Assembly (NCBI GenBank): GCA_024685135.1
Contig: JAIKWA010000130.1
Span: 1-64,000, forward strand
DNA length: 64,000 bases
Reading direction: 5' to 3'
Source of the DNA: Saccharofermentans sp.
GTDB taxonomy: Bacteria > Bacillota > Clostridia > Saccharofermentanales > Saccharofermentanaceae
Shown here: in pieces, positions 1 through 64,000 of the stretch
How the letters are laid out: each line of letters begins with the position of its first letter
Numbering within the stretch: the first letter of the stretch is position 1
The notes under the pieces: model-generated
Seen by the model: the letters and a program-made list of their open reading frames with translations, nothing else
The model's database searches: none
What the model was told of the DNA's origin: nothing
Made by a program: the position numbers and the translations under genes

Positions 1-612
1 GCTCTCTCAGGCCCTACACATGCAGAAGAAGTAGCTTGCGATATGCCTACATGCATAGTATCCGCTTGCGAAGATCAGGACATCGCATGTGCGGTTGCCG
101 ATATCTTTGCAAATTCCTATATGCGCGTGTATACAAATACCGATGTTAAGGGTGTTGAGATCTGCGGAGCGCTTAAGAATGTAATCGCTCTTGCGGCAGG
201 TATCTCGGCAGGTCTCGGTTACGGCGATAACGCGAGAGCCGGTATCATGACCAGAGGTCTTGTAGAGATCAAGCACTTGGGGCTTAAGATGGGCTGCAGG
301 GAAGAGACCTTCTCAGGCCTTGCAGGCATGGGCGATCTTATCGTTACGGCAACGAGCGAGCACAGCAGAAATAACAGATGCGGCAAGCTCTTAGGCAAGG
401 GCGTTAAGCCTGACGAAGCGATCAAGCAGGTAGGGATGGTAGTTGAAGGCGTCAACGCCATTCCCGCAGCATTGGAGCTTGCAAGCCGTTACAATGTAGA
501 GGTACCTTTGGTAAGTGCGGTAGCTCAGATACTTGACGGTGCTGATGCAAAGGAAGTCGCACAGTCTCTTATGTCACGCGAGAAGAAATCTGAACTTTTA
601 GATCCGGAGTAA
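1..612 (+). CDS. gpsA: Glycerol-3-phosphate dehydrogenase [NAD(P)+], C-terminal part (5' truncated by window edge)
   Basis: Frame open from base 1 (ALSGPTHAEEVA...); GpsA motifs GVEICGALKNVIALAAGISAGLGYGDNARAGIMTRGL and GLAGMGDLIVTATSEHSRN. Confidence 0.95.
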   Translation, partial: ALSGPTHAEEVACDMPTCIVSACEDQDIACAVADIFANSYMRVYTNTDVKGVEICGALKNVIALAAGISAGLGYGDNARAGIMTRGLVEIKHLGLKMGCREETFSGLAGMGDLIVTATSEHSRNNRCGKLLGKGVKPDEAIKQVGMVVEGVNAIPAALELASRYNVEVPLVSAVAQILDGADAKEVAQSLMSREKKSELLDPE

Positions 613-618
613 TACTTA

Positions 619-1110
619 ATGAAGAATCTTTTGAATTACCTTATAGTCTTTCTTATTTCCATGGTGCCTATCGTAGAGCTCAGGGGAGCTGTGCCGATCG
701 GCGGATCCATGGGGCTCAATACATATATCTGTCTTGCAGTCTGCGTAGTCGGTAATATGGTACCAGTACCCTTTATCTACTTCTTTGCAAGGAAGTTCCT
801 CATGTGGGGCAAGGATCAGAAGTTTATAGGTAAGTTCTGCCAGTGGTGTATCGAGAAGGGTGAGAAGGGCGGAAGAAAGCTCACATCCAAAGCAGGCAGA
901 GGCGTATTCGTAGCTCTCCTCTTATTTGTAGGTATCCCGCTCCCCGGTACAGGTGCATGGACAGGTACTCTCGCAGCATCCTTCCTGGACTTCGGTTTTA
1001 AGAAGAGCGTAACGGCAGTACTACTGGGAGTATTACTCGCAGGCATAATAATGACCGTAATTACTGTATTGGTTTCAATGGGATATACGCAGTTGGGAGC
1101 TCTTTTGTAA
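619..1110 (+). CDS. Small multidrug export-like membrane protein (COG2426 type)
   Basis: 163 aa, hydrophobic; LRGAVPIGGSMGLN and GVFVALLLFVGIPLPGTGAWTGTLAAS are typical of this family. Confidence 0.8.
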   Translation: MKNLLNYLIVFLISMVPIVELRGAVPIGGSMGLNTYICLAVCVVGNMVPVPFIYFFARKFLMWGKDQKFIGKFCQWCIEKGEKGGRKLTSKAGRGVFVALLLFVGIPLPGTGAWTGTLAASFLDFGFKKSVTAVLLGVLLAGIIMTVITVLVSMGYTQLGALL

Positions 1111-1149
1111 TTCCTTTTGTTGAATAACCCCAACTATTCTATTATACAA

Positions 1150-1201
1150 TGCACAAATTCTTGTGCAAATCTGACAAAATGCACAATGAAATGATTTTCA
1201 T
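1150..1201. promoter_or_regulatory. Palindrome cluster upstream of the large ncRNA candidate
   Basis: TGCACAA(1150-1156)-ATTC-TTGTGCA(1161-1167), a third TGCACAA at 1180-1186, then ATGAAA-TGAT-TTTCAT (1186-1201). Confidence 0.45.
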
Positions 1202-1218
1202 TTGGCATTCTTGTCTTA

Positions 1219-1247
1219 TTGTATATTTCCAGGCAGGCAAGTATTAT
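1219..1247 (+). promoter_or_regulatory. Candidate promoter for ncRNA
   Basis: TTGTAT(1219-1224)-N17-TATTAT(1242-1247); predicted start ~1254 coincides with the 5' strand of the closing helix. Confidence 0.45.
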
Positions 1248-1253
1248 TAAGAT

Positions 1254-1858
1254 AGCTCCAGGGAATACGGAAGCAATAGCAACCGCAACCCGGGAAGACC
1301 GCCCTAAGCAATGGTCGAGGTGGCGCAGGGAAGAACCACAGTGTAGAAGCTGATGGCGAAGCCGAAGAAACGAAGCCGGAGAATATAATCGAAGGTGGCA
1401 ACGAAGCTTAAGATCAGAATGCCACGGGAAGACGAGCTGGCAGCTCACGGTGCTACGGCATACAAGCTGCAGGTTGTAACAATTAGTTGATTCGGTTATC
1501 GGATCGCGAGCCGGTGAGATGTCACCGCCGACAGAGATGAGCCGTAGCCGTAACTTGATTGTACACCGGTTCGTGCAAACCGAGTAGCCGATACCAAGCT
1601 ACCGAAGTTACTATCTGACTCGTGATGAGAAGAGAGTAACTACCTGAATCGAATAGCAGTAACGTTCGGCGAAGGGAGACATGAGTTGCACGGTGTGATT
1701 GATAGTTACAGCAAGTCAGTTAGTTGTAACGATATCACATAGAGCTCGGGTTAGGACGTAATACAAAGGGTCGATGACGGACGGAAGCAAAAATTGAATT
1801 TTGGTTCGCTGGAGCAAATTTAAGAATCCCGTTGATTCAGGTCAACGGGATTTTTTTT
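1254..1858 (+). ncRNA. Large structured noncoding RNA candidate (~600 nt)
   Basis: No credible ORF; GCTCCAG(1255-1261)/CTGGAGC(1809-1815) closes the ends; TTCGGT-TATCGG(1491-1502) pairs with CCGATA(1588-1593) and ACCGAA(1601-1606); GTTACT/AGTAAC(1607/1635); GTGTGAT/ATCACAT(1693/1734) enclosing GTTACA/TGTAAC(1705/1725); intrinsic terminator at the end. Confidence 0.75.
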
Positions 1859-1859
1859 T
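1824..1859 (+). terminator. Intrinsic terminator of ncRNA
   Basis: AATCCCGTTGA-TTCAGG-TCAACGGGATT followed by a T tract. Confidence 0.9.
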
Positions 1860-1894
1860 GTCTGTATTATTCTGATGTTTCTTTTGGGATCAGT

Positions 1895-2446
1895 TCACTT
1901 ATCTTTTTTGATCTGTGCGATGTAGGGGAGATTCCTTCCGATGTCATCCCTGTCCAAGCCGTAGCCGACCAGCCACTGATCGTTGATCTCAAAGCCTGTG
2001 TACTTGACCGGGATCGTCATGAGGATCCTGTCTGGGTTTACGAGAAGTGAGCAAAGCGTAACATCCTTAGGTCTCTTTGCTTCGAGGTTCTGGATTATGT
2101 ATGCGGTGGTAAGGCCTGTCCTTATGACGTCTTCAACCACGAGGACATGCTTGTCCGTTATATCTATGTCTATGTCCTTGATTATCTTGACTATGCCGGT
2201 AAGGGAAGTGGTATCGGGGATATTGGTAAAGCCGATCATGTCAACCTTGATGGGGAGGTCTATGGCTCTTGTAAGATCTGAAAGGAAATAAAGAGCTCCC
2301 TTGATAACTCCGATTACCACAAGGTCCTTTCCCTCGAAGTCTCGGGTGATCTGCTCGCCTAGTTCCTTTACCCTCTGATCTATCTGCTCCTTGCTGTATA
2401 TGACTTTGCTTGCACCCAGAGCCTGGGGTAAGTTTCCTTTGTCCAT
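1895..2446 (-). CDS. hpt: Hypoxanthine phosphoribosyltransferase
   Basis: VIGVIKGALYFLSDL, VLVVEDVIRTGLT, VKYTGFEINDQWLVGYGLD motifs. Confidence 0.93.
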   Translation of the reverse strand: MDKGNLPQALGASKVIYSKEQIDQRVKELGEQITRDFEGKDLVVIGVIKGALYFLSDLTRAIDLPIKVDMIGFTNIPDTTSLTGIVKIIKDIDIDITDKHVLVVEDVIRTGLTTAYIIQNLEAKRPKDVTLCSLLVNPDRILMTIPVKYTGFEINDQWLVGYGLDRDDIGRNLPYIAQIKKDK

Positions 2447-2455
2447 AACTCCTCC

Positions 2456-3412
2456 TTAAGCGTTATCCGGGGGCGGGAGATGTCCTAATCTTCCTATGAG
2501 CTCCTGGAAATCCTTCTTATATACTATGCGGATATTCGTGCCGGGATAAAGCTCTCTTACGAGCCTCATCTTCTTGTTTTTCTTGGTTACATACTTCTGA
2601 TCCATCGTAGTAAGCTCGAGATAGAGATTAAACCTCGGAAGATAGAAATCAGGTGAGATAGCCATAGTTACATTGCCTTCCGAATCCCATTTGACAGGGA
2701 AGGTCTTGGGCTCGTAAAGCCACTCTATGCCGTACATATCGAGTATTCCGGCAAATTCCTTCTCGGTCTCGTTCTTGAAGACCGCAGTCTTTGTCTGATG
2801 GTCGAAGGTCTTGCCCTGCGCACTCTCCTGAGTGAGATGGTCCTTTATGTCGTGCTTTCTTACGATCTCCATTATGCCGTCAACGCATTCGTCCACGCTT
2901 AAGCGGTCCGTGTTGAGGATAAGGTCGTACAGGGTAGGATCTGTTACATCCTTTGCGAAAAGGGTCTGAACGAACCTCTTGTGCTTGCGGTCGGATCTCG
3001 ATATTACTTCAGCGGCTTCCTCGGGGGAGATGCGGTATCTTCTGGAGATTACCCTCTCTCTTGAAGCAGCGGATGCCGTTACTCTTATATGGACCGCCTC
3101 AGGGTGCGAGCTGAGCATTACGCATCCGCCCATACCGAGCATTACAAGGCTCTGCTCGTCTGAATTGGCAGCAAGGGATCTGATGCGCTCTACTAAGATA
3201 TCCGCATATGTCCTGTTGCTTCCGGGAAGATTTGAAGTGAAGAACTTAGCGCTCTCGTTAAGTCTGTCTAAAGCTCCGGGAGTTATCTCTCCGAAGAAAT
3301 TCTCTAAGGCATACTGCCTCGATATGACAGTGGTCCCCAGGCGCTGGGCAAGACTTGAAGCGATCTCGTCGCCGAGGCTTCCGTTCTGCCTTGAGATGGT
3401 GATTATCGCCAT
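2456..3412 (-). CDS. Cytidylate kinase-like protein with C-terminal PD-(D/E)XK nuclease-like domain
   Basis: N-term MAIITISRQNGSLGDEIASSLAQRLG resembles Cytidylate_kin2; C-term SPDFYLPRFNLYLELTTMDQKY resembles the PDFYLP..YxExK nuclease core. Confidence 0.7.
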   Translation of the reverse strand: MAIITISRQNGSLGDEIASSLAQRLGTTVISRQYALENFFGEITPGALDRLNESAKFFTSNLPGSNRTYADILVERIRSLAANSDEQSLVMLGMGGCVMLSSHPEAVHIRVTASAASRERVISRRYRISPEEAAEVISRSDRKHKRFVQTLFAKDVTDPTLYDLILNTDRLSVDECVDGIMEIVRKHDIKDHLTQESAQGKTFDHQTKTAVFKNETEKEFAGILDMYGIEWLYEPKTFPVKWDSEGNVTMAISPDFYLPRFNLYLELTTMDQKYVTKKNKKMRLVRELYPGTNIRIVYKKDFQELIGRLGHLPPPDNA

Positions 3413-3542
3413 GCGCCTTGCCCTCCTTAAGCATATAATCTAATTATATCGCAAAGTAAGCCAAAACAACTCTTTAATATGAATGTTGAGATTTTGTCTT
3501 GCCAAGAACAATTGCTATAATGTGAAACTGTAAAGAAAAATA

Positions 3543-4547
3543 TTGAAAAAGGATTTCATTTCCATGCGCAAGAGCAAACAGACACAACGTGAAGAGAGAA
3601 TAAAGAAGAATACGATGTTCGTTATAAGCGCAGTGCTGGTCGTAGCTCTTTTGTCCTTAGGTGTTACCGCGCTTGTTAAGGAAGGCGCTCTTAATTCACT
3701 TATTCCGGGTGAGAGTTCTGCAATATCTGAATCCTCTGGTTCTTCAATTGAAAACTCTGAAACTACAACGCAGACAACAGCTCTTGCACCCAGCTTAGGA
3801 CCTTCTGCAACGCCTCTTCCGACTGCTACCGCAACGCCTTCGCCGACTCCTACACCCGAGCCAACGTTCATTACAAGCCTTGCTGATTACAGCGCAGGAG
3901 ACGTAATAGGGGATGAATATATAGATGAAGACAACCTCTGGCAGTATTTCGTTTCATATGAAATAGAAGAGGGAGGAGCTGTCTACAGCAGGATATATGG
4001 ACAGTCCTATGTCGATAACAGCAATATAAAACTTTCAGATCTGAGATATCTGAAACTCTTGCATGTCAATTTCAACGGCGAGTACCAGGTAGGCGAGCTG
4101 ATCGTAAATAAGGCCGTTGCAGACGATGTGCTTGAGATATTCGAACAGCTTTGCGCTGACGGGTATCAGATCGAGAAGATGCACCTTATAGACGATTACT
4201 GGACCGGCGATGCTTCGGGCTCTGACTGGAACTCGATAGACCATAACAATACTTCGGCCTTTTGCTACCGCGCGGCAACAGGAGGCGGCAATCTCTCCAA
4301 GCACGCTTTGGGCCTTGCTATAGATATCAATCCCCAGCAAAATCCCTATGTCACTTACAGGAGCGACGGAAGTCCCAAATTTTCACATGAGAATGCAGCG
4401 GATTATGTGTCCGGCAGAAGCTCTGACATGCCGCATGTGATAACTACCTCGGATGAAGCCTACAGGCTGTTTACGTCGTATGGCTGGACATGGGGAGGGA
4501 GCTGGTCCTCACCTAAGGATTACCAGCATTTCCAGATAAGCGTCTGA
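3543..4547 (+). CDS. Membrane-anchored M15-family D-Ala-D-Ala carboxypeptidase-like protein
   Basis: N-terminal TM segment, S/T/P-rich linker, then GGGNLSKHALGLAIDINPQQNPYV ... SPKDYQHFQI (M15 metal-site motifs). Confidence 0.85.
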   Translation: MKKDFISMRKSKQTQREERIKKNTMFVISAVLVVALLSLGVTALVKEGALNSLIPGESSAISESSGSSIENSETTTQTTALAPSLGPSATPLPTATATPSPTPTPEPTFITSLADYSAGDVIGDEYIDEDNLWQYFVSYEIEEGGAVYSRIYGQSYVDNSNIKLSDLRYLKLLHVNFNGEYQVGELIVNKAVADDVLEIFEQLCADGYQIEKMHLIDDYWTGDASGSDWNSIDHNNTSAFCYRAATGGGNLSKHALGLAIDINPQQNPYVTYRSDGSPKFSHENAADYVSGRSSDMPHVITTSDEAYRLFTSYGWTWGGSWSSPKDYQHFQISV

Positions 4548-4566
4548 CCTTCAAATGAAAAACAAG

Positions 4567-4595
4567 TTGACACCTAAATTTTCACTTGATAAAAT
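4567..4595 (+). promoter_or_regulatory. Promoter for DeoR-family gene
   Basis: TTGACA(4567-4572)-N17-TAAAAT(4590-4595), 6 nt before the ATG. Confidence 0.7.
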
Positions 4596-4601
4596 CCGAG
4601 C

Positions 4602-5381
4602 ATGAATAATCCCGACAGACGTAAACAGATACTCGATATATTGGATGAAGAGAAGGACATCAAGACTGTCGATCTCTCTGAGCGCCTGGGCGTTACCGGC
4701 GCTACCATAAGGACCGATATCAGAGCGTTAGAGCACGAGGGCGCCATCGTAAGATACCATGGCGGTATCAAGCTTCCCGCTAAGAGCAAGAGACCTAATG
4801 CAGGCGAGAACTATATGGTCCGTTCGGTAACACATGTAGATCTCAAGACCGCGATAGGCAGGAAGGCTGCAGAGCTCGTAAGGAACGGCAGCACGATCTT
4901 CATGGATGCAAGCTCTACGACTTACCACATGATTCCCTTCCTCAAGAATGCAAAGGACGTAACCGTCGTGACCAACGGTATCCATACCGCGATGGAGCTT
5001 CAGAGATATAACTGCTTCAAGACGATAATTATAATCGGAGGAATGCTCCGCCCGCATTCGGGTGCGATAGAAGGCATATCCTGTAAGGAGATGATAGGAA
5101 GGCTCTCTGCCGATATCTACTTTGTATCAGGCAACGGCTTTTCGGTGGAATCGGGACTTACGGGCAACAACTTCTATGAGCTCGAGCTCAAGAGGATATG
5201 TGCCGAGCGTGCCCGCATGATAGTCGCTCTCGTCGACTCTACAAAGGTTGGTCTTGACTCTGTATCCAACTTTATCGAGACCGATGACATCAATTGTCTG
5301 GTAACCGATTCGGGCGCCGATACGGAAGTGCTCGAAGGCTGCAGGAAGAAGGGCCTCAAAGTAATTGTCGCCGATGTCTGA
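4602..5381 (+). CDS. DeoR/GlpR-family transcriptional regulator
   Basis: N-term HTH RRKQILDILDEEKDIKTVDLSERLGVTGATIRTDIRALEHEGAIVRYHGG; DeoR sensor domain. Confidence 0.93.
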   Translation: MNNPDRRKQILDILDEEKDIKTVDLSERLGVTGATIRTDIRALEHEGAIVRYHGGIKLPAKSKRPNAGENYMVRSVTHVDLKTAIGRKAAELVRNGSTIFMDASSTTYHMIPFLKNAKDVTVVTNGIHTAMELQRYNCFKTIIIIGGMLRPHSGAIEGISCKEMIGRLSADIYFVSGNGFSVESGLTGNNFYELELKRICAERARMIVALVDSTKVGLDSVSNFIETDDINCLVTDSGADTEVLEGCRKKGLKVIVADV

Positions 5382-5440
5382 AAAGATATCCTTTTTATTG
5401 TATAATATAATTTGCTAATAATAGGGTGGCGAGGTCAAAT

Positions 5441-7705
5441 ATGCAGAACAATTCTATTAGATTACCGGGCTGGCTTACCAGTAAAGCTGTCTTCCAGCAG
5501 AATGTTCCTCTTGTAATAAGGGGTAAGGCAGCACCTTCGGCTACTATCACTTTTGAGGTAACCAAAGACCCGACTGACGGAAGGAAGGTCTCCAAGCTCG
5601 ATACCGATTACGGTAACATCTTAAGCCTTGAGACGACTACCACTTCCAAAGGCGATTTCTCGTTCAATATGCCTGCATACAAGGCTTCAGGCGACGCATA
5701 TACATTCACGTTCAAGTGCCTTACAGACCAGCTCATCTTAAACGATATAAGATGCGGAGACGTATGGGTATTCTTAGGCTCCGATTTCCTCTCCGTTCCC
5801 ATGAAGGATGCAAGCGCAGGCAAGGCTCCTCTCAAGAGAAAGGTAATGAATTTCCTGAGGTTCTTCGCGCCCGCAAGAAGCGGACTCGAGGAAGGCGAGA
5901 CAGTATATCCCGAGCAGCCCAAGGAAGGTTTTAGCAGCGCTTCCTGGATCAAGGTAACGGATACTAATGAACTTTCCATGGTATCTTCTACCGCATTCTC
6001 ATTTGCATATTCACTCAGTGATCAGATCTCATATCCCGTAGGTGTCGTCGACCTCTCATACGACGATTCCACCATCTTAAACTGGATCTCTCCCGAAGCG
6101 ATGGATGAGGTTCCCGCGCTCAAGGATATGCTCGCGGATAACGGACTCTATCTTACGCCGGAAGGCTATAAGGAGCTTCTTGCGATAGACAGAAGAAGAC
6201 AGCAGGCAGATAAGCTCGAAGAAGAGATCAAGCATTCAGGTGAGAGCGGAGATATCGATATCTCCAAGGCTGACGAGCTCAAGCGTCTCAAGGGTGAAGA
6301 CCCTGACGACATAAAGCCGCTCGAGATCGATTTCCCTATATCCGATGACAGCAGTCTCAATTCCTCCAAGGGCCACAAGGAGAACATCTCTTTCAGCAGC
6401 GCCCAGAAGTTAGACTTCGATCTTCTTACCGAGAAGTCGGAGAAGGTCACTAAGGAGCGGGATATCGAGAGCGACAACAAGAATTACATCAGCCCCAAGT
6501 TCCGTATGTCCACTTTGTATCGTACAAAGATCTATCCTCTCAAGGACCTTCCCGTAAGAGGTTTCTGCTTCTCTCCCAACAAGGGCGAGCTCAAGTTTGA
6601 CAGATACGATCTTCTTCTCATGGGACTTCTTACGACCCTCGCATCGACCTTCGAGCCCAAGCAGGTATTTGACGACGATTCGATGCCTTCTATCCTGTTT
6701 GCCGCTATGCATCCGGGCGATGTCGATTTTGAGAACCCCTATGGCGTATTGGAATTCAACGAGAATATAGTCGCATTTACGAAGATGCTCCAGATGCCTT
6801 CGGGAATTGTATCCCTGCACGATCTTCTCCTGCCGGACAAGACGATATCCTTCGTCTTGGGCTCAAGACTTGCAACGATCGCTCTGGGCATCCATTTCTC
6901 GCCCAAGATGAGTAAGTCCTCACCTGAGCCTAACGACATTGAGATCGCAGGCAACAAGAGGATAATAAGATTCTCCAACCTCGGAAGCGGACTTAAGGTC
7001 TCAGATGCTTCATCCGAGATCCCGGGCTTTGCCATTGCAGGCGAAGACCGCATATTCTATCCCGCTCACGCCAAGAGCCTTTACGGTATGTGCGTAATGG
7101 TCTGGAGAGACGATATCGAAGAGCCGGTAAGCATCACTTACGGTTTTACGCCTTTCCCGCACGACGCGACGCTCAAGAACGGCGAAGGCCTTCCCATCCT
7201 GCCTTTCAGATTCGACAGGGAAGCAGGCTATTTTGCTCCTGACTTAAGCTTCACGCATTGTGACTCATTGGACTTTGTAGGTAAGAAGACTCCCGAAGAT
7301 GACTTCGAAGTGCTCAAGATCTACAGGACATTCAAGGGCAACGGCGTTATCTCGGTAGACAACATGCATAAGCTCACGGGCTCTGCATCCTTAAGGATCA
7401 GATACGAGACAGACAAGTCCTTGTACGGCTTCGAGCCCTGCCTCGAGTATGCATCTCTTTTCGCGCCCATTGAGATCTACGGAAGAAACAGCATAACCCT
7501 TACCGTATTCAACCCCGAGCAGAAGAAAAAGAAGCTCATCGTTGAAGGCTTCGGTCAGGCTGAGATAAGGCAGCAGCTCACATGGCAGACGCTTACCTTG
7601 GATTACGAGGAAGACGGCCCTATCAAGATAGATACACTCAAGATCTACATAGAAGACTCCGACAGGGCAGGAGAAATCTATATAGACAGCATTAATTTCG
7701 TCTGA
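5441..7705 (+). CDS. Sialate O-acetylesterase-related protein, apparently degenerate; possible C-terminal carbohydrate-binding domain
   Basis: LPGWLTSKAVFQQNVPLVIRGKAAPSATITFEV resembles the family N-terminus; GDVWVFLGSDFLSVPM aligns with GDVWLCSGQSNM(E)MP; ATG 5441 chosen over GTG 5426 because of GAGGT upstream. Confidence 0.55.
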   Translation: MQNNSIRLPGWLTSKAVFQQNVPLVIRGKAAPSATITFEVTKDPTDGRKVSKLDTDYGNILSLETTTTSKGDFSFNMPAYKASGDAYTFTFKCLTDQLILNDIRCGDVWVFLGSDFLSVPMKDASAGKAPLKRKVMNFLRFFAPARSGLEEGETVYPEQPKEGFSSASWIKVTDTNELSMVSSTAFSFAYSLSDQISYPVGVVDLSYDDSTILNWISPEAMDEVPALKDMLADNGLYLTPEGYKELLAIDRRRQQADKLEEEIKHSGESGDIDISKADELKRLKGEDPDDIKPLEIDFPISDDSSLNSSKGHKENISFSSAQKLDFDLLTEKSEKVTKERDIESDNKNYISPKFRMSTLYRTKIYPLKDLPVRGFCFSPNKGELKFDRYDLLLMGLLTTLASTFEPKQVFDDDSMPSILFAAMHPGDVDFENPYGVLEFNENIVAFTKMLQMPSGIVSLHDLLLPDKTISFVLGSRLATIALGIHFSPKMSKSSPEPNDIEIAGNKRIIRFSNLGSGLKVSDASSEIPGFAIAGEDRIFYPAHAKSLYGMCVMVWRDDIEEPVSITYGFTPFPHDATLKNGEGLPILPFRFDREAGYFAPDLSFTHCDSLDFVGKKTPEDDFEVLKIYRTFKGNGVISVDNMHKLTGSASLRIRYETDKSLYGFEPCLEYASLFAPIEIYGRNSITLTVFNPEQKKKKLIVEGFGQAEIRQQLTWQTLTLDYEEDGPIKIDTLKIYIEDSDRAGEIYIDSINFV

Positions 7706-7715
7706 CGGAGGGATT

Positions 7716-8711
7716 ATGTTCAGCAAGCTGCTTCCCGAGATAGAACAAGACATCATATCCGCATCAGGTATCATCCCTGTCGTATATGAAGGCATTGAGC
7801 ATACATACGATACTTCGGCTTCTCTGCCGGAGACGAGCTACCATAATTCCCACGAGCTCCTGTACTTAAGAGATGGCAAGGTAGAGCTCACCATCAACGG
7901 TGAAGTCATGACTCTCGAAAAGGGTAAGGTCGTCATAATAAGACCCCTTGTAAAGCACAAGCTCGTCATCAAGTCACGCAAGGCAGATATATTCAATCTC
8001 TACTTCGGTTTTGTCCACGACGACCGCGAGCTCAAGAGCATGAAGAAGGATCCCGCATCTTCGCTCCAGTCTAATGTCGCAGGTCCCACGATGCAGATCC
8101 CAGGACTCCTGGCGCAGATCTCGCTTGAGAACTTCCTGCAGTTTGCAGACCTGGGCGTAACCGAGGACAGCGAGATGGCAAGGCAGCCTTTCTTTGTCGT
8201 TACAGGAACCGAGAAGAAGGAGATATGCTATTTTGCCGAGACCATAGTCGCCGAGATGGCAGGAATGGGCGCAGCAAAGGAATTTCTGATCCACACTCTT
8301 ACGATGTCTCTTATGATCTATCTTGCAAGAGCGATGCACAAAGAGTGGGAGGAATCCTTAAGAGTTAAGAACGGCAAGGCCAAAGAGCTCGTTCAGATCG
8401 CAAGGGATTATATGGACGAGAACTTCGAGAGCGGCATCACGGTTACTGATGCATCCTCTTATGTGTTCTTAAGCCAGGGATATTTTACGAGAGCATTTAA
8501 GGATGAGATGGGTATAAGCCCCATGAACTACCTTATGCAGAAGAGGATAGACAAGGCTTGCGAGCTGCTTGCAGATAACCAGATCAAGGTATCGAGCATC
8601 GCAGTGCAGTCAGGCTTCTCGTCACCTCAGAGATTTAATGTCGCATTCAGAAAACTAAAGGGCATGACACCCCTTGAATACAGGAAGAATCTGGAGAAGC
8701 AGGAAGGATAA
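7716..8711 (+). CDS. AraC-family transcriptional regulator
   Basis: Cupin-like N-term (ELLYLRDGKVELTINGEVMTLEKG) plus C-term AraC HTH (SSYVFLSQGYFTRAFKDEMGISPMNYLMQKRIDKA). Confidence 0.93.
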   Translation: MFSKLLPEIEQDIISASGIIPVVYEGIEHTYDTSASLPETSYHNSHELLYLRDGKVELTINGEVMTLEKGKVVIIRPLVKHKLVIKSRKADIFNLYFGFVHDDRELKSMKKDPASSLQSNVAGPTMQIPGLLAQISLENFLQFADLGVTEDSEMARQPFFVVTGTEKKEICYFAETIVAEMAGMGAAKEFLIHTLTMSLMIYLARAMHKEWEESLRVKNGKAKELVQIARDYMDENFESGITVTDASSYVFLSQGYFTRAFKDEMGISPMNYLMQKRIDKACELLADNQIKVSSIAVQSGFSSPQRFNVAFRKLKGMTPLEYRKNLEKQEG

Positions 8712-8717
8712 GTATTA

Positions 8718-9341
8718 ATGTACGATTACGCAAACGACAATTCGATACCGATAGAGAGCAGACAGAAGATGGATCTTCCCAAGATCGAGAATGCCGTAAG
8801 GGATATTCTCGAAGCGATAGGTGAAGACCCCGACAGAGAAGGACTTCAGGAGACTCCCAGGAGAGTTGCAAGAATGTATGCCGAAGTATTCTCAGGTCTG
8901 CATCACGATGTATCCAAGGATATAAAGGTCTTCCACGAAGACGGTAACGACGAGATGATATTGATAGGTGATATCCCGTTCTATTCCATGTGCGAGCATC
9001 ACCTCCTGCCTTTCCACGGCAAGGCTCATGTCGTTTATATCCCCAGAGACGGTAAGATCTTAGGCCTGTCCAAAGTTGCAAGGATAGTGGATACGATGTC
9101 GCGCAAGCCTCAGCTCCAGGAGCGTCTCACCTCAGAGATCGCAGATACCATAGTTGAATGCGTTGATGCAAAGTCAGTTTGCGTCATTATCGAAGCAGAG
9201 CATCTCTGCATGACCATGAGGGGTATCAGGAAACCCGGTTCAAAGACTGTCACCTCCGCTATGAGAGGCGGCTGCAGGACCGATGCAAGGACAAGAAACG
9301 AGGCTTTGGCCCTCATCAACAGACAGCGTATCGGAGGCTGA
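8718..9341 (+). CDS. folE: GTP cyclohydrolase I
   Basis: [64 protein letters not shown]. Confidence 0.97.
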
Positions 9342-9342
9342 T

Positions 9343-10218
9343 ATGAAGCAGCTTATTAGTCCTGACGGAAGATTCGTAGGTACATACAAGGCAAGAGACA
9401 GAGAGCTCGTCATAGGTCGCAAGACTCTTGTAATGGGCATAGTAAATGTAACCCCCGATTCCTTCAGCGACGGCGGTGAGTATTACGATACGGACAAAGC
9501 GGTAGCACACGCGCTTGAACTTATAGAGCAGGGCGCGGATGTGATAGATATCGGAGGCGAATCCACAAGGCCCGGCTACGAGCCCGTAGGAGACGAAGAA
9601 GAGATAGGCCGGGTAGTGCCGGTGATCAGAAGACTTGCCGGGGAGTCTTCATGCATAATCTCCTGCGATACATCCAAGGCTCCCGTTGCAAGGGCAGCGC
9701 TTGAAGCAGGATGCCACATCATAAACGATGTAACCGCATTGCGCGATCCCGATATGGCAGATGTTGTAGCTGAATTTGATAGCGGCTGCATCATCATGTA
9801 TAACAGAAGACTCGATAAGAACATAAATAACGGCATGAATACCTCTTATCAGGCAATACAGTTCTTAAAGGAGAGGATCAAGCTTGCAGAAGATGCAGGC
9901 ATCAAGCCGGACCACATCATGACCGATCCCGGTATCGGCTTCGGCACCACAAGACTTGAAGACTTAGCGCTTACCGCATCCATTATGCAATGCGGCTTCG
10001 AAGGTAAGTATCCCGTGCTCTACGGAGTGTCCCGCAAGAGGATCGCCAAGGTCTTATCAGGCGGTGAGGGGATAGATAATGTGTCTATAGGTCTTGCGCT
10101 TGCAGGCGTATCTTCGGGATGCGCTATGGTAAGGGTACATAACGTAAGAGATACTGTTCAGGCTCTTATGGGATACGATGCCCAGCTCTATGCATTTAAC
10201 GGAGATCTCAATGGATAA
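9343..10218 (+). CDS. folP: Dihydropteroate synthase
   Basis: VMGIVNVTPDSFSDGGEYYD, GADVIDIGGESTRPG, DPGIGFGTT; ATG 9343 preferred over the upstream in-frame ATG inside folE. Confidence 0.97.
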   Translation: MKQLISPDGRFVGTYKARDRELVIGRKTLVMGIVNVTPDSFSDGGEYYDTDKAVAHALELIEQGADVIDIGGESTRPGYEPVGDEEEIGRVVPVIRRLAGESSCIISCDTSKAPVARAALEAGCHIINDVTALRDPDMADVVAEFDSGCIIMYNRRLDKNINNGMNTSYQAIQFLKERIKLAEDAGIKPDHIMTDPGIGFGTTRLEDLALTASIMQCGFEGKYPVLYGVSRKRIAKVLSGGEGIDNVSIGLALAGVSSGCAMVRVHNVRDTVQALMGYDAQLYAFNGDLNG

Positions 10219-10570
10219 GATAATCCTCAAGAACATTAAGGCTTATGGCCATACGGGCTGCCTCGAAGAAGAGAAGATAAACGGTCAGTATTTCTTCGTT
10301 ACCATTGAGCTCAGTATCGAAGATATAGAAGGCAAGAGAACTGACATGCTTTGTGATACGATAGATTATTCCAAAGTAGCTCTGATCGCTCAAAGGATCG
10401 TATCAGAAGATAAGGGCAACCTTATAGAGCATCTCGCTTATGAGATCGGCAAGGCAAGTCTTGAGGTATCTGATAGCATATTAAGCGTCATCGTAACCGT
10501 AAGTAAGCCTTCTGCTCCTGTAGAATGCGAGTTTGAGACTATGGAAGTGAGGATAGAACTTGCAAGATAA
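10211..10570 (+). CDS. folB: Dihydroneopterin aldolase
   Basis: DKIILKNIKAYGHTGCLEEEKINGQYFFVTIEL...DTIDYSKVA; position between folP and folK. Confidence 0.93.
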   Translation: MDKIILKNIKAYGHTGCLEEEKINGQYFFVTIELSIEDIEGKRTDMLCDTIDYSKVALIAQRIVSEDKGNLIEHLAYEIGKASLEVSDSILSVIVTVSKPSAPVECEFETMEVRIELAR

Positions 10571-11030
10571 GGTTTATTGCATTGTTTCCCTTGGATCTAA
10601 CATGGGCGATAAGATAGAGCATCTTAAGGCGGCGGCAAGGCGCCTTGAAGCTGATCCCCATATATCGCATATCAAGGCTGCATCCCTTTATGAGACTTCT
10701 CCCGTGGGTTACTTAGAGCAGGATGACTTCATCAATACATGCCTTGGCTTTTTTACCGACTTAGAGCCTGAAGAGCTTTTGAGGCTCGTAATGAGGATAG
10801 AGAAGGAGGGTGCAAGAGAGCGCCTTATACACTGGGGTCCGAGGACTATAGATATAGATATAATCCTTTACGGGGATATGAGTTATGAGAGTCCGGATCT
10901 TATTATCCCGCACCCGAGATACAAGCAGAGAGCTTTTGTCCTGGCACCTTTATCAGAGCTTACGGGAGAGGAATACGAGATGCCGGAAGACCAGCAGATA
11001 AGAAGAATAGGACAATTTGAGTTTAATTAA
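10560..11030 (+). CDS. folK: 2-amino-4-hydroxy-6-hydroxymethyldihydropteridine pyrophosphokinase
   Basis: VSLGSNMGDKIEHLKAA, SPVGYLEQDDFINTCLG, WGPRTIDIDIILYGD, IPHPRYKQRAFVLAPL; TTG start. Confidence 0.95.
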   Translation: MQDKVYCIVSLGSNMGDKIEHLKAAARRLEADPHISHIKAASLYETSPVGYLEQDDFINTCLGFFTDLEPEELLRLVMRIEKEGARERLIHWGPRTIDIDIILYGDMSYESPDLIIPHPRYKQRAFVLAPLSELTGEEYEMPEDQQIRRIGQFEFN

Positions 11031-11080
11031 GTCTAAGTTTATAATAGCGATAATTTGTTAAGCAGCAAATGGAGGATTAA

Positions 11081-11509
11081 ATGGCAGATAATAATCGTAA
11101 CGTGAATGCGCCTGCCGGCGATAACAACGAATCACGTCCGCATGGTAACAGGAACAACCATAGAAGGAAGAACTATAACGGCCGTAACCGTGATGGTCAG
11201 TCAAGGAATAAAGACGGCAACAGGAATAACAACAAGAAGAATAACGAAGGCCGCAATAATAATCAGAATAAGCCCAAGACAGCCCGTGATCACCGCGAGA
11301 AGACAGATAAGGAACAGCGCGGCGAGCGTTCTGAGCAGGACTTCAGAAATAAGAAGAATAACAACAGGCAGAATAACAACTTCAACAATAACAGCAAGCC
11401 TGCCAAGAAGCGCGAGGAGACCGTAGACGATATCAGGAGCGATAACGCAAGGATCACCAAGGAGATCTATCTCGAGATCGCTTCGATGAAGAATATCAGC
11501 ATCAACTAA
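11081..11509 (+). CDS. Low-complexity Asn/Arg/Lys-rich, probably disordered protein
   Basis: 142 aa with GGAGG-type RBS (atggaggattaa ATG); dominated by N, R, K, G; less biased C-term EETVDDIRSDNARITKEIYLEIASMKNISIN. Confidence 0.7.
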   Translation: MADNNRNVNAPAGDNNESRPHGNRNNHRRKNYNGRNRDGQSRNKDGNRNNNKKNNEGRNNNQNKPKTARDHREKTDKEQRGERSEQDFRNKKNNNRQNNNFNNNSKPAKKREETVDDIRSDNARITKEIYLEIASMKNISIN

Positions 11510-11510
11510 T

Positions 11511-12134
11511 ATGGGCAAGGGATTATTTATAACATTTGAAGGCATAGACGGTTGCGGCAAGAGCACGCAGATCGAGCTCTTACGCACGTTTTTGGATAGC
11601 AAAGGTATAGATAATCTCGTTATAAGAGAGCCGGGCGGAACCGTCGTAGGTGAGAAGATCAGGGAGATCCTCCTTGATAAGAAGAACTCAGATATGACTT
11701 CTCTTGCCGAGCTCCTTTTATTTGAAGCCGCAAGAGCGCAGATCGTAGAAGAGAAGATCAAGCCTGCGATCGATGAAGGCAAAGTAGTAATATGTGACAG
11801 GTTCTACGATTCGTCTCTGGCATATCAGGGAGTTGCCCGCAATATGGGAACGGATCTTGTAAACCTTCTTAATAATGTCGCTGTATCAGGTCTTGATCCC
11901 GATATGACTTTCTTCCTCGATATATCTGTCGAAGAGTCCCTCAGAAGAAGAAACAAGAGGGGCGATGAATCAGACAGGATCGAGGGCATGGGAGATTCTT
12001 TCCTCGAGAAGGTAAGGCAGGGGTATCTTTATGCGGCATTATATGACAGCGATAGGATAAAGACGATCGATGCATCTTCATCTGTTGAAGATATCGCATC
12101 ACAGATCGCAAATTCCGTCTCGGAGAGACTTTAA
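11511..12134 (+). CDS. tmk: Thymidylate kinase
   Basis: GLFITFEGIDGCGKSTQIELL, REPGGTVVGEKIREILL, DRFYDSSLAYQG. Confidence 0.97.
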   Translation: MGKGLFITFEGIDGCGKSTQIELLRTFLDSKGIDNLVIREPGGTVVGEKIREILLDKKNSDMTSLAELLLFEAARAQIVEEKIKPAIDEGKVVICDRFYDSSLAYQGVARNMGTDLVNLLNNVAVSGLDPDMTFFLDISVEESLRRRNKRGDESDRIEGMGDSFLEKVRQGYLYAALYDSDRIKTIDASSSVEDIASQIANSVSERL

Positions 12135-13135
12135 TGGCAGACATCATAGGTCAGAACAGATTAAAGAGCCTGATAGCTTCGGAGGCTTCGTTCAGGCATT
12201 CGAGTTCATATCTTTTGAATGCTCCCAAGGGAATGGGCAAGCATCTTTTGGCTAATGCTTTTGCAAAGGCTCTGATGTGCGAAGCTCCCAAAGAGGGCAA
12301 GGCTTGCTGTGAGTGCAAGTGCTGCAAGTATTTTGATGCCGGCACAACACCTGATATCGTAAGGATAGAAGCTCCCGAAGACGGCAAGAACATCAAGGTC
12401 GAGGAGATAAGGAACCGCGTCGTTGCCGATGCCTCCATCAAGCCACAGTTCTCAAAGCTCAAGGTCTTTATAATAGATCTCGACTGCGTTGCAGAGGACG
12501 GTCAGAACGTCCTTCTCAAATCGATAGAAGAGCCGCCTGAGAATGTAGTATTCATATTGCTCTCTTCGGTAACGGACAGGGTGCTTAGCACAGTAATGAG
12601 CCGTGTAATGGAGCTTAAGATAGATCCTTATACCTCAGATGAGATATATGAGATCCTTAAGGCAAATGAAGTAGAGGGCACCAGGCAAGAGCTTGAAGAA
12701 GTCCTCGCTTACTGTGCCGGCAACCCCGGAAGGGCTTTGTCCATCGCATCTGATGAAGAGTTCGGTAAGCTTACATCTGATGTTACGGATCTTATCTTAA
12801 GCATCGGAGATCACTCATATAGTGATATACTTACTGATGATGTAGCCTTTATGGTATCTAATAAGGACAGATTTGCCCTTATATCGGAGATAATACTCAA
12901 GACCTTGGATTCTATGGCTATGTACCTTAAGGCGCCGGACAATAAGACCGCGCTTAAGGCGAGTGGCAAGATCAAGGAATTTGTTCTGTCAAATAAGCGA
13001 CTTAATACGGTCAGGATAGGCAGATGTGTAGAGGCAGTTAATTCCATGAAGAAGGCACTTATGGTCAACTGCAATTATGAGAATAACAGCGGCGTAATGC
13101 TGCTTGCAATGCATGAGGAGTTAAGAAGCAGATGA
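12134..13135 (+). CDS. holB: DNA polymerase III delta'-like subunit
   Basis: IIGQNRLKSLIASEASFRHSSSYLLNAPKGMGKHLLANAFAKALMC, Cys-rich zinc module, NVLLKSIEEPPENVVFILLSS; follows tmk. Confidence 0.88.
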   Translation: MADIIGQNRLKSLIASEASFRHSSSYLLNAPKGMGKHLLANAFAKALMCEAPKEGKACCECKCCKYFDAGTTPDIVRIEAPEDGKNIKVEEIRNRVVADASIKPQFSKLKVFIIDLDCVAEDGQNVLLKSIEEPPENVVFILLSSVTDRVLSTVMSRVMELKIDPYTSDEIYEILKANEVEGTRQELEEVLAYCAGNPGRALSIASDEEFGKLTSDVTDLILSIGDHSYSDILTDDVAFMVSNKDRFALISEIILKTLDSMAMYLKAPDNKTALKASGKIKEFVLSNKRLNTVRIGRCVEAVNSMKKALMVNCNYENNSGVMLLAMHEELRSR

Positions 13136-14013
13136 GTAAGATAGTAAACGTCAGATTCAGGAGCGCAGGCAAGACCTACAGGTTCAGCTGCGACGGATAT
13201 ACACTTCACGTAGGTGACGCGGTAATGGTTAAGACTGAGCAGGGGTTAGACCTTGCACATGTATGCGATGAACCTTACGATGCCGATATCAAGGGCAGTG
13301 AGCCTGAGATAGTTCCTATCAAGGGACTTGCTACAGACAGCGAGATCAAGCTCTACGATGAGAAGTGTGCCAAGGAGAAGCAGGCACTCGTAACCTGCAA
13401 CGGCTTCGTCGAGAAGCGCGGCCTTGCGATGAACCTCGTAGATTGCGTTATGTCCTTCGACGGCAAGAAGATAACCTTCTACTTCACGGCAGACGGCAGG
13501 GTAGACTTCAGAGAGCTGGTAAAGGACTTGGCAGCCGCATTCCATTCAAGGATAGAGCTCAGACAGATAGGTTCAAGAGACGAAGCCAAGCTCATAGGCG
13601 GCATCGGTATGTGCGGCAGGGAGCTTTGCTGCTGCACCTTCTTAAACCGCTTTGCTACAGTCAACTTAAAGCTTGCAAGATCGCAGGGCCTGTCTCTTAA
13701 TCCCGGTAAGCTCAACGGTGCATGCGGAAGGCTCATGTGCTGCCTTCAGTTCGAGAAGGAAGCATATGACGACGCTCACAGCAGGCTTCCTGTCACAGGT
13801 AAGAGGATAAGGACACCCGAGGGAGTGGGCACTATCTCCGATGTAAATTACATTCAGGAACTCATCACGGTCAAGTTCCCTGACGGCAGCGATATCCAGA
13901 TGAACAAATACCCATGGGCAGAGCTCGAACCCCTTAATCCCGAGCTTAAATGCAGCAGTTGTCCCGCAAGATCCAAGCACTATCCCGATGACGAGGGTTC
14001 TGACGAGGATTGA
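13132..14013 (+). CDS. ricT: PSP1-domain protein, RicT/YaaT-like
   Basis: FYFTADGRVDFRELVKDLAAAFHSRIELRQIGSRDEAKLIGGIGMCGRELCCCTFL...GKLNGACGRLMCCLQFE. Confidence 0.92.
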   Translation: MSKIVNVRFRSAGKTYRFSCDGYTLHVGDAVMVKTEQGLDLAHVCDEPYDADIKGSEPEIVPIKGLATDSEIKLYDEKCAKEKQALVTCNGFVEKRGLAMNLVDCVMSFDGKKITFYFTADGRVDFRELVKDLAAAFHSRIELRQIGSRDEAKLIGGIGMCGRELCCCTFLNRFATVNLKLARSQGLSLNPGKLNGACGRLMCCLQFEKEAYDDAHSRLPVTGKRIRTPEGVGTISDVNYIQELITVKFPDGSDIQMNKYPWAELEPLNPELKCSSCPARSKHYPDDEGSDED

Positions 14014-14039
14014 AACCGACTTAAGTCGTAAAAATTAAG

Positions 14040-14068
14040 AAGGCACATTTGCAAAAATGTGCTTTTTT
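14040..14068 (+). terminator. Intrinsic terminator after ricT
   Basis: GCACATTT-GCAA-AAATGTGC followed by TTTTTT. Confidence 0.85.
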
Positions 14069-14159
14069 GATTTTATTACGTTTTTGAACAAACATTTGTC
14101 TTGTCTAACCGTATTTGCAAGTGAAATAATCAAACCATAACCTAAAGGAGGTGCATACT

Positions 14160-14330
14160 ATGGCTTATGTAATTTCTGACGCTTGTTTGTCATGCGGTGC
14201 TTGCGCTGACGGTTGTCCTGTTGGTGCTATTTCCCAGGGTGATACACAGTACAATATCGATCCCGATGTTTGTGTTTCTTGTGGTGCTTGTGAAGCAACA
14301 TGCCCTGCCGGTGCAATTAGCGAAGGCTGA
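14160..14330 (+). CDS. 2[4Fe-4S] ferredoxin (56 aa; absent from the supplied ORF track)
   Basis: Manual translation MAYVISDACLSCGACADGCPVGAISQGDTQYNIDPDVCVSCGACEATCPAGAISEG; RBS AAAGGAGG upstream. Confidence 0.95.
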   Translation: MAYVISDACLSCGACADGCPVGAISQGDTQYNIDPDVCVSCGACEATCPAGAISEG

Positions 14331-14350
14331 TAACTTTAAACAAGTAAGAT

Positions 14351-14383
14351 CACAGCCGCATCCTACGGGGTGCGGCTGTTTTT
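14351..14383 (+). terminator. Intrinsic terminator after ferredoxin
   Basis: CAGCCGCA-TCCTACGGGG-TGCGGCTG-TTTTT. Confidence 0.85.
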
Positions 14384-14423
14384 ATGCTATAATCTTGTAT
14401 CAATTTATTTGCAAAGGGGTCAT

Positions 14424-15215
14424 ATGGCAGGCAAACTCGTAACTGACGATCTCGGGAGGGGCGGATTTAGGCTCCTTCAGGACGAAGATGGTTTTAAGCT
14501 CGGCACGGCAAGTGTTCTCCTTGCGTGGTTTGCCTCGTCTTTTGTAAGAAGATCCAAAGAGAGTAAGACCCATATGTTAGAGCTTGGCAGCGGCATCGGA
14601 AGCTGCGCGATCTGCACCGCTGCAAGGCTTGCTGAGGTTAATATCGACTGCATCGAGCTTCAGCAAAGACCCTTTGAGATATTAGAGCAGAATATCGAGC
14701 TCAACGGTATCGAAGGAAGGGTAAGAGCCTTTAATTCAGACATATTAGAGCTCCCGTCTCTTGTCAAGGATATAAGCTACGACGTGGTATTCATGAACCC
14801 GCCTTTCTTCAGTGAGGCAAGGGGCCCCAAGACAGATGATAAGAGTAAGGCCAAGCTCGTATCACGCTTCGGCGATACCGCAGATCTTGAAGATTTCATA
14901 AGCGTCGCATCCAGGAGGACAAGACCTTCGGGCGGCTATGTATGCATGTGTATGGCATCTTCAAGGCTTTGCGAATGTATAGGCCTTTTCGAAAAGTATA
15001 AGATCAGCCCCTCAAGGCTCATAAATTGCCATTCGCTTGAAGACAAGGACAGCTTCCTTGTGCTCCTGGCAGGCAAGAAGGGCGCGCCCAATACGGATTT
15101 CCGCATACTTCCGCCCCTTATACTGAGCGAGAGGGACAAAGAGGGTAATATTATAAGGACAAAAGAACTTACCAGGATCTATGAGGAGGAACACACGGAT
15201 TGCTTTATCTCGTAG
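14424..15215 (+). CDS. tRNA1(Val) adenine-N6-methyltransferase-like SAM-dependent methyltransferase
   Basis: MLELGSGIGSCAICTAAR, DVVFMNPPF; adjacent to rsmI; ATG 14424 with AAAGGGG upstream. Confidence 0.85.
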   Translation: MAGKLVTDDLGRGGFRLLQDEDGFKLGTASVLLAWFASSFVRRSKESKTHMLELGSGIGSCAICTAARLAEVNIDCIELQQRPFEILEQNIELNGIEGRVRAFNSDILELPSLVKDISYDVVFMNPPFFSEARGPKTDDKSKAKLVSRFGDTADLEDFISVASRRTRPSGGYVCMCMASSRLCECIGLFEKYKISPSRLINCHSLEDKDSFLVLLAGKKGAPNTDFRILPPLILSERDKEGNIIRTKELTRIYEEEHTDCFIS

Positions 15216-16033
15216 GAACACCAATAGGAAATTTAGGGGACATGAGCCCGAGGGCAAAGCAGATCCTTACGGATGTTGATGTGATCGCCTGTGAGGATAC
15301 AAGGGTAACGGGCATTCTCCTTAAGTCGTTGGGGATCGAGCCCAAGAAGCTGTTTTGCTATCAGGAACATAACAAGGCCTCTAAGGGTCCCGTGCTTATC
15401 GATATGTTAAGGAGCGGACTCGATGTAGCTCAGGTATCAGACGCGGGAATGCCTGCGATATCTGACCCCGGAGAAGACCTCGTAAAGCTTGCGATAGAGG
15501 GAGGCATAGAATTTACCGTAGTCCCCGGGCCTGTTGCCGCGATGACCGCTCTGGTCTTATCCGGACTTGATACGAGATACTGCCATTTCGAAGGTTTCCT
15601 GCCGCAGGACAATACCAAGAGAAAACAGCGCCTTGCCGCTCTTAAGACATACGATGAGACCATTATCTTATACGAAGCTCCGCATAGAGTAGCAAAACTT
15701 ATAGAAGAGCTTATGGCTGAAGGCTTCGGAGAAAGCAAGATCGCTTTTGCAAGAGAGCTTACCAAGAAGTACGAAGAGGTAATAAGGCTTAAGGTAAGCG
15801 AGGCAGGGGAATATTTTGCAGCAAATCCCCCGAGAGGAGAATTCGTCGTCTGCCTGGAGCCCTTGGAGCAGGAAGAAAAGGGTGCTTCCGGTATGTGCGA
15901 ATCTGATACGCTCATAAAGCTGCTCTTGGAGAAGGGAATGCCTACAAAAGACATTGCGGCCGTAGTATCAGCCGCTTTGGGACTTCCCAAGAAAGAAGTA
16001 TATAACCGCTCACTTGAACTTAGCGGCAGGTAA
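15200..16033 (+). CDS. rsmI: 16S rRNA (cytidine-1402-2'-O)-methyltransferase
   Basis: LYLVGTPIGNLGDMSPRAKQIL, ACEDTRVTGILLKSLGI, QVSDAGMPAISDPGEDLV; TTG start. Confidence 0.95.
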   Translation: MLYLVGTPIGNLGDMSPRAKQILTDVDVIACEDTRVTGILLKSLGIEPKKLFCYQEHNKASKGPVLIDMLRSGLDVAQVSDAGMPAISDPGEDLVKLAIEGGIEFTVVPGPVAAMTALVLSGLDTRYCHFEGFLPQDNTKRKQRLAALKTYDETIILYEAPHRVAKLIEELMAEGFGESKIAFARELTKKYEEVIRLKVSEAGEYFAANPPRGEFVVCLEPLEQEEKGASGMCESDTLIKLLLEKGMPTKDIAAVVSAALGLPKKEVYNRSLELSGR

Positions 16034-16074
16034 ATCTATAATTAAAAGGTTTTGTAATAAAAGGAGGGAAAGTC

Positions 16075-18021
16075 ATGGACAATCAGGAAAAGAAGACTTT
16101 CTATATAACAACACCGATCTACTATCCGTCCGGTAACCCGCACATCGGACACTGCTATACGACCATCGCTTGCGATGCCGTTGCAAGGCTCAAGCGAATG
16201 CAAGGCTATGACGTAATGTTCCTTACGGGAACAGACGAGCATGGTCAGAAGATCGAGAAGAAGGCCGAGGAAGCCGGAGTAACACCCAAGGAGTATGTCG
16301 ACGATATCGTTGCAAACTTCAAGAAGCTCTGGGGCACACTCGGTATCTCATACGACAGATATGTAAGAACAACTGACGATTACCATATTAAGACAGTTCA
16401 AAACATCTTCGAGAAGCTCTACAAGAACGGCTATATCTATAAGAGCGAGTACAAGGGCAAATACTGCACGCCCTGTGAATCCTTCTGGACAGAAAGCCAG
16501 TTAGTAGACGGCAAGTGCCCTGACTGCGGCAGAGAGGTAACAGACGCTTCCGAGGAAGCATACTTCTTCAAGCTCTCAGCGTTTGCTCCCAGGCTCAAGG
16601 AACTCCTCCTCGATGAAGAGAAGAACTTCCTCAATCCTAAGAGCCGTGTAAACGAGATGATCCACAACTTCATCGATCCCGGTCTTCAGGATCTCTGCGT
16701 ATCCAGAACGAGCTTTAAGTGGGGTATCCCCGTTACCTTCGACGAAGGTCATATCGTATATGTCTGGATCGATGCCTTGACGAACTATATCTCGGCATTA
16801 GGCTTCATGAACGATACATATAACGACTACGAGAAGTACTGGCCTGCGGATATGCATGTAATGGCTAAGGAGATCGTAAGATTCCACTCTCTTATCTGGC
16901 CTTCTATCCTTATGGCACTGGGTGAGCCTCTCCCGCAGAAGATCTACGGTCACGGCTGGATCACCTTCGGTGCTTCAGGCGGCAAGATGAGTAAGTCCAA
17001 GGGTAATGTAATAGATCCGTTCGTACTCTGCGAGAGATACGGCGTAGATGCCTTAAGATACGATATCTTAAGAGAGATGCCCTTCGGCTCTGATGCACCT
17101 TATTCAAACGAGCAGATGTTCACGAGGATCAATTCGGATCTTGCAAACGATCTGGGTAACCTCGTCTCCAGAACTGTTGCGATGGTCATCAAGTACTTCG
17201 GAGGCACAATGCCCGGGGAGATGGAATTCACGGAAGAGGATAACGACCTCTACGCTGCATTCGACGTTCTCCCTGATATCGTATCTGAAGGTTATTCAAC
17301 GCTTCATTTCTCTGAAGCGTTAGAGAAGATCTTCCGCGCTATTGCAAGAGCAAACAAGTACATCGACGAGACATGCCCCTGGATCCTTGCTAAGGATGAG
17401 ACAAAGCAGCCGAGACTTGCAGCAGTCTTATACAATCTCCTCGATTGCATCAGACGCGCAGCAATATTGCTCTATCCCGTAATGCCTCATTCCACACCCA
17501 AGATCTTCGAGCAGATCGGTGCTACGGAAGAGGAGATCACATGGGAGTCCGTATATGAGAGAAATAAGCTCTCTTCAACAGTAACGGTCAAGAAGGGTGA
17601 AGTCTTATTCCCCAGAATAGATGTAGACAAGGAGATCGAAGAGCTCAATAAGCAGCTTGCACCTGAAGAAGCACCTTCAGATCTTGAGCCCCTTAAGGAG
17701 CTTACAAAGTTCGATAACTTTGCATCTCTCGATCTTCGTGCAGTTAAGGTCTTATCCTGCGAGAAGGTCAAGAAGTCAGATAAGCTTCTTCTCTTCCAGG
17801 TAGATGACGGCTTCGGCACAAGGCAGGTACTCTCCGGTATCGCAAAGTACTACAAGCCCGAAGACCTCGTAGGCAAGACACTTGCGATGATAGTAAACCT
17901 CGAGCCCCGCAAGATGATGGGCTATGAGAGCAACGGTATGATCTTATCCGTCAAGGACGGCGACGGCTACAGAGTCTTGGAGTTCGACGACTCCATCAAG
18001 CCAGGAGCAGACATATCGTGA
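16075..18021 (+). CDS. metG: Methionyl-tRNA synthetase with C-terminal tRNA-binding domain
   Basis: TTPIYYPSGNPHIGHCYTTIACDA, GKMSKSKGNVIDP, C-term LDLRAVKVLSCEKVKKSDKLLLFQVD. Confidence 0.97.
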   Translation: MDNQEKKTFYITTPIYYPSGNPHIGHCYTTIACDAVARLKRMQGYDVMFLTGTDEHGQKIEKKAEEAGVTPKEYVDDIVANFKKLWGTLGISYDRYVRTTDDYHIKTVQNIFEKLYKNGYIYKSEYKGKYCTPCESFWTESQLVDGKCPDCGREVTDASEEAYFFKLSAFAPRLKELLLDEEKNFLNPKSRVNEMIHNFIDPGLQDLCVSRTSFKWGIPVTFDEGHIVYVWIDALTNYISALGFMNDTYNDYEKYWPADMHVMAKEIVRFHSLIWPSILMALGEPLPQKIYGHGWITFGASGGKMSKSKGNVIDPFVLCERYGVDALRYDILREMPFGSDAPYSNEQMFTRINSDLANDLGNLVSRTVAMVIKYFGGTMPGEMEFTEEDNDLYAAFDVLPDIVSEGYSTLHFSEALEKIFRAIARANKYIDETCPWILAKDETKQPRLAAVLYNLLDCIRRAAILLYPVMPHSTPKIFEQIGATEEEITWESVYERNKLSSTVTVKKGEVLFPRIDVDKEIEELNKQLAPEEAPSDLEPLKELTKFDNFASLDLRAVKVLSCEKVKKSDKLLLFQVDDGFGTRQVLSGIAKYYKPEDLVGKTLAMIVNLEPRKMMGYESNGMILSVKDGDGYRVLEFDDSIKPGADIS

Positions 18022-18872
18022 GAGAGGTAAGACACTTCGAGAATCTTGATGCAAGCGTGCGTTTCTTTGATACGCACGCTCATCTTTATGATGAGCGCAT
18101 AACGGATGTGGGTGAAGCCCTTGCCTTAAGCTATAAGGCGGGCGTTGACCGGATACTTATCCCGGCTGATTCCATGGGATCTTCAAAGCAGGCTGTAGAT
18201 TACGCTGCAAGATTTGACGGCACAGCGGGAGTAAAGCTCTTTTGCTCAGTAGGTGTGCACCCGCATGAAGCTAAGACATATACGCCTGAGGTGGAAGAGT
18301 ATCTTATCGACTGTCTTAATAGAAGGGATGAGCTTAAGATCAGGGCGTTAGGGGAGATAGGTCTTGATTACTACTACGACCTGTCTGAGAGGTCCTGCCA
18401 GAGGGAAGTTTTCGCAAAGCAATTGAAGCTGGCATATGAGCTCGATATTCCCTTCATATTGCACGAGAGGGAGGCTACGGGCGATTGCCTTGATATCTTA
18501 AGGGATTTCTGCAAAAGAGGCTGTCTGCGAGCAAATCCCGGCGTATGCCATTGCTGCTCCATGTCGCCCGAGGCCGCACAGGAGATGGTCAAGATGGGCT
18601 TCTTTATTGGCTTTGACGGCCCCATAACCTTTAAGAACAACAAGAAGACACCTGAAGTGTGCCGCAATACGCCTTTAGACCGCATCGTTATAGAGACGGA
18701 TTCGCCTTATCTTACGCCCGAGCCCAACAGGGGACTTACCAACATACCGGAATTCGTTCCCTATGTGTGTGCCAGGATAGCAGAGATCAAGGGCGAGCCA
18801 CTTGAACAGATGGCTTCTATTACTTATGATAACGGCAACAGATTATATGAGATCACGGAGGATACAAAGTGA
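18018..18872 (+). CDS. TatD-family metal-dependent hydrolase
   Basis: RFFDTHAHLYDERI, SVGVHPHEAKTY, RALGEIGLDYYYD, IVIETDSPYLTPEPNRG. Confidence 0.95.
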   Translation: MREVRHFENLDASVRFFDTHAHLYDERITDVGEALALSYKAGVDRILIPADSMGSSKQAVDYAARFDGTAGVKLFCSVGVHPHEAKTYTPEVEEYLIDCLNRRDELKIRALGEIGLDYYYDLSERSCQREVFAKQLKLAYELDIPFILHEREATGDCLDILRDFCKRGCLRANPGVCHCCSMSPEAAQEMVKMGFFIGFDGPITFKNNKKTPEVCRNTPLDRIVIETDSPYLTPEPNRGLTNIPEFVPYVCARIAEIKGEPLEQMASITYDNGNRLYEITEDTK

Positions 18873-19342
18873 GTAAGAAAGAAATAGTGCTGATAGTAGT
18901 AACAATAGCACTCGTGCTCGTAATGGCAGGAGGCTTCTTCTACGACAGAACGGGAGCTTTGCTCGACCGTACAAATCTCATCCCGATAACAGCTGACGAG
19001 AACCTCGAGGTAAAGCAGATCGAGAAGTTCGGTATGCTCTACTACAGGGTAGCATACGAAGCAAAGCTCAAGATCGTTGACGGCTACTGGGAACAATACT
19101 ACATGAACATCTGTGATACCTACGGAAGCCTTGAAGGTCTGTTTATGGATGCAACGGATTTTGAGACATATAAGAGCGAAGTATTGGTAGATCAGACTAT
19201 CATCCCGGCTCCTGCGGAAGATGCCGTAATCTGGGTGTTCGGCTCTACAATAGATCCTGTTAAGACGGATAATGTAGTCTACATAATCGATCAGGAAGCA
19301 GACGGCAACGCTTATCTCTACATATATTACGCACGCAAATAA
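18869..19342 (+). CDS. Unknown protein with single N-terminal transmembrane segment
   Basis: 157 aa; hydrophobic N-term IVLIVVTIALVLVMAGGFF then extracytoplasmic-type sequence; overlaps tatD stop. Confidence 0.7.
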   Translation: MSKKEIVLIVVTIALVLVMAGGFFYDRTGALLDRTNLIPITADENLEVKQIEKFGMLYYRVAYEAKLKIVDGYWEQYYMNICDTYGSLEGLFMDATDFETYKSEVLVDQTIIPAPAEDAVIWVFGSTIDPVKTDNVVYIIDQEADGNAYLYIYYARK

Positions 19343-19407
19343 AATGGCGGTGAAGCCTTATTTATGCGGCGTTTGAATATAAAATACGATTCTTTTTAAA
19401 ATAGTTG

Positions 19408-19437
19408 TTGACAGAAGCCCGATATTTGTTTTATAAT
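19408..19437 (+). promoter_or_regulatory. Promoter of tRNA cluster
   Basis: TTGACA-N18-TATAAT upstream of tRNA-Val. Confidence 0.75.
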
Positions 19438-19468
19438 TGCAAAGCGCTTCGAAGGAAGCACACCTGAT

Positions 19469-19544
19469 GGAAGCTTAGCTCAGCTGGGAGAGCATCTGCC
19501 TTACAAGCAGAGGGTCACAGGTTCGAGCCCTGTAGTTTCCACCA
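19469..19544 (+). tRNA. tRNA-Val (TAC)
   Basis: GGAAGCT/AGTTTCC acceptor, TTCGAGC T-loop, anticodon loop CTTACAA, encoded CCA. Confidence 0.95.
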
Positions 19545-19548
19545 AGAC

Positions 19549-19626
19549 GGCGCAGTAGTTCAGCCTGGTTAGAATGCCAGCCTGTCACGCTGGAGGTCGA
19601 GGGTTCGAGCCCCTTCTGCGTCGCCA
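19549..19626 (+). tRNA. tRNA-Asp (GTC)
   Basis: GGCGCAG/CTGCGTC acceptor, anticodon loop CTGTCAC, TTCGAGC, encoded GCCA. Confidence 0.95.
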
Positions 19627-19627
19627 G

Positions 19628-19663
19628 CAAGACCGGAACCATCCGGTTTCGGTCTTGTTTTTT
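19628..19663 (+). terminator. Intrinsic terminator between tRNA-Asp and tRNA-Phe
   Basis: CAAGACCGGAACC-ATCC-GGTTTCGGTCTTG (13 bp, one G-T) then TTTTTT. Confidence 0.85.
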
Positions 19664-19739
19664 GCCCAGATAGCTCAGTTGGTAGAGCAGGGGACTGAAA
19701 ATCCCCGTGTCACTGGTTCGATTCCGGTTCTGGGCACCA
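19664..19739 (+). tRNA. tRNA-Phe (GAA)
   Basis: GCCCAGA/TCTGGGC acceptor, anticodon loop CTGAAAA, TTCGATT, encoded ACCA. Confidence 0.95.
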
Positions 19740-19770
19740 AATCCCCAAGCATTGCTTGGGGATTTTTTAT
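19740..19770 (+). terminator. Intrinsic terminator after tRNA-Phe
   Basis: AATCCCCAAGC-ATT-GCTTGGGGATT-TTTT. Confidence 0.88.
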
Positions 19771-19899
19771 TGCCATTATCACAAAGAAGTTTTAGTGTTT
19801 CCCTTATTTTTCTATTTCCTACACATTTGAAGGCTCAGTTGAAACAGGCGATCATAGTGATATAATTTTTAAGCATTAAAAATAAGGGAGACTCGTAAC

Positions 19900-22680
19900 G
19901 TGGATAAAGCGTATTCAAAGAGCACAGAACAGATCGCTGAAGAACTCGGCACAGACCTCGTCAATGGTCTTGAACAGACCGAAGCTTCTTTAAGACTTGC
20001 AAAGAACGGTCCCAACTCACTCGGTGAGGAGAAGAAGGTACCTCTTTGGAAGAGATTCTTATCACAGTTTGCAGATGCGATGGTAATCATCCTTATCGCA
20101 GCTGCTGCATTATCAGCATACATGGCATACAAGGCTGAAGGCGGTATCGAGGAATGGATCGATGTTATCGTTATCCTCGCTATCGTAATCCTCAATGCCT
20201 GCCTCGGCGTTTACCAGGAAGGTAAGGCTGATCAGGCACTTGCAGCCCTCAAGAAGATGAGCTCACCTCAGACCAAGGTCGTAAGAGACGGTAAGATCGT
20301 CATGACAGATTCCGAGAACATCGTTCCCGGTGACATCATCGCGATCGATGCAGGTGATGCTATCTCAGCAGATATGAGACTTATCTCTTCAAGCTCGCTC
20401 AAGGCAGAAGAGTCCTCACTTACAGGTGAGTCAGTTCCGGTAGACAAGGATGCAAATGCCATCTGCCCCGAGGACTGCGGCATCGGCGACCGTAAGAACA
20501 TGCTCTTCATGGGTACTGTTGTTACATACGGTAGAGCAAGAGGCGTAGTTACCGATACGGCAAGGAATACCGAGCTCGGTAAGATCGCAAGTAAGCTCAC
20601 AAATATCGAAGATGAGCAGACACCTCTCCAGAAGAGCCTTACTTCTTTGGGTAAGATCCTCGCAGTTGTCTGCATCTTTGTTTGTATCATAGTTCTCGTA
20701 GTAGATATCTTCATCCAGAAGCAGGCACCTGCCGATGCGCTCATGACAGCCGTATCACTCGCAGTTGCCGCTATCCCTGAAGGTCTTGCGGCAGTTGTTA
20801 CCATAGTCTTATCGATCGGTATGACCACGATGGCTCAGAACAATGCGATCGTAAAGAGACTCCTCGCTGTTGAGACCTTAGGCTGCGTTGACGTTATCTG
20901 CTCGGATAAGACAGGTACACTTACACAGAACCAGATGACGGTAACAGTCCTTTACGATGGTAAGGAAGTTATCAATGTAACAGGCGGCGGATATGCACCT
21001 GAAGGCGAGCTTCAGACTGCTGACGGTAAGGCCTTCAAGATGAATAAGGTAGTTGAGAGCCTTGTAAGATCTGCGGTCCTTTGTAATGACGCTTCCATAG
21101 TTAAGGATGACGAAGGCAAGTATTCCTGCATCGGTGACCCTACGGAAGGTTCACTTACGACTTTAGGTATGAAGTGCGGTCTTGAGAGAGAAGCTACAAT
21201 GCACAAGTTCAACCGTGAGACAGAGCTTCCCTTCGATTCAGACCGTAAGATGATGACCACTTACCACTCCGGTATCGTTGACGGCAAGTGGGTATCCTAT
21301 ACAAAGGGTGCTCCCGATATCATCTTCTCAAGATGCACCAGGTATCTCGATGAAGACGGCGAGCACGATATGACTCCCGAGTATCTCGAGAATATCAAGA
21401 CTCAGAACCACAACTTCGCGATCAAGGCAATAAGAGTCCTCGCATTTGCATATCAGATCCACAGCGAAGGATGCAAGGCTGACTTTGCAGACGAGAACGA
21501 CCTCGTATTCATCGGTCTTATCGGTATGATCGATCCTGCACGTAAGGAAGCAAAGGATGCCATCGCAGTATGTAAGGACGCAGGTATCCGCGCGGTAATG
21601 ATCACGGGTGACTTCAAGGATTCCGCAGTTGCTATAGCAGACAACCTCGAGATGAGAGATGAGAATCACCAGGGCGCGCTGTCCGGTGAAGAGCTCGACA
21701 AGATCAGCGACGAGGACTTGAGGAAAGTTTGTGAGAGTACCAGCGTATATGCGCGTGTATCTCCCGAACATAAGGTAAGGATCGTAACGGCTCTCAAGGC
21801 CAATGACCACATCGCATCCATGACAGGTGACGGCGTTAACGACGCCATGGCACTCAAGTCAGCTGATATCGGTGTAGCTATGGGTATCACGGGTACTGAC
21901 GTATCCAAGAACTCGGCAGACATGATCCTTATGGACGATAACTTCGCAACCATAGTCAAGGCGGTAGAGCAGGGCAGGATCATCTATGCGAACATCCGTA
22001 AGTTCGTAGGCTTCCTCCTCTCATGTAACGTAGGTGAGATCCTTGTTATCTTCATCCTCTCACTTATCAAGGGCGGAACGGAAGGCAGTGCCTTTGCAGG
22101 CATCGCTGCTCCTCTTACGGCTATCCAGCTCCTCTGGCTCAACCTCGTAACAGACTCATTCCCGGCACTTGCTCTCGGCAGAGAGAAGGGCGAGCCCGGT
22201 ATAATGAAGCTCCCGCCGAGATCCAAGAACGAGCCTATCATCAACAGGAGCATGATGGGTCACATCGGTATCCAGGCTATGGCTATCTTCCTCAGCGTTG
22301 CGACAGCTTTCCTCGTATCGCTCGCAAGCATGAACATGGGTAACACCTTCTTCTATGCAGGCAGCAACGCAGAGCCTATCAATGTAGCAAGAACAGTTGC
22401 TTTTGCAACACTTATCTGCGCTGAGCTCTTCAGAGCCTTCGCAGCAAGATCAGAGCGTCTGTCAGTCTTCAAGATCGGAATCTTCACAAACAAGATGATG
22501 AACATGGCTGTCGGTCTGTCACTCATACTCCTCATTGCGGTTATCTATATCCCGGGCGTAAATGCTATCTTCGATAACGTTGCCCTTAACCCGCTTGCAT
22601 GGATCGTGATACTCCCTCTCGCACTGATACCTTTTGCATCAAGCGAATTGTTCAAGATCATAAAGAACGCCAAAAAATAA
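19900..22680 (+). CDS. Cation-translocating P-type ATPase (calcium-transporting type)
   Basis: DKTGTLTQNQM phosphorylation site, SLTGESVPVDK, MTGDGVNDAMALKSADIGVAMGITGTDVSKNSADMILMDDNF. Confidence 0.95.
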   Translation: MDKAYSKSTEQIAEELGTDLVNGLEQTEASLRLAKNGPNSLGEEKKVPLWKRFLSQFADAMVIILIAAAALSAYMAYKAEGGIEEWIDVIVILAIVILNACLGVYQEGKADQALAALKKMSSPQTKVVRDGKIVMTDSENIVPGDIIAIDAGDAISADMRLISSSSLKAEESSLTGESVPVDKDANAICPEDCGIGDRKNMLFMGTVVTYGRARGVVTDTARNTELGKIASKLTNIEDEQTPLQKSLTSLGKILAVVCIFVCIIVLVVDIFIQKQAPADALMTAVSLAVAAIPEGLAAVVTIVLSIGMTTMAQNNAIVKRLLAVETLGCVDVICSDKTGTLTQNQMTVTVLYDGKEVINVTGGGYAPEGELQTADGKAFKMNKVVESLVRSAVLCNDASIVKDDEGKYSCIGDPTEGSLTTLGMKCGLEREATMHKFNRETELPFDSDRKMMTTYHSGIVDGKWVSYTKGAPDIIFSRCTRYLDEDGEHDMTPEYLENIKTQNHNFAIKAIRVLAFAYQIHSEGCKADFADENDLVFIGLIGMIDPARKEAKDAIAVCKDAGIRAVMITGDFKDSAVAIADNLEMRDENHQGALSGEELDKISDEDLRKVCESTSVYARVSPEHKVRIVTALKANDHIASMTGDGVNDAMALKSADIGVAMGITGTDVSKNSADMILMDDNFATIVKAVEQGRIIYANIRKFVGFLLSCNVGEILVIFILSLIKGGTEGSAFAGIAAPLTAIQLLWLNLVTDSFPALALGREKGEPGIMKLPPRSKNEPIINRSMMGHIGIQAMAIFLSVATAFLVSLASMNMGNTFFYAGSNAEPINVARTVAFATLICAELFRAFAARSERLSVFKIGIFTNKMMNMAVGLSLILLIAVIYIPGVNAIFDNVALNPLAWIVILPLALIPFASSELFKIIKNAKK

Positions 22681-22749
22681 AACGGTTTGCAATAGCATTT
22701 GCCGTATGATATTATCTAACGGCTTAATTTGAAACAGGAGGCAGGTCTA

Positions 22750-23001
22750 ATGAGCGGACTGCAGATATTTCTTTCAATAATCGATATCGTCTTCGCGATC
22801 GCGATCATCATATTGTTCCTCGTTCAGGAGGGTAACGATCAGGGTTTGGGTGCCGTTGCGGGTGCTTCAACTGATTCTTACTACAGCAAGGCGAAGGGCA
22901 GGACTCTTGAAGAGCAGCTTAAGCGTTGGACGGTTATCTGCTGCGTCGGTTTTGCGGTAGCTTCCATCGTTTTGTATCTTGCTATCAACAGACATTGGTA
23001 A
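22750..23001 (+). CDS. secG: Preprotein translocase subunit SecG
   Basis: Two TM segments, LFLVQEGNDQGLGAVAGASTDSYYSKAKGRTLEEQLKRWT; ATG 22750. Confidence 0.92.
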   Translation: MSGLQIFLSIIDIVFAIAIIILFLVQEGNDQGLGAVAGASTDSYYSKAKGRTLEEQLKRWTVICCVGFAVASIVLYLAINRHW

Positions 23002-23022
23002 GAGAAATATAAGTTAACTTGC

Positions 23023-23062
23023 CGGGGCTGTCTCATAATAATTGAGACGGCCCCGTTTTATT
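23023..23062 (+). terminator. Intrinsic terminator after secG
   Basis: GGGGC(T)GTCTCA-TAATAA-TTGAGACGGCCCC-GTTTTATT. Confidence 0.8.
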
Positions 23063-23092
23063 GGTATATAATGAATTTGTGAGGTTTAAACT

Positions 23093-25108
23093 ATGAGAGA
23101 AGATAAACGTAATAATGGTAATAAGCCGCGTTATGCGGCAAACATGAGCGTTGCACAGCGTAAGCGTAGCAGAGTCCTCAAGGCAAAAGAACTCGAGGCT
23201 CCAACAAGGCCGCAGTGCTATGCGGACCTTGCTCCCAAGGGTCCTCTGGGAGTTAAGAACCAGGTAATAGGAATACTCAAGCAGTCAGCAAAGGGCGGCG
23301 TTGTTATCCCCGATCCTCAGTACAGGGATACTGATTTCGGTGCGGTGGACATCGATGCAAATCACTTGAACGGTGCTCCGTTTAATATGCTCGTCGTATG
23401 CGAGATCTTGAATCCCGAAGCCGAGAGAGGTAAGTGCAGAGGTACTATCAAGGAAGTATTGGGAGATATCGGCAATAACGATGTCAGGATGTTAGGCGTA
23501 ATGAGACAGTATGGCTTGTCTCAGACTTTCCCCGATACCGTATTGGCAGAGACGGATCCGCTCCCGGTAAATCCCGATCCCGAGACTGTAGATAGCGCTA
23601 TAGCAGGCGGCAGGCACGATCTTCGTGACCTTCTTACCATCACCATAGACGGCGAAGATGCCAAGGACCTTGACGATGCCATCTCGATCGAGACTCTGAG
23701 TAACGGCAACTTCAAGCTCTGGGTACATATAGCAGATGTATCTGATTATGTAAGGGAAGGCACGGCCCTTGATATGGAAGCCTTTAACAGGGCTACATCC
23801 GTATACATGGTAGACCGCGTTATCCCGATGCTCCCGCCCAAGCTCTCCAACGGACTTTGCAGCCTTAATCCCAATGTGGACAGACTCGCACTTACCTGTG
23901 AGATGTATGTCGACCGCGAAGGCAGCGTCTACGACGGCGAGATCTATGAATCGGTCATAAGATCTGACAGGAGGATGAGCTATCTTGAGTGCTACAGGAT
24001 CCTTACCGAGCCAAAGGACGAAGATAAGGCAGAATACGGCCCGATCCTCGATATGCTCAGGAACATGAGAGTCCTTGCTGACATACTTAAGGATATGAGA
24101 CAGAGAAGGGGCGCCTTGAACTTTGATTTCCCCGAGACCAAGGTCATCTTAAACGACGATCAGACGGTCAAGGATATAATGGCTTATCCGATCAACTTCA
24201 CCAACGGCATTATTGAATCCTTCATGATCTGCGCAAATGAATTCGTTGCAAAGACCTTCCAGATGAAGAACTATCCATTTGTCTACCGTGTTCACGAGGA
24301 GCCGGATCCGATCAAGATCGCAAGGTTTACGACGGTCGCAAGATACTTCGGCGCAACGGGCAGACTGTCAGGCAAGATAACACCTATGGATATCGCAAGA
24401 TATATGGATACCATCGGTATTACAGAGGCTCTTCCCGCATTGAACGAGCTCTTGCTCAGATCCATGGCAAAGGCGAGATATGCATCCGAGTGCTTAGGTC
24501 ACTTCGGTCTTGCATCCAAGTACTATTGCCACTTTACGAGCCCGATAAGAAGATATCCCGACCTTTATATCCACAGGATAATAAAGTCCTATCTGCATGG
24601 TGAGGACAGAAGATCTCACTTTGCAGGTCTCGTTGACCGCGCAGCAGAGCAGTCTTCGGAGATGGAGCGTAACAGCGTTGATGCAGAGCGCGCTTCCGTT
24701 GATATCAAGGTCTGCGAGTATATGCAAGATAAGATCGGCGAGCACTACGAAGGTATCGTAACCTCGATAATAGATTCGGGTTTCTTCGTAATGTTAGATA
24801 ACACGGTTGAAGGCTTTGTCCCGTTCAGATCTCTTGCAGACCACTACTACTTTGATGAGAGAAGATATCAGGCAGTAGGCGCTCATTCAGGCGGGGTGAT
24901 CACCATCGGCAGAGGCGTAGGCGTCATCGTAGAGAACGTCGATACCGAGCTTAACCGCATCGATTTCTCGCTTGAAGAAGAGCCTTCTTCGAGATCTTCC
25001 GAGCGAAGGGCAGACAAAAAGAGAAGCCCCATCAGGAAGGCCGGCGGCAAGGGCAAGTCTCCGATCAAGAGAAACGGCAGATTTAAAGGGGGCAGAGGCC
25101 GCCGCTGA
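23093..25108 (+). CDS. rnr: Ribonuclease R
   Basis: TIDGEDAKDLDDAISIE, FTSPIRRYPDLYIHRIIKSYL, C-term S1 domain and basic tail; follows secG. Confidence 0.96.
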   Translation: MREDKRNNGNKPRYAANMSVAQRKRSRVLKAKELEAPTRPQCYADLAPKGPLGVKNQVIGILKQSAKGGVVIPDPQYRDTDFGAVDIDANHLNGAPFNMLVVCEILNPEAERGKCRGTIKEVLGDIGNNDVRMLGVMRQYGLSQTFPDTVLAETDPLPVNPDPETVDSAIAGGRHDLRDLLTITIDGEDAKDLDDAISIETLSNGNFKLWVHIADVSDYVREGTALDMEAFNRATSVYMVDRVIPMLPPKLSNGLCSLNPNVDRLALTCEMYVDREGSVYDGEIYESVIRSDRRMSYLECYRILTEPKDEDKAEYGPILDMLRNMRVLADILKDMRQRRGALNFDFPETKVILNDDQTVKDIMAYPINFTNGIIESFMICANEFVAKTFQMKNYPFVYRVHEEPDPIKIARFTTVARYFGATGRLSGKITPMDIARYMDTIGITEALPALNELLLRSMAKARYASECLGHFGLASKYYCHFTSPIRRYPDLYIHRIIKSYLHGEDRRSHFAGLVDRAAEQSSEMERNSVDAERASVDIKVCEYMQDKIGEHYEGIVTSIIDSGFFVMLDNTVEGFVPFRSLADHYYFDERRYQAVGAHSGGVITIGRGVGVIVENVDTELNRIDFSLEEEPSSRSSERRADKKRSPIRKAGGKGKSPIKRNGRFKGGRGRR

Positions 25109-25110
25109 TA

Positions 25111-25140
25111 TTGACAATAGAGCTTGCAATAGTGTATATT
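25111..25140 (+). promoter_or_regulatory. Promoter of T-box-aspS transcript
   Basis: TTGACA(25111-25116)-N18-TATATT(25135-25140), 2 nt after the rnr stop. Confidence 0.8.
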
Positions 25141-25146
25141 TTGTAT

Positions 25147-25351
25147 GCTTTGACGGAGAACAGGTAGTTATACAGACCGCCTACAGAGAGTTCGGATCGT
25201 GGGCTGTAAGTCCGGACAGGTAAGGAGTATTACGATAACACCTCCCAGCAACATCTTAATAAGAGTGATCCCTAATGGGGATAATTCAGGTGGCACCGCG
25301 GTAAGTTAGTAACTGATCGTCCTGGACTTATAAAGTTCAGGGCGTTTTTAT
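25147..25351 (+). promoter_or_regulatory. T-box leader (Asp specificity) of aspS
   Basis: Stem I AGAGAG motif; T-box ATTCAGGTGGCACCGCGG; terminator GTCCTGGACTT-ATAA-AGTTCAGGGC-TTTTT; specifier position reads GAT(25234-25236). Confidence 0.93.
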
Positions 25352-25377
25352 TTGCATTCAAAGAAAGGACCGGTAAC

Positions 25378-27126
25378 ATGAGCAACATTTACAGAGACAA
25401 GGTGATAAGCGAGATCACCGAGCAGGACGTTGGCACAGAATTAAGAGTCTGCGGCTGGATCGAGAATATAAGAGACCACGGCGGTGTTTCCTTCGTAGAT
25501 CTTCGTGATATGTATGGCACGCTTCAGGTCGTTATGCGTGACACGACTCTCCTTGACGGACTTGTTAAGGAAGAGTGCATCTCTATTGCAGGCGTTATCG
25601 AGCATAGAGACGAGGAGACATATAACCCCAAGATCGCAACAGGTACCATTGAGCTCGAAGCTCACTTAGTTGATGTACTCGGTAAGGTTTACGGACAGCT
25701 TCCTTTTGAGATCATGACCTCCAAGGAGATCCGTGAGGATGTAAGACTTAAGTACAGATACTTGGATCTTCGTAACCAGAAGGTCAAGGACAATATCATC
25801 TTCCGTTCCAATGTTATCGCTTTCTTAAGACAGAAGATGACAGAGATGGGTTTTTTGGAGATCCAGACTCCTATCCTCACAAGCTCTTCACCTGAGGGCG
25901 CACGTGACTATATCGTTCCTTCAAGAAAGTTCAAGGGCAAGTTCTATGCTCTTCCGCAGGCACCTCAGCAGTTTAAGCAGCTGCTCATGGTATCCGGCTT
26001 CGATAAGTACTTCCAGATCGCACCTTGCTTCAGAGACGAGGATGCAAGAGCAGACAGATCACCGGGAGAATTTTATCAGCTCGACTTTGAGATGAGCTTT
26101 GCTACCCAGGAAGATGTTTTCGCAGCAGGCGAAGAAGTACTTACCGCTGCTTTCGAAAAGTTTGCACCCGAGGGAGCCAAGGTAACCAAGGGACCTTATC
26201 CGATCTATTCATACAAGCAGGCAATGACAGAATTCGGTTCAGATAAGCCCGATCTTCGAAACCCCTTGAGGATCATAGATGTAACCGAGTTCTTCTCAAG
26301 ATGCACATTCAAGGCATTCCACGGCAAGACAGTAAGAGCGATCAATGTTCATGCTAAGCTTTCCAAGGGCCAGCACGAGAAGATGCTCAAGTTCGCTCAG
26401 AATGATCTCGGCATGGGCGGTCTCGGCTACCTCGAAGTATTAGAGGATATGAGCTACAAGGGACCTATCGACAAGTTCATCCCCGATGACATGAAGACTG
26501 AGCTCAAGGATATTGCAGGTCTTGAAGCAGGCGATACGATCTTCTTCATCGCAGATAACGAAGCAAGAGCTTGCGAGTGCGCAGGAGCGATCAGAAACGA
26601 GCTCGGTGCAAGACTCGACCTCATCGAGAAGAATGCATTCAGATTCTGCTTCGTAAACGATTTCCCGATGTTTGAGCTCGATCCCGAGACCCGTAAGTAT
26701 ATCTTTACTCACAATCCTTTCTCAATGCCTCAGGGTGGCCTCGAAGCTCTCAATACAAAGGATCCTTCAGAGGTTCTCGCATATCAGTACGATATCGTCT
26801 GCAACGGCATAGAGCTCTCATCAGGCGCTGTCAGAAACCATGACTTAGAGATCATGAAGAAGGCCTTCGAGATAGCCGGCTACTCAGAAGAAGACCTCAA
26901 GACAAGGTTCGGTGCGCTCTATAACGCATTCAAGTTCGGTGCACCTCCGCATGCAGGTATGGCTCCGGGCGTTGACCGTATGATCATGATCTTAAGAGGC
27001 GAGGAGAACATAAGAGAAGTAATCGCATTCCCTATGAACGGTAATGCACAGGATCTTCTCTGCGGTGCTCCCGGCGACGTAACAGAGCAGCAGCTCCGTG
27101 AGGTTCACATCAAGGTAAGACAGTAA
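25378..27126 (+). CDS. aspS: Aspartyl-tRNA synthetase
   Basis: VCGWIENIRDHGGVSFVDLRD, FRDEDARADRSPGEFYQLDFEMSF, GMAPGVDRMIMILRGEENIREVIAFP. Confidence 0.96.
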   Translation: MSNIYRDKVISEITEQDVGTELRVCGWIENIRDHGGVSFVDLRDMYGTLQVVMRDTTLLDGLVKEECISIAGVIEHRDEETYNPKIATGTIELEAHLVDVLGKVYGQLPFEIMTSKEIREDVRLKYRYLDLRNQKVKDNIIFRSNVIAFLRQKMTEMGFLEIQTPILTSSSPEGARDYIVPSRKFKGKFYALPQAPQQFKQLLMVSGFDKYFQIAPCFRDEDARADRSPGEFYQLDFEMSFATQEDVFAAGEEVLTAAFEKFAPEGAKVTKGPYPIYSYKQAMTEFGSDKPDLRNPLRIIDVTEFFSRCTFKAFHGKTVRAINVHAKLSKGQHEKMLKFAQNDLGMGGLGYLEVLEDMSYKGPIDKFIPDDMKTELKDIAGLEAGDTIFFIADNEARACECAGAIRNELGARLDLIEKNAFRFCFVNDFPMFELDPETRKYIFTHNPFSMPQGGLEALNTKDPSEVLAYQYDIVCNGIELSSGAVRNHDLEIMKKAFEIAGYSEEDLKTRFGALYNAFKFGAPPHAGMAPGVDRMIMILRGEENIREVIAFPMNGNAQDLLCGAPGDVTEQQLREVHIKVRQ

Positions 27127-28421
27127 TGAAGGTATATTTCCTGACATTAGGCTGCAGAGTAAATCAATATGAAACAGACGCCGTAAGGCGCCTGTTTATT
27201 GATAATGGGCATATTATCACAGAGGATGCGTCTGAAGCTGATGTATGCATCGTAAACACCTGCACCGTGACAGGAGAAGCAGACAGGAAGTCAGGCCAGA
27301 TGCTGAGAAGGATGGCAAGGACGAGTCCCGATGCGGTCATCGTCGCTATGGGCTGCTCCTGCGAGATGGCACAAGGCAAGGTTGATGCCGATATAATCGT
27401 CGGCACCAGAGACAAGAATAAGGTCCTTGATATCGTAACGGAGTATATGGAAGCGAATAAGGGCAGGAAGGCAGAGCATCTTACCTCGCATACAAGACCT
27501 GAAGTTACGAAGAAGGACGACTACCATGACTTTGGCAGTGTCTTATCTCCCGAGGGCACAAGAGCCTTCGTTAAGATAGAAGACGGCTGCAATAATTTCT
27601 GCTCTTACTGCATAATCCCGTTTGCGAGGGGAAGAGTAGCTTCAAGACCCGAAGAGTCCTGTATAAGTGAGGCGCGTTTCCTCGCAGGCGAAGGCTATAA
27701 GGAGATAGTCGTATCCGGTATCCATCTTTGCTCCTACGGCAAGGACAGGGGAGAGGATATAATGTCTCTTTATAATGTCCTGCATGAGATAGATTCCGTT
27801 GAAGGCCTTGCAAGATTAAGACTCGGCTCTCTTGAGCCCATGTCCATGACAGAGGAGTTTATTGAGTCTGTAGCATCCCTCAAGCATATCTGCCCGCATT
27901 TCCATCTGTCTTTGCAGAGCGGATCTGATACCGTTCTTCGCCGCATGAACCGCAGATACGATACCAGGCAGTACATGAGCAGGGTAGAGCTCCTGCGAAA
28001 GCATTTCCCCGATATGTCTCTTACCACGGATATTATTACGGGTTTTCCCGGTGAGACGCGCGAGGAGTTCGAGCAGACACTTGCCTTTGCAAAGACTGCA
28101 GCCTTTGCAAAGATCCATGTATTCCCGTATTCGGTAAGAGAAGGCACAGCGGCAGCCCGGATGGAGCAGGTCCCGGTAAACGTCAGGAAGGAAAGGGCAC
28201 AAGAGCTCATCTCTTTGTCTGATAAACTGTCTTATGATTTTGCAGCAGGGCAGGTCGGAAGCAAGGCATCTGTTCTCGTGGAACGCAGCATCTCAGGCGT
28301 CTCGGAGGGTTATACCGCAAATTACGTTAAGTGCTTTATCGACGGCGTTTATGAGGTAGGGAGTATCTTGAGCGGCGTTATCGATTCGTCTTCGAAGGGA
28401 ACCGTTCACCTTTCTGTTTGA
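27126..28421 (+). CDS. mtaB: MtaB-type tRNA methylthiotransferase (radical SAM)
   Basis: LGCRVNQYETDAVRRLF, VNTCTVTGEADRKSGQMLRR, CNNFCSYCIIPFARGRVASR, TDIITGFPGET. Confidence 0.93.
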   Translation: MKVYFLTLGCRVNQYETDAVRRLFIDNGHIITEDASEADVCIVNTCTVTGEADRKSGQMLRRMARTSPDAVIVAMGCSCEMAQGKVDADIIVGTRDKNKVLDIVTEYMEANKGRKAEHLTSHTRPEVTKKDDYHDFGSVLSPEGTRAFVKIEDGCNNFCSYCIIPFARGRVASRPEESCISEARFLAGEGYKEIVVSGIHLCSYGKDRGEDIMSLYNVLHEIDSVEGLARLRLGSLEPMSMTEEFIESVASLKHICPHFHLSLQSGSDTVLRRMNRRYDTRQYMSRVELLRKHFPDMSLTTDIITGFPGETREEFEQTLAFAKTAAFAKIHVFPYSVREGTAAARMEQVPVNVRKERAQELISLSDKLSYDFAAGQVGSKASVLVERSISGVSEGYTANYVKCFIDGVYEVGSILSGVIDSSSKGTVHLSV

Positions 28422-28501
28422 ATGTTTATAAAAATTTATGATTTTTCCTTAATCAGTGTGTTATTATACTTATGTGGGTAATATCACATTTGGAGGATAT
28501 C

Positions 28502-28753
28502 TTGGATAATTCGAACACTGCAAAATTTGTTCTCTCGGGCGACAGGAATGCTGATGTGCATACCTTGATGTCTTATGTTCTCGGGGCACTTAAGGAGAAG
28601 GGCTATAATCCCATTAACCAGCTTGTCGGTTATTTTATCTCCGGTGATCCCACATACATCACCAGCTATAAGGGCGCGAGAGGTCTTATTAAGCGTATTG
28701 ACAGAGACGAACTTCTTGAAGTGATCATCAGTGATTACTGCTCAAGGCTGTAA
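28502..28753 (+). CDS. ireB: IreB-family (UPF0297) regulatory phosphoprotein
   Basis: SYVLGALKEKGYNPINQLVGYFISGDPTYITSYKGARGLIKRIDRDELLEVII; TTG start 28502 preceded by GGAGG; next to ruvX. Confidence 0.9.
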   Translation: MDNSNTAKFVLSGDRNADVHTLMSYVLGALKEKGYNPINQLVGYFISGDPTYITSYKGARGLIKRIDRDELLEVIISDYCSRL

Positions 28754-28758
28754 GTAAT

Positions 28759-29190
28759 ATGGTTGCCCCCAAGGGAAGAGTAATGGGAATCGATTTCGGC
28801 ACGCGTCATATCGGCGTTGCCCTGTCAGACCAGCTCAGGATAATCGCTACCGGTTATGAGACAGTCAATTGGAATGGCGAGGATCCCGAATGGGCACTTA
28901 ATCGCATCTGCGAGATAATCCGTGACAATGAAGTTAAGGCTATAGTTATGGGCAAGCCTTCGCGTACTGACGGCACCAAGTCAGAGACAGAGGTCAAGGC
29001 CGAAGCCTTCGGAGCAGAGCTCGAAGCAAGATCCGGTATAACTCCCGAATGGAAGGATGAGCGTTTTACTACGGTCATTGCCTCCAGATATATGCATGAA
29101 TGCAACATCAAATCCAAGAAGCAGAAGAAAGTTATAGACCAGGTTGCTGCCGAGATCATCCTACAGGAATATTTAGACAGCAAGCGCTGA
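28759..29190 (+). CDS. ruvX: Holliday junction resolvase-like RuvX/YqgF
   Basis: GRVMGIDFGTRHIGVALSD, IVMGKPSRTDGTKSETEVKAEAFG, KDERFTTVIASRYM. Confidence 0.94.
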   Translation: MVAPKGRVMGIDFGTRHIGVALSDQLRIIATGYETVNWNGEDPEWALNRICEIIRDNEVKAIVMGKPSRTDGTKSETEVKAEAFGAELEARSGITPEWKDERFTTVIASRYMHECNIKSKKQKKVIDQVAAEIILQEYLDSKR

Positions 29191-29235
29191 TACTAATATG
29201 CTATAATCAAGTATTAATTTATGGAGGCTGATACT

Positions 29236-29559
29236 ATGGCTGATGAATTGCTTAACAATATGCTCGATATGGATGATGAGGACCGCAAGGTCATTCTCGA
29301 GGACGAAGAGACCGGTGAGACCATTGAGTGCATTATCGACGATACTTTCCAGTTGAACGGCAAGAACTATGTTGTTCTCTTAAGACCTATCGATGAACCC
29401 GACTACGATTACGAGATGTTCATCATGGAGTCTGTAGAGCAGGATGGCGAGTATATGCTGCAGACGATCCCTGAAGAGCAGGAAGATATAATCTGTGATT
29501 ATTACGACAAGCTCTGTGAGGAACTCTACGGCGACGACGATGAAGAATCAGACGAATAA
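29236..29559 (+). CDS. DUF1292-family protein
   Basis: Acidic ~107 aa; VILEDEETGETIECIIDDTFQLNGKNYVVLLRP; follows ireB-ruvX. Confidence 0.85.
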   Translation: MADELLNNMLDMDDEDRKVILEDEETGETIECIIDDTFQLNGKNYVVLLRPIDEPDYDYEMFIMESVEQDGEYMLQTIPEEQEDIICDYYDKLCEELYGDDDEESDE

Positions 29560-29959
29560 GACCGGAATCGGTAATGTCAAGAAGAAGCGCGCCGTGCAGC
29601 AGAGCCGTAAGGCCAAGGCTGCAGGAGAGCATCTCAAGAACTCTTCAGGCGACGAACTTATTGTCATAAGAGACCCGTATAACAAGAAGGATTACTATCT
29701 GTCAGTGATCGATACATTCGTGATACTTAAGCGCGAATATGTTGTTATGCATAATTATGTCCCCGATGACGGCAATCACGATAAACCCGAGCTCGTAATT
29801 ATGAGAACGGAGTATTCCAAGAACGGTGAGCAGCTGTTCTATTCGATCAAGGATGGAACAGAGCTCGAGACCGCATTTACCTTCTTCATGAGAAGGTTCT
29901 ACGATGCACAGTCCCCTGACGTAAAGGTCAGAAGCGGTGTCAAGACCGGAGGTAACTGA
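29540..29959 (+). CDS. DUF1292-like protein, basic N-terminal extension
   Basis: YYLSVIDTFVILKREYVVMHNYVPDD resembles the preceding DUF1292 protein; 20-bp overlap with it. Confidence 0.6.
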   Translation: MKNQTNKTGIGNVKKKRAVQQSRKAKAAGEHLKNSSGDELIVIRDPYNKKDYYLSVIDTFVILKREYVVMHNYVPDDGNHDKPELVIMRTEYSKNGEQLFYSIKDGTELETAFTFFMRRFYDAQSPDVKVRSGVKTGGN

Positions 29960-29962
29960 TAC

Positions 29963-30874
29963 TTGGAAGCGGTTACGAAGTCTAAGATAGCTCGCGGCAT
30001 TGAAGCTTTATTCCGCGCTGTCCTTGCGATATTGCTCTATCTTTTGCCGGCGTTTCCGGTAAGCTTTGCCTTTATGGCTCTAAACAAGAGCACTAATGTC
30101 TATAACGGGCTTTATTCCGCAACAACCGCTATTGTTACCATCATCCTGTTTATCGCTGTAAACAAGGTGCTTTCCAGGAGTAACGATTCTTTTATCGCAC
30201 ATGACCGCCTCGATAAGATCTCTGTTATAAGCCTTATCGCCATAGCTTTGGGACTTATCGGAATGGTCTATTGCTATCTCGATATAGCTGATGTGATCTC
30301 CGAATATATCGATTCCTTCAAGGAGAAGGTCGCTGAATACGGCGAAGCGATGGACCGCTTCAGCGATGTCGAAGAAGAAGCTGTTCCTTTATGGGATTCT
30401 GTAATCTATATGATCAGCATGGTCATATTGATCCCTTTAACAGAAGAACTCGTATTCAGAGGCGCGGTATTAGGCTCGCTCAGAAGGGGATTTAAGCCCT
30501 GGACTGCAATAGTCTTATCCGCTCTTATCTTCGGCCTTATGCACGGAATATCGATGCATATAGGTTACGCACTTATCTGCGGACTCATAATCGGAGCCTG
30601 CTATTACTTCACAAACAGCATCTATGCTTCGTTTATGATCCATGCGATATTTAATCTTGTAGGATCTGCGGTGCCGTTCTTTATGGACCTTAATCTGTTT
30701 GAGATCGATCCTCAGATAAGGCACGGAATACAGGCCACGATGAATTACATCTGTATCGGTATGATGATACCTGCAGTATGTGCTTACCTGCTTCTCATGA
30801 CAAAGCACAGGATTAAGGACGGAGATATCAAGAAGGATATTTTGTCTTCTTCCCGAATTAGAGGACGGCGATGA
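29963..30874 (+). CDS. CPBP-family intramembrane metalloprotease
   Basis: LTEELVFRGAVLGSLRR, LIFGLMHGISMHIGYALICGL, SFMIHAIFNLVG; multiple TM; TTG start. Confidence 0.93.
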   Translation: MEAVTKSKIARGIEALFRAVLAILLYLLPAFPVSFAFMALNKSTNVYNGLYSATTAIVTIILFIAVNKVLSRSNDSFIAHDRLDKISVISLIAIALGLIGMVYCYLDIADVISEYIDSFKEKVAEYGEAMDRFSDVEEEAVPLWDSVIYMISMVILIPLTEELVFRGAVLGSLRRGFKPWTAIVLSALIFGLMHGISMHIGYALICGLIIGACYYFTNSIYASFMIHAIFNLVGSAVPFFMDLNLFEIDPQIRHGIQATMNYICIGMMIPAVCAYLLLMTKHRIKDGDIKKDILSSSRIRGRR

Positions 30875-33800
30875 ATAAACTCGATATGTTCAGATTCGGC
30901 AATACGCGCAAGAAAAAGATAAGGCTTTATGCCATTATCGGCGTATGCGTGCTGTTCCTTGCCTTAGTGCTCCTGTTCGCGGTCGGAGTGTTCTCTTACA
31001 GATCAGAGCTCGTAACCTTAAGAGCCACAACGCAGGATGCAGGTACCGAATTTGCAAGACTCGGCTTTAACCTTGAGGATATCCCCAATGTCAACATGAT
31101 CGCAGATGCTTCGTTCGAGACTTCTTCCGAGCAAAGCTCCATAGAGGTAGTATCAAGCTCGGCTTCATCTCTGTTTTTCGAGCCCGGCGCATTAGAGGAT
31201 GCAGGCATAGATTACAGGGTGGCAGGCGACAGCGTAAGGGTAATGTCCATTGACGGTCAGGGCGTCATGAGCGAGCGTTTCTCGGGCACGGCCATAGCAT
31301 ACCAGAGCGCAAGACTCGGTGCGGTAAGAGAGATTGACGATTCCCTTGGCATATTCGATATAGAGGAAGTTCGTGATGCAGTGGAATTCCAGAACCTCGA
31401 ATATGTATTGACAGGTGAAGGCACTCTTGCAGGCGATGCGTCGGGCAATATGTTCATATGCGATTTAGGCGAGGATGAGGCCTCTTATATAGCGGCGACC
31501 GACAAGGAATTCTTTGTCGTAACTGCAAGCGGTAAGCTCCTCGTATCCACGGACGGAAGAAATTTCAGCGAGGCTGATATACCGCAGGATAGCGATGTTC
31601 TGTTATCTGATACGCTGTTTGTATGTGCAAGCTCCGAAGTCTTTGCGGCAGTAAACGATAAGGGCGAGATCTTAAGCGTTAAGAGCGGCATCGTATCTTC
31701 CTCCAAGGTGCCTTGCGGCAGGAGTAAGATCTCGGGTTTTGCTGCGGATGCATCGGGCTTTATGGCAGTCTCTGAAGACGGCGCGACATACTTTTCCGAG
31801 GGCGGCATAATTTTCAATACAGCAGGCTCCATCGAGGTAAGCCTTGAAGCGGAAGATCCCATAAAGGCCGTTTGCGGAGCGGGGGATAAGTTCTATATCC
31901 TCGCATCGGACGGACTTATCTTCGTATACGATCTTGCAAGCGACAGCCACTCTCCTGCGATACTCGAGTGCGGCAAAGGTCAGGATATACAGCTTACCGG
32001 CATAAAGGCATCTTACGAAGGTAAGATAATAGCGACAACAACAGACGGCAGCGCTGTCGTTATCTCAGAAGAGGACACGCTTGCTTATTTTGCATCAGAG
32101 AATGTCGTGATAAGCAAGATCTTCTGCATATCGGGAGATAAGATAATATACTCAGCTTCGGGCAATATCTATACGGCAAAGATCTTATCGGAGCTTACCG
32201 TAGATTCCAATATCCCCGAAGATTCCGTTATAGAAGGCGATTTCTGCTTTATAGCAAGCGAAGTGATCCCTGTAAGGGCCTCTTCCGAGGACGCCGCAGG
32301 CTGGATAAGCGCAGGCGGAGCCTGGGATATTGCAGGCAGTGATACCGATGTTACCTGTATAGCAAGAGAAGACGGAGACGGATCTTGCGCAAAGCTTACG
32401 GGCAGCGCTCCGGGCACGCATATCTTATCCCAGAAGCTTCCTGCCTCTTCTGAAGAGATATTCAGGGAAGATACTTTCTACCGCATAGATCTTGAGCTCA
32501 TCTCAGAAGGCGATACGGGCCCCGTGGATGTATGGATAGAAGGTGATGGCTTCGGGATACAGGGCTTTACCATTGAAGAACCCTCCAAGACCCCCGAGGA
32601 TTACTCTTTTGTCTTTGCGGTAACTGATTCCATGCTCGGAGATTCCGGTGTCAGATTTAATATCGCATTCAAGGGTACCGGAAGGCTTACGATAGATGAG
32701 ATCTATCTCGGCCCTGACTCTTATTCGAGTGCGGGAATACCTGAATACTATGTCGATACGATAGCTCAGGCTCATCCATATGCGATAAGGCTGGATAACT
32801 TAAACTTCGGTGCGTCAGGTTATTCTGCTGAAGCTTTCTACGGACATTCTTCAAGCTCTAACAGCACTTATGCAGGTTCGCAAGATACCCCGGTATCTTG
32901 CTGCAGATCCTTGGAAGACAGCCTTAAGCTCGTATCTTCTGCAGGCTCAACACCATGGCTCGTAATCGATTCATGCGCTTCTTCAAGCGATATCAACGGG
33001 CTTTTGGAATATCTTTGCGGCACCGCATCTTCGGAATACGGCGGGATCCGTATAGATAACGGTACGGCGCTTGCATGGAGCAGACAGTTCGAGACGATAA
33101 TAATCGAGATAGGCGACAGCGAAGGCTGCCTTACGAGCGACACTCAAAGAGCTGCTTATGTCGATTGCATAATATCGATGTTCTATCAGTCCGAATACTA
33201 TCCCGAGATCAAGGATAAGGTCATCTTCCTCGATGCAATGGCATACGAGGGCGGCACGATGCTCTCAGGTGCTGACGGACATGCTATGGACATGCACTAT
33301 GCATATAAGGACAGTAATCTCGTTTACCTGGAGTGCGCCGAGTCTGCATACGGACTTGCAAGATACCAGTCGCCTCATATCACTCAGGGCGGAACTGTAG
33401 GTGAATACATCTCCTCCTTCAGCATAGAAGGCGATATAGATTGCGGCAGGCTCCTCACGCTGCTTACTATGGAGGAAGCTGACTTTGTCAATTGCTTCAT
33501 GTTCGATCTGGATATGGCACCTTCTTTTGCAGACTTTGAGAGCGATGAGATGTTTAACGATCCCGAGGCTGCGGGCGTGATCACTTCTCTTATGAGCGTG
33601 ATGACTGACCTGCAGGAGGCAGATGAGCTATATATTGAAGCTCAGGAACCTCTTTCTTCAGAATCCGTTTATTCTGTTGCAGGTCTCGAGCCTTCTCTCG
33701 TCTGGAATGCGTACACAGCCGAAGACGGCAGTAACTATGTGGTCGTAACCAATGCGGGGACCACTCAGGAGAGCTTCCTTGTAAGCGTATCCGCGTTCAG

Positions 33801-33936
33801 GTCTCCTGCTACGACACTTATGAGATATTCGTCGGAAGGCAGGCTCATCATGACAAGAAAGTTCAATCTCAAGTCCATGAGATATACCATAATGCCGGGC
33901 GAATTTATCGTCATTAAGAGCGATCCAAAAGAGTGA
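30871..33936 (+). CDS. Large membrane-anchored protein: propeller-like repeats, beta-sandwich-like domain, degenerate glycosidase-like C-terminus
   Basis: N-term TM; repeated G-F-x-A/V-S-x-D-G-type strands; YRIDLELISEGDTGPVDVWIEGDG; C-term resembles GH51-type arabinofuranosidase order (IDEIYLGP...WLVIDSC...LEYLCG...YGGIRIDNGTALAWSRQFETIIIEIGDSE). Confidence 0.6.
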   Translation: MNKLDMFRFGNTRKKKIRLYAIIGVCVLFLALVLLFAVGVFSYRSELVTLRATTQDAGTEFARLGFNLEDIPNVNMIADASFETSSEQSSIEVVSSSASSLFFEPGALEDAGIDYRVAGDSVRVMSIDGQGVMSERFSGTAIAYQSARLGAVREIDDSLGIFDIEEVRDAVEFQNLEYVLTGEGTLAGDASGNMFICDLGEDEASYIAATDKEFFVVTASGKLLVSTDGRNFSEADIPQDSDVLLSDTLFVCASSEVFAAVNDKGEILSVKSGIVSSSKVPCGRSKISGFAADASGFMAVSEDGATYFSEGGIIFNTAGSIEVSLEAEDPIKAVCGAGDKFYILASDGLIFVYDLASDSHSPAILECGKGQDIQLTGIKASYEGKIIATTTDGSAVVISEEDTLAYFASENVVISKIFCISGDKIIYSASGNIYTAKILSELTVDSNIPEDSVIEGDFCFIASEVIPVRASSEDAAGWISAGGAWDIAGSDTDVTCIAREDGDGSCAKLTGSAPGTHILSQKLPASSEEIFREDTFYRIDLELISEGDTGPVDVWIEGDGFGIQGFTIEEPSKTPEDYSFVFAVTDSMLGDSGVRFNIAFKGTGRLTIDEIYLGPDSYSSAGIPEYYVDTIAQAHPYAIRLDNLNFGASGYSAEAFYGHSSSSNSTYAGSQDTPVSCCRSLEDSLKLVSSAGSTPWLVIDSCASSSDINGLLEYLCGTASSEYGGIRIDNGTALAWSRQFETIIIEIGDSEGCLTSDTQRAAYVDCIISMFYQSEYYPEIKDKVIFLDAMAYEGGTMLSGADGHAMDMHYAYKDSNLVYLECAESAYGLARYQSPHITQGGTVGEYISSFSIEGDIDCGRLLTLLTMEEADFVNCFMFDLDMAPSFADFESDEMFNDPEAAGVITSLMSVMTDLQEADELYIEAQEPLSSESVYSVAGLEPSLVWNAYTAEDGSNYVVVTNAGTTQESFLVSVSAFRSPATTLMRYSSEGRLIMTRKFNLKSMRYTIMPGEFIVIKSDPKE

Positions 33937-34064
33937 TATATGCACTCTGCCTAAAGCATAAGACCTATTTGCAGTAAATTTTTCTTGTCTTTATCGCAAT
34001 TTTGCCTGAAAGTGTGTATTATTTTGGCATAAAATAACACTATTCTAATTTAAAAGGTGATCAA

Positions 34065-35702
34065 ATGAATACAGTTATCAACAAATTTGTTGCAGCGACA
34101 CTTGCCTTAGCGATGGTATTCGGAATCGTTATCTTCAATCCCGTTAAGTCAAATGCCGATGCTGCTTATTCTTTGAGCGGTACGGCTCACGTACAGGATA
34201 TCGGTGATAAGGACGGCACCTTTGATAACGGCACGCTCCTTCTCGGTACATCCGGTCAGTCCAGAAGACTTGAGCGCGTTACTATCAACTTCACTAACAA
34301 TACCGGTTACGAGGGCAGCATCAGATATAAGGTGCATGTCCAGAATATCGGTTGGATGGACTGGGTAGAAGCAGGCAATGCGGCAGGCACCTCCGGTAAG
34401 TCCTTAAGGCTCGAGGGCATCAAGATCGAGCTTACGGGTGAACTCGCAAAACATTACAGCGTTCAGTATCACGTTCATATCGAGAACTACGGCGATGCAC
34501 AGTCCTGGGTATCAGACGGAGCCGTTGCAGGTACCACAGGCGAGTCCTTAAGACTCGAGAACCTGAGCATCAAGCTCGTACCTTTGTCAGACGAAGGCAC
34601 TGAGACTATCTCATACCGCGTTCAGAGACAGAACAAGGGCTGGGAGACAAAGTGGCTCAGTGACGGCGAAGTATCCGGTACTACAGGCGAGTCTTTAAGA
34701 CTTGAAGCTATCACGATTACAGTTACAGGTAACCATGTAACAGGCGGCATCACATATCGTACACATGTACAGAATATCGGCTGGCAGGATTGGGTAACCA
34801 ATGGAGATCTGTCAGGTACGGTAGGTGAGTCCAAGCGTCTTGAGGCTATCGAGATCAAGCTTACGGGTGATCTTGCAGACAAGTACGATGTCTACTACAG
34901 AGTACATGCTCAGGATTACGGCTGGCTCGGCTGGGCAGTTAATGGCGAGACATCAGGTACATCAGGCCTGTCCAAGCGTCTTGAGGCTATCCAGATCATG
35001 CTCGTTGCAAAGGGCGGAGAGGTTCCGGGCGATGTGGAAGGCATCAAGAGCGATAAGGATGAATCTTCCTACAGTGCATCCGATACATATGTGCCTACTG
35101 TATTATCGCAGACTTATACAAATAAGTTCCTCAATGTCTGCCAGAGCAACATCGCGCTTCTTAATTCTTCCTATAAGGAGGATGCAACTCCCGTAAGGAC
35201 ATATACCTTCGTTGATATGGTAAGTGCTAACGAGCATGCGAGCACATCAACCATCAGCGATGCGGACTGGGCAGCGTTAGAGAGCTTTGCAAATGCAAAC
35301 TTCGATCCCACATGGACACCTGCCGAGTGCCTCTTGTACACGATGTATTGGATACACTACAATGTCGATTATTCTACAGGCAGCTCCAACTACGCAGTAT
35401 CCGTTTTCGAGAACAGGGTAGGCCAGTGTGCGCAGTATAACGGTGCATTAGTAGAGATGGCATGCTACCTCGGATTCGACAATGTCAGATTCATAAAGGG
35501 TATGAGATCCAGGAGCGCAACGACGCTCAAGTCTCCCTTCTCCCACTACTGGGCAGAAGTCGAGATCGACGGAACATACTACTGCCTTGAGACAGGCAAC
35601 AAAGCAGACGATTCAGGCAGCTTCGTTTGGTATTACTTCGTAAAGCCTTACGGCGCAACGGCTGCAAAGAAATTCGTTAAGTGCGGACTTTTGCTTAAAT
35701 AA
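34065..35702 (+). CDS. Secreted protein: six ChW repeats plus transglutaminase-like domain
   Basis: Signal peptide; six repeats of type VQNIGWQDWVTNGDLSGTVGESKRLEAIEIKLTG; C-term GQCAQYNGALVEMACYLGFDNVRFI...SHYWAEVEIDGTYYCLETGN. Confidence 0.88.
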   Translation: MNTVINKFVAATLALAMVFGIVIFNPVKSNADAAYSLSGTAHVQDIGDKDGTFDNGTLLLGTSGQSRRLERVTINFTNNTGYEGSIRYKVHVQNIGWMDWVEAGNAAGTSGKSLRLEGIKIELTGELAKHYSVQYHVHIENYGDAQSWVSDGAVAGTTGESLRLENLSIKLVPLSDEGTETISYRVQRQNKGWETKWLSDGEVSGTTGESLRLEAITITVTGNHVTGGITYRTHVQNIGWQDWVTNGDLSGTVGESKRLEAIEIKLTGDLADKYDVYYRVHAQDYGWLGWAVNGETSGTSGLSKRLEAIQIMLVAKGGEVPGDVEGIKSDKDESSYSASDTYVPTVLSQTYTNKFLNVCQSNIALLNSSYKEDATPVRTYTFVDMVSANEHASTSTISDADWAALESFANANFDPTWTPAECLLYTMYWIHYNVDYSTGSSNYAVSVFENRVGQCAQYNGALVEMACYLGFDNVRFIKGMRSRSATTLKSPFSHYWAEVEIDGTYYCLETGNKADDSGSFVWYYFVKPYGATAAKKFVKCGLLLK

Positions 35703-35719
35703 CAAGGCGGTGCGATATA

Positions 35720-37420
35720 GTGAAGAATAGATTGTTAACAAAAGCGGTCGCCGGGCTTGTTGCAGGAGTTATAGCGATGGGGCTTATCCCGGGTTATAAG
35801 GCTCCCCTCAATGCTGACGGTATTACATTGTCGGGAACTGCACATGTTCAGGATCTGGGCGATGTCGAAGGCACATTTGCTGACGGCGTGCTTAAGCTCG
35901 GAACCATAGGACAGTCCAAAAGACTCGAGAATGTTACCATCAACATAAGCGGCAACGACGGTATCGAAGGAACTTTAAGATACAGGGTTCACATTCAGAA
36001 TATCGGCTGGCAGGACTGGAAGGAAGCTGGCAATATCGCAGGCACCAGCGGCCAGGGCTTAAGACTTGAAGGCATCCAGATGGAGCTGACAGGTGAGCTT
36101 GCCGAGAAGTATGTAGTTTACTACAGCGTGCATATCGAAGATTACGGCGACAGCCAGGGCTGGATAACAGGCGGCATGATCGCAGGAACTTCAGGTGAGT
36201 CCAAGAGACTCGAAGAGCTCAGAGTAAAGCTCGTCCCGAGAGAGGAAGCAGATATGGAGCCTACCGTAATGTACCATGTTCACCGTCAGGACTATGGTTG
36301 GGAGACCGACTGGAAGACAAACGGTGAGGTATCAGGTACCACAGGTGAAGGCAAGAGACTTGAAGCCATCAACATATCCGTGCTCAATACGGAATATGCA
36401 GGCGGCATCAGATATAAGACTCATGTCCAGGATTACGGCTGGCAGGACTGGCAGTATAACGGAGCTCTGAGCGGTACTTCAGGAATGGGCAAGAGACTTG
36501 AGGCGATCAGGATCGAGCTCACAGGTGAGCTTGCCGAGAACTACAATGTCTACTACAGAGTCCATGCTCAAGGATACGGCTGGCTCGATTGGACGAGCAA
36601 CGGCAGGGAAGCAGGCACTGAAGGTTTAGGCTTCAGGCTCGAAGCTATCCAGATAGTCCTCCTTAGCAAGGGAGAGGAAGATCCCGGACAGTTAGGCGGC
36701 ATAAAGAGCGTAAGCAACTATGCGTATTACTCTGCTGTAAGCGCTATCCCGCTCGTTCCCTCATCTGCGTATAGAGCAGCAGGTTATTCTTCTTCTGACG
36801 AATTCAGAAGGGCGATAATCAATAACTGCGAGAGAATGGAGAATGTAGGTTATCTGCATTCCGGCCATTGGGTAACAGGTTATATCGATTGTACGGGCTC
36901 AACGGCGATCGCTTTCAGAGATGCGCTTAAGACAGCTAAGATCAACGGTTTTGCCGATGTCGGTACAAGAGCAGACGGCACGGCCATAAGGACTGTAAGC
37001 GTTACATATTACGATTCTTACTCTGACGGCAGAGACCAGTACGGCTTCTACAGGAACGGTATATTCTCCGTTAACAACTACTTCTTGAAGAAGATGGTCG
37101 CATGGAGAGGCATCAGCTATGTGCCTGTAGCGGTAAACGGAGGCTGGTCTAACGATGAGTGGCTCGATTATCTGTCGAAGTACAACTTCAAGCCCGGAGA
37201 TGTCATTATCTGGTATTTTGATAAGGCAGACGGCCGCAAGAGCTTCGAGCATATGACCATCTATGCAGGTATCGAGAACGGTATCGCTTATGAATGGACT
37301 GCAAGCTCGGCATATAACGGATACATCAAGCGTCCTTTGAGCGAGAGATCTGCATTATTCGGCGGATTTGCGATGTTCAGGGCAACAAATGATAACGAAG
37401 CTGCGATAGGAATGAACTAA
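35720..37420 (+). CDS. Secreted protein: six ChW repeats plus NlpC/P60-like domain
   Basis: Signal peptide; six ChW repeats paralogous to the upstream gene; C-term YIDCTGSTAIAF...FKPGDVIIWYFD...FEHMTIYAGIENG; GTG start. Confidence 0.82.
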   Translation: MKNRLLTKAVAGLVAGVIAMGLIPGYKAPLNADGITLSGTAHVQDLGDVEGTFADGVLKLGTIGQSKRLENVTINISGNDGIEGTLRYRVHIQNIGWQDWKEAGNIAGTSGQGLRLEGIQMELTGELAEKYVVYYSVHIEDYGDSQGWITGGMIAGTSGESKRLEELRVKLVPREEADMEPTVMYHVHRQDYGWETDWKTNGEVSGTTGEGKRLEAINISVLNTEYAGGIRYKTHVQDYGWQDWQYNGALSGTSGMGKRLEAIRIELTGELAENYNVYYRVHAQGYGWLDWTSNGREAGTEGLGFRLEAIQIVLLSKGEEDPGQLGGIKSVSNYAYYSAVSAIPLVPSSAYRAAGYSSSDEFRRAIINNCERMENVGYLHSGHWVTGYIDCTGSTAIAFRDALKTAKINGFADVGTRADGTAIRTVSVTYYDSYSDGRDQYGFYRNGIFSVNNYFLKKMVAWRGISYVPVAVNGGWSNDEWLDYLSKYNFKPGDVIIWYFDKADGRKSFEHMTIYAGIENGIAYEWTASSAYNGYIKRPLSERSALFGGFAMFRATNDNEAAIGMN

Positions 37421-37423
37421 AGC

Positions 37424-37960
37424 TCATTCACCCAAAGCTTTAAGAAGAGAATCTATAGCCGCGTCCTTGGCACCAGACCAGGCGCGGCTTATTCTTTTTG
37501 CCTGAGCTTCGTCCTTGCATGTAATGGTTGCGTTGAAGGGAAGACCTTCATTCTCGTAGAAGAGGGTGACTGTATATTTGCCGCCTTCTGCCATATTGAC
37601 CACGGCATTCGCACGCATGCTCTCCTCTACCTCGGACTTAAGCTCCTTGGAAGCAGAATCGAGATGCATTATAAGCGGGATATTAAGTGAAGGCTTAAGA
37701 TCGTTTAAGACCGCTCTGCCGCCATCCGTGATGTAGAGCTTCTCGGTGCCGCCCAAAGCCTCTGCTTCGAGGCCGCGCTCACCGGTAACATCCATGAGAT
37801 TGCCTGCTATGAGCTCGTTATAAGCCTGGCTGAAGGTAAAGAAATCAGAATAGAGCGAATTGAGGCAGTGATCCATGAGCATATGGTAGCTCACGCCCGG
37901 CGCTTCGCTTACGAGATAGAGTATCTGTATCTTTGCTTCCACTACTGTTATATCAGCCAT
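37424..37960 (-). CDS. DUF4364-family protein
   Basis: 178 aa; VVEAKIQILYLVSEAPGVSYHMLMDHCLNSLYSDFFTFSQAYNELI; winged-helix-like N-term. Confidence 0.82.
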   Translation of the reverse strand: MADITVVEAKIQILYLVSEAPGVSYHMLMDHCLNSLYSDFFTFSQAYNELIAGNLMDVTGERGLEAEALGGTEKLYITDGGRAVLNDLKPSLNIPLIMHLDSASKELKSEVEESMRANAVVNMAEGGKYTVTLFYENEGLPFNATITCKDEAQAKRISRAWSGAKDAAIDSLLKALGE

Positions 37961-38147
37961 AGGGTAATTATATCTTATTATCCCAAAAACAAAAAACTGT
38001 CTTTGGATGCCGCAAAATAAAGGCTTTACGGAACTATAAAGATAATTGTCCGTATCGGGCCATAATATCAGTTATTTTTGAGTTAAAATTACACCTCAAG
38101 GGGTGTATACTTCTTATGTTTTAATAATAGACATAAGGAGAGATCAT

Positions 38148-39497
38148 ATGATTACAGTTGATTATTCCAATGCCCTTCAGTTCATAGGCGGCGAAGAAGC
38201 TATGGCAAGGATGGAGCCTCAGGTTAAGCAGGCTGCTGACATGCTCCACAAGAAGAACGGTCCCGGAAATGACTTCCTCGGCTGGCTCGATCTTCCCACA
38301 GCTTATGACAAGGAAGAATTTGCAAGGATCCGCAAGGCTGCACAGAAGATCAGAAGAGATTCTGACATCCTCATCGTTATCGGTATCGGCGGTTCTTACT
38401 TAGGCGCAAGAGCAGTTATCGAGCTTCTCGGACACTCTTTTGCTGCTGCTACTACAAAGAAGGTAAGAAAGAGCCCGATGATCCTTTTCTGCGGTAACTC
38501 TATCAGCGCTACTTACTTAGCAGACCTCATGGACATCATCCAGGGTAAGGACATCTCGATCAACATGATCTCAAAATCAGGCACGACAACTGAGCCCGCT
38601 ATCGCGTTCAGGATCCTCCGTGCATATATGGAAGAGAAGTACGGCAAGGAAGAGGCTAAGTCCCGTATCTACGCTACAACAGATAAGGCAAGAGGAGCTC
38701 TCAAGGGCCTTGCTAACGAGGAAGGCTATGAGTCGTTCGTAGTACCTGACGATGTAGGCGGCAGATTCTCCGTTCTTACAGCTGTAGGACTTCTTCCTAT
38801 CGCAGTTGCAGGCATCGACATCAGAGAGCTCATGAAGGGCGCTCGTGACGCTTCCAAGGCTTACAAGAAGCTTCCTTTCGATCAGAACCCCTGCTATCAG
38901 TATGCAGCAGTCAGAAACTGCCTCCTGAGATCCGGTTACTCAACAGAAGTTATGGTTAACTACGAGCCTTCTTTCCACTACATGACAGAGTGGTGGAAGC
39001 AGCTCTATGGTGAGTCCGAGGGTAAGGACGGCAGGGGAATCTTCCCTGCAGGTGTTGATAACACAACAGACCTCCACTCCATGGGTCAGTTCATCCAGGA
39101 CGGCGCAAGGATCATGTTCGAGACTGTTGTACAGATCGACCAGCCCAGAAGATCTTTTGAGATCCCCAACGATCCTGACAATCTTGACGGTCTTAACTTC
39201 CTCTCCGGTATGGATATGAACGAAGTTAACGTTAAGGCAATGCAGGGTACTATCTTAGCTCACGTTGACGGTAAGGTTCCGAACCTCCTCGTACACATGC
39301 CCGACCAGACAGCGTACTCCTTAGGTGAGCTTATCTACTTCTTCGAGAAGGCTTGCGGCGTATCAGGATATCTCCTCGCTGTTAATCCCTTCAACCAGCC
39401 CGGCGTTGAGGCATACAAGAAGAACATGTTCGCTCTTCTCGGTAAGCCCGGCTACGAGGATCAGAAGGCTGAGCTCGAGGCAAGACTCAACAAATAA
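38148..39497 (+). CDS. pgi: Glucose-6-phosphate isomerase
   Basis: [75 protein letters not shown] 38148 with AAGGAG. Confidence 0.97.
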
Positions 39498-39529
39498 TTT
39501 AAGTATTGGTACTTAGAACCCGTAACTCA

Positions 39530-39567
39530 GAGGGCTTCATCGCATGATGAAGCCCTTTGGGTTTTTT
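39530..39567 (+). terminator. Intrinsic terminator after pgi
   Basis: GGGCTTCATC-GCAT-GATGAAGCCC followed by TTTGGGTTTTTT. Confidence 0.85.
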
Positions 39568-39583
39568 GAGGTATAATCTTGTC

Positions 39584-40483
39584 ATGAACAAGATATTCAA
39601 GCAGTGGGTGATCCCTTTATTATTGATAACCATAGGCTCAGTTCTTGCGGCATTTGCCCTTGAAGAGTTCCTTGTGCCTTTTACGATCTTAGACGGCGGC
39701 ATCGTCGGTATCTCGATGATCATAAGTCAGCTCGTAAAGATCCCCCTGGGGCTCCTTACGATAATCTTAAATGTACCTTTCCTCTTTATCGGCTACAAGA
39801 GGCTCGGCCGCAGGTTCCTTCTTAAAGCGGTCTATGCGCAGATCATATTCTCGGTATTCCTCGGCGTCTTCGAAGACTTAAAGCCCGTAACCGAGCAGGA
39901 GATATTGGTCGTTGTATTCGGCGGTCTGCTCCTCGGCATAGGCGTCGGCCTTATCTTAAGATACGGTGCCTGCCTTGACGGCACGGAGATCGTTGCGATG
40001 CTCCTAAGCCACCACACGGAATTCTCGGTAGGGCAGATAGTGCTCTTCTTCAACATAATCATATACGGCGCTGCAGGTTTCCTCTTCGGCGCAGACAGGG
40101 CCCTTTATTCGCTCCTCACATACTTCATCACATCCAAGATCATCGATATCGTCGAAAACGGTATGGAGCAGGGTAAGTCCGTCATGATCATCACGGACCA
40201 CGGCGAGGAGATAGCAAACAAGATATATTCCCAGCTCGGCAGGACATGCACCAGCATGGAGGGCAAGGGACTTGTAAGCAACGGCAGGAAGACCGTACTC
40301 TACTGCGTCATAACCAGGGTGGAAGTCCCTGCCATAAAGAAGATCATCAGCGATGCCGACGTATCGGCCTTTGTCACCATATCAGACATATCAGAGATCG
40401 TCGGATCTCACATAAAGCGCAAAAAAAGTACCGCTGCAAAACCTGCAGCGGCACATAGATCTCAAAGATCAGTTAAGAAGTGA
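39584..40483 (+). CDS. YitT-family membrane protein (DUF161/DUF2179)
   Basis: ILDGGIVGISMIISQL, LRYGACLDGTEIVAMLLS, C-term DUF2179-like KTVLYCVITRVEVPAIKKIISDADVSAFVTISDISEIVG. Confidence 0.92.
   Translation: MNKIFKQWVIPLLLITIGSVLAAFALEEFLVPFTILDGGIVGISMIISQLVKIPLGLLTIILNVPFLFIGYKRLGRRFLLKAVYAQIIFSVFLGVFEDLKPVTEQEILVVVFGGLLLGIGVGLILRYGACLDGTEIVAMLLSHHTEFSVGQIVLFFNIIIYGAAGFLFGADRALYSLLTYFITSKIIDIVENGMEQGKSVMIITDHGEEIANKIYSQLGRTCTSMEGKGLVSNGRKTVLYCVITRVEVPAIKKIISDADVSAFVTISDISEIVGSHIKRKKSTAAKPAAAHRSQRSVKK
40418..40451 (-). terminator. Candidate leuS terminator inside the yitT-like 3' coding end
   Basis: Minus strand CCGCTGCA-GGTTT-TGCAGCGG then TACTTTTTTT, ~33 nt past the leuS stop. Confidence 0.65.
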
Positions 40484-42961
40484 TCACTTTGCAACGATGT
40501 TTGCAAGTCTTCCCTTAACGTAGATGAACTTGACGATATTTCTTCCTGCAAGAGCACCTTCGAGTCTTGAGTCAGCCTTGACGATGGCTTCAACATCAGC
40601 CTGCTCTGCATTTGAAGGGATATCGAGCTTGAACTGTACCTTACCGTTGATCTGAACGGCGATCTCGATCTCATCCTTTACGAGAGCGGAAGCGTCAGCC
40701 TCAGGCCACTTCTGATTGAAGATGGAGTACTCATTGCCTAAAGTCTCGCACCAGAGTTCCTCTGTGAAGTGAGGAGCAAAAGGTGAGATGACGAGGAGCA
40801 AGGTCTCTACTGCCTTACGGTAGAAGGAGAGCTTGTAGTCAGGTGTCTGTGAGTACTTTGTGATAGCGTTGAGAAGCTCCATGGATCTTGCAATCGCAGT
40901 ATTGAACTGGAACTTGTCGATATCTGTCGTAGCACTCTTGATCGTGTTGTTGATAACGAAGTTAAGATCCTTATCAGCGGATGTAAGCTCTGAAGGAACC
41001 TCTGATACGGAAGACTTTGCAGCCTCACCTACAGAGTATTCGATCCTTCTGAGGAACTTAACGATAGCCTCAAGTCCCTTGTCTGCCCACGGACCACCGT
41101 CGATATAAGCAAACCCGAATGCAAGATATGTCCTGAATACATCTGAACCGTACTTGCTGATATAGTCGTCAGGTGCAACAGTGTTGCCTCTGGACTTACT
41201 CATCTTCTGTCCGTCAGGTCCGAGGATTACGCCCTGGTGTACGAGGCTTGTGAAGGGCTCGTCGAAGTCGAGGAGACCCATATCTCTCATTGCCTTTGTG
41301 AAGAATCTTGCATAGAGAAGGTGCATGCATGCGTGCTCAGCGCCGCCTACGTACTTGTCTACGGGGCAGATGGTATCGATCTTTGCCTTATCGAATATCT
41401 TCTCGCTGTTGTTGTTATCCGGATATCTGAACTGATACCAGGAAGAGTCAACGAAGGTATCCATTGTATCGGGATCTCTTCTTGCATCGCCGCCGCACTT
41501 GGGGCACTTGCAGTTCATGAAGCTCTCGCACTTTGCAAGAGGGCTCTCACCGTCAGGTGTGAACTCAACATCGTAAGGAAGCACTACGGGGAGGTCTTCT
41601 TCGGGTACGGGTACAACGCCGCAAGCAGGGCAGTGGATCATCGGGATAGGTGTACCCCAATAACGCTGTCTTGAGATGAGCCAGTCACGGAGTCTGTAGT
41701 TGATCTTCCACTCTCCCATGCCGATCGAAGCGAGCTTCTCGACGATAGCCTTCTGAGCTTCGTGCATCTCCATGCCGTCAAATTCGCCGGAGTTTACAAG
41801 GTAACCCTTCTTCTCGCAGTAGGGGAGCTCGTCGTCAGTTCCCTTCTCGGACTGGATTACTCTTATGATATCGAGACCGTACTTATGTGCGAAGTCAAAG
41901 TCTCTGTCATCATGTGAAGGAACTGCCATAACTACGCCTGTACCGTAGCCTGCAACTACATAGTCTGCAGCCCAGATCGGAACCTTACGTCCGTTTAACG
42001 GGTGGATAGCATAAGCACCTGTGAATACGCCGGTCTTCTCACGTGTTGTGGACATACGGTCGATCTCTGTGATCTTTGCTGTCTGGCGCTTGTATTCTTC
42101 AACAGCTTCCTTGTTGTCTTCTGTCGTAAGCTTTGCACAGAGCTCTGACTCGGGTGCGATAACGACATATGTGATACCCATGAACGTATCTACACGTGTC
42201 GTGAATACCTCGAGCTTAACGGGAGTGCCGTCTTCGTTTGTAAGACGCTCGCCGTCCTTCTCGACATAGAGTGCAACCTGGGCACCCTCGGATCTGCCGA
42301 TCCAGTTTGTCTGGAGCTTCTTTGTCTTCTCGGGCCAGTCGAGCTTCGGAAGATCGTCCAAGAGCTCCTGTGCATAATCAGTGATCTTGAAGAACCACTG
42401 TGTCATGTTCTTGTGAACTACCTCAGAGCCGCATCTCTCGCACTCGCCGTCGATTACCTGCTCGTTTGCAAGAACGGTCTTGCAGGAAGGGCACCAGTTA
42501 ACGGGCGCGTTCTTTCTGTAAGCGAGGCCTCTTTTGTAGAGTTCGATGAAGAACCACTGGTTCCACTTATAGTATTCGGGCTCGCAAGTCTTGATCTCGT
42601 AGTCCCAGTCAACGGTAGTACCCATAGCCTGGAGCTGCTTCTCCATTGTTGCGATATTCTTCAATGTTGAATCCTTGGGGTGGATACCTGTCTTAATCGC
42701 ATAGTTCTCGGCAGGGAGACCGAAGGAATCGAAGCCCATCGGATGGAAAACGTTGTATCCCTGCATGCGCTTGAATCTTGACCAAGAATCCGTAAGGGAG
42801 TAATTGTACCAGTGACCTAAGTGAAGGTTCGCACCGGAAGGATATGAGAACATCTCAAGGCAGTATAGCTTCTTACCCTCTGCATTGGGATCGAACTTGT
42901 AAAGGCCTGTCTCGGCCCACTTATCTTGCCATTTCTTGTCTGTCTCAACTGAATAACTCAT
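40484..42961 (-). CDS. leuS: Leucyl-tRNA synthetase
   Basis: [51 protein letters not shown]. Confidence 0.97.
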
Positions 42962-43189
42962 CTTAAAGACTCCTTCTAATTAATATAAACACCCAATTTT
43001 ATCACCACAGACATAAAAATTACAGAAGAATTATGCAGTTATATTACAGATTCTTATATTGTGGCTGCAAAATGCCATCCAAGGGACCCGAAGAATAAAT
43101 AATCAGTAAAGCCATTATTAAATTATGGTAAATTGCCTGTTTATTATTTTGTATCATGTTAGAATTCGGGTAAATAAGGAGGGTGATAT

Positions 43190-45463
43190 ATGCGTATTAT
43201 GCTGTCAGTGGTATTTGGCATTATCCTTGTCACACTTACAGTGTGTGGTATATCAGCCGTCCGTACGAAGAAGACGATAGGTTATTCCGTTGCTTTACTC
43301 ATATTAGGTGTTGCAACTCCCGTAATAGGCAATCTGATAATCATCGCGACCGATGTTTCCACGGTAGCGACCATAGGATACTATGTCTATTTCCTTGGTA
43401 TGGATGCTGCGGTATTTTCCACTTGGCGGTTCATGCACCTCTATTGCGAGCTCGGCAAACCAAGGCGTTCTTCGCTCATGATCTTATACACCTGTCTCGG
43501 GCTTGATGTGTTGCAATACATCATCAATCCGTTTATCCACATCGCTTTTGAGGTTGAGCCTATCCTGGTCGAAAAGATGAACTACTACAGTCTCGTGGTC
43601 CATCCCGGTCAGATCTTCCACCGCATAGTATGTTACGGTATCTTCATCGATGTGATGTTTATCGTCGTGGCCAAGCTCATAAGATCCGAGAGGATATATG
43701 CCGAGAAGTTTGTGGTAATGATCCTCTCTATGGTGATCACTGCAGCAGTCGAGACATACTACATATTCTCTAAGCACCCTCTGGATGCATCTATGATAGG
43801 TTTTGGTGTCTTCGGCATCCTCGTATATGTCTTCGCGCTGCATTACAGACCGATGAAGCTTCTCGATAAGCTCCTTGCGAGTATGGCTTCTGATATGCCG
43901 GAGGCTCTTTTCTTCTTTGATGTGGCAGGCACCTGTATCTGGATCAACGATCCTGCAAGAAAACTTGTAGGCATCGCAGATAATGATTTCAGCAATGTAA
44001 AAGCCGATCTTGAGTTCTTATACGACGGCATCGATCTTAAGAGCACGGGATGGTCAAGAAGGGTAGTAAACGGCGTCGGAGCTGACGAACAGTATCTGTA
44101 TCTGTCGATGCGCTCCACGGTAGATGAGGAGGGTAAGGTAAACGGTTCTTATCTCAGTATCCGCGACATCACAGAAGATCAGCAAGCGCTCAAGAGCGAG
44201 ATGTACAATGCCACGCACGATTCCCTGACGGATTTCTTCACCAAGGAATATCTTTTCGAGATGATCGATCAGAGACTCAGGAACGATAAGAAGACAGAGT
44301 ACATGATCGCATATATCGAGATCGCAAATCTTAAGATCGTAAGTGATGTATTCGGAAGCAAGTTCGGAGATTACACGGTAAAGAAGGTAGCTGATTTTAT
44401 CCTTGAGAGGATAAATAAGAACTATCTATACGGCAGATATTCAGACGAAGCCTTCGGAGTGCTTATCGATAAGAAGCATTTCGACAAGGAGTCTATCGAG
44501 AAGAGTCTGCTGAACTTTACCGTCAAAGACGATAATATGGAGCATCATATCCTTATCCATTCCGGTATCTACGAGATAGATCCCGAAGAGGAGATCGATG
44601 TCCCGCTCTTCTTTGAGAGTGCGCGCCTTGCGACGACCATGATCAAGGACAACTATAAGGATCTCATAGTGTTCTATGACGATAAGCTCAGGAATGAGAT
44701 CATACACAATCAGATGATCTCCAACCAGTTAAGGGGTGCTATCGAAGCCAGGGATATAAGACCGTATCTTCAGCCTATCGTAGATTCGAGAGGAATGCTC
44801 GCCGGTGCAGAAGCACTCGTCAGGTGGATACACCCGGAAGAAGGCTTCATGAACCCCGGACAGTTTATCCCGGTATTGGAGCGTAACGGGCTTATCTCAG
44901 AGGTCGATAAATATATGTGGAAATGCGCATGCGAGATCCTCGCAGACTGGAAGAGCAGGGGAATAGATGCCTTTATCTCCATCAACATCTCTCCGAGGGA
45001 TTTCTACTACCTTGATGTCGTAACCGAGCTTAAGAATATTGTCGAGCAGGCAGGTATTGATCCCGTTAAGCTCAGAGTCGAGATAACAGAGACTGTCATG
45101 GTTTCCGGAACCATTGATCTCATTAAGATAGTGAACGAGCTTAGAACCTACGGCTTCATCGTCGAGATGGACGATTTCGGAAGCGGTTATTCTTCGCTCA
45201 ATCTCTTAAAGGACATGAATATCGATGTGATAAAGATCGATATGAAATTCCTTCAGGATTCTGAGACCAACCTCAAGGCAGGCTTTATAATCAAGAACAT
45301 AATCAATATGTCTTCCGACCTTAAGATAGATACCTTGACTGAAGGTGTAGAGACAGCCAAGCAGTTCGAGAAACTCTACGATATGGGCTGCAATCTCTAT
45401 CAGGGATACTATTTCTCAAAGCCCAAGCCCTTAGACGAATTCGAGAAGCAGTGGTTCGATTGA
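43190..45463 (+). CDS. 7TM-PAS-degenerate GGDEF-EAL protein (probable c-di-GMP phosphodiesterase)
   Basis: N-term ~7 TM (HisKA_7TM-like); GGDEF-domain core reads GRYSDEAFGV; EAL motif QPIVDSRGMLAGAEALVRW, MDDFGSGYSSLNLLKDMNIDVIKID. Confidence 0.9.
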   Translation: MRIMLSVVFGIILVTLTVCGISAVRTKKTIGYSVALLILGVATPVIGNLIIIATDVSTVATIGYYVYFLGMDAAVFSTWRFMHLYCELGKPRRSSLMILYTCLGLDVLQYIINPFIHIAFEVEPILVEKMNYYSLVVHPGQIFHRIVCYGIFIDVMFIVVAKLIRSERIYAEKFVVMILSMVITAAVETYYIFSKHPLDASMIGFGVFGILVYVFALHYRPMKLLDKLLASMASDMPEALFFFDVAGTCIWINDPARKLVGIADNDFSNVKADLEFLYDGIDLKSTGWSRRVVNGVGADEQYLYLSMRSTVDEEGKVNGSYLSIRDITEDQQALKSEMYNATHDSLTDFFTKEYLFEMIDQRLRNDKKTEYMIAYIEIANLKIVSDVFGSKFGDYTVKKVADFILERINKNYLYGRYSDEAFGVLIDKKHFDKESIEKSLLNFTVKDDNMEHHILIHSGIYEIDPEEEIDVPLFFESARLATTMIKDNYKDLIVFYDDKLRNEIIHNQMISNQLRGAIEARDIRPYLQPIVDSRGMLAGAEALVRWIHPEEGFMNPGQFIPVLERNGLISEVDKYMWKCACEILADWKSRGIDAFISINISPRDFYYLDVVTELKNIVEQAGIDPVKLRVEITETVMVSGTIDLIKIVNELRTYGFIVEMDDFGSGYSSLNLLKDMNIDVIKIDMKFLQDSETNLKAGFIIKNIINMSSDLKIDTLTEGVETAKQFEKLYDMGCNLYQGYYFSKPKPLDEFEKQWFD

Positions 45464-45528
45464 TCGGTTTGTAGGTTTTATACAATTAAGCAAACAGGAC
45501 AGATCAATGTAATTTGTATAATCCGTCA

Positions 45529-45557
45529 TTGACAGCAAATGCGTAATAGCGTAAATT
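45529..45557 (+). promoter_or_regulatory. Promoter of TetR-family gene
   Basis: TTGACA(45529-45534)-N17-TAAATT(45552-45557). Confidence 0.7.
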
Positions 45558-45566
45558 ATCCGTGTA

Positions 45567-45583
45567 ACATAACAGTGTTATGT
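45567..45583. promoter_or_regulatory. Palindromic operator candidate 1
   Basis: ACATAACA-G-TGTTATGT, perfect palindrome at the predicted transcription start. Confidence 0.75.
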
Positions 45584-45598
45584 ATCAAGCGCATTCAG

Positions 45599-46225
45599 GT
45601 GGATAAAGTGACTGCAAAAGACGGCGAGACAAAGAACAGGCTTATAAAGGCCGCAAGGGAAGAGTTCATCAGCAAGGGCTACACGAACGCTTCTTTGCGC
45701 AATATCTGTAAGAATGCCGGCGTCACGACGGGAGCTTTATATTTCTTCTTCAAGGACAAGGACGAACTCTTCGGCGAGATCGTATCAATGCCGCTCTTTG
45801 AGATAGATAGAGTTCTTACCGAACACCAGGCATTTGAGTTTGATACATATCAGGACAGCTACGACGAAGAAGAGAGTGAAGGTCCTGATATGGATGTCTC
45901 CATCCTTATCGTAGAGATCATGTTCAAGTATAAGCAAGAGTGCATCCTGCTCCTTACCCAGGCTGCCGGCTCAAAGTACGAGAACATCAAGGATAAGTTT
46001 GTATCTGAGCTTGAGGCAGGCTATAAGAAGATGGGGCCTCATTTAGAAAAGCTCAACGGATATAACAAGGTCGACGACTATACGCTTCATTACATGACAC
46101 ATATGCAGGTCGAAGCGTTTATCTATCTGCTTACTCACTCAAAGAGCAAGGAGGAAGCCCTCAAGGAATTGCCTTACATCGTAAAGCATATCAGGGGCGG
46201 CTGGTTTGCGGTGTTCAAATCGTAA
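45599..46225 (+). CDS. TetR/AcrR-family transcriptional regulator
   Basis: DGETKNRLIKAAREEFISKGYTNASLRNICKNAGVTTGALYFFFKDKDELF; GTG start (45599 or 45608) inferred because the listed ATG lies upstream of the promoter -10 and operator. Confidence 0.93.
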   Translation: MDKVTAKDGETKNRLIKAAREEFISKGYTNASLRNICKNAGVTTGALYFFFKDKDELFGEIVSMPLFEIDRVLTEHQAFEFDTYQDSYDEEESEGPDMDVSILIVEIMFKYKQECILLLTQAAGSKYENIKDKFVSELEAGYKKMGPHLEKLNGYNKVDDYTLHYMTHMQVEAFIYLLTHSKSKEEALKELPYIVKHIRGGWFAVFKS

Positions 46226-46262
46226 AAAAGATAAGGCATCAAGCCCTATTTTTTTGCCTTCA

Positions 46263-46279
46263 ACATAACGGTGTTATGT
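46263..46279. promoter_or_regulatory. Palindromic operator candidate 2
   Basis: ACATAACGGTGTTATGT, 16/17 identical to the 45567 site. Confidence 0.75.
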
Positions 46280-46320
46280 TAGGCGCATCAAACAGAAAGA
46301 AAAACAATGGAGGATATACA

Positions 46321-47022
46321 ATGTTTATTGAAACTAAGGGACTCAAGAAGAGTTATGGTGAAGGCGGCTCTTACACGGAGGTGTTGAAGGGGATCGATCT
46401 CGGCGTAGCCAAAGGCGAGATGTGCGTTATCCAGGGCACATCAGGTTCAGGTAAATCAACACTTCTTAACTGCATAGGCGGACTCGATACGATAGACTCC
46501 GGAAGCATTGCAGTAGACGGGCTCAAGATCGAGGCTCTCAAGGGTGAGAAGCTGTCTGATTACAGAAGGGATAATCTGGGATTTATATTCCAGTTCTACA
46601 ATCTGGTCCCGAATCTTACGGTAAGGGAGAATATCCAGGTCTGTGAGTATCTGTCCAAGAAACCCTTGAAGATAGATGAACTTCTTACGGTATTAGGGCT
46701 CTCCGAGCACCAGAACAAATTCCCGTCGCAGCTGTCCGGAGGTCAGCAGCAAAGGTGCGCGATCGCAAGAGCACTTATAAAGAATCCCAAGGTGCTTCTT
46801 TGTGATGAGCCTACGGGTGCTCTCGATTCCAAGACTTCAAGGGAGATACTTATTCTTCTTGAACAGGTAAATAAGCAATACGGTACTACGATGCTCATAG
46901 TTACCCATAACAATTCAATCAAGAACATGGTAGATCACGTCATCTATATCAAGGACGGCGAGATACACAAAGATTACAGGAATGAAGTCAAGGTTCCTGC
47001 AAAGGATCTGGAGGATCTTTGA
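46321..47022 (+). CDS. ABC transporter ATP-binding protein (MacB/LolD type)
   Basis: QGTSGSGKSTLLNCIGGLD, SGGQQQRCAIARALIKNPKVLLCDEPTGALDSKTS; ATG 46321 with GGAGG. Confidence 0.96.
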   Translation: MFIETKGLKKSYGEGGSYTEVLKGIDLGVAKGEMCVIQGTSGSGKSTLLNCIGGLDTIDSGSIAVDGLKIEALKGEKLSDYRRDNLGFIFQFYNLVPNLTVRENIQVCEYLSKKPLKIDELLTVLGLSEHQNKFPSQLSGGQQQRCAIARALIKNPKVLLCDEPTGALDSKTSREILILLEQVNKQYGTTMLIVTHNNSIKNMVDHVIYIKDGEIHKDYRNEVKVPAKDLEDL

Positions 47023-47023
47023 T

Positions 47024-50000
47024 ATGGGAGGAATCTTATTCAAAAGGACGCTTCGTGACCTTAAGGCCGGAGCGGCAAGATATATTGCGCTCTCACTTCT
47101 TATTATATTCTCGCTTTATCTCGTTATAAGCCTTATGGGAGCGGCTTATACCATCATAGATAATTCTGAAAGATCCGATAAGGAGCTGGTAACGGAAGAC
47201 GGAGAGTTTACGGTCTTCGTGCCACTTACGGATGAAGAGATAAACGAGCTTACGCAAAAGGGTATAACCGTTGAGGAGATGTTCTCTACTGACTACCGGT
47301 TAAACTCAGATCAGGTTCTGCGAGCCTTTAAGGTAAGAACTCATATAGATCAGATCGGTCTTGTCAGAGGCGAACTGCCTAAGACAGATTCTGAAGCAGT
47401 GCTCGAGAGGAGATTTGCAGAAGAGAACGGTTACGAAGTAGGCGATACCATCGAACTTGCAGGGCAGACTCTTACGATATGCGGTATCGGAGCTACGGCT
47501 GATTACAACAATGTCGTCCGTAATCTCTCAGACAGCGTTGTCTCAAGCAAGGCTTTCGGCACTATCTTCGTAATGCCTGATACTTACGATCAGATGCTCA
47601 GTTCAGGCAATGCGATCGCCAGTGAAGAATACAATTATGCTTATCTTCTTAACGGGGCAATGACGGACAATGAGCTTCGCACTATTCTTGAAGAGAATGA
47701 ATTCGACTTAAGAGATGTAAGAGATGAATACTTCCTCGATTACTGGGAAGAGATGACAGGCAGGAAGGACGAACTCTTAGAAGGTATCGATGAACTATCA
47801 GACGGTGCAAACGAGCTTGCAGACGGAGCTGAGGAATTAGACGACGGTGTCAATGAATTCAGTGACGGAATAACGGAGCTTAGAGACAACATGCCTGATC
47901 TTGTTGACGGCACAAGTGAATTAGACGACGGAGCAGGTGAGCTTGAAGATGGAATAAGGGCTTATACCTCCGGTGTAAACGAAGCGGCAACAGGTGCTTC
48001 CACTTTAAGCGAGGGTGCATCGCAGATCGCTCAGGGCGCATCAACACTTAACTCCGGTGCTCAGGAATACACGGCCGGGCTTTCGCAGTTCTCCAATAGC
48101 GTAACTGCAATGACTCAGAGCCAGGATCCTTATATGGCAGGTGTAGCGGCAAGTCTCAAAGATCCTGTTGATTCTTTAAACAGCGGTTTTGCTCAAATAT
48201 CCGGCGGCATCAGTGAATTGAGCAATGGCTCTGCTGAACTGCAAAACGGTGCAGCTGCTTTGTCTGACGGCTTGGGCACCTTGAGTGATAACAGCTCTGC
48301 ATTGGTAAGCGGCGCAAATGCTCTTCACGACGGTACAAGTGAGCTTGCCGATGCAGCAATTGAACTCTCTGATGGTGTTGATGAACTTTACGACGGCTCA
48401 GAAGAATTAAGAGACGGAACAGGTGAGCTTGCTGACGGTGCAAGGGAACTTGCTGACGGCGTATCCGAGTTCTCAGATGAGGCAAACGACCTGATCGACG
48501 AAGTGTTCAACATCAAGACAAGGAATCTTCGCATGTTCCTTCCTGTATGCGACAACCCGAGGATCGGTGCGGCTGCAGACGATGTCGTTAATACACTGTC
48601 TGCAAGCATAATATTCGGCATTCTTCTTGTTATGCTCTTCGCATATGTCATATCGGTATTTGTAGTACATAACATCGATTCGGACAGTGCTGTCATCGGA
48701 GCTCTGTACTCGATGGGATTAAAGAGACGAACCTTGACTCTTTCTTATGTGGCGATTCCGGTCCTGGTATGCTTTGTATCCGGCGTGATAGGGCTCCTTG
48801 TTGCAACATTGACTCCTTTTGGTATCGCAATGCAAATGCAGGATACGCTAAGCTACTATTCGATGCCTGATGTCAAAGTCACATTGTCACCGGTCCTTTA
48901 TGTATACGGGCTTGTAGTACCTCCGGTAACGGCCTTTATCGTCAATGTTCTTGTAATAAGGAGCCGCCTTAAGAAGACACCTCTGGCTCTCCTCAAAAAT
49001 GAGAGGAAGGTCTCACGCGGCAAAGATCTGAAGATAAAGAGACTTAAGTTTATCGACATGTTCCGTATCCGCCAGATGTTAAGGGAGGGCAGAAGTGCGC
49101 TTACGGTATTGTTCGGGCTTTTCCTGTGTCTTCTTATCGCTTTTCTTGCAATCGAGGTCAATGTCTATTGTTCAAGGGTAAAAACAGACTTTGTGGATTA
49201 TACGAACTTTGAATACATGTACACTTACAAGTATCCGACGGAAGAAGTTCCCGAAGGAGGATACGAGGCTGTAGTTGAAAGCTTCAAGAAGGAGATCTAC
49301 GGATATTCTTTCGATGTGGCAGTAGTGGGTATCACAGAGGATAATCCTTTCTTCGATACGGGAGACCTTCCTGATAACAACACTGATGTCGTAATCGGTA
49401 GCGCGATGGCCTATAAATATGATCTTGAAGTAGGTGATGAATTCACGCTTGAAGATAGCAGCAATGACAGACTTTATGCCTTCAGAGTAGAACGGATCGT
49501 AGATTTTGCGGCATCTTTCATGATATTCATGGATATAGATGAGTGCCGTGAGCTCTTCGGAGAAGATGACGATTACTTTAATGCTGTATTCTCAGATCAC
49601 GCTCTCGATATAGACAGTGGCCGTCTGTATTCGACGCTCTCAAAGTCTGACATAGAGAAGACTGCAGGAATATTTGTAAACCAGATGAGCGCCATGATAA
49701 TAGCAATGTCCGTAACACCGGCGGTAATATTTGTCGTAGTGCTCTATCTTATGCTCAAGATGATGCTCGACAGATCATCATTTAACATCTCGCTCGTAAA
49801 GATCTTCGGCTTCAGGAACAAGGAAGTAAGGCAGATGTATCTTGACGGAAACTTCTACATCGTGGCGTTGGGATCCCTCATAGCTATCCCTTTGTGTAAG
49901 GCCATAATGGATTATATCTATCCGAGATATATGGTAAACAATGTCGGTGTTGGTGTGGACAGCTCATATTCGATGTCGATGTATGCGGTCATATTCGCAG

Positions 50001-50092
50001 TGATATTGATCTTGTATCTGATCATCAGTTCTGTTCTCGTAGGAAGGATAAAGAAGATCGATCCTACTGAGGTGCTCAAAAACAGAGAATAA
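47024..50092 (+). CDS. FtsX-type ABC transporter permease with long heptad-repeat extracytoplasmic insertion
   Basis: TM segments at both ends and middle; ELSDGANELADGAEELDDGVNEFSDG... YhgE-like repeats; ALLKNERKVSRGKDLKIKRLKFIDMFRIRQMLRE; ATG 47024. Confidence 0.9.
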   Translation: MGGILFKRTLRDLKAGAARYIALSLLIIFSLYLVISLMGAAYTIIDNSERSDKELVTEDGEFTVFVPLTDEEINELTQKGITVEEMFSTDYRLNSDQVLRAFKVRTHIDQIGLVRGELPKTDSEAVLERRFAEENGYEVGDTIELAGQTLTICGIGATADYNNVVRNLSDSVVSSKAFGTIFVMPDTYDQMLSSGNAIASEEYNYAYLLNGAMTDNELRTILEENEFDLRDVRDEYFLDYWEEMTGRKDELLEGIDELSDGANELADGAEELDDGVNEFSDGITELRDNMPDLVDGTSELDDGAGELEDGIRAYTSGVNEAATGASTLSEGASQIAQGASTLNSGAQEYTAGLSQFSNSVTAMTQSQDPYMAGVAASLKDPVDSLNSGFAQISGGISELSNGSAELQNGAAALSDGLGTLSDNSSALVSGANALHDGTSELADAAIELSDGVDELYDGSEELRDGTGELADGARELADGVSEFSDEANDLIDEVFNIKTRNLRMFLPVCDNPRIGAAADDVVNTLSASIIFGILLVMLFAYVISVFVVHNIDSDSAVIGALYSMGLKRRTLTLSYVAIPVLVCFVSGVIGLLVATLTPFGIAMQMQDTLSYYSMPDVKVTLSPVLYVYGLVVPPVTAFIVNVLVIRSRLKKTPLALLKNERKVSRGKDLKIKRLKFIDMFRIRQMLREGRSALTVLFGLFLCLLIAFLAIEVNVYCSRVKTDFVDYTNFEYMYTYKYPTEEVPEGGYEAVVESFKKEIYGYSFDVAVVGITEDNPFFDTGDLPDNNTDVVIGSAMAYKYDLEVGDEFTLEDSSNDRLYAFRVERIVDFAASFMIFMDIDECRELFGEDDDYFNAVFSDHALDIDSGRLYSTLSKSDIEKTAGIFVNQMSAMIIAMSVTPAVIFVVVLYLMLKMMLDRSSFNISLVKIFGFRNKEVRQMYLDGNFYIVALGSLIAIPLCKAIMDYIYPRYMVNNVGVGVDSSYSMSMYAVIFAVILILYLIISSVLVGRIKKIDPTEVLKNRE

Positions 50093-50109
50093 AGGAATAA
50101 GCGGTATCC

Positions 50110-50138
50110 TTGACAAGTTAGCGACCACTAACTATATT
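50110..50138 (+). promoter_or_regulatory. Promoter of HMA-domain gene
   Basis: TTGACA(50110-50115)-N17-TATATT(50133-50138). Confidence 0.8.
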
Positions 50139-50158
50139 GGTTAGTGGTCGCTTTTTTA
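50120..50158 (+). terminator. 13-bp inverted repeat plus T tract: terminator for ABC operon and probable operator for HMA gene
   Basis: AGCGACCACTAAC-TATATTG-GTTAGTGGTCGCT-TTTTT; central spacer contains the -10 box. Confidence 0.75.
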
Positions 50159-50171
50159 AAGGAGGTAAGAC

Positions 50172-50420
50172 ATGATAAAGACAACATTAAAGATAGACGG
50201 CATGATGTGCGGTATGTGCGAAGCTCATATCTGTGACACTATTCGCAAGGCGGTACCTTCAGCAAAGAAAGTATCGGCATCCAAGTCCAAAAAGCAGGCA
50301 ACCTTCCTGACCGAAGATGCGATAGATGCTGATGCGATAAAGAAAGCGATAGATGCCACAGGCTACGAATGCCTCGGCGTGGAATCTGAGCCTTATGTTA
50401 AGAAGGGTATTTTCGGCTAA
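50172..50420 (+). CDS. Heavy-metal-associated (HMA) domain protein
   Basis: IKTTLKIDGMMCGMCEAHICDTIRKAV contains GMxCxxC; AAAGGAGG RBS. Confidence 0.9.
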   Translation: MIKTTLKIDGMMCGMCEAHICDTIRKAVPSAKKVSASKSKKQATFLTEDAIDADAIKKAIDATGYECLGVESEPYVKKGIFG

Positions 50421-50743
50421 AGCAATAAATTGAGGCAATAGTGGTGTATAAGCAACATGTGCCACGGTTTTGCCGATTGTTTAGATGCCCTTTTGAAATA
50501 TAATCAAGTCAGATGATTTAAGCGCGGGTGATCATGACACCCAGGTGGTTAAACATTAGTAAATACGGCCGTGAGATCATAGTCTGTGAGGCGGGTGATC
50601 CATGGCTTTTTTATTGTCAAGTCATGTATGCTTTGATGATGCGGAGCATGTTTATTCAGTAGTCTATACAGAAGAATGGATAGCGGTATTTGAGCAGATG
50701 TTCCCCCATGATGACGATTTTGGTAAGTGTTTTCCTATCCTAA

Positions 50744-50773
50744 TGAAAACATCCGGACTTCTGTCCGGATGTT
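50744..50773 (-). terminator. Intrinsic terminator after tRNA-Pro
   Basis: AACATCCGGAC-AGAA-GTCCGGATGTT then TTTC on minus strand. Confidence 0.8.
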
Positions 50774-50788
50774 GCAAACTTTGTTTTA

Positions 50789-50864
50789 TGGTCGAGGTGA
50801 CAGGATTCGAACCTGCGACCCCATGCTCCCAAAGCACGTACGCTACCAACTGCGCTACACCTCG
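50789..50864 (-). tRNA. tRNA-Pro (TGG)
   Basis: Minus strand CGAGGTG...TTTGGGA anticodon loop...GGTTCGAATCC...CACCTCGACCA. Confidence 0.95.
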
Positions 50865-50935
50865 AAAAACGAAGTAGATTATATCGATAAAATGTTGTAA
50901 ATGCAATTGACAGATATTTGCCTGACAAAAGAAGA

Positions 50936-50962
50936 ACCCTGCCGGGATCTTACCGGCAGGGT
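50936..50962 (-). terminator. Intrinsic terminator of small ORF
   Basis: ACCCTGCCGG-7 nt-CCGGCAGGGT followed on minus strand by TCTTCTTTTG. Confidence 0.7.
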
Positions 50963-50987
50963 CTGTTGCTTAATCTTGAACTTCGGA

Positions 50988-51161
50988 TTACTTGTTGCCG
51001 ATAGTCTTGTTGATGGCATCAACATCGGGGAGATCAACGCCGACCTTCTTCTCTACTGCGTCGATGGCATTGTTAGCCGCCTTCTTGGCGTTCTCGTCCT
51101 TTGCGACCTGACTTAAAGCATCCTGTGCCATATCTTTTGCCTTGTTGATATCAATATCCAT
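50988..51161 (-). CDS. Small helical protein, 57 aa (absent from supplied ORF track)
   Basis: Manual translation MDIDINKAKDMAQDALSQVAKDENAKKAANNAIDAVEKKVGVDLPDVDAINKTIGNK; RBS AGGAGG; terminator downstream. Confidence 0.8.
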   Translation of the reverse strand: MDIDINKAKDMAQDALSQVAKDENAKKAANNAIDAVEKKVGVDLPDVDAINKTIGNK

Positions 51162-51361
51162 ACGATACCTCCTATTTTGTTTGATGTTTTTATTATATCA
51201 CTACGGTCTCGTCCCAATCGCCGTCTAAGATATTGTTTTTATTCCATGTGAGGCGGGATCTGTCTCATAACTTTAATTAAATAAAGAATTAACGTATCCA
51301 TGATATACATGAGTTATAACTTACTTTAAAATGGAAATAATTAAGATTTGGAGGTATCCCT

Positions 51362-52486
51362 ATGAGTCTAAATATCGCTGATATGCCCAAGCTCGGATTC
51401 GGTCTTATGAGGCTTCCCGTAAAGGATGAGGTTATCGATCTCGATACTGTCTGCAAGATGGTGGATATGTATATGGAATCCGGTTTCAACTATTTCGACA
51501 CAGCTTATGTATACCATGGGGGAGACTCCGAGAAGACCGTTAAGAAGGCTATCGTCGAGAGATATCCCAGAGACAGCTTTACTGTTGCTACCAAGCTTCC
51601 TGCATGGTTCCTTAATTCGTTCGAAGACAGAGATAAGGTCTTCAATGAGCAGTGCGACAGATGCGGTGTTGATTACTTCGATTACTATCTTCTCCATAGT
51701 GTTGAGGACGGTAACAATTACGATGCGTATGTTAAATACGATTGCTTTAACTGGGGGATCCGGAAGAAGGAAGAGGGCAAGATCCGTCACTTCGGTTTCT
51801 CTTTCCACGGAACGCCTGCTTTGCTCGAGAAGATATTAGATGAACATCCTGAGGTTGAGTTTGTTCAGATCCAGCTTAACTATGCCGACTGGGATAACCA
51901 GGTAGTGCATTCCGGCGAGCTCTATGAGATCTTACACAGCAGGGGTATTCCTATGATAATCATGGAGCCTGTTAAGGGTGGATTCCTCGCTAATCTCGAT
52001 AGTGAATATGCTGATATGTATAAGGCCGTAAGACCTGATAAGTCAGTTGCATCCTGGGCTTTAAGATTTGTCGGAAGCCTTGAGGGCGTTGCGACCATCT
52101 TGAGCGGTATGGGCCATCCTGAACAGATGCAGGACAATATCGATACCTTCAAGAACTTCGAGCCTCTTACTGAAGAAGAGGAGGAGACCATAGCTAAGGT
52201 CAAAAAGAAGCTCTTTGAGATCCCGCTCATCGGCTGCACGGCATGCAGATACTGCGTAGACGGTTGCCCTATGAATATATCGATCCCGGATGTACTGAGT
52301 GCAGTTAATACACGCCGTAAGTTCCCGAATGACGGAAGACCTCAGTTCTTCTATAACGGTCTTATAGACAGATTCGGCAAAGCATCCGATTGTATCGCTT
52401 GCGGACAGTGCGAAGGCGTTTGCCCGCAGCATCTTCCTATCATCGAACTCATGAAGGAGGCATCCGATAAGTTCGAGCAGGCGTGA
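51362..52486 (+). CDS. Aldo/keto reductase with C-terminal 4Fe-4S domain
   Basis: KLGFGLMRLPVKD, NYFDTAYVYHGGDSE, C-term CTACRYCVDGCPMNISIP and CIACGQCEGVCPQHLPI. Confidence 0.95.
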   Translation: MSLNIADMPKLGFGLMRLPVKDEVIDLDTVCKMVDMYMESGFNYFDTAYVYHGGDSEKTVKKAIVERYPRDSFTVATKLPAWFLNSFEDRDKVFNEQCDRCGVDYFDYYLLHSVEDGNNYDAYVKYDCFNWGIRKKEEGKIRHFGFSFHGTPALLEKILDEHPEVEFVQIQLNYADWDNQVVHSGELYEILHSRGIPMIIMEPVKGGFLANLDSEYADMYKAVRPDKSVASWALRFVGSLEGVATILSGMGHPEQMQDNIDTFKNFEPLTEEEEETIAKVKKKLFEIPLIGCTACRYCVDGCPMNISIPDVLSAVNTRRKFPNDGRPQFFYNGLIDRFGKASDCIACGQCEGVCPQHLPIIELMKEASDKFEQA

Positions 52487-52647
52487 TATTCGGCAAAATT
52501 GCTGTTTTTGCGTTGTGAAATGAGATTGTCACTATATTTGCCTTGTCAAATGTTGATTTTTAATAGTTTGAATGTAATAATTAAGTGTTTTAAGAGGACT
52601 TAAAGAGCATTTTCGCATGCTCATCTATATAAACGAGGTGAATAATT

Positions 52648-53658
52648 ATGGGTTTAGGCATGGAGATCGGCGTCGATCTTGGCACTAGCAGCGTGTTGAT
52701 ATATATCAGAGGTAAGGGCATCGTTCTCAAGGAACCTTCTGTCGTTGCTGTAAACAGTAAGAATGGTAAGGTCCTGGCTGTAGGTGAATCTGCAAGCCTC
52801 ATGCTCGGCAGGACTCCGGGTATCGTAGAAGCTATCAGACCTTTAAGAGAAGGTGTTATCTCTGACTTCAGAGCAACAGAAGTTATGCTCAAGGCTTTTA
52901 TCGGACGTGTATGCACAGGTCTTCGTGCTTCCTACTTCAAGCCTACGATCGTTGTATGTGTTCCTTCGGTAATCACACCCGTTGAGCAGCAGGCAGTTGA
53001 GAATGCTTGCCGTCACGCAGGTGCGAAGGATGTATTCCTTATAAGAGAGCCTATAGCAGCTGCCATCGGTGCAGGTATCGATATCACTAAGGCATGCGGT
53101 TCCATGGTAGTTGATATCGGCGGCGGCACAACGGATATTTCCGTTATCTCTCTTTGCGAGCCTGTTGTCGATGCATCACTTAAGGTTGCAGGCGATAAGT
53201 TCGACGAAGCCATCATCAAGCATGTAAGGAAGAGACACAATATCCTCATCGGTGAGAAGACAGCAGAGAAGCTCAAGATCGAGATCGGCTGCGCTTATCC
53301 GAGAGACGAGGAGCTTACACTTGACGTTCAGGGACGTAACATAATCACAGGTCTTCCTTCAACAGTTACGGTATCTTCAACAGAGATGCTCGAAGCTTTG
53401 GAAGAGCCTATCACTCAGATATTCGAAGCTGTCCACAATGTTCTCGAGAGAACACCTCCTGAGCTCATGGCTGATATCTCCCAGAGAGGTATCGTAATGA
53501 CAGGCGGCGGTGCAATGCTCTACGGCTTGGACCACATGCTCTCCAACCGTATCGGTATCGACGTATACTTAGCACAAGATCCTGTATCGTGCGTAGTTAT
53601 CGGAACCGGTAAGGCGTTAGACATGATGGATAAGTTCTCTGCATTAAGCGACAATTGA
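52648..53658 (+). CDS. mreB: MreB/Mbl-family rod shape-determining protein
   Basis: GVDLGTSSVLIYIRGKGIVLKEPSVVAVN, VVDIGGGTTDISVISL, GIVMTGGGAMLYGLD. Confidence 0.95.
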   Translation: MGLGMEIGVDLGTSSVLIYIRGKGIVLKEPSVVAVNSKNGKVLAVGESASLMLGRTPGIVEAIRPLREGVISDFRATEVMLKAFIGRVCTGLRASYFKPTIVVCVPSVITPVEQQAVENACRHAGAKDVFLIREPIAAAIGAGIDITKACGSMVVDIGGGTTDISVISLCEPVVDASLKVAGDKFDEAIIKHVRKRHNILIGEKTAEKLKIEIGCAYPRDEELTLDVQGRNIITGLPSTVTVSSTEMLEALEEPITQIFEAVHNVLERTPPELMADISQRGIVMTGGGAMLYGLDHMLSNRIGIDVYLAQDPVSCVVIGTGKALDMMDKFSALSDN

Positions 53659-53666
53659 TAACAATA

Positions 53667-53688
53667 GCGGGCTTTGGCCCGCTTTTTT
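53667..53688 (+). terminator. Intrinsic terminator after mreB
   Basis: GCGGGC-TTTG-GCCCGC-TTTTTT. Confidence 0.88.
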
Positions 53689-53715
53689 ATAAAATACTGT
53701 CTTTAGGAGAAATAT

Positions 53716-54921
53716 ATGCACAACACTTTTGCTGTCACAGACGACATTATGTATATCGGCGCTTCTGACAGAAGACTCAGCCGATTCGAGAATGCCTATC
53801 CCGTACCTTACGGAATGGCATACAATTCTTATCTCGTATCAGACGAGAAGACAACACTCTTCGATACCTGCGATTGGGCTGTTGGCCGCCAGTTTATCGA
53901 GAACCTTCAGTATGCATTGGCATCTAAGAAACTGGATAACATCGTAATAAGCCATATGGAGCCTGACCATTGCTCGACATTAGGTCTTGTACTCGATCTT
54001 TATCCTGATGTTAAGATCTACGGTACCGCTAAGGTCGCAACTCTCATTAAGCAGTTCAGCGGCAGGGATGTGGAAGCTTCTTTTATTCCCGTAAAGGATG
54101 GCGATACTCTTAATACAGGTAAGCATACCTTTAAGTTTGTTACTGCGCCTATGGTTCACTGGCCTGAGGTTATGTGTACTTACGACGAAGCAGAGAAGCT
54201 CCTTTTCTCAGCTGATGCATTCGGTACTTTCGGAGCTTTATCCGGCAACATCTTCTCTGATGAGACAGACTTCTGGACAGAAGAGATATCAGAGGTTAGA
54301 AGATACTACGCAAACATCGTAGGTAAGTACGGCAACAATGTTCAGATGCTCCTTAAGAAGGCATCTGCTCTTGATATCTCCATGATCCTTCCGCTTCACG
54401 GACCTGTGCTTCGCGGCGATATCGCAGGCTATATCTCTTACTACGATAAGTGGAGCACATATACTCCCGAATCAGATTCCGTAGTTATCTTCTCCGCATC
54501 CATCTACGGCGGCATCGATAACACATGCGAGATCCTTGCATCAGAGCTTGCTCAAAGAGGCGTAAAGAACATCAAGATGTACGATGTATCAGCTCTCCAT
54601 TATTCCTATCTCGTATCAGAAGCATTCAGGAGCAAGTTCATCGTATTTGCAGCTTCAACTCAGGATATGGGATTGTTCTCTTCAATGGAGTTCCTCATGA
54701 CAGAGCTTAAGGCTAAGAACTTATCTAACAGGACAGTTGCCGTTATCGAGAACGGTTCATGGGCACCTGCTTCAGGTAAGCACATGAAGGAGAGCTTGGA
54801 GCAGATGAAGAACATCACTGTAACAGAGCCTTTTGTATCGATAAGATCCACTCCCACTGAGGAAATCTGTGAGCAGCTTAAAGAGCTTGCCGCAAACATT
54901 GCAAGCACAGTTAATTCGTAA
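53716..54921 (+). CDS. Flavo-diiron protein (FprA-like A-type flavoprotein)
   Basis: MBL-type ISHMEPDHCSTLGL with diiron ligands, LLFSADAFGTFG, flavodoxin domain VIFSASIYGGIDNTCEILA. Confidence 0.94.
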   Translation: MHNTFAVTDDIMYIGASDRRLSRFENAYPVPYGMAYNSYLVSDEKTTLFDTCDWAVGRQFIENLQYALASKKLDNIVISHMEPDHCSTLGLVLDLYPDVKIYGTAKVATLIKQFSGRDVEASFIPVKDGDTLNTGKHTFKFVTAPMVHWPEVMCTYDEAEKLLFSADAFGTFGALSGNIFSDETDFWTEEISEVRRYYANIVGKYGNNVQMLLKKASALDISMILPLHGPVLRGDIAGYISYYDKWSTYTPESDSVVIFSASIYGGIDNTCEILASELAQRGVKNIKMYDVSALHYSYLVSEAFRSKFIVFAASTQDMGLFSSMEFLMTELKAKNLSNRTVAVIENGSWAPASGKHMKESLEQMKNITVTEPFVSIRSTPTEEICEQLKELAANIASTVNS

Positions 54922-54944
54922 TTGAAAACAATATAAAAATGCAA

Positions 54945-54977
54945 ACGGCACCTTGATAATGAAAGGTGCCGTTTTTT
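54945..54977 (+). terminator. Intrinsic terminator after flavo-diiron gene
   Basis: AACGGCACCTT-GATAATG-AAAGGTGCCGTT-TTTTG. Confidence 0.85.
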
Positions 54978-55119
54978 GATACTAAAAGTATTGACGCATT
55001 AACCATCTAATGCTAATATTCACGCAACATCATTTGATGTGTTGTTTAAATAGTTTTCCGTAACACAATTCAATGAACGATTAATCTTTTAGACAAATTG
55101 AATTTTCAGGTAGGTATTT

Positions 55120-56826
55120 ATGAATGAATTAGAGAGTCTGGCATCGAAGAGTGATGCTGACCTTGCGCAGATAGCGGTCGCTTTCGGTGATTTTACCGAG
55201 GCCGAAGCTGCGACAAAATCCAGAGAAGAATTAATACAGGCTATTTCAGGGAAGACAGGCGAAGCTCCTGCTGAAGCTGAAGCTAAGCCCGCTCCCAAGA
55301 AGCGCGGCAGGAAGAAGAAGGTAGAGGAAGCTCCCGCAGAAGAAGTTAAGGAAACTGCTGAAGTAACTGAAGCTGCTGAAGTCAAGCCTGCACCCAAGAA
55401 GCGCGGTAGGAAGAAGAAGGTAGAAGAAACTCCTATAGAGGAAGCAGTTAAGGCTGAGGAAGCTAAGGCAGCTGCTGAAGCAACCGAAGCTCCTAAGGAG
55501 GCTGAAGCTACCGAAGGTGCTGAAGCCGAGGCTGAGAATAAGCCTGCTAAGCGTAAGCCCATCAAGTCCAAGAAGAGGAAGCTCTCCTTCGGTCCCGGAC
55601 AGGATATCAAGCAGATAGAGACGGATGAAGCAAATCCCGAAGCTCCTGCTGAAGAGGAGATCCCCGAGCAGCCTGTCGAGATAGAAGTAGAAGGCGTTCT
55701 TTCCATCGGTAACCCCGACAGCAACAGGAACGATTTCTGCGGCTTCGTACACAGACACAACTATCTCCCCGGCGAAGAAGATGCTTATGTCCCCGGTCAG
55801 ATGATCAAGCGTATGGGTTTGAGACGCGGTGACTATATCAAGGGCTTCGTTGCACCCAAGAGAGGCAAGGACAAGTATGCTCCGCTCAGAAGAGTAGTAT
55901 CCGTTAACGGCATCGAGGTTCAGGAAGATAACTACGATGCAATAAGAAAGAGACCTAAGTTTGAGAGCCTTACGGCTATCTATCCGGATGAGAGACTTAC
56001 ACTCGAGACAGAGAAGGAAGATATCTCTCCCAGGATAATCGATCTTTTCTCACCCATCGGTAAGGGCCAGAGAGGTATGATCGTTTCACCGCCTAAGGCA
56101 GGTAAGACCATCCTTCTTCAGAAGGTGGCAAATTCCATCACAGCAAATAACCCCAACTGCGTACTTATCGTACTTCTCATCGACGAGCGTCCTGAGGAAG
56201 TTACGGACATGCAGCGCAACATCAAGGGTGAGGTTGTTTATTCCACATTCGATAAGCGCCCCGAGAACCATGTAAGAGTAACTGAGCTCGTGCTAGAGAG
56301 AGCTATGAGACTCGTAGAGCTCGGCAAGGATGTAGTTATCTTATTAGACTCCATGACAAGACTTGCAAGAGCATATAACCTTACGATCAATCCTACGGGC
56401 AGGACTTTGTCAGGCGGTCTCGATCCGGGATCACTCTATGGTCCTAAGCGCTTCTTCGGTGCGGCTCGTAACATTGAGCACGGCGGAAGCCTTACCATCC
56501 TTGCCACTGCTCTTATCGAGACAGGTTCAAGAATGGACGAGGTTATCTTCGAGGAGTTCAAGGGTACGGGTAACATGGAAGTTACGCTCGACCGTAAGCT
56601 TGCAGACAGACGTGTATTCCCGGCTATCGCAGTCGATAAGTCCGGTACGAGAAGGGAAGACCTCCTCTTGTCCCAGGAAGAACTCGATGCGGTATGGCTC
56701 ATCAGGCGTAGGATCGCCGATGCGGATACGATCTCTGCAACCAACGCGGTCATAAATTTCATGGAGAAGACTTCTTCGAACAGATCCTTTATTTTGTCTG
56801 TAAAGAAATCTTTTGCAACTGATTGA
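55120..56826 (+). CDS. rho: Transcription termination factor Rho with charged low-complexity N-terminal extension
   Basis: [86 protein letters not shown]; two [11 protein letters not shown] repeats. Confidence 0.97.
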
Positions 56827-56851
56827 CAAGCGAATGGTAAAAAGGTAATAT
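56823..56851 (+). promoter_or_regulatory. Promoter of rpmE
   Basis: TTGACA(56823-56828)-N17-TAATAT(56846-56851); the -35 contains the rho stop codon. Confidence 0.8.
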
Positions 56852-56859
56852 AGCAAGGC

Positions 56860-56927
56860 TAACCAAATCCGGTATGGCATACGTGACACGGATTACGCGC
56901 CATATCTTTGATAAAGAGGTGAAAGAA
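56860..56927 (+). promoter_or_regulatory. Candidate rpmE (L31) autoregulatory leader with pseudoknot
   Basis: Interleaved helices AATCCG(56866-56871)/CGGATT(56889-56894) and TATGGC(56873-56878)/GCCATA(56899-56904). Confidence 0.7.
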
Positions 56928-57131
56928 ATGAAAGAAGGAATTCATCCTACAACGCATCTTGTAACAGTTAAGTGCGCTTGCGGAGCTACTTTCGAGACAC
57001 TTTCCACTAAGGAAGATCTCAGAGTTGATATCTGCTCCAACTGCCACCCGTTCTACACAGGTAAGCAGAAGCTCGTTGATACTGGCGGACGTGTTGACAA
57101 GTTCAAGAAGAGAATGGAAGCAAAGGGTTAA
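56928..57131 (+). CDS. rpmE: 50S ribosomal protein L31
   Basis: [65 protein letters not shown] 56928. Confidence 0.97.
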
Positions 57132-57159
57132 TTTGCGATTATTCTTAACAGAACAATAC

Positions 57160-57190
57160 ACAGGCAGTGCAGATGCACTGCCTGTTTTTT
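57160..57190 (+). terminator. Intrinsic terminator after rpmE
   Basis: ACAGGCAGTGCA-GA-TGCACTGCCTGT-TTTTTT. Confidence 0.88.
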
Positions 57191-57395
57191 AATTTTTAAT
57201 TTTTTCTTTTTCTTTTTTAATTTTGTATTTTTGATCTTTGCCGTTTTGCCGTAGTTATGCACCAAAGTATTGCTTTTGGCGTGATATAAGTAGTTTGGAG
57301 TGTTATGTGCGCAGGAAATATCATTAAATCGTTATATTTATGCGCGATTATTTGTATATAATGAAGTGAAATGATCATTCTTATAAGGAGGCATT

Positions 57396-58460
57396 ATGTC
57401 TGAGAATCAGATTGAAGAGATAAATGTGGCTTCCGGAGAGGACCTTCCTGAAGTAAAGCAGGAGTCCCCGAAGCAAGATACTATAAAGCCCGAGATAAGG
57501 AAGACCACGATCGGCGGTCAGGCTCTTATCGAAGGTGTCATGATGGTTGGCCCTCACAGGACCTGCATTGCAGTAAGGAAGGGTGACGGGTCCATTCACG
57601 TTGAAGAAGTTAAGCAGGATGAGAGAGTCTCCTATTTTGAGACAGTTCCTTTTATAAGAGGATGCATCAGATTCTATAAGATGCTCGTAACGGGAACAGG
57701 CGCTCTCATGAAGTCTGCCGATATCTCAGAAGAGGGAAGAGAAGCGGAGAAGAAGGAAGAAGGCGAGAAGAAGCAGTCTAGACTCGATGCTTTCCTCACC
57801 AAGCATTACAACCTCATGATCACGCTCTCAGCGATCTTGGGTATCCTCTTAAGCGTAGGACTCTTTATCCTTTTGCCCAGACTTATAGTAGAGATTGGCG
57901 CTAAGTTCATTCCCGAAGCACTTATGCAGACAACATGGATGTCTGTTGTGCTCAATGTAGTTGAGGGTGTCTTAAGACTTCTGTTCTTCCTCATCTACCT
58001 CATCAACGCATCCAAACTTCCTGATATCAAGAGAGTATGGCGTTATCACGGCGCTGAGCATAAGACTATCGCATGCTACGAAGCAGGCGAGCCCCTTACG
58101 GTCGAGAACGTACTCAAGTACACAAGATTCCATCCCCGTTGCGGTACTGCATTTATGTTCATTGTCCTTGCTATCTCGATCCTTATCTATACGGTTATCG
58201 GCATTATCACGGGCAACCAGTCCATGCTCTTTAACCTCCTTGTAAGGCTCATTGCAGTACCTCTTATCTGCGGTATCTCCTTCGAGATATTGAGATTTAT
58301 CGGAAGACATGACAGCAACAAGTTCTGGCATCTTTTCGCAAAGCCGGGTCTCTGGCTCCAGCGCTTTACAACAGCTGAGCCTGACGGTCCCATCTGCGAG
58401 GTAGCCATCGCTTCCATGCTCGCGGTAATCCCTGAGAATCAAGAAGATGACAAGTGGTAA
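57396..58460 (+). CDS. DUF1385-family membrane protein (YqhQ-like)
   Basis: IGGQALIEGVMMVGPHRTCIAVRKGDG, YHGAEHKTIACYEAGEPLTVENVLKYTRFHPRCGTAF; between rpmE and prmC. Confidence 0.94.
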   Translation: MSENQIEEINVASGEDLPEVKQESPKQDTIKPEIRKTTIGGQALIEGVMMVGPHRTCIAVRKGDGSIHVEEVKQDERVSYFETVPFIRGCIRFYKMLVTGTGALMKSADISEEGREAEKKEEGEKKQSRLDAFLTKHYNLMITLSAILGILLSVGLFILLPRLIVEIGAKFIPEALMQTTWMSVVLNVVEGVLRLLFFLIYLINASKLPDIKRVWRYHGAEHKTIACYEAGEPLTVENVLKYTRFHPRCGTAFMFIVLAISILIYTVIGIITGNQSMLFNLLVRLIAVPLICGISFEILRFIGRHDSNKFWHLFAKPGLWLQRFTTAEPDGPICEVAIASMLAVIPENQEDDKW

Positions 58461-59295
58461 TGAGTCTATCCTCAGACTGCTTGAAGAAGCAGGCGATGAG
58501 GAAGCGTTATTAGACAGCAGATTGCTCGAAGAAGAATTACAACAAGAGGCTTTGCTTGAAGCCGCCAAAAGGCGTGCTGCAGGAGAGCCTCTTGCTTATA
58601 TATTGGGACACAGGCATTTCTATAAAGAAGACTACAAGGTTACTCCCGATGTATTGATCCCCAGAGCTGACAGCGAGCTTCTGGTAGAAGCGGCGCTCAT
58701 GTTCTGCAATGCTCTTGATATGCCTACGGGAGATGTGCTCAAGATAAAGGCTTGTTCTTGCACTGATGTCCGTTTTGCAGATATCTGCACGGGCACAGGA
58801 TGCGTCGGCATCTCTCTTTTTAACGAGCTTACAAGGAAGGGGATAAAGGCTGCGGGAATGCTTACGGATATATCCAAAGGGGCTTTAGAAGTAGCGGGTC
58901 GCAATGTGTCTTCTGTAGCTTTAGTTTCCGGACTGGGTGTTTATCCTAACGATATCCTGCATGACGAGCTGCCGTTTGAAGAACTTGATCTTATTACTGC
59001 TAATCCGCCTTATATTAGCGATATGGAGATGAAGGAGCTTACAAGGGATGTGTTATGCTTTGAGCCGCATCTTGCTTTAAGAGCTGATATGGACGGACTT
59101 GAATTCTACGGGCCGCTGTTTACTAAGGCTTATAAGGCTTTGAGGCTTGGCGGTATGGTCTTTGCAGAGCACGGATATCTGCAGGGCGAGAGTGTAAGGA
59201 AGATATGTATTGCCGCAGGTTTTGAAGATGTAATGACTCTTAAAGACTATGGCGGCAACGACAGGGTTACATGCGGGGTGAAACATGCCGGGTAA
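58447..59295 (+). CDS. prmC: Release factor glutamine N5-methyltransferase
   Basis: RRAAGEPLAYILGHRHFYKEDYKVTPDVLIPRADSELLVEAAL, TANPPYISDMEM. Confidence 0.94.
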   Translation: MTSGNESILRLLEEAGDEEALLDSRLLEEELQQEALLEAAKRRAAGEPLAYILGHRHFYKEDYKVTPDVLIPRADSELLVEAALMFCNALDMPTGDVLKIKACSCTDVRFADICTGTGCVGISLFNELTRKGIKAAGMLTDISKGALEVAGRNVSSVALVSGLGVYPNDILHDELPFEELDLITANPPYISDMEMKELTRDVLCFEPHLALRADMDGLEFYGPLFTKAYKALRLGGMVFAEHGYLQGESVRKICIAAGFEDVMTLKDYGGNDRVTCGVKHAG

Positions 59296-59494
59296 GTTTT
59301 ACAGATACAGATTTACTGAAGGTGAGAAGGTAAAGCTCAAGAAGAAGCATCCTTGCGGCAGCGATACCTGGGAGATCCTGAGCGTCGGATCAGAGATCAA
59401 GATAAAGTGCCAAGGCTGCTCGCACATAACGATAATGCGCAGGGAAGCCATGGAGAAGGCCGTAACTTCTATAGTTACTGATCAGTCCTTGTAA
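59285..59494 (+). CDS. DUF951-family protein
   Basis: GEKVKLKKKHPCGSDTWEILSVGSEIKIKCQGCSHITIMRRE. Confidence 0.88.
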   Translation: MPGKFYRYRFTEGEKVKLKKKHPCGSDTWEILSVGSEIKIKCQGCSHITIMRREAMEKAVTSIVTDQSL

Positions 59495-60309
59495 TTCTCT
59501 ATAAACTGGGATACGCAGATATGTCTGCCGTCTATGTCCTCTATTACGAACTGACGGTTGGACATCTGGCTCTTTGCCTTGTTTGCTTCGGGAAGCTCTT
59601 CTATTATCTTCACGCCCTGACCTTTGATCTCGTTATGCAGAAGGAAGGGCTCTGAGCAGTAGATATACATATCGTATTTGATGCCGTAGTTTCTGGCAGG
59701 CTTCAGATCACCCTTTACCAGGACTATCGCAATATTATCTCTTGTAAGCTTGATGTGGGGCATCGCCTCATCGTCTAAGTGAGTAGCCTTGAAGCCTAAC
59801 TTATCTTCGTAGAATAAAGCTGTCTTATAGATATCTTCACATGCGAAGACCGCTGCCTGGCTGTTCATGAGAAGGAGCCTCTGGCCCTCTTCTTCGCCTT
59901 CCTCTTTTGCTTCAACGGGCTTGCCTGAATAACGGTATCCGAGAAGAGCGCTGCCGAAGACCTTCTCGTGGCCTTCAAGAGAGCTTAAGACATCGCTTCT
60001 TCTCTTTATCTCTTCGTTTGTAAGTTCAGAAGGGATCTGCCTCAAGGATTCGACTTTCTCCAAATATTCGAGGAGATTAAGGAGCCTTATGTGCAGCGCG
60101 GTTATATCGCTTTGCGGGACATCTGCTCCCATACCGTGGATATACATCATGCCGCACTCGACAGCTTCAGCGGGAAGTCCGGCGTAAAGGTGCATCAGCA
60201 GGTTCATCTCATCTTTGCACTTATCGTCTACGCCGCCTTGAGCAATAGCTTCTTCGATCATGTCGAAAACACGGTTCATGTCATGTCTGGGGTATTCTTT
60301 GGTAAGCAT
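59482..60309 (-). CDS. Protein with C-terminal VOC (glyoxalase/bleomycin-resistance) domain
   Basis: C-term AAVFACEDIYKTALFYEDKLGFKATHLDDEAMPHIKLTRDNIAIVLVKG...FVIEDIDGRHICVSQF; ATG 60309 with GGAG preferred over the longer listed ORF; tail-to-tail overlap with DUF951. Confidence 0.78.
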   Translation of the reverse strand: MLTKEYPRHDMNRVFDMIEEAIAQGGVDDKCKDEMNLLMHLYAGLPAEAVECGMMYIHGMGADVPQSDITALHIRLLNLLEYLEKVESLRQIPSELTNEEIKRRSDVLSSLEGHEKVFGSALLGYRYSGKPVEAKEEGEEEGQRLLLMNSQAAVFACEDIYKTALFYEDKLGFKATHLDDEAMPHIKLTRDNIAIVLVKGDLKPARNYGIKYDMYIYCSEPFLLHNEIKGQGVKIIEELPEANKAKSQMSNRQFVIEDIDGRHICVSQFIENYKD

Positions 60310-60408
60310 ATTTATCTCCTGAACTTTATTCTCATTAATTCTATTTTTACTTACTTTAAAATACAAGGGTATAATAGAAAGCTGAAATAAAAGAAGGAAG
60401 GTCATGTA

Positions 60409-60891
60409 ATGGCTGGTATAAAGAAGACAAACGCAATGAGGATCCTCGATAAAGCGGGGGTGGATTATACATATCACGAATACGAATACGACGAGAACGA
60501 TCTTGACGGACATCACGTAGCAGATTATCTTGGCATTCCATATGAGGAAGTGTTCAAGACACTGACAGCAGTATCAGACAAAGGCGAATATCTGGTATTC
60601 TGCATATCGGTAGATGATGAGGTCGATCTCAAGAAGGCAGCAAAGCTCGCAGGCGTAAAGCGCGTTGAGATGATACATGTAAAAGATCTTCTTAATGTAA
60701 CAGGCTATATAAGAGGAGGCTGCTCTCCCATAGGCATGAAGAAGACATACAGGACTTTTATCGATGAGATGATAGAGCTCGTAGACACCGTAAGCGTCAG
60801 TGCGGGCGCAAGAGGACTTCAGATCCGTATGGCTGCAAAAGACCTTGTAAACTTCACAAATGCCACAGTCGGTGATTTTGCGATAAGGTGA
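60409..60891 (+). CDS. ybaK: Cys-tRNA(Pro) deacylase, YbaK/EbsC type
   Basis: KKTNAMRILDKAGVDYTYHEYEYDENDLDGHHVADYLGIPYEEVFKTLTA, GYIRGGCSPIGMKKTYRTFIDE. Confidence 0.93.
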   Translation: MAGIKKTNAMRILDKAGVDYTYHEYEYDENDLDGHHVADYLGIPYEEVFKTLTAVSDKGEYLVFCISVDDEVDLKKAAKLAGVKRVEMIHVKDLLNVTGYIRGGCSPIGMKKTYRTFIDEMIELVDTVSVSAGARGLQIRMAAKDLVNFTNATVGDFAIR

Positions 60892-60915
60892 TCAAGTGAT
60901 AAGATTACTTAATCA

Positions 60916-62385
60916 ATGAAGGGAAGTATTTATATGCTCGATAACAAGACATTTAAATTAGACGATATAAAGAGCGGATCTAAGATCTATTTCATCGGGA
61001 TCGGCGGTATCTCCATGAACGGCCTTGCAAAGCTTGCAAAGGCTCAGGGCTTTATCGTGGGAGGCTCGGATAACCACCCGGGCGAGAGGACAGAAGAGCT
61101 CGCATCTGAGGGCATCAAGATCTATAACAGCCAGATCGCAGATAATATAGACGATTTTAAGCCTGACTATCTCGTTAAGACGGCAGCGATCCTTCCTCAC
61201 AACGAGGAGGTTAGAAGAGCAAATGAGTTAGGCCTTCAGATATTCGACCGCGCCGAATTCCTCGGAGCGTTTACGAGAACTTATACAAACGTTATCAATG
61301 TATCCGGTACACACGGCAAGACCACAACATCTTCCATGGTATCCCTGATGCTCATTGATGAGGGATTGGATCCCACAGTCCACTTGGGCGCAGACCTCGA
61401 TATATTCGGAGGCACTGTCAAGACGGGCTCTAAGGAACTTCTCGTATCCGAGGCTTGTGAGTTCAACAGGTCCTTCCTGAACTTCACATCCACTACGGCG
61501 ATAATCACTAACATAGACCACGACCATGTAGATTGCTATCCGACGATACAGGATGTTATAGATGTCTTTGCTAAGTTTATGGAGCTCATAAACGATAACG
61601 GTAACCTTGTCGTATCAGGTCACGATGCCAATATAGCAAAGTCCATAACAGAAGCTAAGGCTGCATTTGAAGCAAAGGGAAGGACATTCCCCAATATCGT
61701 CACATGCGCAATGGACAGTGAGATCTGCGAAGCGACCGGCAAGAAGGCCGACATGATCGCATCTGATATCGAATTTATCGAAGGTCATCCGAGCTTCGAT
61801 CTGATCTTCAGAGGCGAGGAGCTTGGCAGAGTAACTCTCAGGATCCCGGGCTCGCACAATATCTGCAATGCTCTTAATGCGGCTGCTGCAGCGCTCCTTA
61901 CAGGCGCATCGGCTTCTTCCGTCATAAGTGCGCTTAATTCCTTCAACGGTGCAGACGGCAGATACACGATAAAGGGCAAGTACAAGGGCTGCGATGTCGT
62001 TGTCGACTATGCACACCATCCGACAGCTGCAAGAGCTACTATTGAAGCGGCATCCAATATGCCTCACGGAGATATCCTGGTGGTATTCCAGCCGCTTACC
62101 TTTAACAGGACAAAGCTCCTTTTCGAAGATTATGTAACCAGCCTTCTTCCTTGCAAGAAGATCCTCTTTGCAGAGATCTTCTCAGACAGAGAGATCAACA
62201 CCCACGAGATATCAAGTAAGGATATCTGCGACGAGATCAACAAGCGCGGCGGTGATGCAGAGTTCTACGAGGTAAGGAGCGAGCTTAAGGAGAGGATCGA
62301 CGAGCTCATCAAGCCCGGTGACATCATCCTCATCTTAGGCCCCGAAGATATAAGAACATTAGGCGACGAGCTTTGCCCCAAGTAA
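60916..62385 (+). CDS. murC: UDP-N-acetylmuramate--L-alanine ligase
   Basis: FIGIGGISMNGLAKLAKAQGFIVGGSD, NVSGTHGKTTTSSMVSLML, DYAHHPTAARATIEAA; start could also be 60934. Confidence 0.93.
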   Translation: MKGSIYMLDNKTFKLDDIKSGSKIYFIGIGGISMNGLAKLAKAQGFIVGGSDNHPGERTEELASEGIKIYNSQIADNIDDFKPDYLVKTAAILPHNEEVRRANELGLQIFDRAEFLGAFTRTYTNVINVSGTHGKTTTSSMVSLMLIDEGLDPTVHLGADLDIFGGTVKTGSKELLVSEACEFNRSFLNFTSTTAIITNIDHDHVDCYPTIQDVIDVFAKFMELINDNGNLVVSGHDANIAKSITEAKAAFEAKGRTFPNIVTCAMDSEICEATGKKADMIASDIEFIEGHPSFDLIFRGEELGRVTLRIPGSHNICNALNAAAAALLTGASASSVISALNSFNGADGRYTIKGKYKGCDVVVDYAHHPTAARATIEAASNMPHGDILVVFQPLTFNRTKLLFEDYVTSLLPCKKILFAEIFSDREINTHEISSKDICDEINKRGGDAEFYEVRSELKERIDELIKPGDIILILGPEDIRTLGDELCPK

Positions 62386-62388
62386 GAG

Positions 62389-63909
62389 ATGAAGAAGAAT
62401 CAGGGCTCACAGTTTAATACCAGTAAGAGCGGGAGCCGTGCGCTTCGTGCAAAAAGGATACCTCTGATCGCAAAGATCGCAGCAGCGGTATCCTTTGCTA
62501 TGTGTATCTTGATGCTGATACTCTTCTTTATCGCAAAGGGGACAAAGCCTGCAGGCGATAAGTATGCTCTGTTTGTAAGCTCTGAAGACTGCGACATAAC
62601 GGATCTTTCCCTGAACTATTCTCTGGCATCGGCAGGCTTTGAGATCATCGGGATGGATGCTTCTGATACCGCTATCCCTTCAAAGCTCAAAGACGAAGCT
62701 GTCGTGCTCATCGCAATAGGCAGTGACAGCTTCAATATAGCAGACACTCTTATAAGCAATAGTGAGAACGGTATCGACGGCGTTTGCCTCATAGCGCCCG
62801 AGTATCCGGGCAATGCTGCAGTAGAAGGCTATTCTACGGTATCTCCCGCTATTCCGATTGCGGTGTTCGGCTTTGACGGTGATGATGATGACTCATCAGA
62901 GATGGACGGCCCCGAGATGATCTTCGAGAGGATATCGGGAGTCGATACCATATACGGTACTCCTGCAAGTACGGGCGGTGCAGGCTCTTATAAAGTATAT
63001 TCTTCAGCGGATATGCAGCGCTTCTTATATCTTGCATCGGATTCATCTGATGTTTCCGGCATGCTTGCTTCTTCGAGCTTTAAGACCGAGCTTGCAAGAT
63101 TTTTGGGACTGAGGTTTGAAGGCTCTTATCCTTCAGGCGGGGTAAATGCCTGGTTCGTATTAAGGCTCATCGCTTTGTTCGTTGCACTTACAGGCCTTAT
63201 GGCTTATCTGTTCTTTATACCGGTGCCCACACCTGACAGCGGTGAGAAGAGACTTAAGGGCAGGGACAGCCTTGCCTTGATAATCGTGACCGGAGCTGCA
63301 GCCTGGCTTACACTCTGCACTGTGGTAATAGATATTATCCCTAAGATAAAGAGGTTTGCTCCTTATGTGATAATCCTCTCTCCGACTGCGCTTATCCTCC
63401 TTATGTTCATATTAAGAGCAGGTTATATACTCTCTAATAAGACTACATATAAGATGCGGAAAGAGAAGATCACTAACTTCCTCATTATGGCAGTGCTTGA
63501 AGTGCTTATAGTATTTACGGCTCTTCTGGTATTTACCGATATAGCGGTTGAGAAGAGATCTTTGTCTTCATATCTTGTGGCTTTGGCAGTATTTGCGATA
63601 AACAGCTTTACCTGCTATTTCCTCGCATTGGTCGATAAGAAGTCAAGGTTTAACGGAGAAGGGCCGGGTTCTTACTACGGAAACATCATATATCCTGCAG
63701 GCACTTTGCTGCCTTCCGTGGCAGGCCTTATCGCGGCTTTGGCTTCATCCGATCCGAGCCTTGTTCAGGTTTCCGTTACAGGGATTGGTATAGCCGTTAT
63801 CCCTTATCTTGCATCACAGACGATAAAGAGGTCTTCGGATTTCTGTTTCCTTGCAGGACTTACTCACGGTCTTATCTCGGCAATGCTTGTGTTTATTGCC
63901 TGGAAATAA
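62389..63909 (+). CDS. Unknown polytopic membrane protein with large N-proximal extracytoplasmic domain
   Basis: One N-term TM, ~200-aa soluble region, then several TM segments; immediately follows murC. Confidence 0.7.
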   Translation: MKKNQGSQFNTSKSGSRALRAKRIPLIAKIAAAVSFAMCILMLILFFIAKGTKPAGDKYALFVSSEDCDITDLSLNYSLASAGFEIIGMDASDTAIPSKLKDEAVVLIAIGSDSFNIADTLISNSENGIDGVCLIAPEYPGNAAVEGYSTVSPAIPIAVFGFDGDDDDSSEMDGPEMIFERISGVDTIYGTPASTGGAGSYKVYSSADMQRFLYLASDSSDVSGMLASSSFKTELARFLGLRFEGSYPSGGVNAWFVLRLIALFVALTGLMAYLFFIPVPTPDSGEKRLKGRDSLALIIVTGAAAWLTLCTVVIDIIPKIKRFAPYVIILSPTALILLMFILRAGYILSNKTTYKMRKEKITNFLIMAVLEVLIVFTALLVFTDIAVEKRSLSSYLVALAVFAINSFTCYFLALVDKKSRFNGEGPGSYYGNIIYPAGTLLPSVAGLIAALASSDPSLVQVSVTGIGIAVIPYLASQTIKRSSDFCFLAGLTHGLISAMLVFIAWK

Positions 63910-63931
63910 CAAATTAAACATTGACTTTAAT

Positions 63932-63960
63932 AATCCCAAAGTGTATTATACGCGGGTGAC
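63932..63960 (+). promoter_or_regulatory. Promoter at right edge of window
   Basis: TTGACT-N17-TATTAT followed by a structured leader CGCGGGTGACCGC... Confidence 0.65.
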
Positions 63961-64000
63961 CGCATGTGCCGGGCGTCTAAACGTGCCTGATTTTAGGATC

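Follow-up and report, generated by a model that had tools for sequence, protein, structure and literature searches.

Few large structured RNA families are known in bacteria, and ROOL, GOLLD, OLE and the raiA motif RNA, ModT, each proved unusual. Phages and prophages carry the ROOL and GOLLD genes, often close to tRNA islands, and these RNAs, like OLE, form homo-oligomers (PMC12286853). ModT is one of the most abundant RNAs of its host (PMC11706538). The RNA described here comes from a 64,000-nt stretch of Saccharofermentans sp. DNA, termed the window, and would represent a separate family outside the current Rfam models. Its carriers number over a hundred rumen and gut species of Clostridia, mainly from one order, and include the named strains YAD3003, KHP2 and AB4001. 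It was previously uncatalogued, and searches of the open-access literature returned no earlier description of it. That the window RNA belongs to a real, new family of structured RNAs is very probable.

A first-pass annotation of the locus had left the choice between a ROOL/GOLLD-type RNA and a new class, and had proposed a cmscan with the Rfam models for ROOL, GOLLD and OLE. The window RNA has no match at gathering score, and at E ≤ 10 it returns only a few sub-threshold rows for unrelated families. Furthermore, about 30 divergent homologue loci gave no family match at E ≤ 1 to 5. These results favor the new class. They leave OLE membership unsupported, and GOLLD membership is unsupported because no GOLLD row appeared for the window RNA at E ≤ 10. 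ROOL membership is unsupported because neither the RNA nor its homologues match RF03087 and because the RNA is chromosomal, lying between the export protein and hpt genes; RF03087 also had no match in 14 genomes of the order, in a search run without a positive control. A phage or plasmid origin was rejected. Viral contigs contained 75 matches to the 5ʹ end, which are taken as chance because none of the 75 has a 3ʹ partner, and BLAST against phages and plasmids gave no match. The ROOL/GOLLD reading is thus unsupported, the RNA being chromosomal, mostly at one syntenic site by hpt, and free of phage, plasmid or viral matches.

The locus and its boundaries

The RNA body spans 561 nt (1255-1815) between the export gene and hpt, and its ends, GCTCCAG and CTGGAGC, pair perfectly. 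Judged from its sequence, a large structured RNA has a free-standing gene here, which reaches from 1255 to about 1858 and is present as a single copy in its own genome. The fold of the window RNA is more stable than those of 20/20 shuffles (z = -4.3). The landmarks of the locus are as follows.

619..1110, + strand: gene for a small multidrug export protein (PF06695; Pfam E = 1.6e-41), the upstream neighbor
1219..1224, + strand: putative -35 element TTGTAT, read from the sequence
1242..1247, + strand: putative -10 element TATTAT, 17 nt spacer from the -35 element
1255..1266, + strand: 5ʹ strand of the closing stem P1, GCUCCAG-G-GAAU, with every pair intact in 62/62 genus members
1803..1815, + strand: 3ʹ strand of P1, GGUUC-G-CUGGAGC, whose end is 244-622 nt away from where the 5ʹ strand begins (107 members)
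1822..1855, + strand: intrinsic terminator, a 15-bp stem and U tract
1895..2446, - strand: hpt, a phosphoribosyltransferase gene (PF00156; E = 6.8e-19), convergent with the RNA

The promoter first proposed for the RNA, TTGTAT-N17-TATTAT, lies where it had been placed and is conserved across members. A generic promoter scan of the window did not list it, and its support comes from this conservation rather than from the scan. The best-scoring -35 box begins with TTG in 106/106 members, with spacers of 16-18 nt, and agrees with TTGACA at a mean of 4.49/6 positions, versus 2.92 in shuffled upstream regions. From the -10 box down to the first G of the stem, the distance is 7 or 8 nt in 106/106 members, a statistic partly selected by the search, as the pattern that retrieved some of these members contains TANNAT, whereas those found by BLAST or by covariance model were not so selected. 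Transcription probably starts at or adjoining 1255, where the closing stem begins. At the other end, the terminator that had been called was located at 1822-1855, and a terminator is present in 80/105 testable members. Elsewhere in the window, the tRNA genes (three in a row and a single one, at 19469-19736 and 50792-50864) are ordinary.

Closing stem, core and interior

P1 joins both ends of the RNA and consists of 7 bp, a G-G mismatch and a further 4-5 bp. Its 7-bp part, 1255-1261 with 1809-1815, had been predicted from the single sequence and is borne out by the homologues, with 7/7 pairs kept in 62/62 genus members. Across the family, GYUCCARGGAAU pairs with GGUUCGYUGGRRY, with the promoter 7-8 nt upstream, and compensatory changes occur at pair 7 (G-C to A-U) and pair 2 (C-G to U-A). 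Several genus genomes thought to be devoid of the RNA carry P1 with U for C at position 2, and this variant is often compensated (GUUCCAG/CUGGAAC); P1 is thus supported by compensated variants. The stem is nearly the same in every member found, even where interiors have diverged beyond recognition, an invariance that was partly selected by the search pattern. In the sister genus, P1 conservation is not a search artefact, because all 15 of the fetched loci (15/15) carry P1, which had not been used in finding them.

Within the closing stem, RNAalifold applied to 29 genus members gave 93 pairs, 32 of them with compensatory changes, and most of the 93 are kept in 95-100% of sequences among 62 members. 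The predicted elements are listed below.

1301..1304, + strand: 5ʹ strand of P3, within ACCGCCC, pairing with 1768-1771 (RNAalifold; 95-98% paired, 62 members)
1355..1363, + strand: small hairpin GGC-GAA-GCC, nearly invariant, 97-100% paired
1431..1475, + strand: core hairpin B (1440-1445/1465-1470 and 1450-1454/1457-1461), the basis of covariance model R1
1433..1437, + strand: 5ʹ strand of P4, CGAGC, pairing with 1744-1748, 98-100% paired
1473..1480, + strand: 5ʹ strand of P5, pairing with 1726-1733, 97-100% paired
1487..1490, + strand: 5ʹ strand of P6, pairing with 1716-1719, 100% paired, with UA/UG/AU/GC variants at 1487/1719
1491..1546, + strand: P7 arm (1491-1500/1539-1546, 1504-1508/1529-1535 and 1510-1517/1522-1528), 82-100% paired
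1547..1554, + strand: 5ʹ strand of P8, pairing with 1705-1712, 93-100% paired
1562..1590, + strand: 5ʹ strands of P9-P12, with partners 1691-1697, 1680-1684, 1675-1676 and 1667-1670, 95-100% paired (62 members)
1667..1748, + strand: 3ʹ strands of P4-P6 and P8-P12 (RNAalifold and 62-member pairing)
1768..1771, + strand: 3ʹ strand of P3, within the conserved AAAGGG

Support is good for hairpin B and for the 1510-1528 arm. When hairpin B was aligned across genera, 9/11 pairs had changed on both sides and 94.7% of cells were paired; its covariation score was 0.572, versus 0.225 when shuffled and at most 0.149 when slid. The P7 arm shows many double changes, and P4 reads CGAGC/GCUCG in the genus and GCGAAU/AUUCGC in sister genera, with its pairing retained. 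A tree-aware covariation test (a home-made null simulation, distinct from R-scape) passed one pair when run on one set with no prior structure and 6-7 when run on two sets and restricted to the 93 structure pairs. The significant pairs all fall in hairpin B, in the 1510-1528 arm (1514/1525 in the P7 arm) and at one long-range pair; the P8 pair 1548/1711 was significant under 1/2 nulls. As only 6-7/93 pairs pass, it is retained pairing, and not covariation, that supports several of the long-range helices, and their arrangement is plausible but not proven. A conserved core of P3, P4 and hairpin B, together with interiors of lineage-dependent size, is evident on sequence grounds. The motif CYGAGUAR, at 1581-1590 in the window and at L102, L100, L230 and L261, recurs, sometimes twice, in otherwise divergent members, and is possibly a common loop motif.

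The internal helices first drawn from the window sequence were compared with random formable 6-bp helices, which among 62 homologues are kept in 0.68 of cells on average, with a 95th percentile of 0.94. About half of those helices are not conserved. The claimed 1512-1517/1522-1527 holds for its inner part, 1513-1517/1522-1526 (pairs kept at 0.95-1.0 in 62 homologues), without the outermost pair, and 1567-1571/1578-1582 is kept at 0.98, but it is almost invariant and competes with the long-range pairing of 1562-1568 with 1691-1697, for which the value is 0.99. The two segments of the proposed long helix failed: 1491-1496/1601-1606 scores 0.29, the conserved partner of its 5ʹ strand being 1541-1546, and 1497-1502/1588-1593 scores 0.66. 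The nested helices 1693-1699/1734-1740 (0.83) and 1705-1710/1725-1730 (0.87) fall below the 95th percentile of random helices, and for the claimed 1607-1612/1635-1640, in a stretch whose variability precludes alignment, the score is 0.42.

Distribution and genomic setting

The homologue search proposed at the outset yielded 107 distinct members of 244-622 nt, in which the closing stem and core hairpin covary. P1 is common to compact (244-310 nt) and long members, and hairpin B to most of them; among the long, or "ornate", versions is the window RNA, whereas relatives have the compact versions. BLASTN found homologues in 32/59 genomes, nearly all of the same genus. The exact core 20-mer GGTTCGTGCAAACCGAGTAG (within 1562-1590) is present in 59 genome records; every one is Clostridia-type, most are from rumen or gut and many are labeled Saccharofermentans, with no viral contig among them. 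Following a BLAST match in another family, confined to the first 34 bases, revealed two tandem RNAs that share both ends, have their own promoters and are unrelated in their interiors. Two tandem copies with the same ends but different interiors were observed in one complete genome (L090:1-3501), and one further contig (L096:818-1513) holds two copies, the second cut by the contig end.

A pattern joining the -10 box to the 5ʹ strand of P1 matches 81/190 genomes of the order, while the reversed control matches almost none, and nearly all inspected matches have the 3ʹ partner GGTTCGYTGGAGC 244-605 nt downstream. Model R1, built on hairpin B, has matches in 114/190 genomes of the order at E ≤ 0.05, most of the genomes searched being MAGs and the covariance-model E-values being rough. 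These include all 23 genomes (23/23) of a sister genus that was absent from training and missed by the 5ʹ pattern. The window itself matches R1 at 42.1 bits (E = 1.6e-8), its sequence having been in the training set. Outside the order, only two members were found among 392 genomes drawn from the class. Within the genus, eight genomes (G006, G022, G033, G119, G124, G125, G129 and G144) match neither the core model nor the 3ʹ-end pattern, which suggests that the RNA is dispensable there or too diverged.

The gene hpt lies convergently downstream of the RNA in about 69/99 loci, which span several families and one further order. An hpt-type neighbor is convergent even at loci with unalignable interiors (L092, L093, L199, L200 and L209), and this synteny points to a single gene, orthologous among members and passed on mainly by vertical descent, with a fast-evolving interior. 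The convergent orientation is also evidence against a cis-acting leader. Additionally, the export protein gene is upstream of the RNA in 31 members, and other members adjoin unrelated genes, such as thioesterase-like or oxidoreductase-like ones. Neither comFC nor raiA was seen among the neighbors across loci, singletons being judged by eye. At L209, in another order, the gene beyond hpt also matches the window gene at 2456-3412; at L207, a purC-like gene occupies the position of hpt, and at L200, a nucleoside-hydrolase-like gene is upstream of the RNA. A purine theme among the neighbors is possible and may be coincidence.

Alternative readings and proposed role

The recurrence of convergent hpt, with purC at another locus, would fit an RNA that uses antisense or convergent transcription to regulate the neighboring hpt or purine genes. 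However, the RNA ends at its own terminator before hpt, some members stand beside unrelated genes, and the structure is far bigger than antisense requires, which makes such regulation quite improbable. A dual-function RNA encoding a small peptide is hardly credible. Short ORFs do exist, the longest per member having a median of 53 aa versus 45 aa in shuffles, but this difference is small, the overall maximum is below that of the shuffles (99 versus 114 aa), and the longest ORF in the window element is 31 aa, in agreement with the initial view that it holds no credible ORF. A coding gene was rejected on the same lengths. The strong promoter, the terminator and the size range would also suit a housekeeping RNA (RNase P, tmRNA, 6S or SRP) that has degenerated or diverged, or a mobile intron, a reading that is largely refuted and barely tenable: RNase P and tmRNA are found above cut-off elsewhere in 14/14 genomes and 6S, by weak matches, elsewhere in 11/14 at E ≤ 0.001, the element has no match to Rfam bacterial intron, tmRNA or SRP models, and it is a single copy at a mostly syntenic site. 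The first-pass annotation had seen no RNase P, tmRNA or 6S landmarks, and replacement of any of these three RNAs was rejected because their genes are found elsewhere. The three high-quality genus genomes among the 14 in which 6S was not found at E ≤ 0.001 (G005, G007 and G032) all bear a GCTCCAA-type closing stem.

Two further readings draw on the large RNAs. An RNA-only multimer, a cage or dimer like those of ROOL, whose nanocages are homo-octameric, and of GOLLD and OLE, would have P1 close each monomer while peripheral arms contact other copies; the size, which reaches 622 nt, the junctions of several helices and the closure of one end on the other all resemble the homo-oligomer-forming RNAs. 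Contacts between copies should, however, constrain the arms, yet it is the interior that varies most (244-622 nt) and P1 that hardly varies, and the RNA is chromosomal rather than phage-borne and has no ROOL match. We consider a multimer unlikely. A divergent member of the raiA motif, that is, a sigma-A-driven, abundant, trans-acting RNA of Clostridia, would explain the shared architecture: ModT is intergenic in Bacillota, with a conserved SigA promoter, its own terminator and a conserved structure, and at 215-260 nt is near the compact members in size (PMC11706538). No match to RF03072 was found in the window RNA (E ≤ 10) or the scanned homologue loci, though, and the usual neighbor is hpt and not comFC or raiA, so that this relationship is very improbable.

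The most likely reading is a housekeeping-type, trans-acting structural RNA whose closing stem would dock a conserved partner. Family identity and a trans-acting structural function, taken jointly, are likely; the particular mechanism in which P1 docks the partner and the remainder forms a scaffold has a little less than an even chance of being right. By analogy with ModT, transcription from the sigma-A-type promoter would be strong and constitutive, and the RNA would act in trans. Its near invariance suggests that P1 may dock a conserved protein or other partner, and the body would be a folded scaffold that tolerates rapid change outside P1. P1 is the best guess for the partner contact because it is kept where the interior is unrecognisable.

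More tentatively, the family could serve its whole order as a housekeeping RNA with a new type of function, as a ribozyme or within a ribonucleoprotein, of which the compact and "ornate" forms would be versions of the same machine. The strictly conserved handle would then be the closing stem and a small core alone, with the body free to range from about 245 to more than 600 nt. One RNA at such different sizes allows a direct test of core versus ornament.

In Y RNAs, which are bound by Ro60/Rsr, a conserved closing stem is the protein-docking site and the body is variable. The window family shares this idea of a conserved docking stem with a variable body. The Ro-family TROVE domain, however, is absent above cut-off from 190/190 genomes of the order searched, which makes Ro very unlikely as the partner, and a Ro/Y-RNA partner was rejected on this ground.

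Among the large RNAs, ROOL (RF03087) is likewise large (about 600 nt), elaborate and found in rumen Firmicutes, whereas the window RNA is chromosomal, outside phage genes and tRNA islands, and belongs to a family of highly variable interior length. GOLLD is also large and ornate but is associated with phages and frequently exceeds 800 nt (PMC12286853). OLE RNA has in common its size of about 600 nt, its structured nature and its occurrence in Gram-positive anaerobes. With ModT (RF03072), the family shares a stand-alone sigma-A-type promoter and terminator, presence in Clostridia and, probably, action in trans; unlike ModT, its hallmark is the nearly invariant GCUCCAG/CUGGAGC closing stem.
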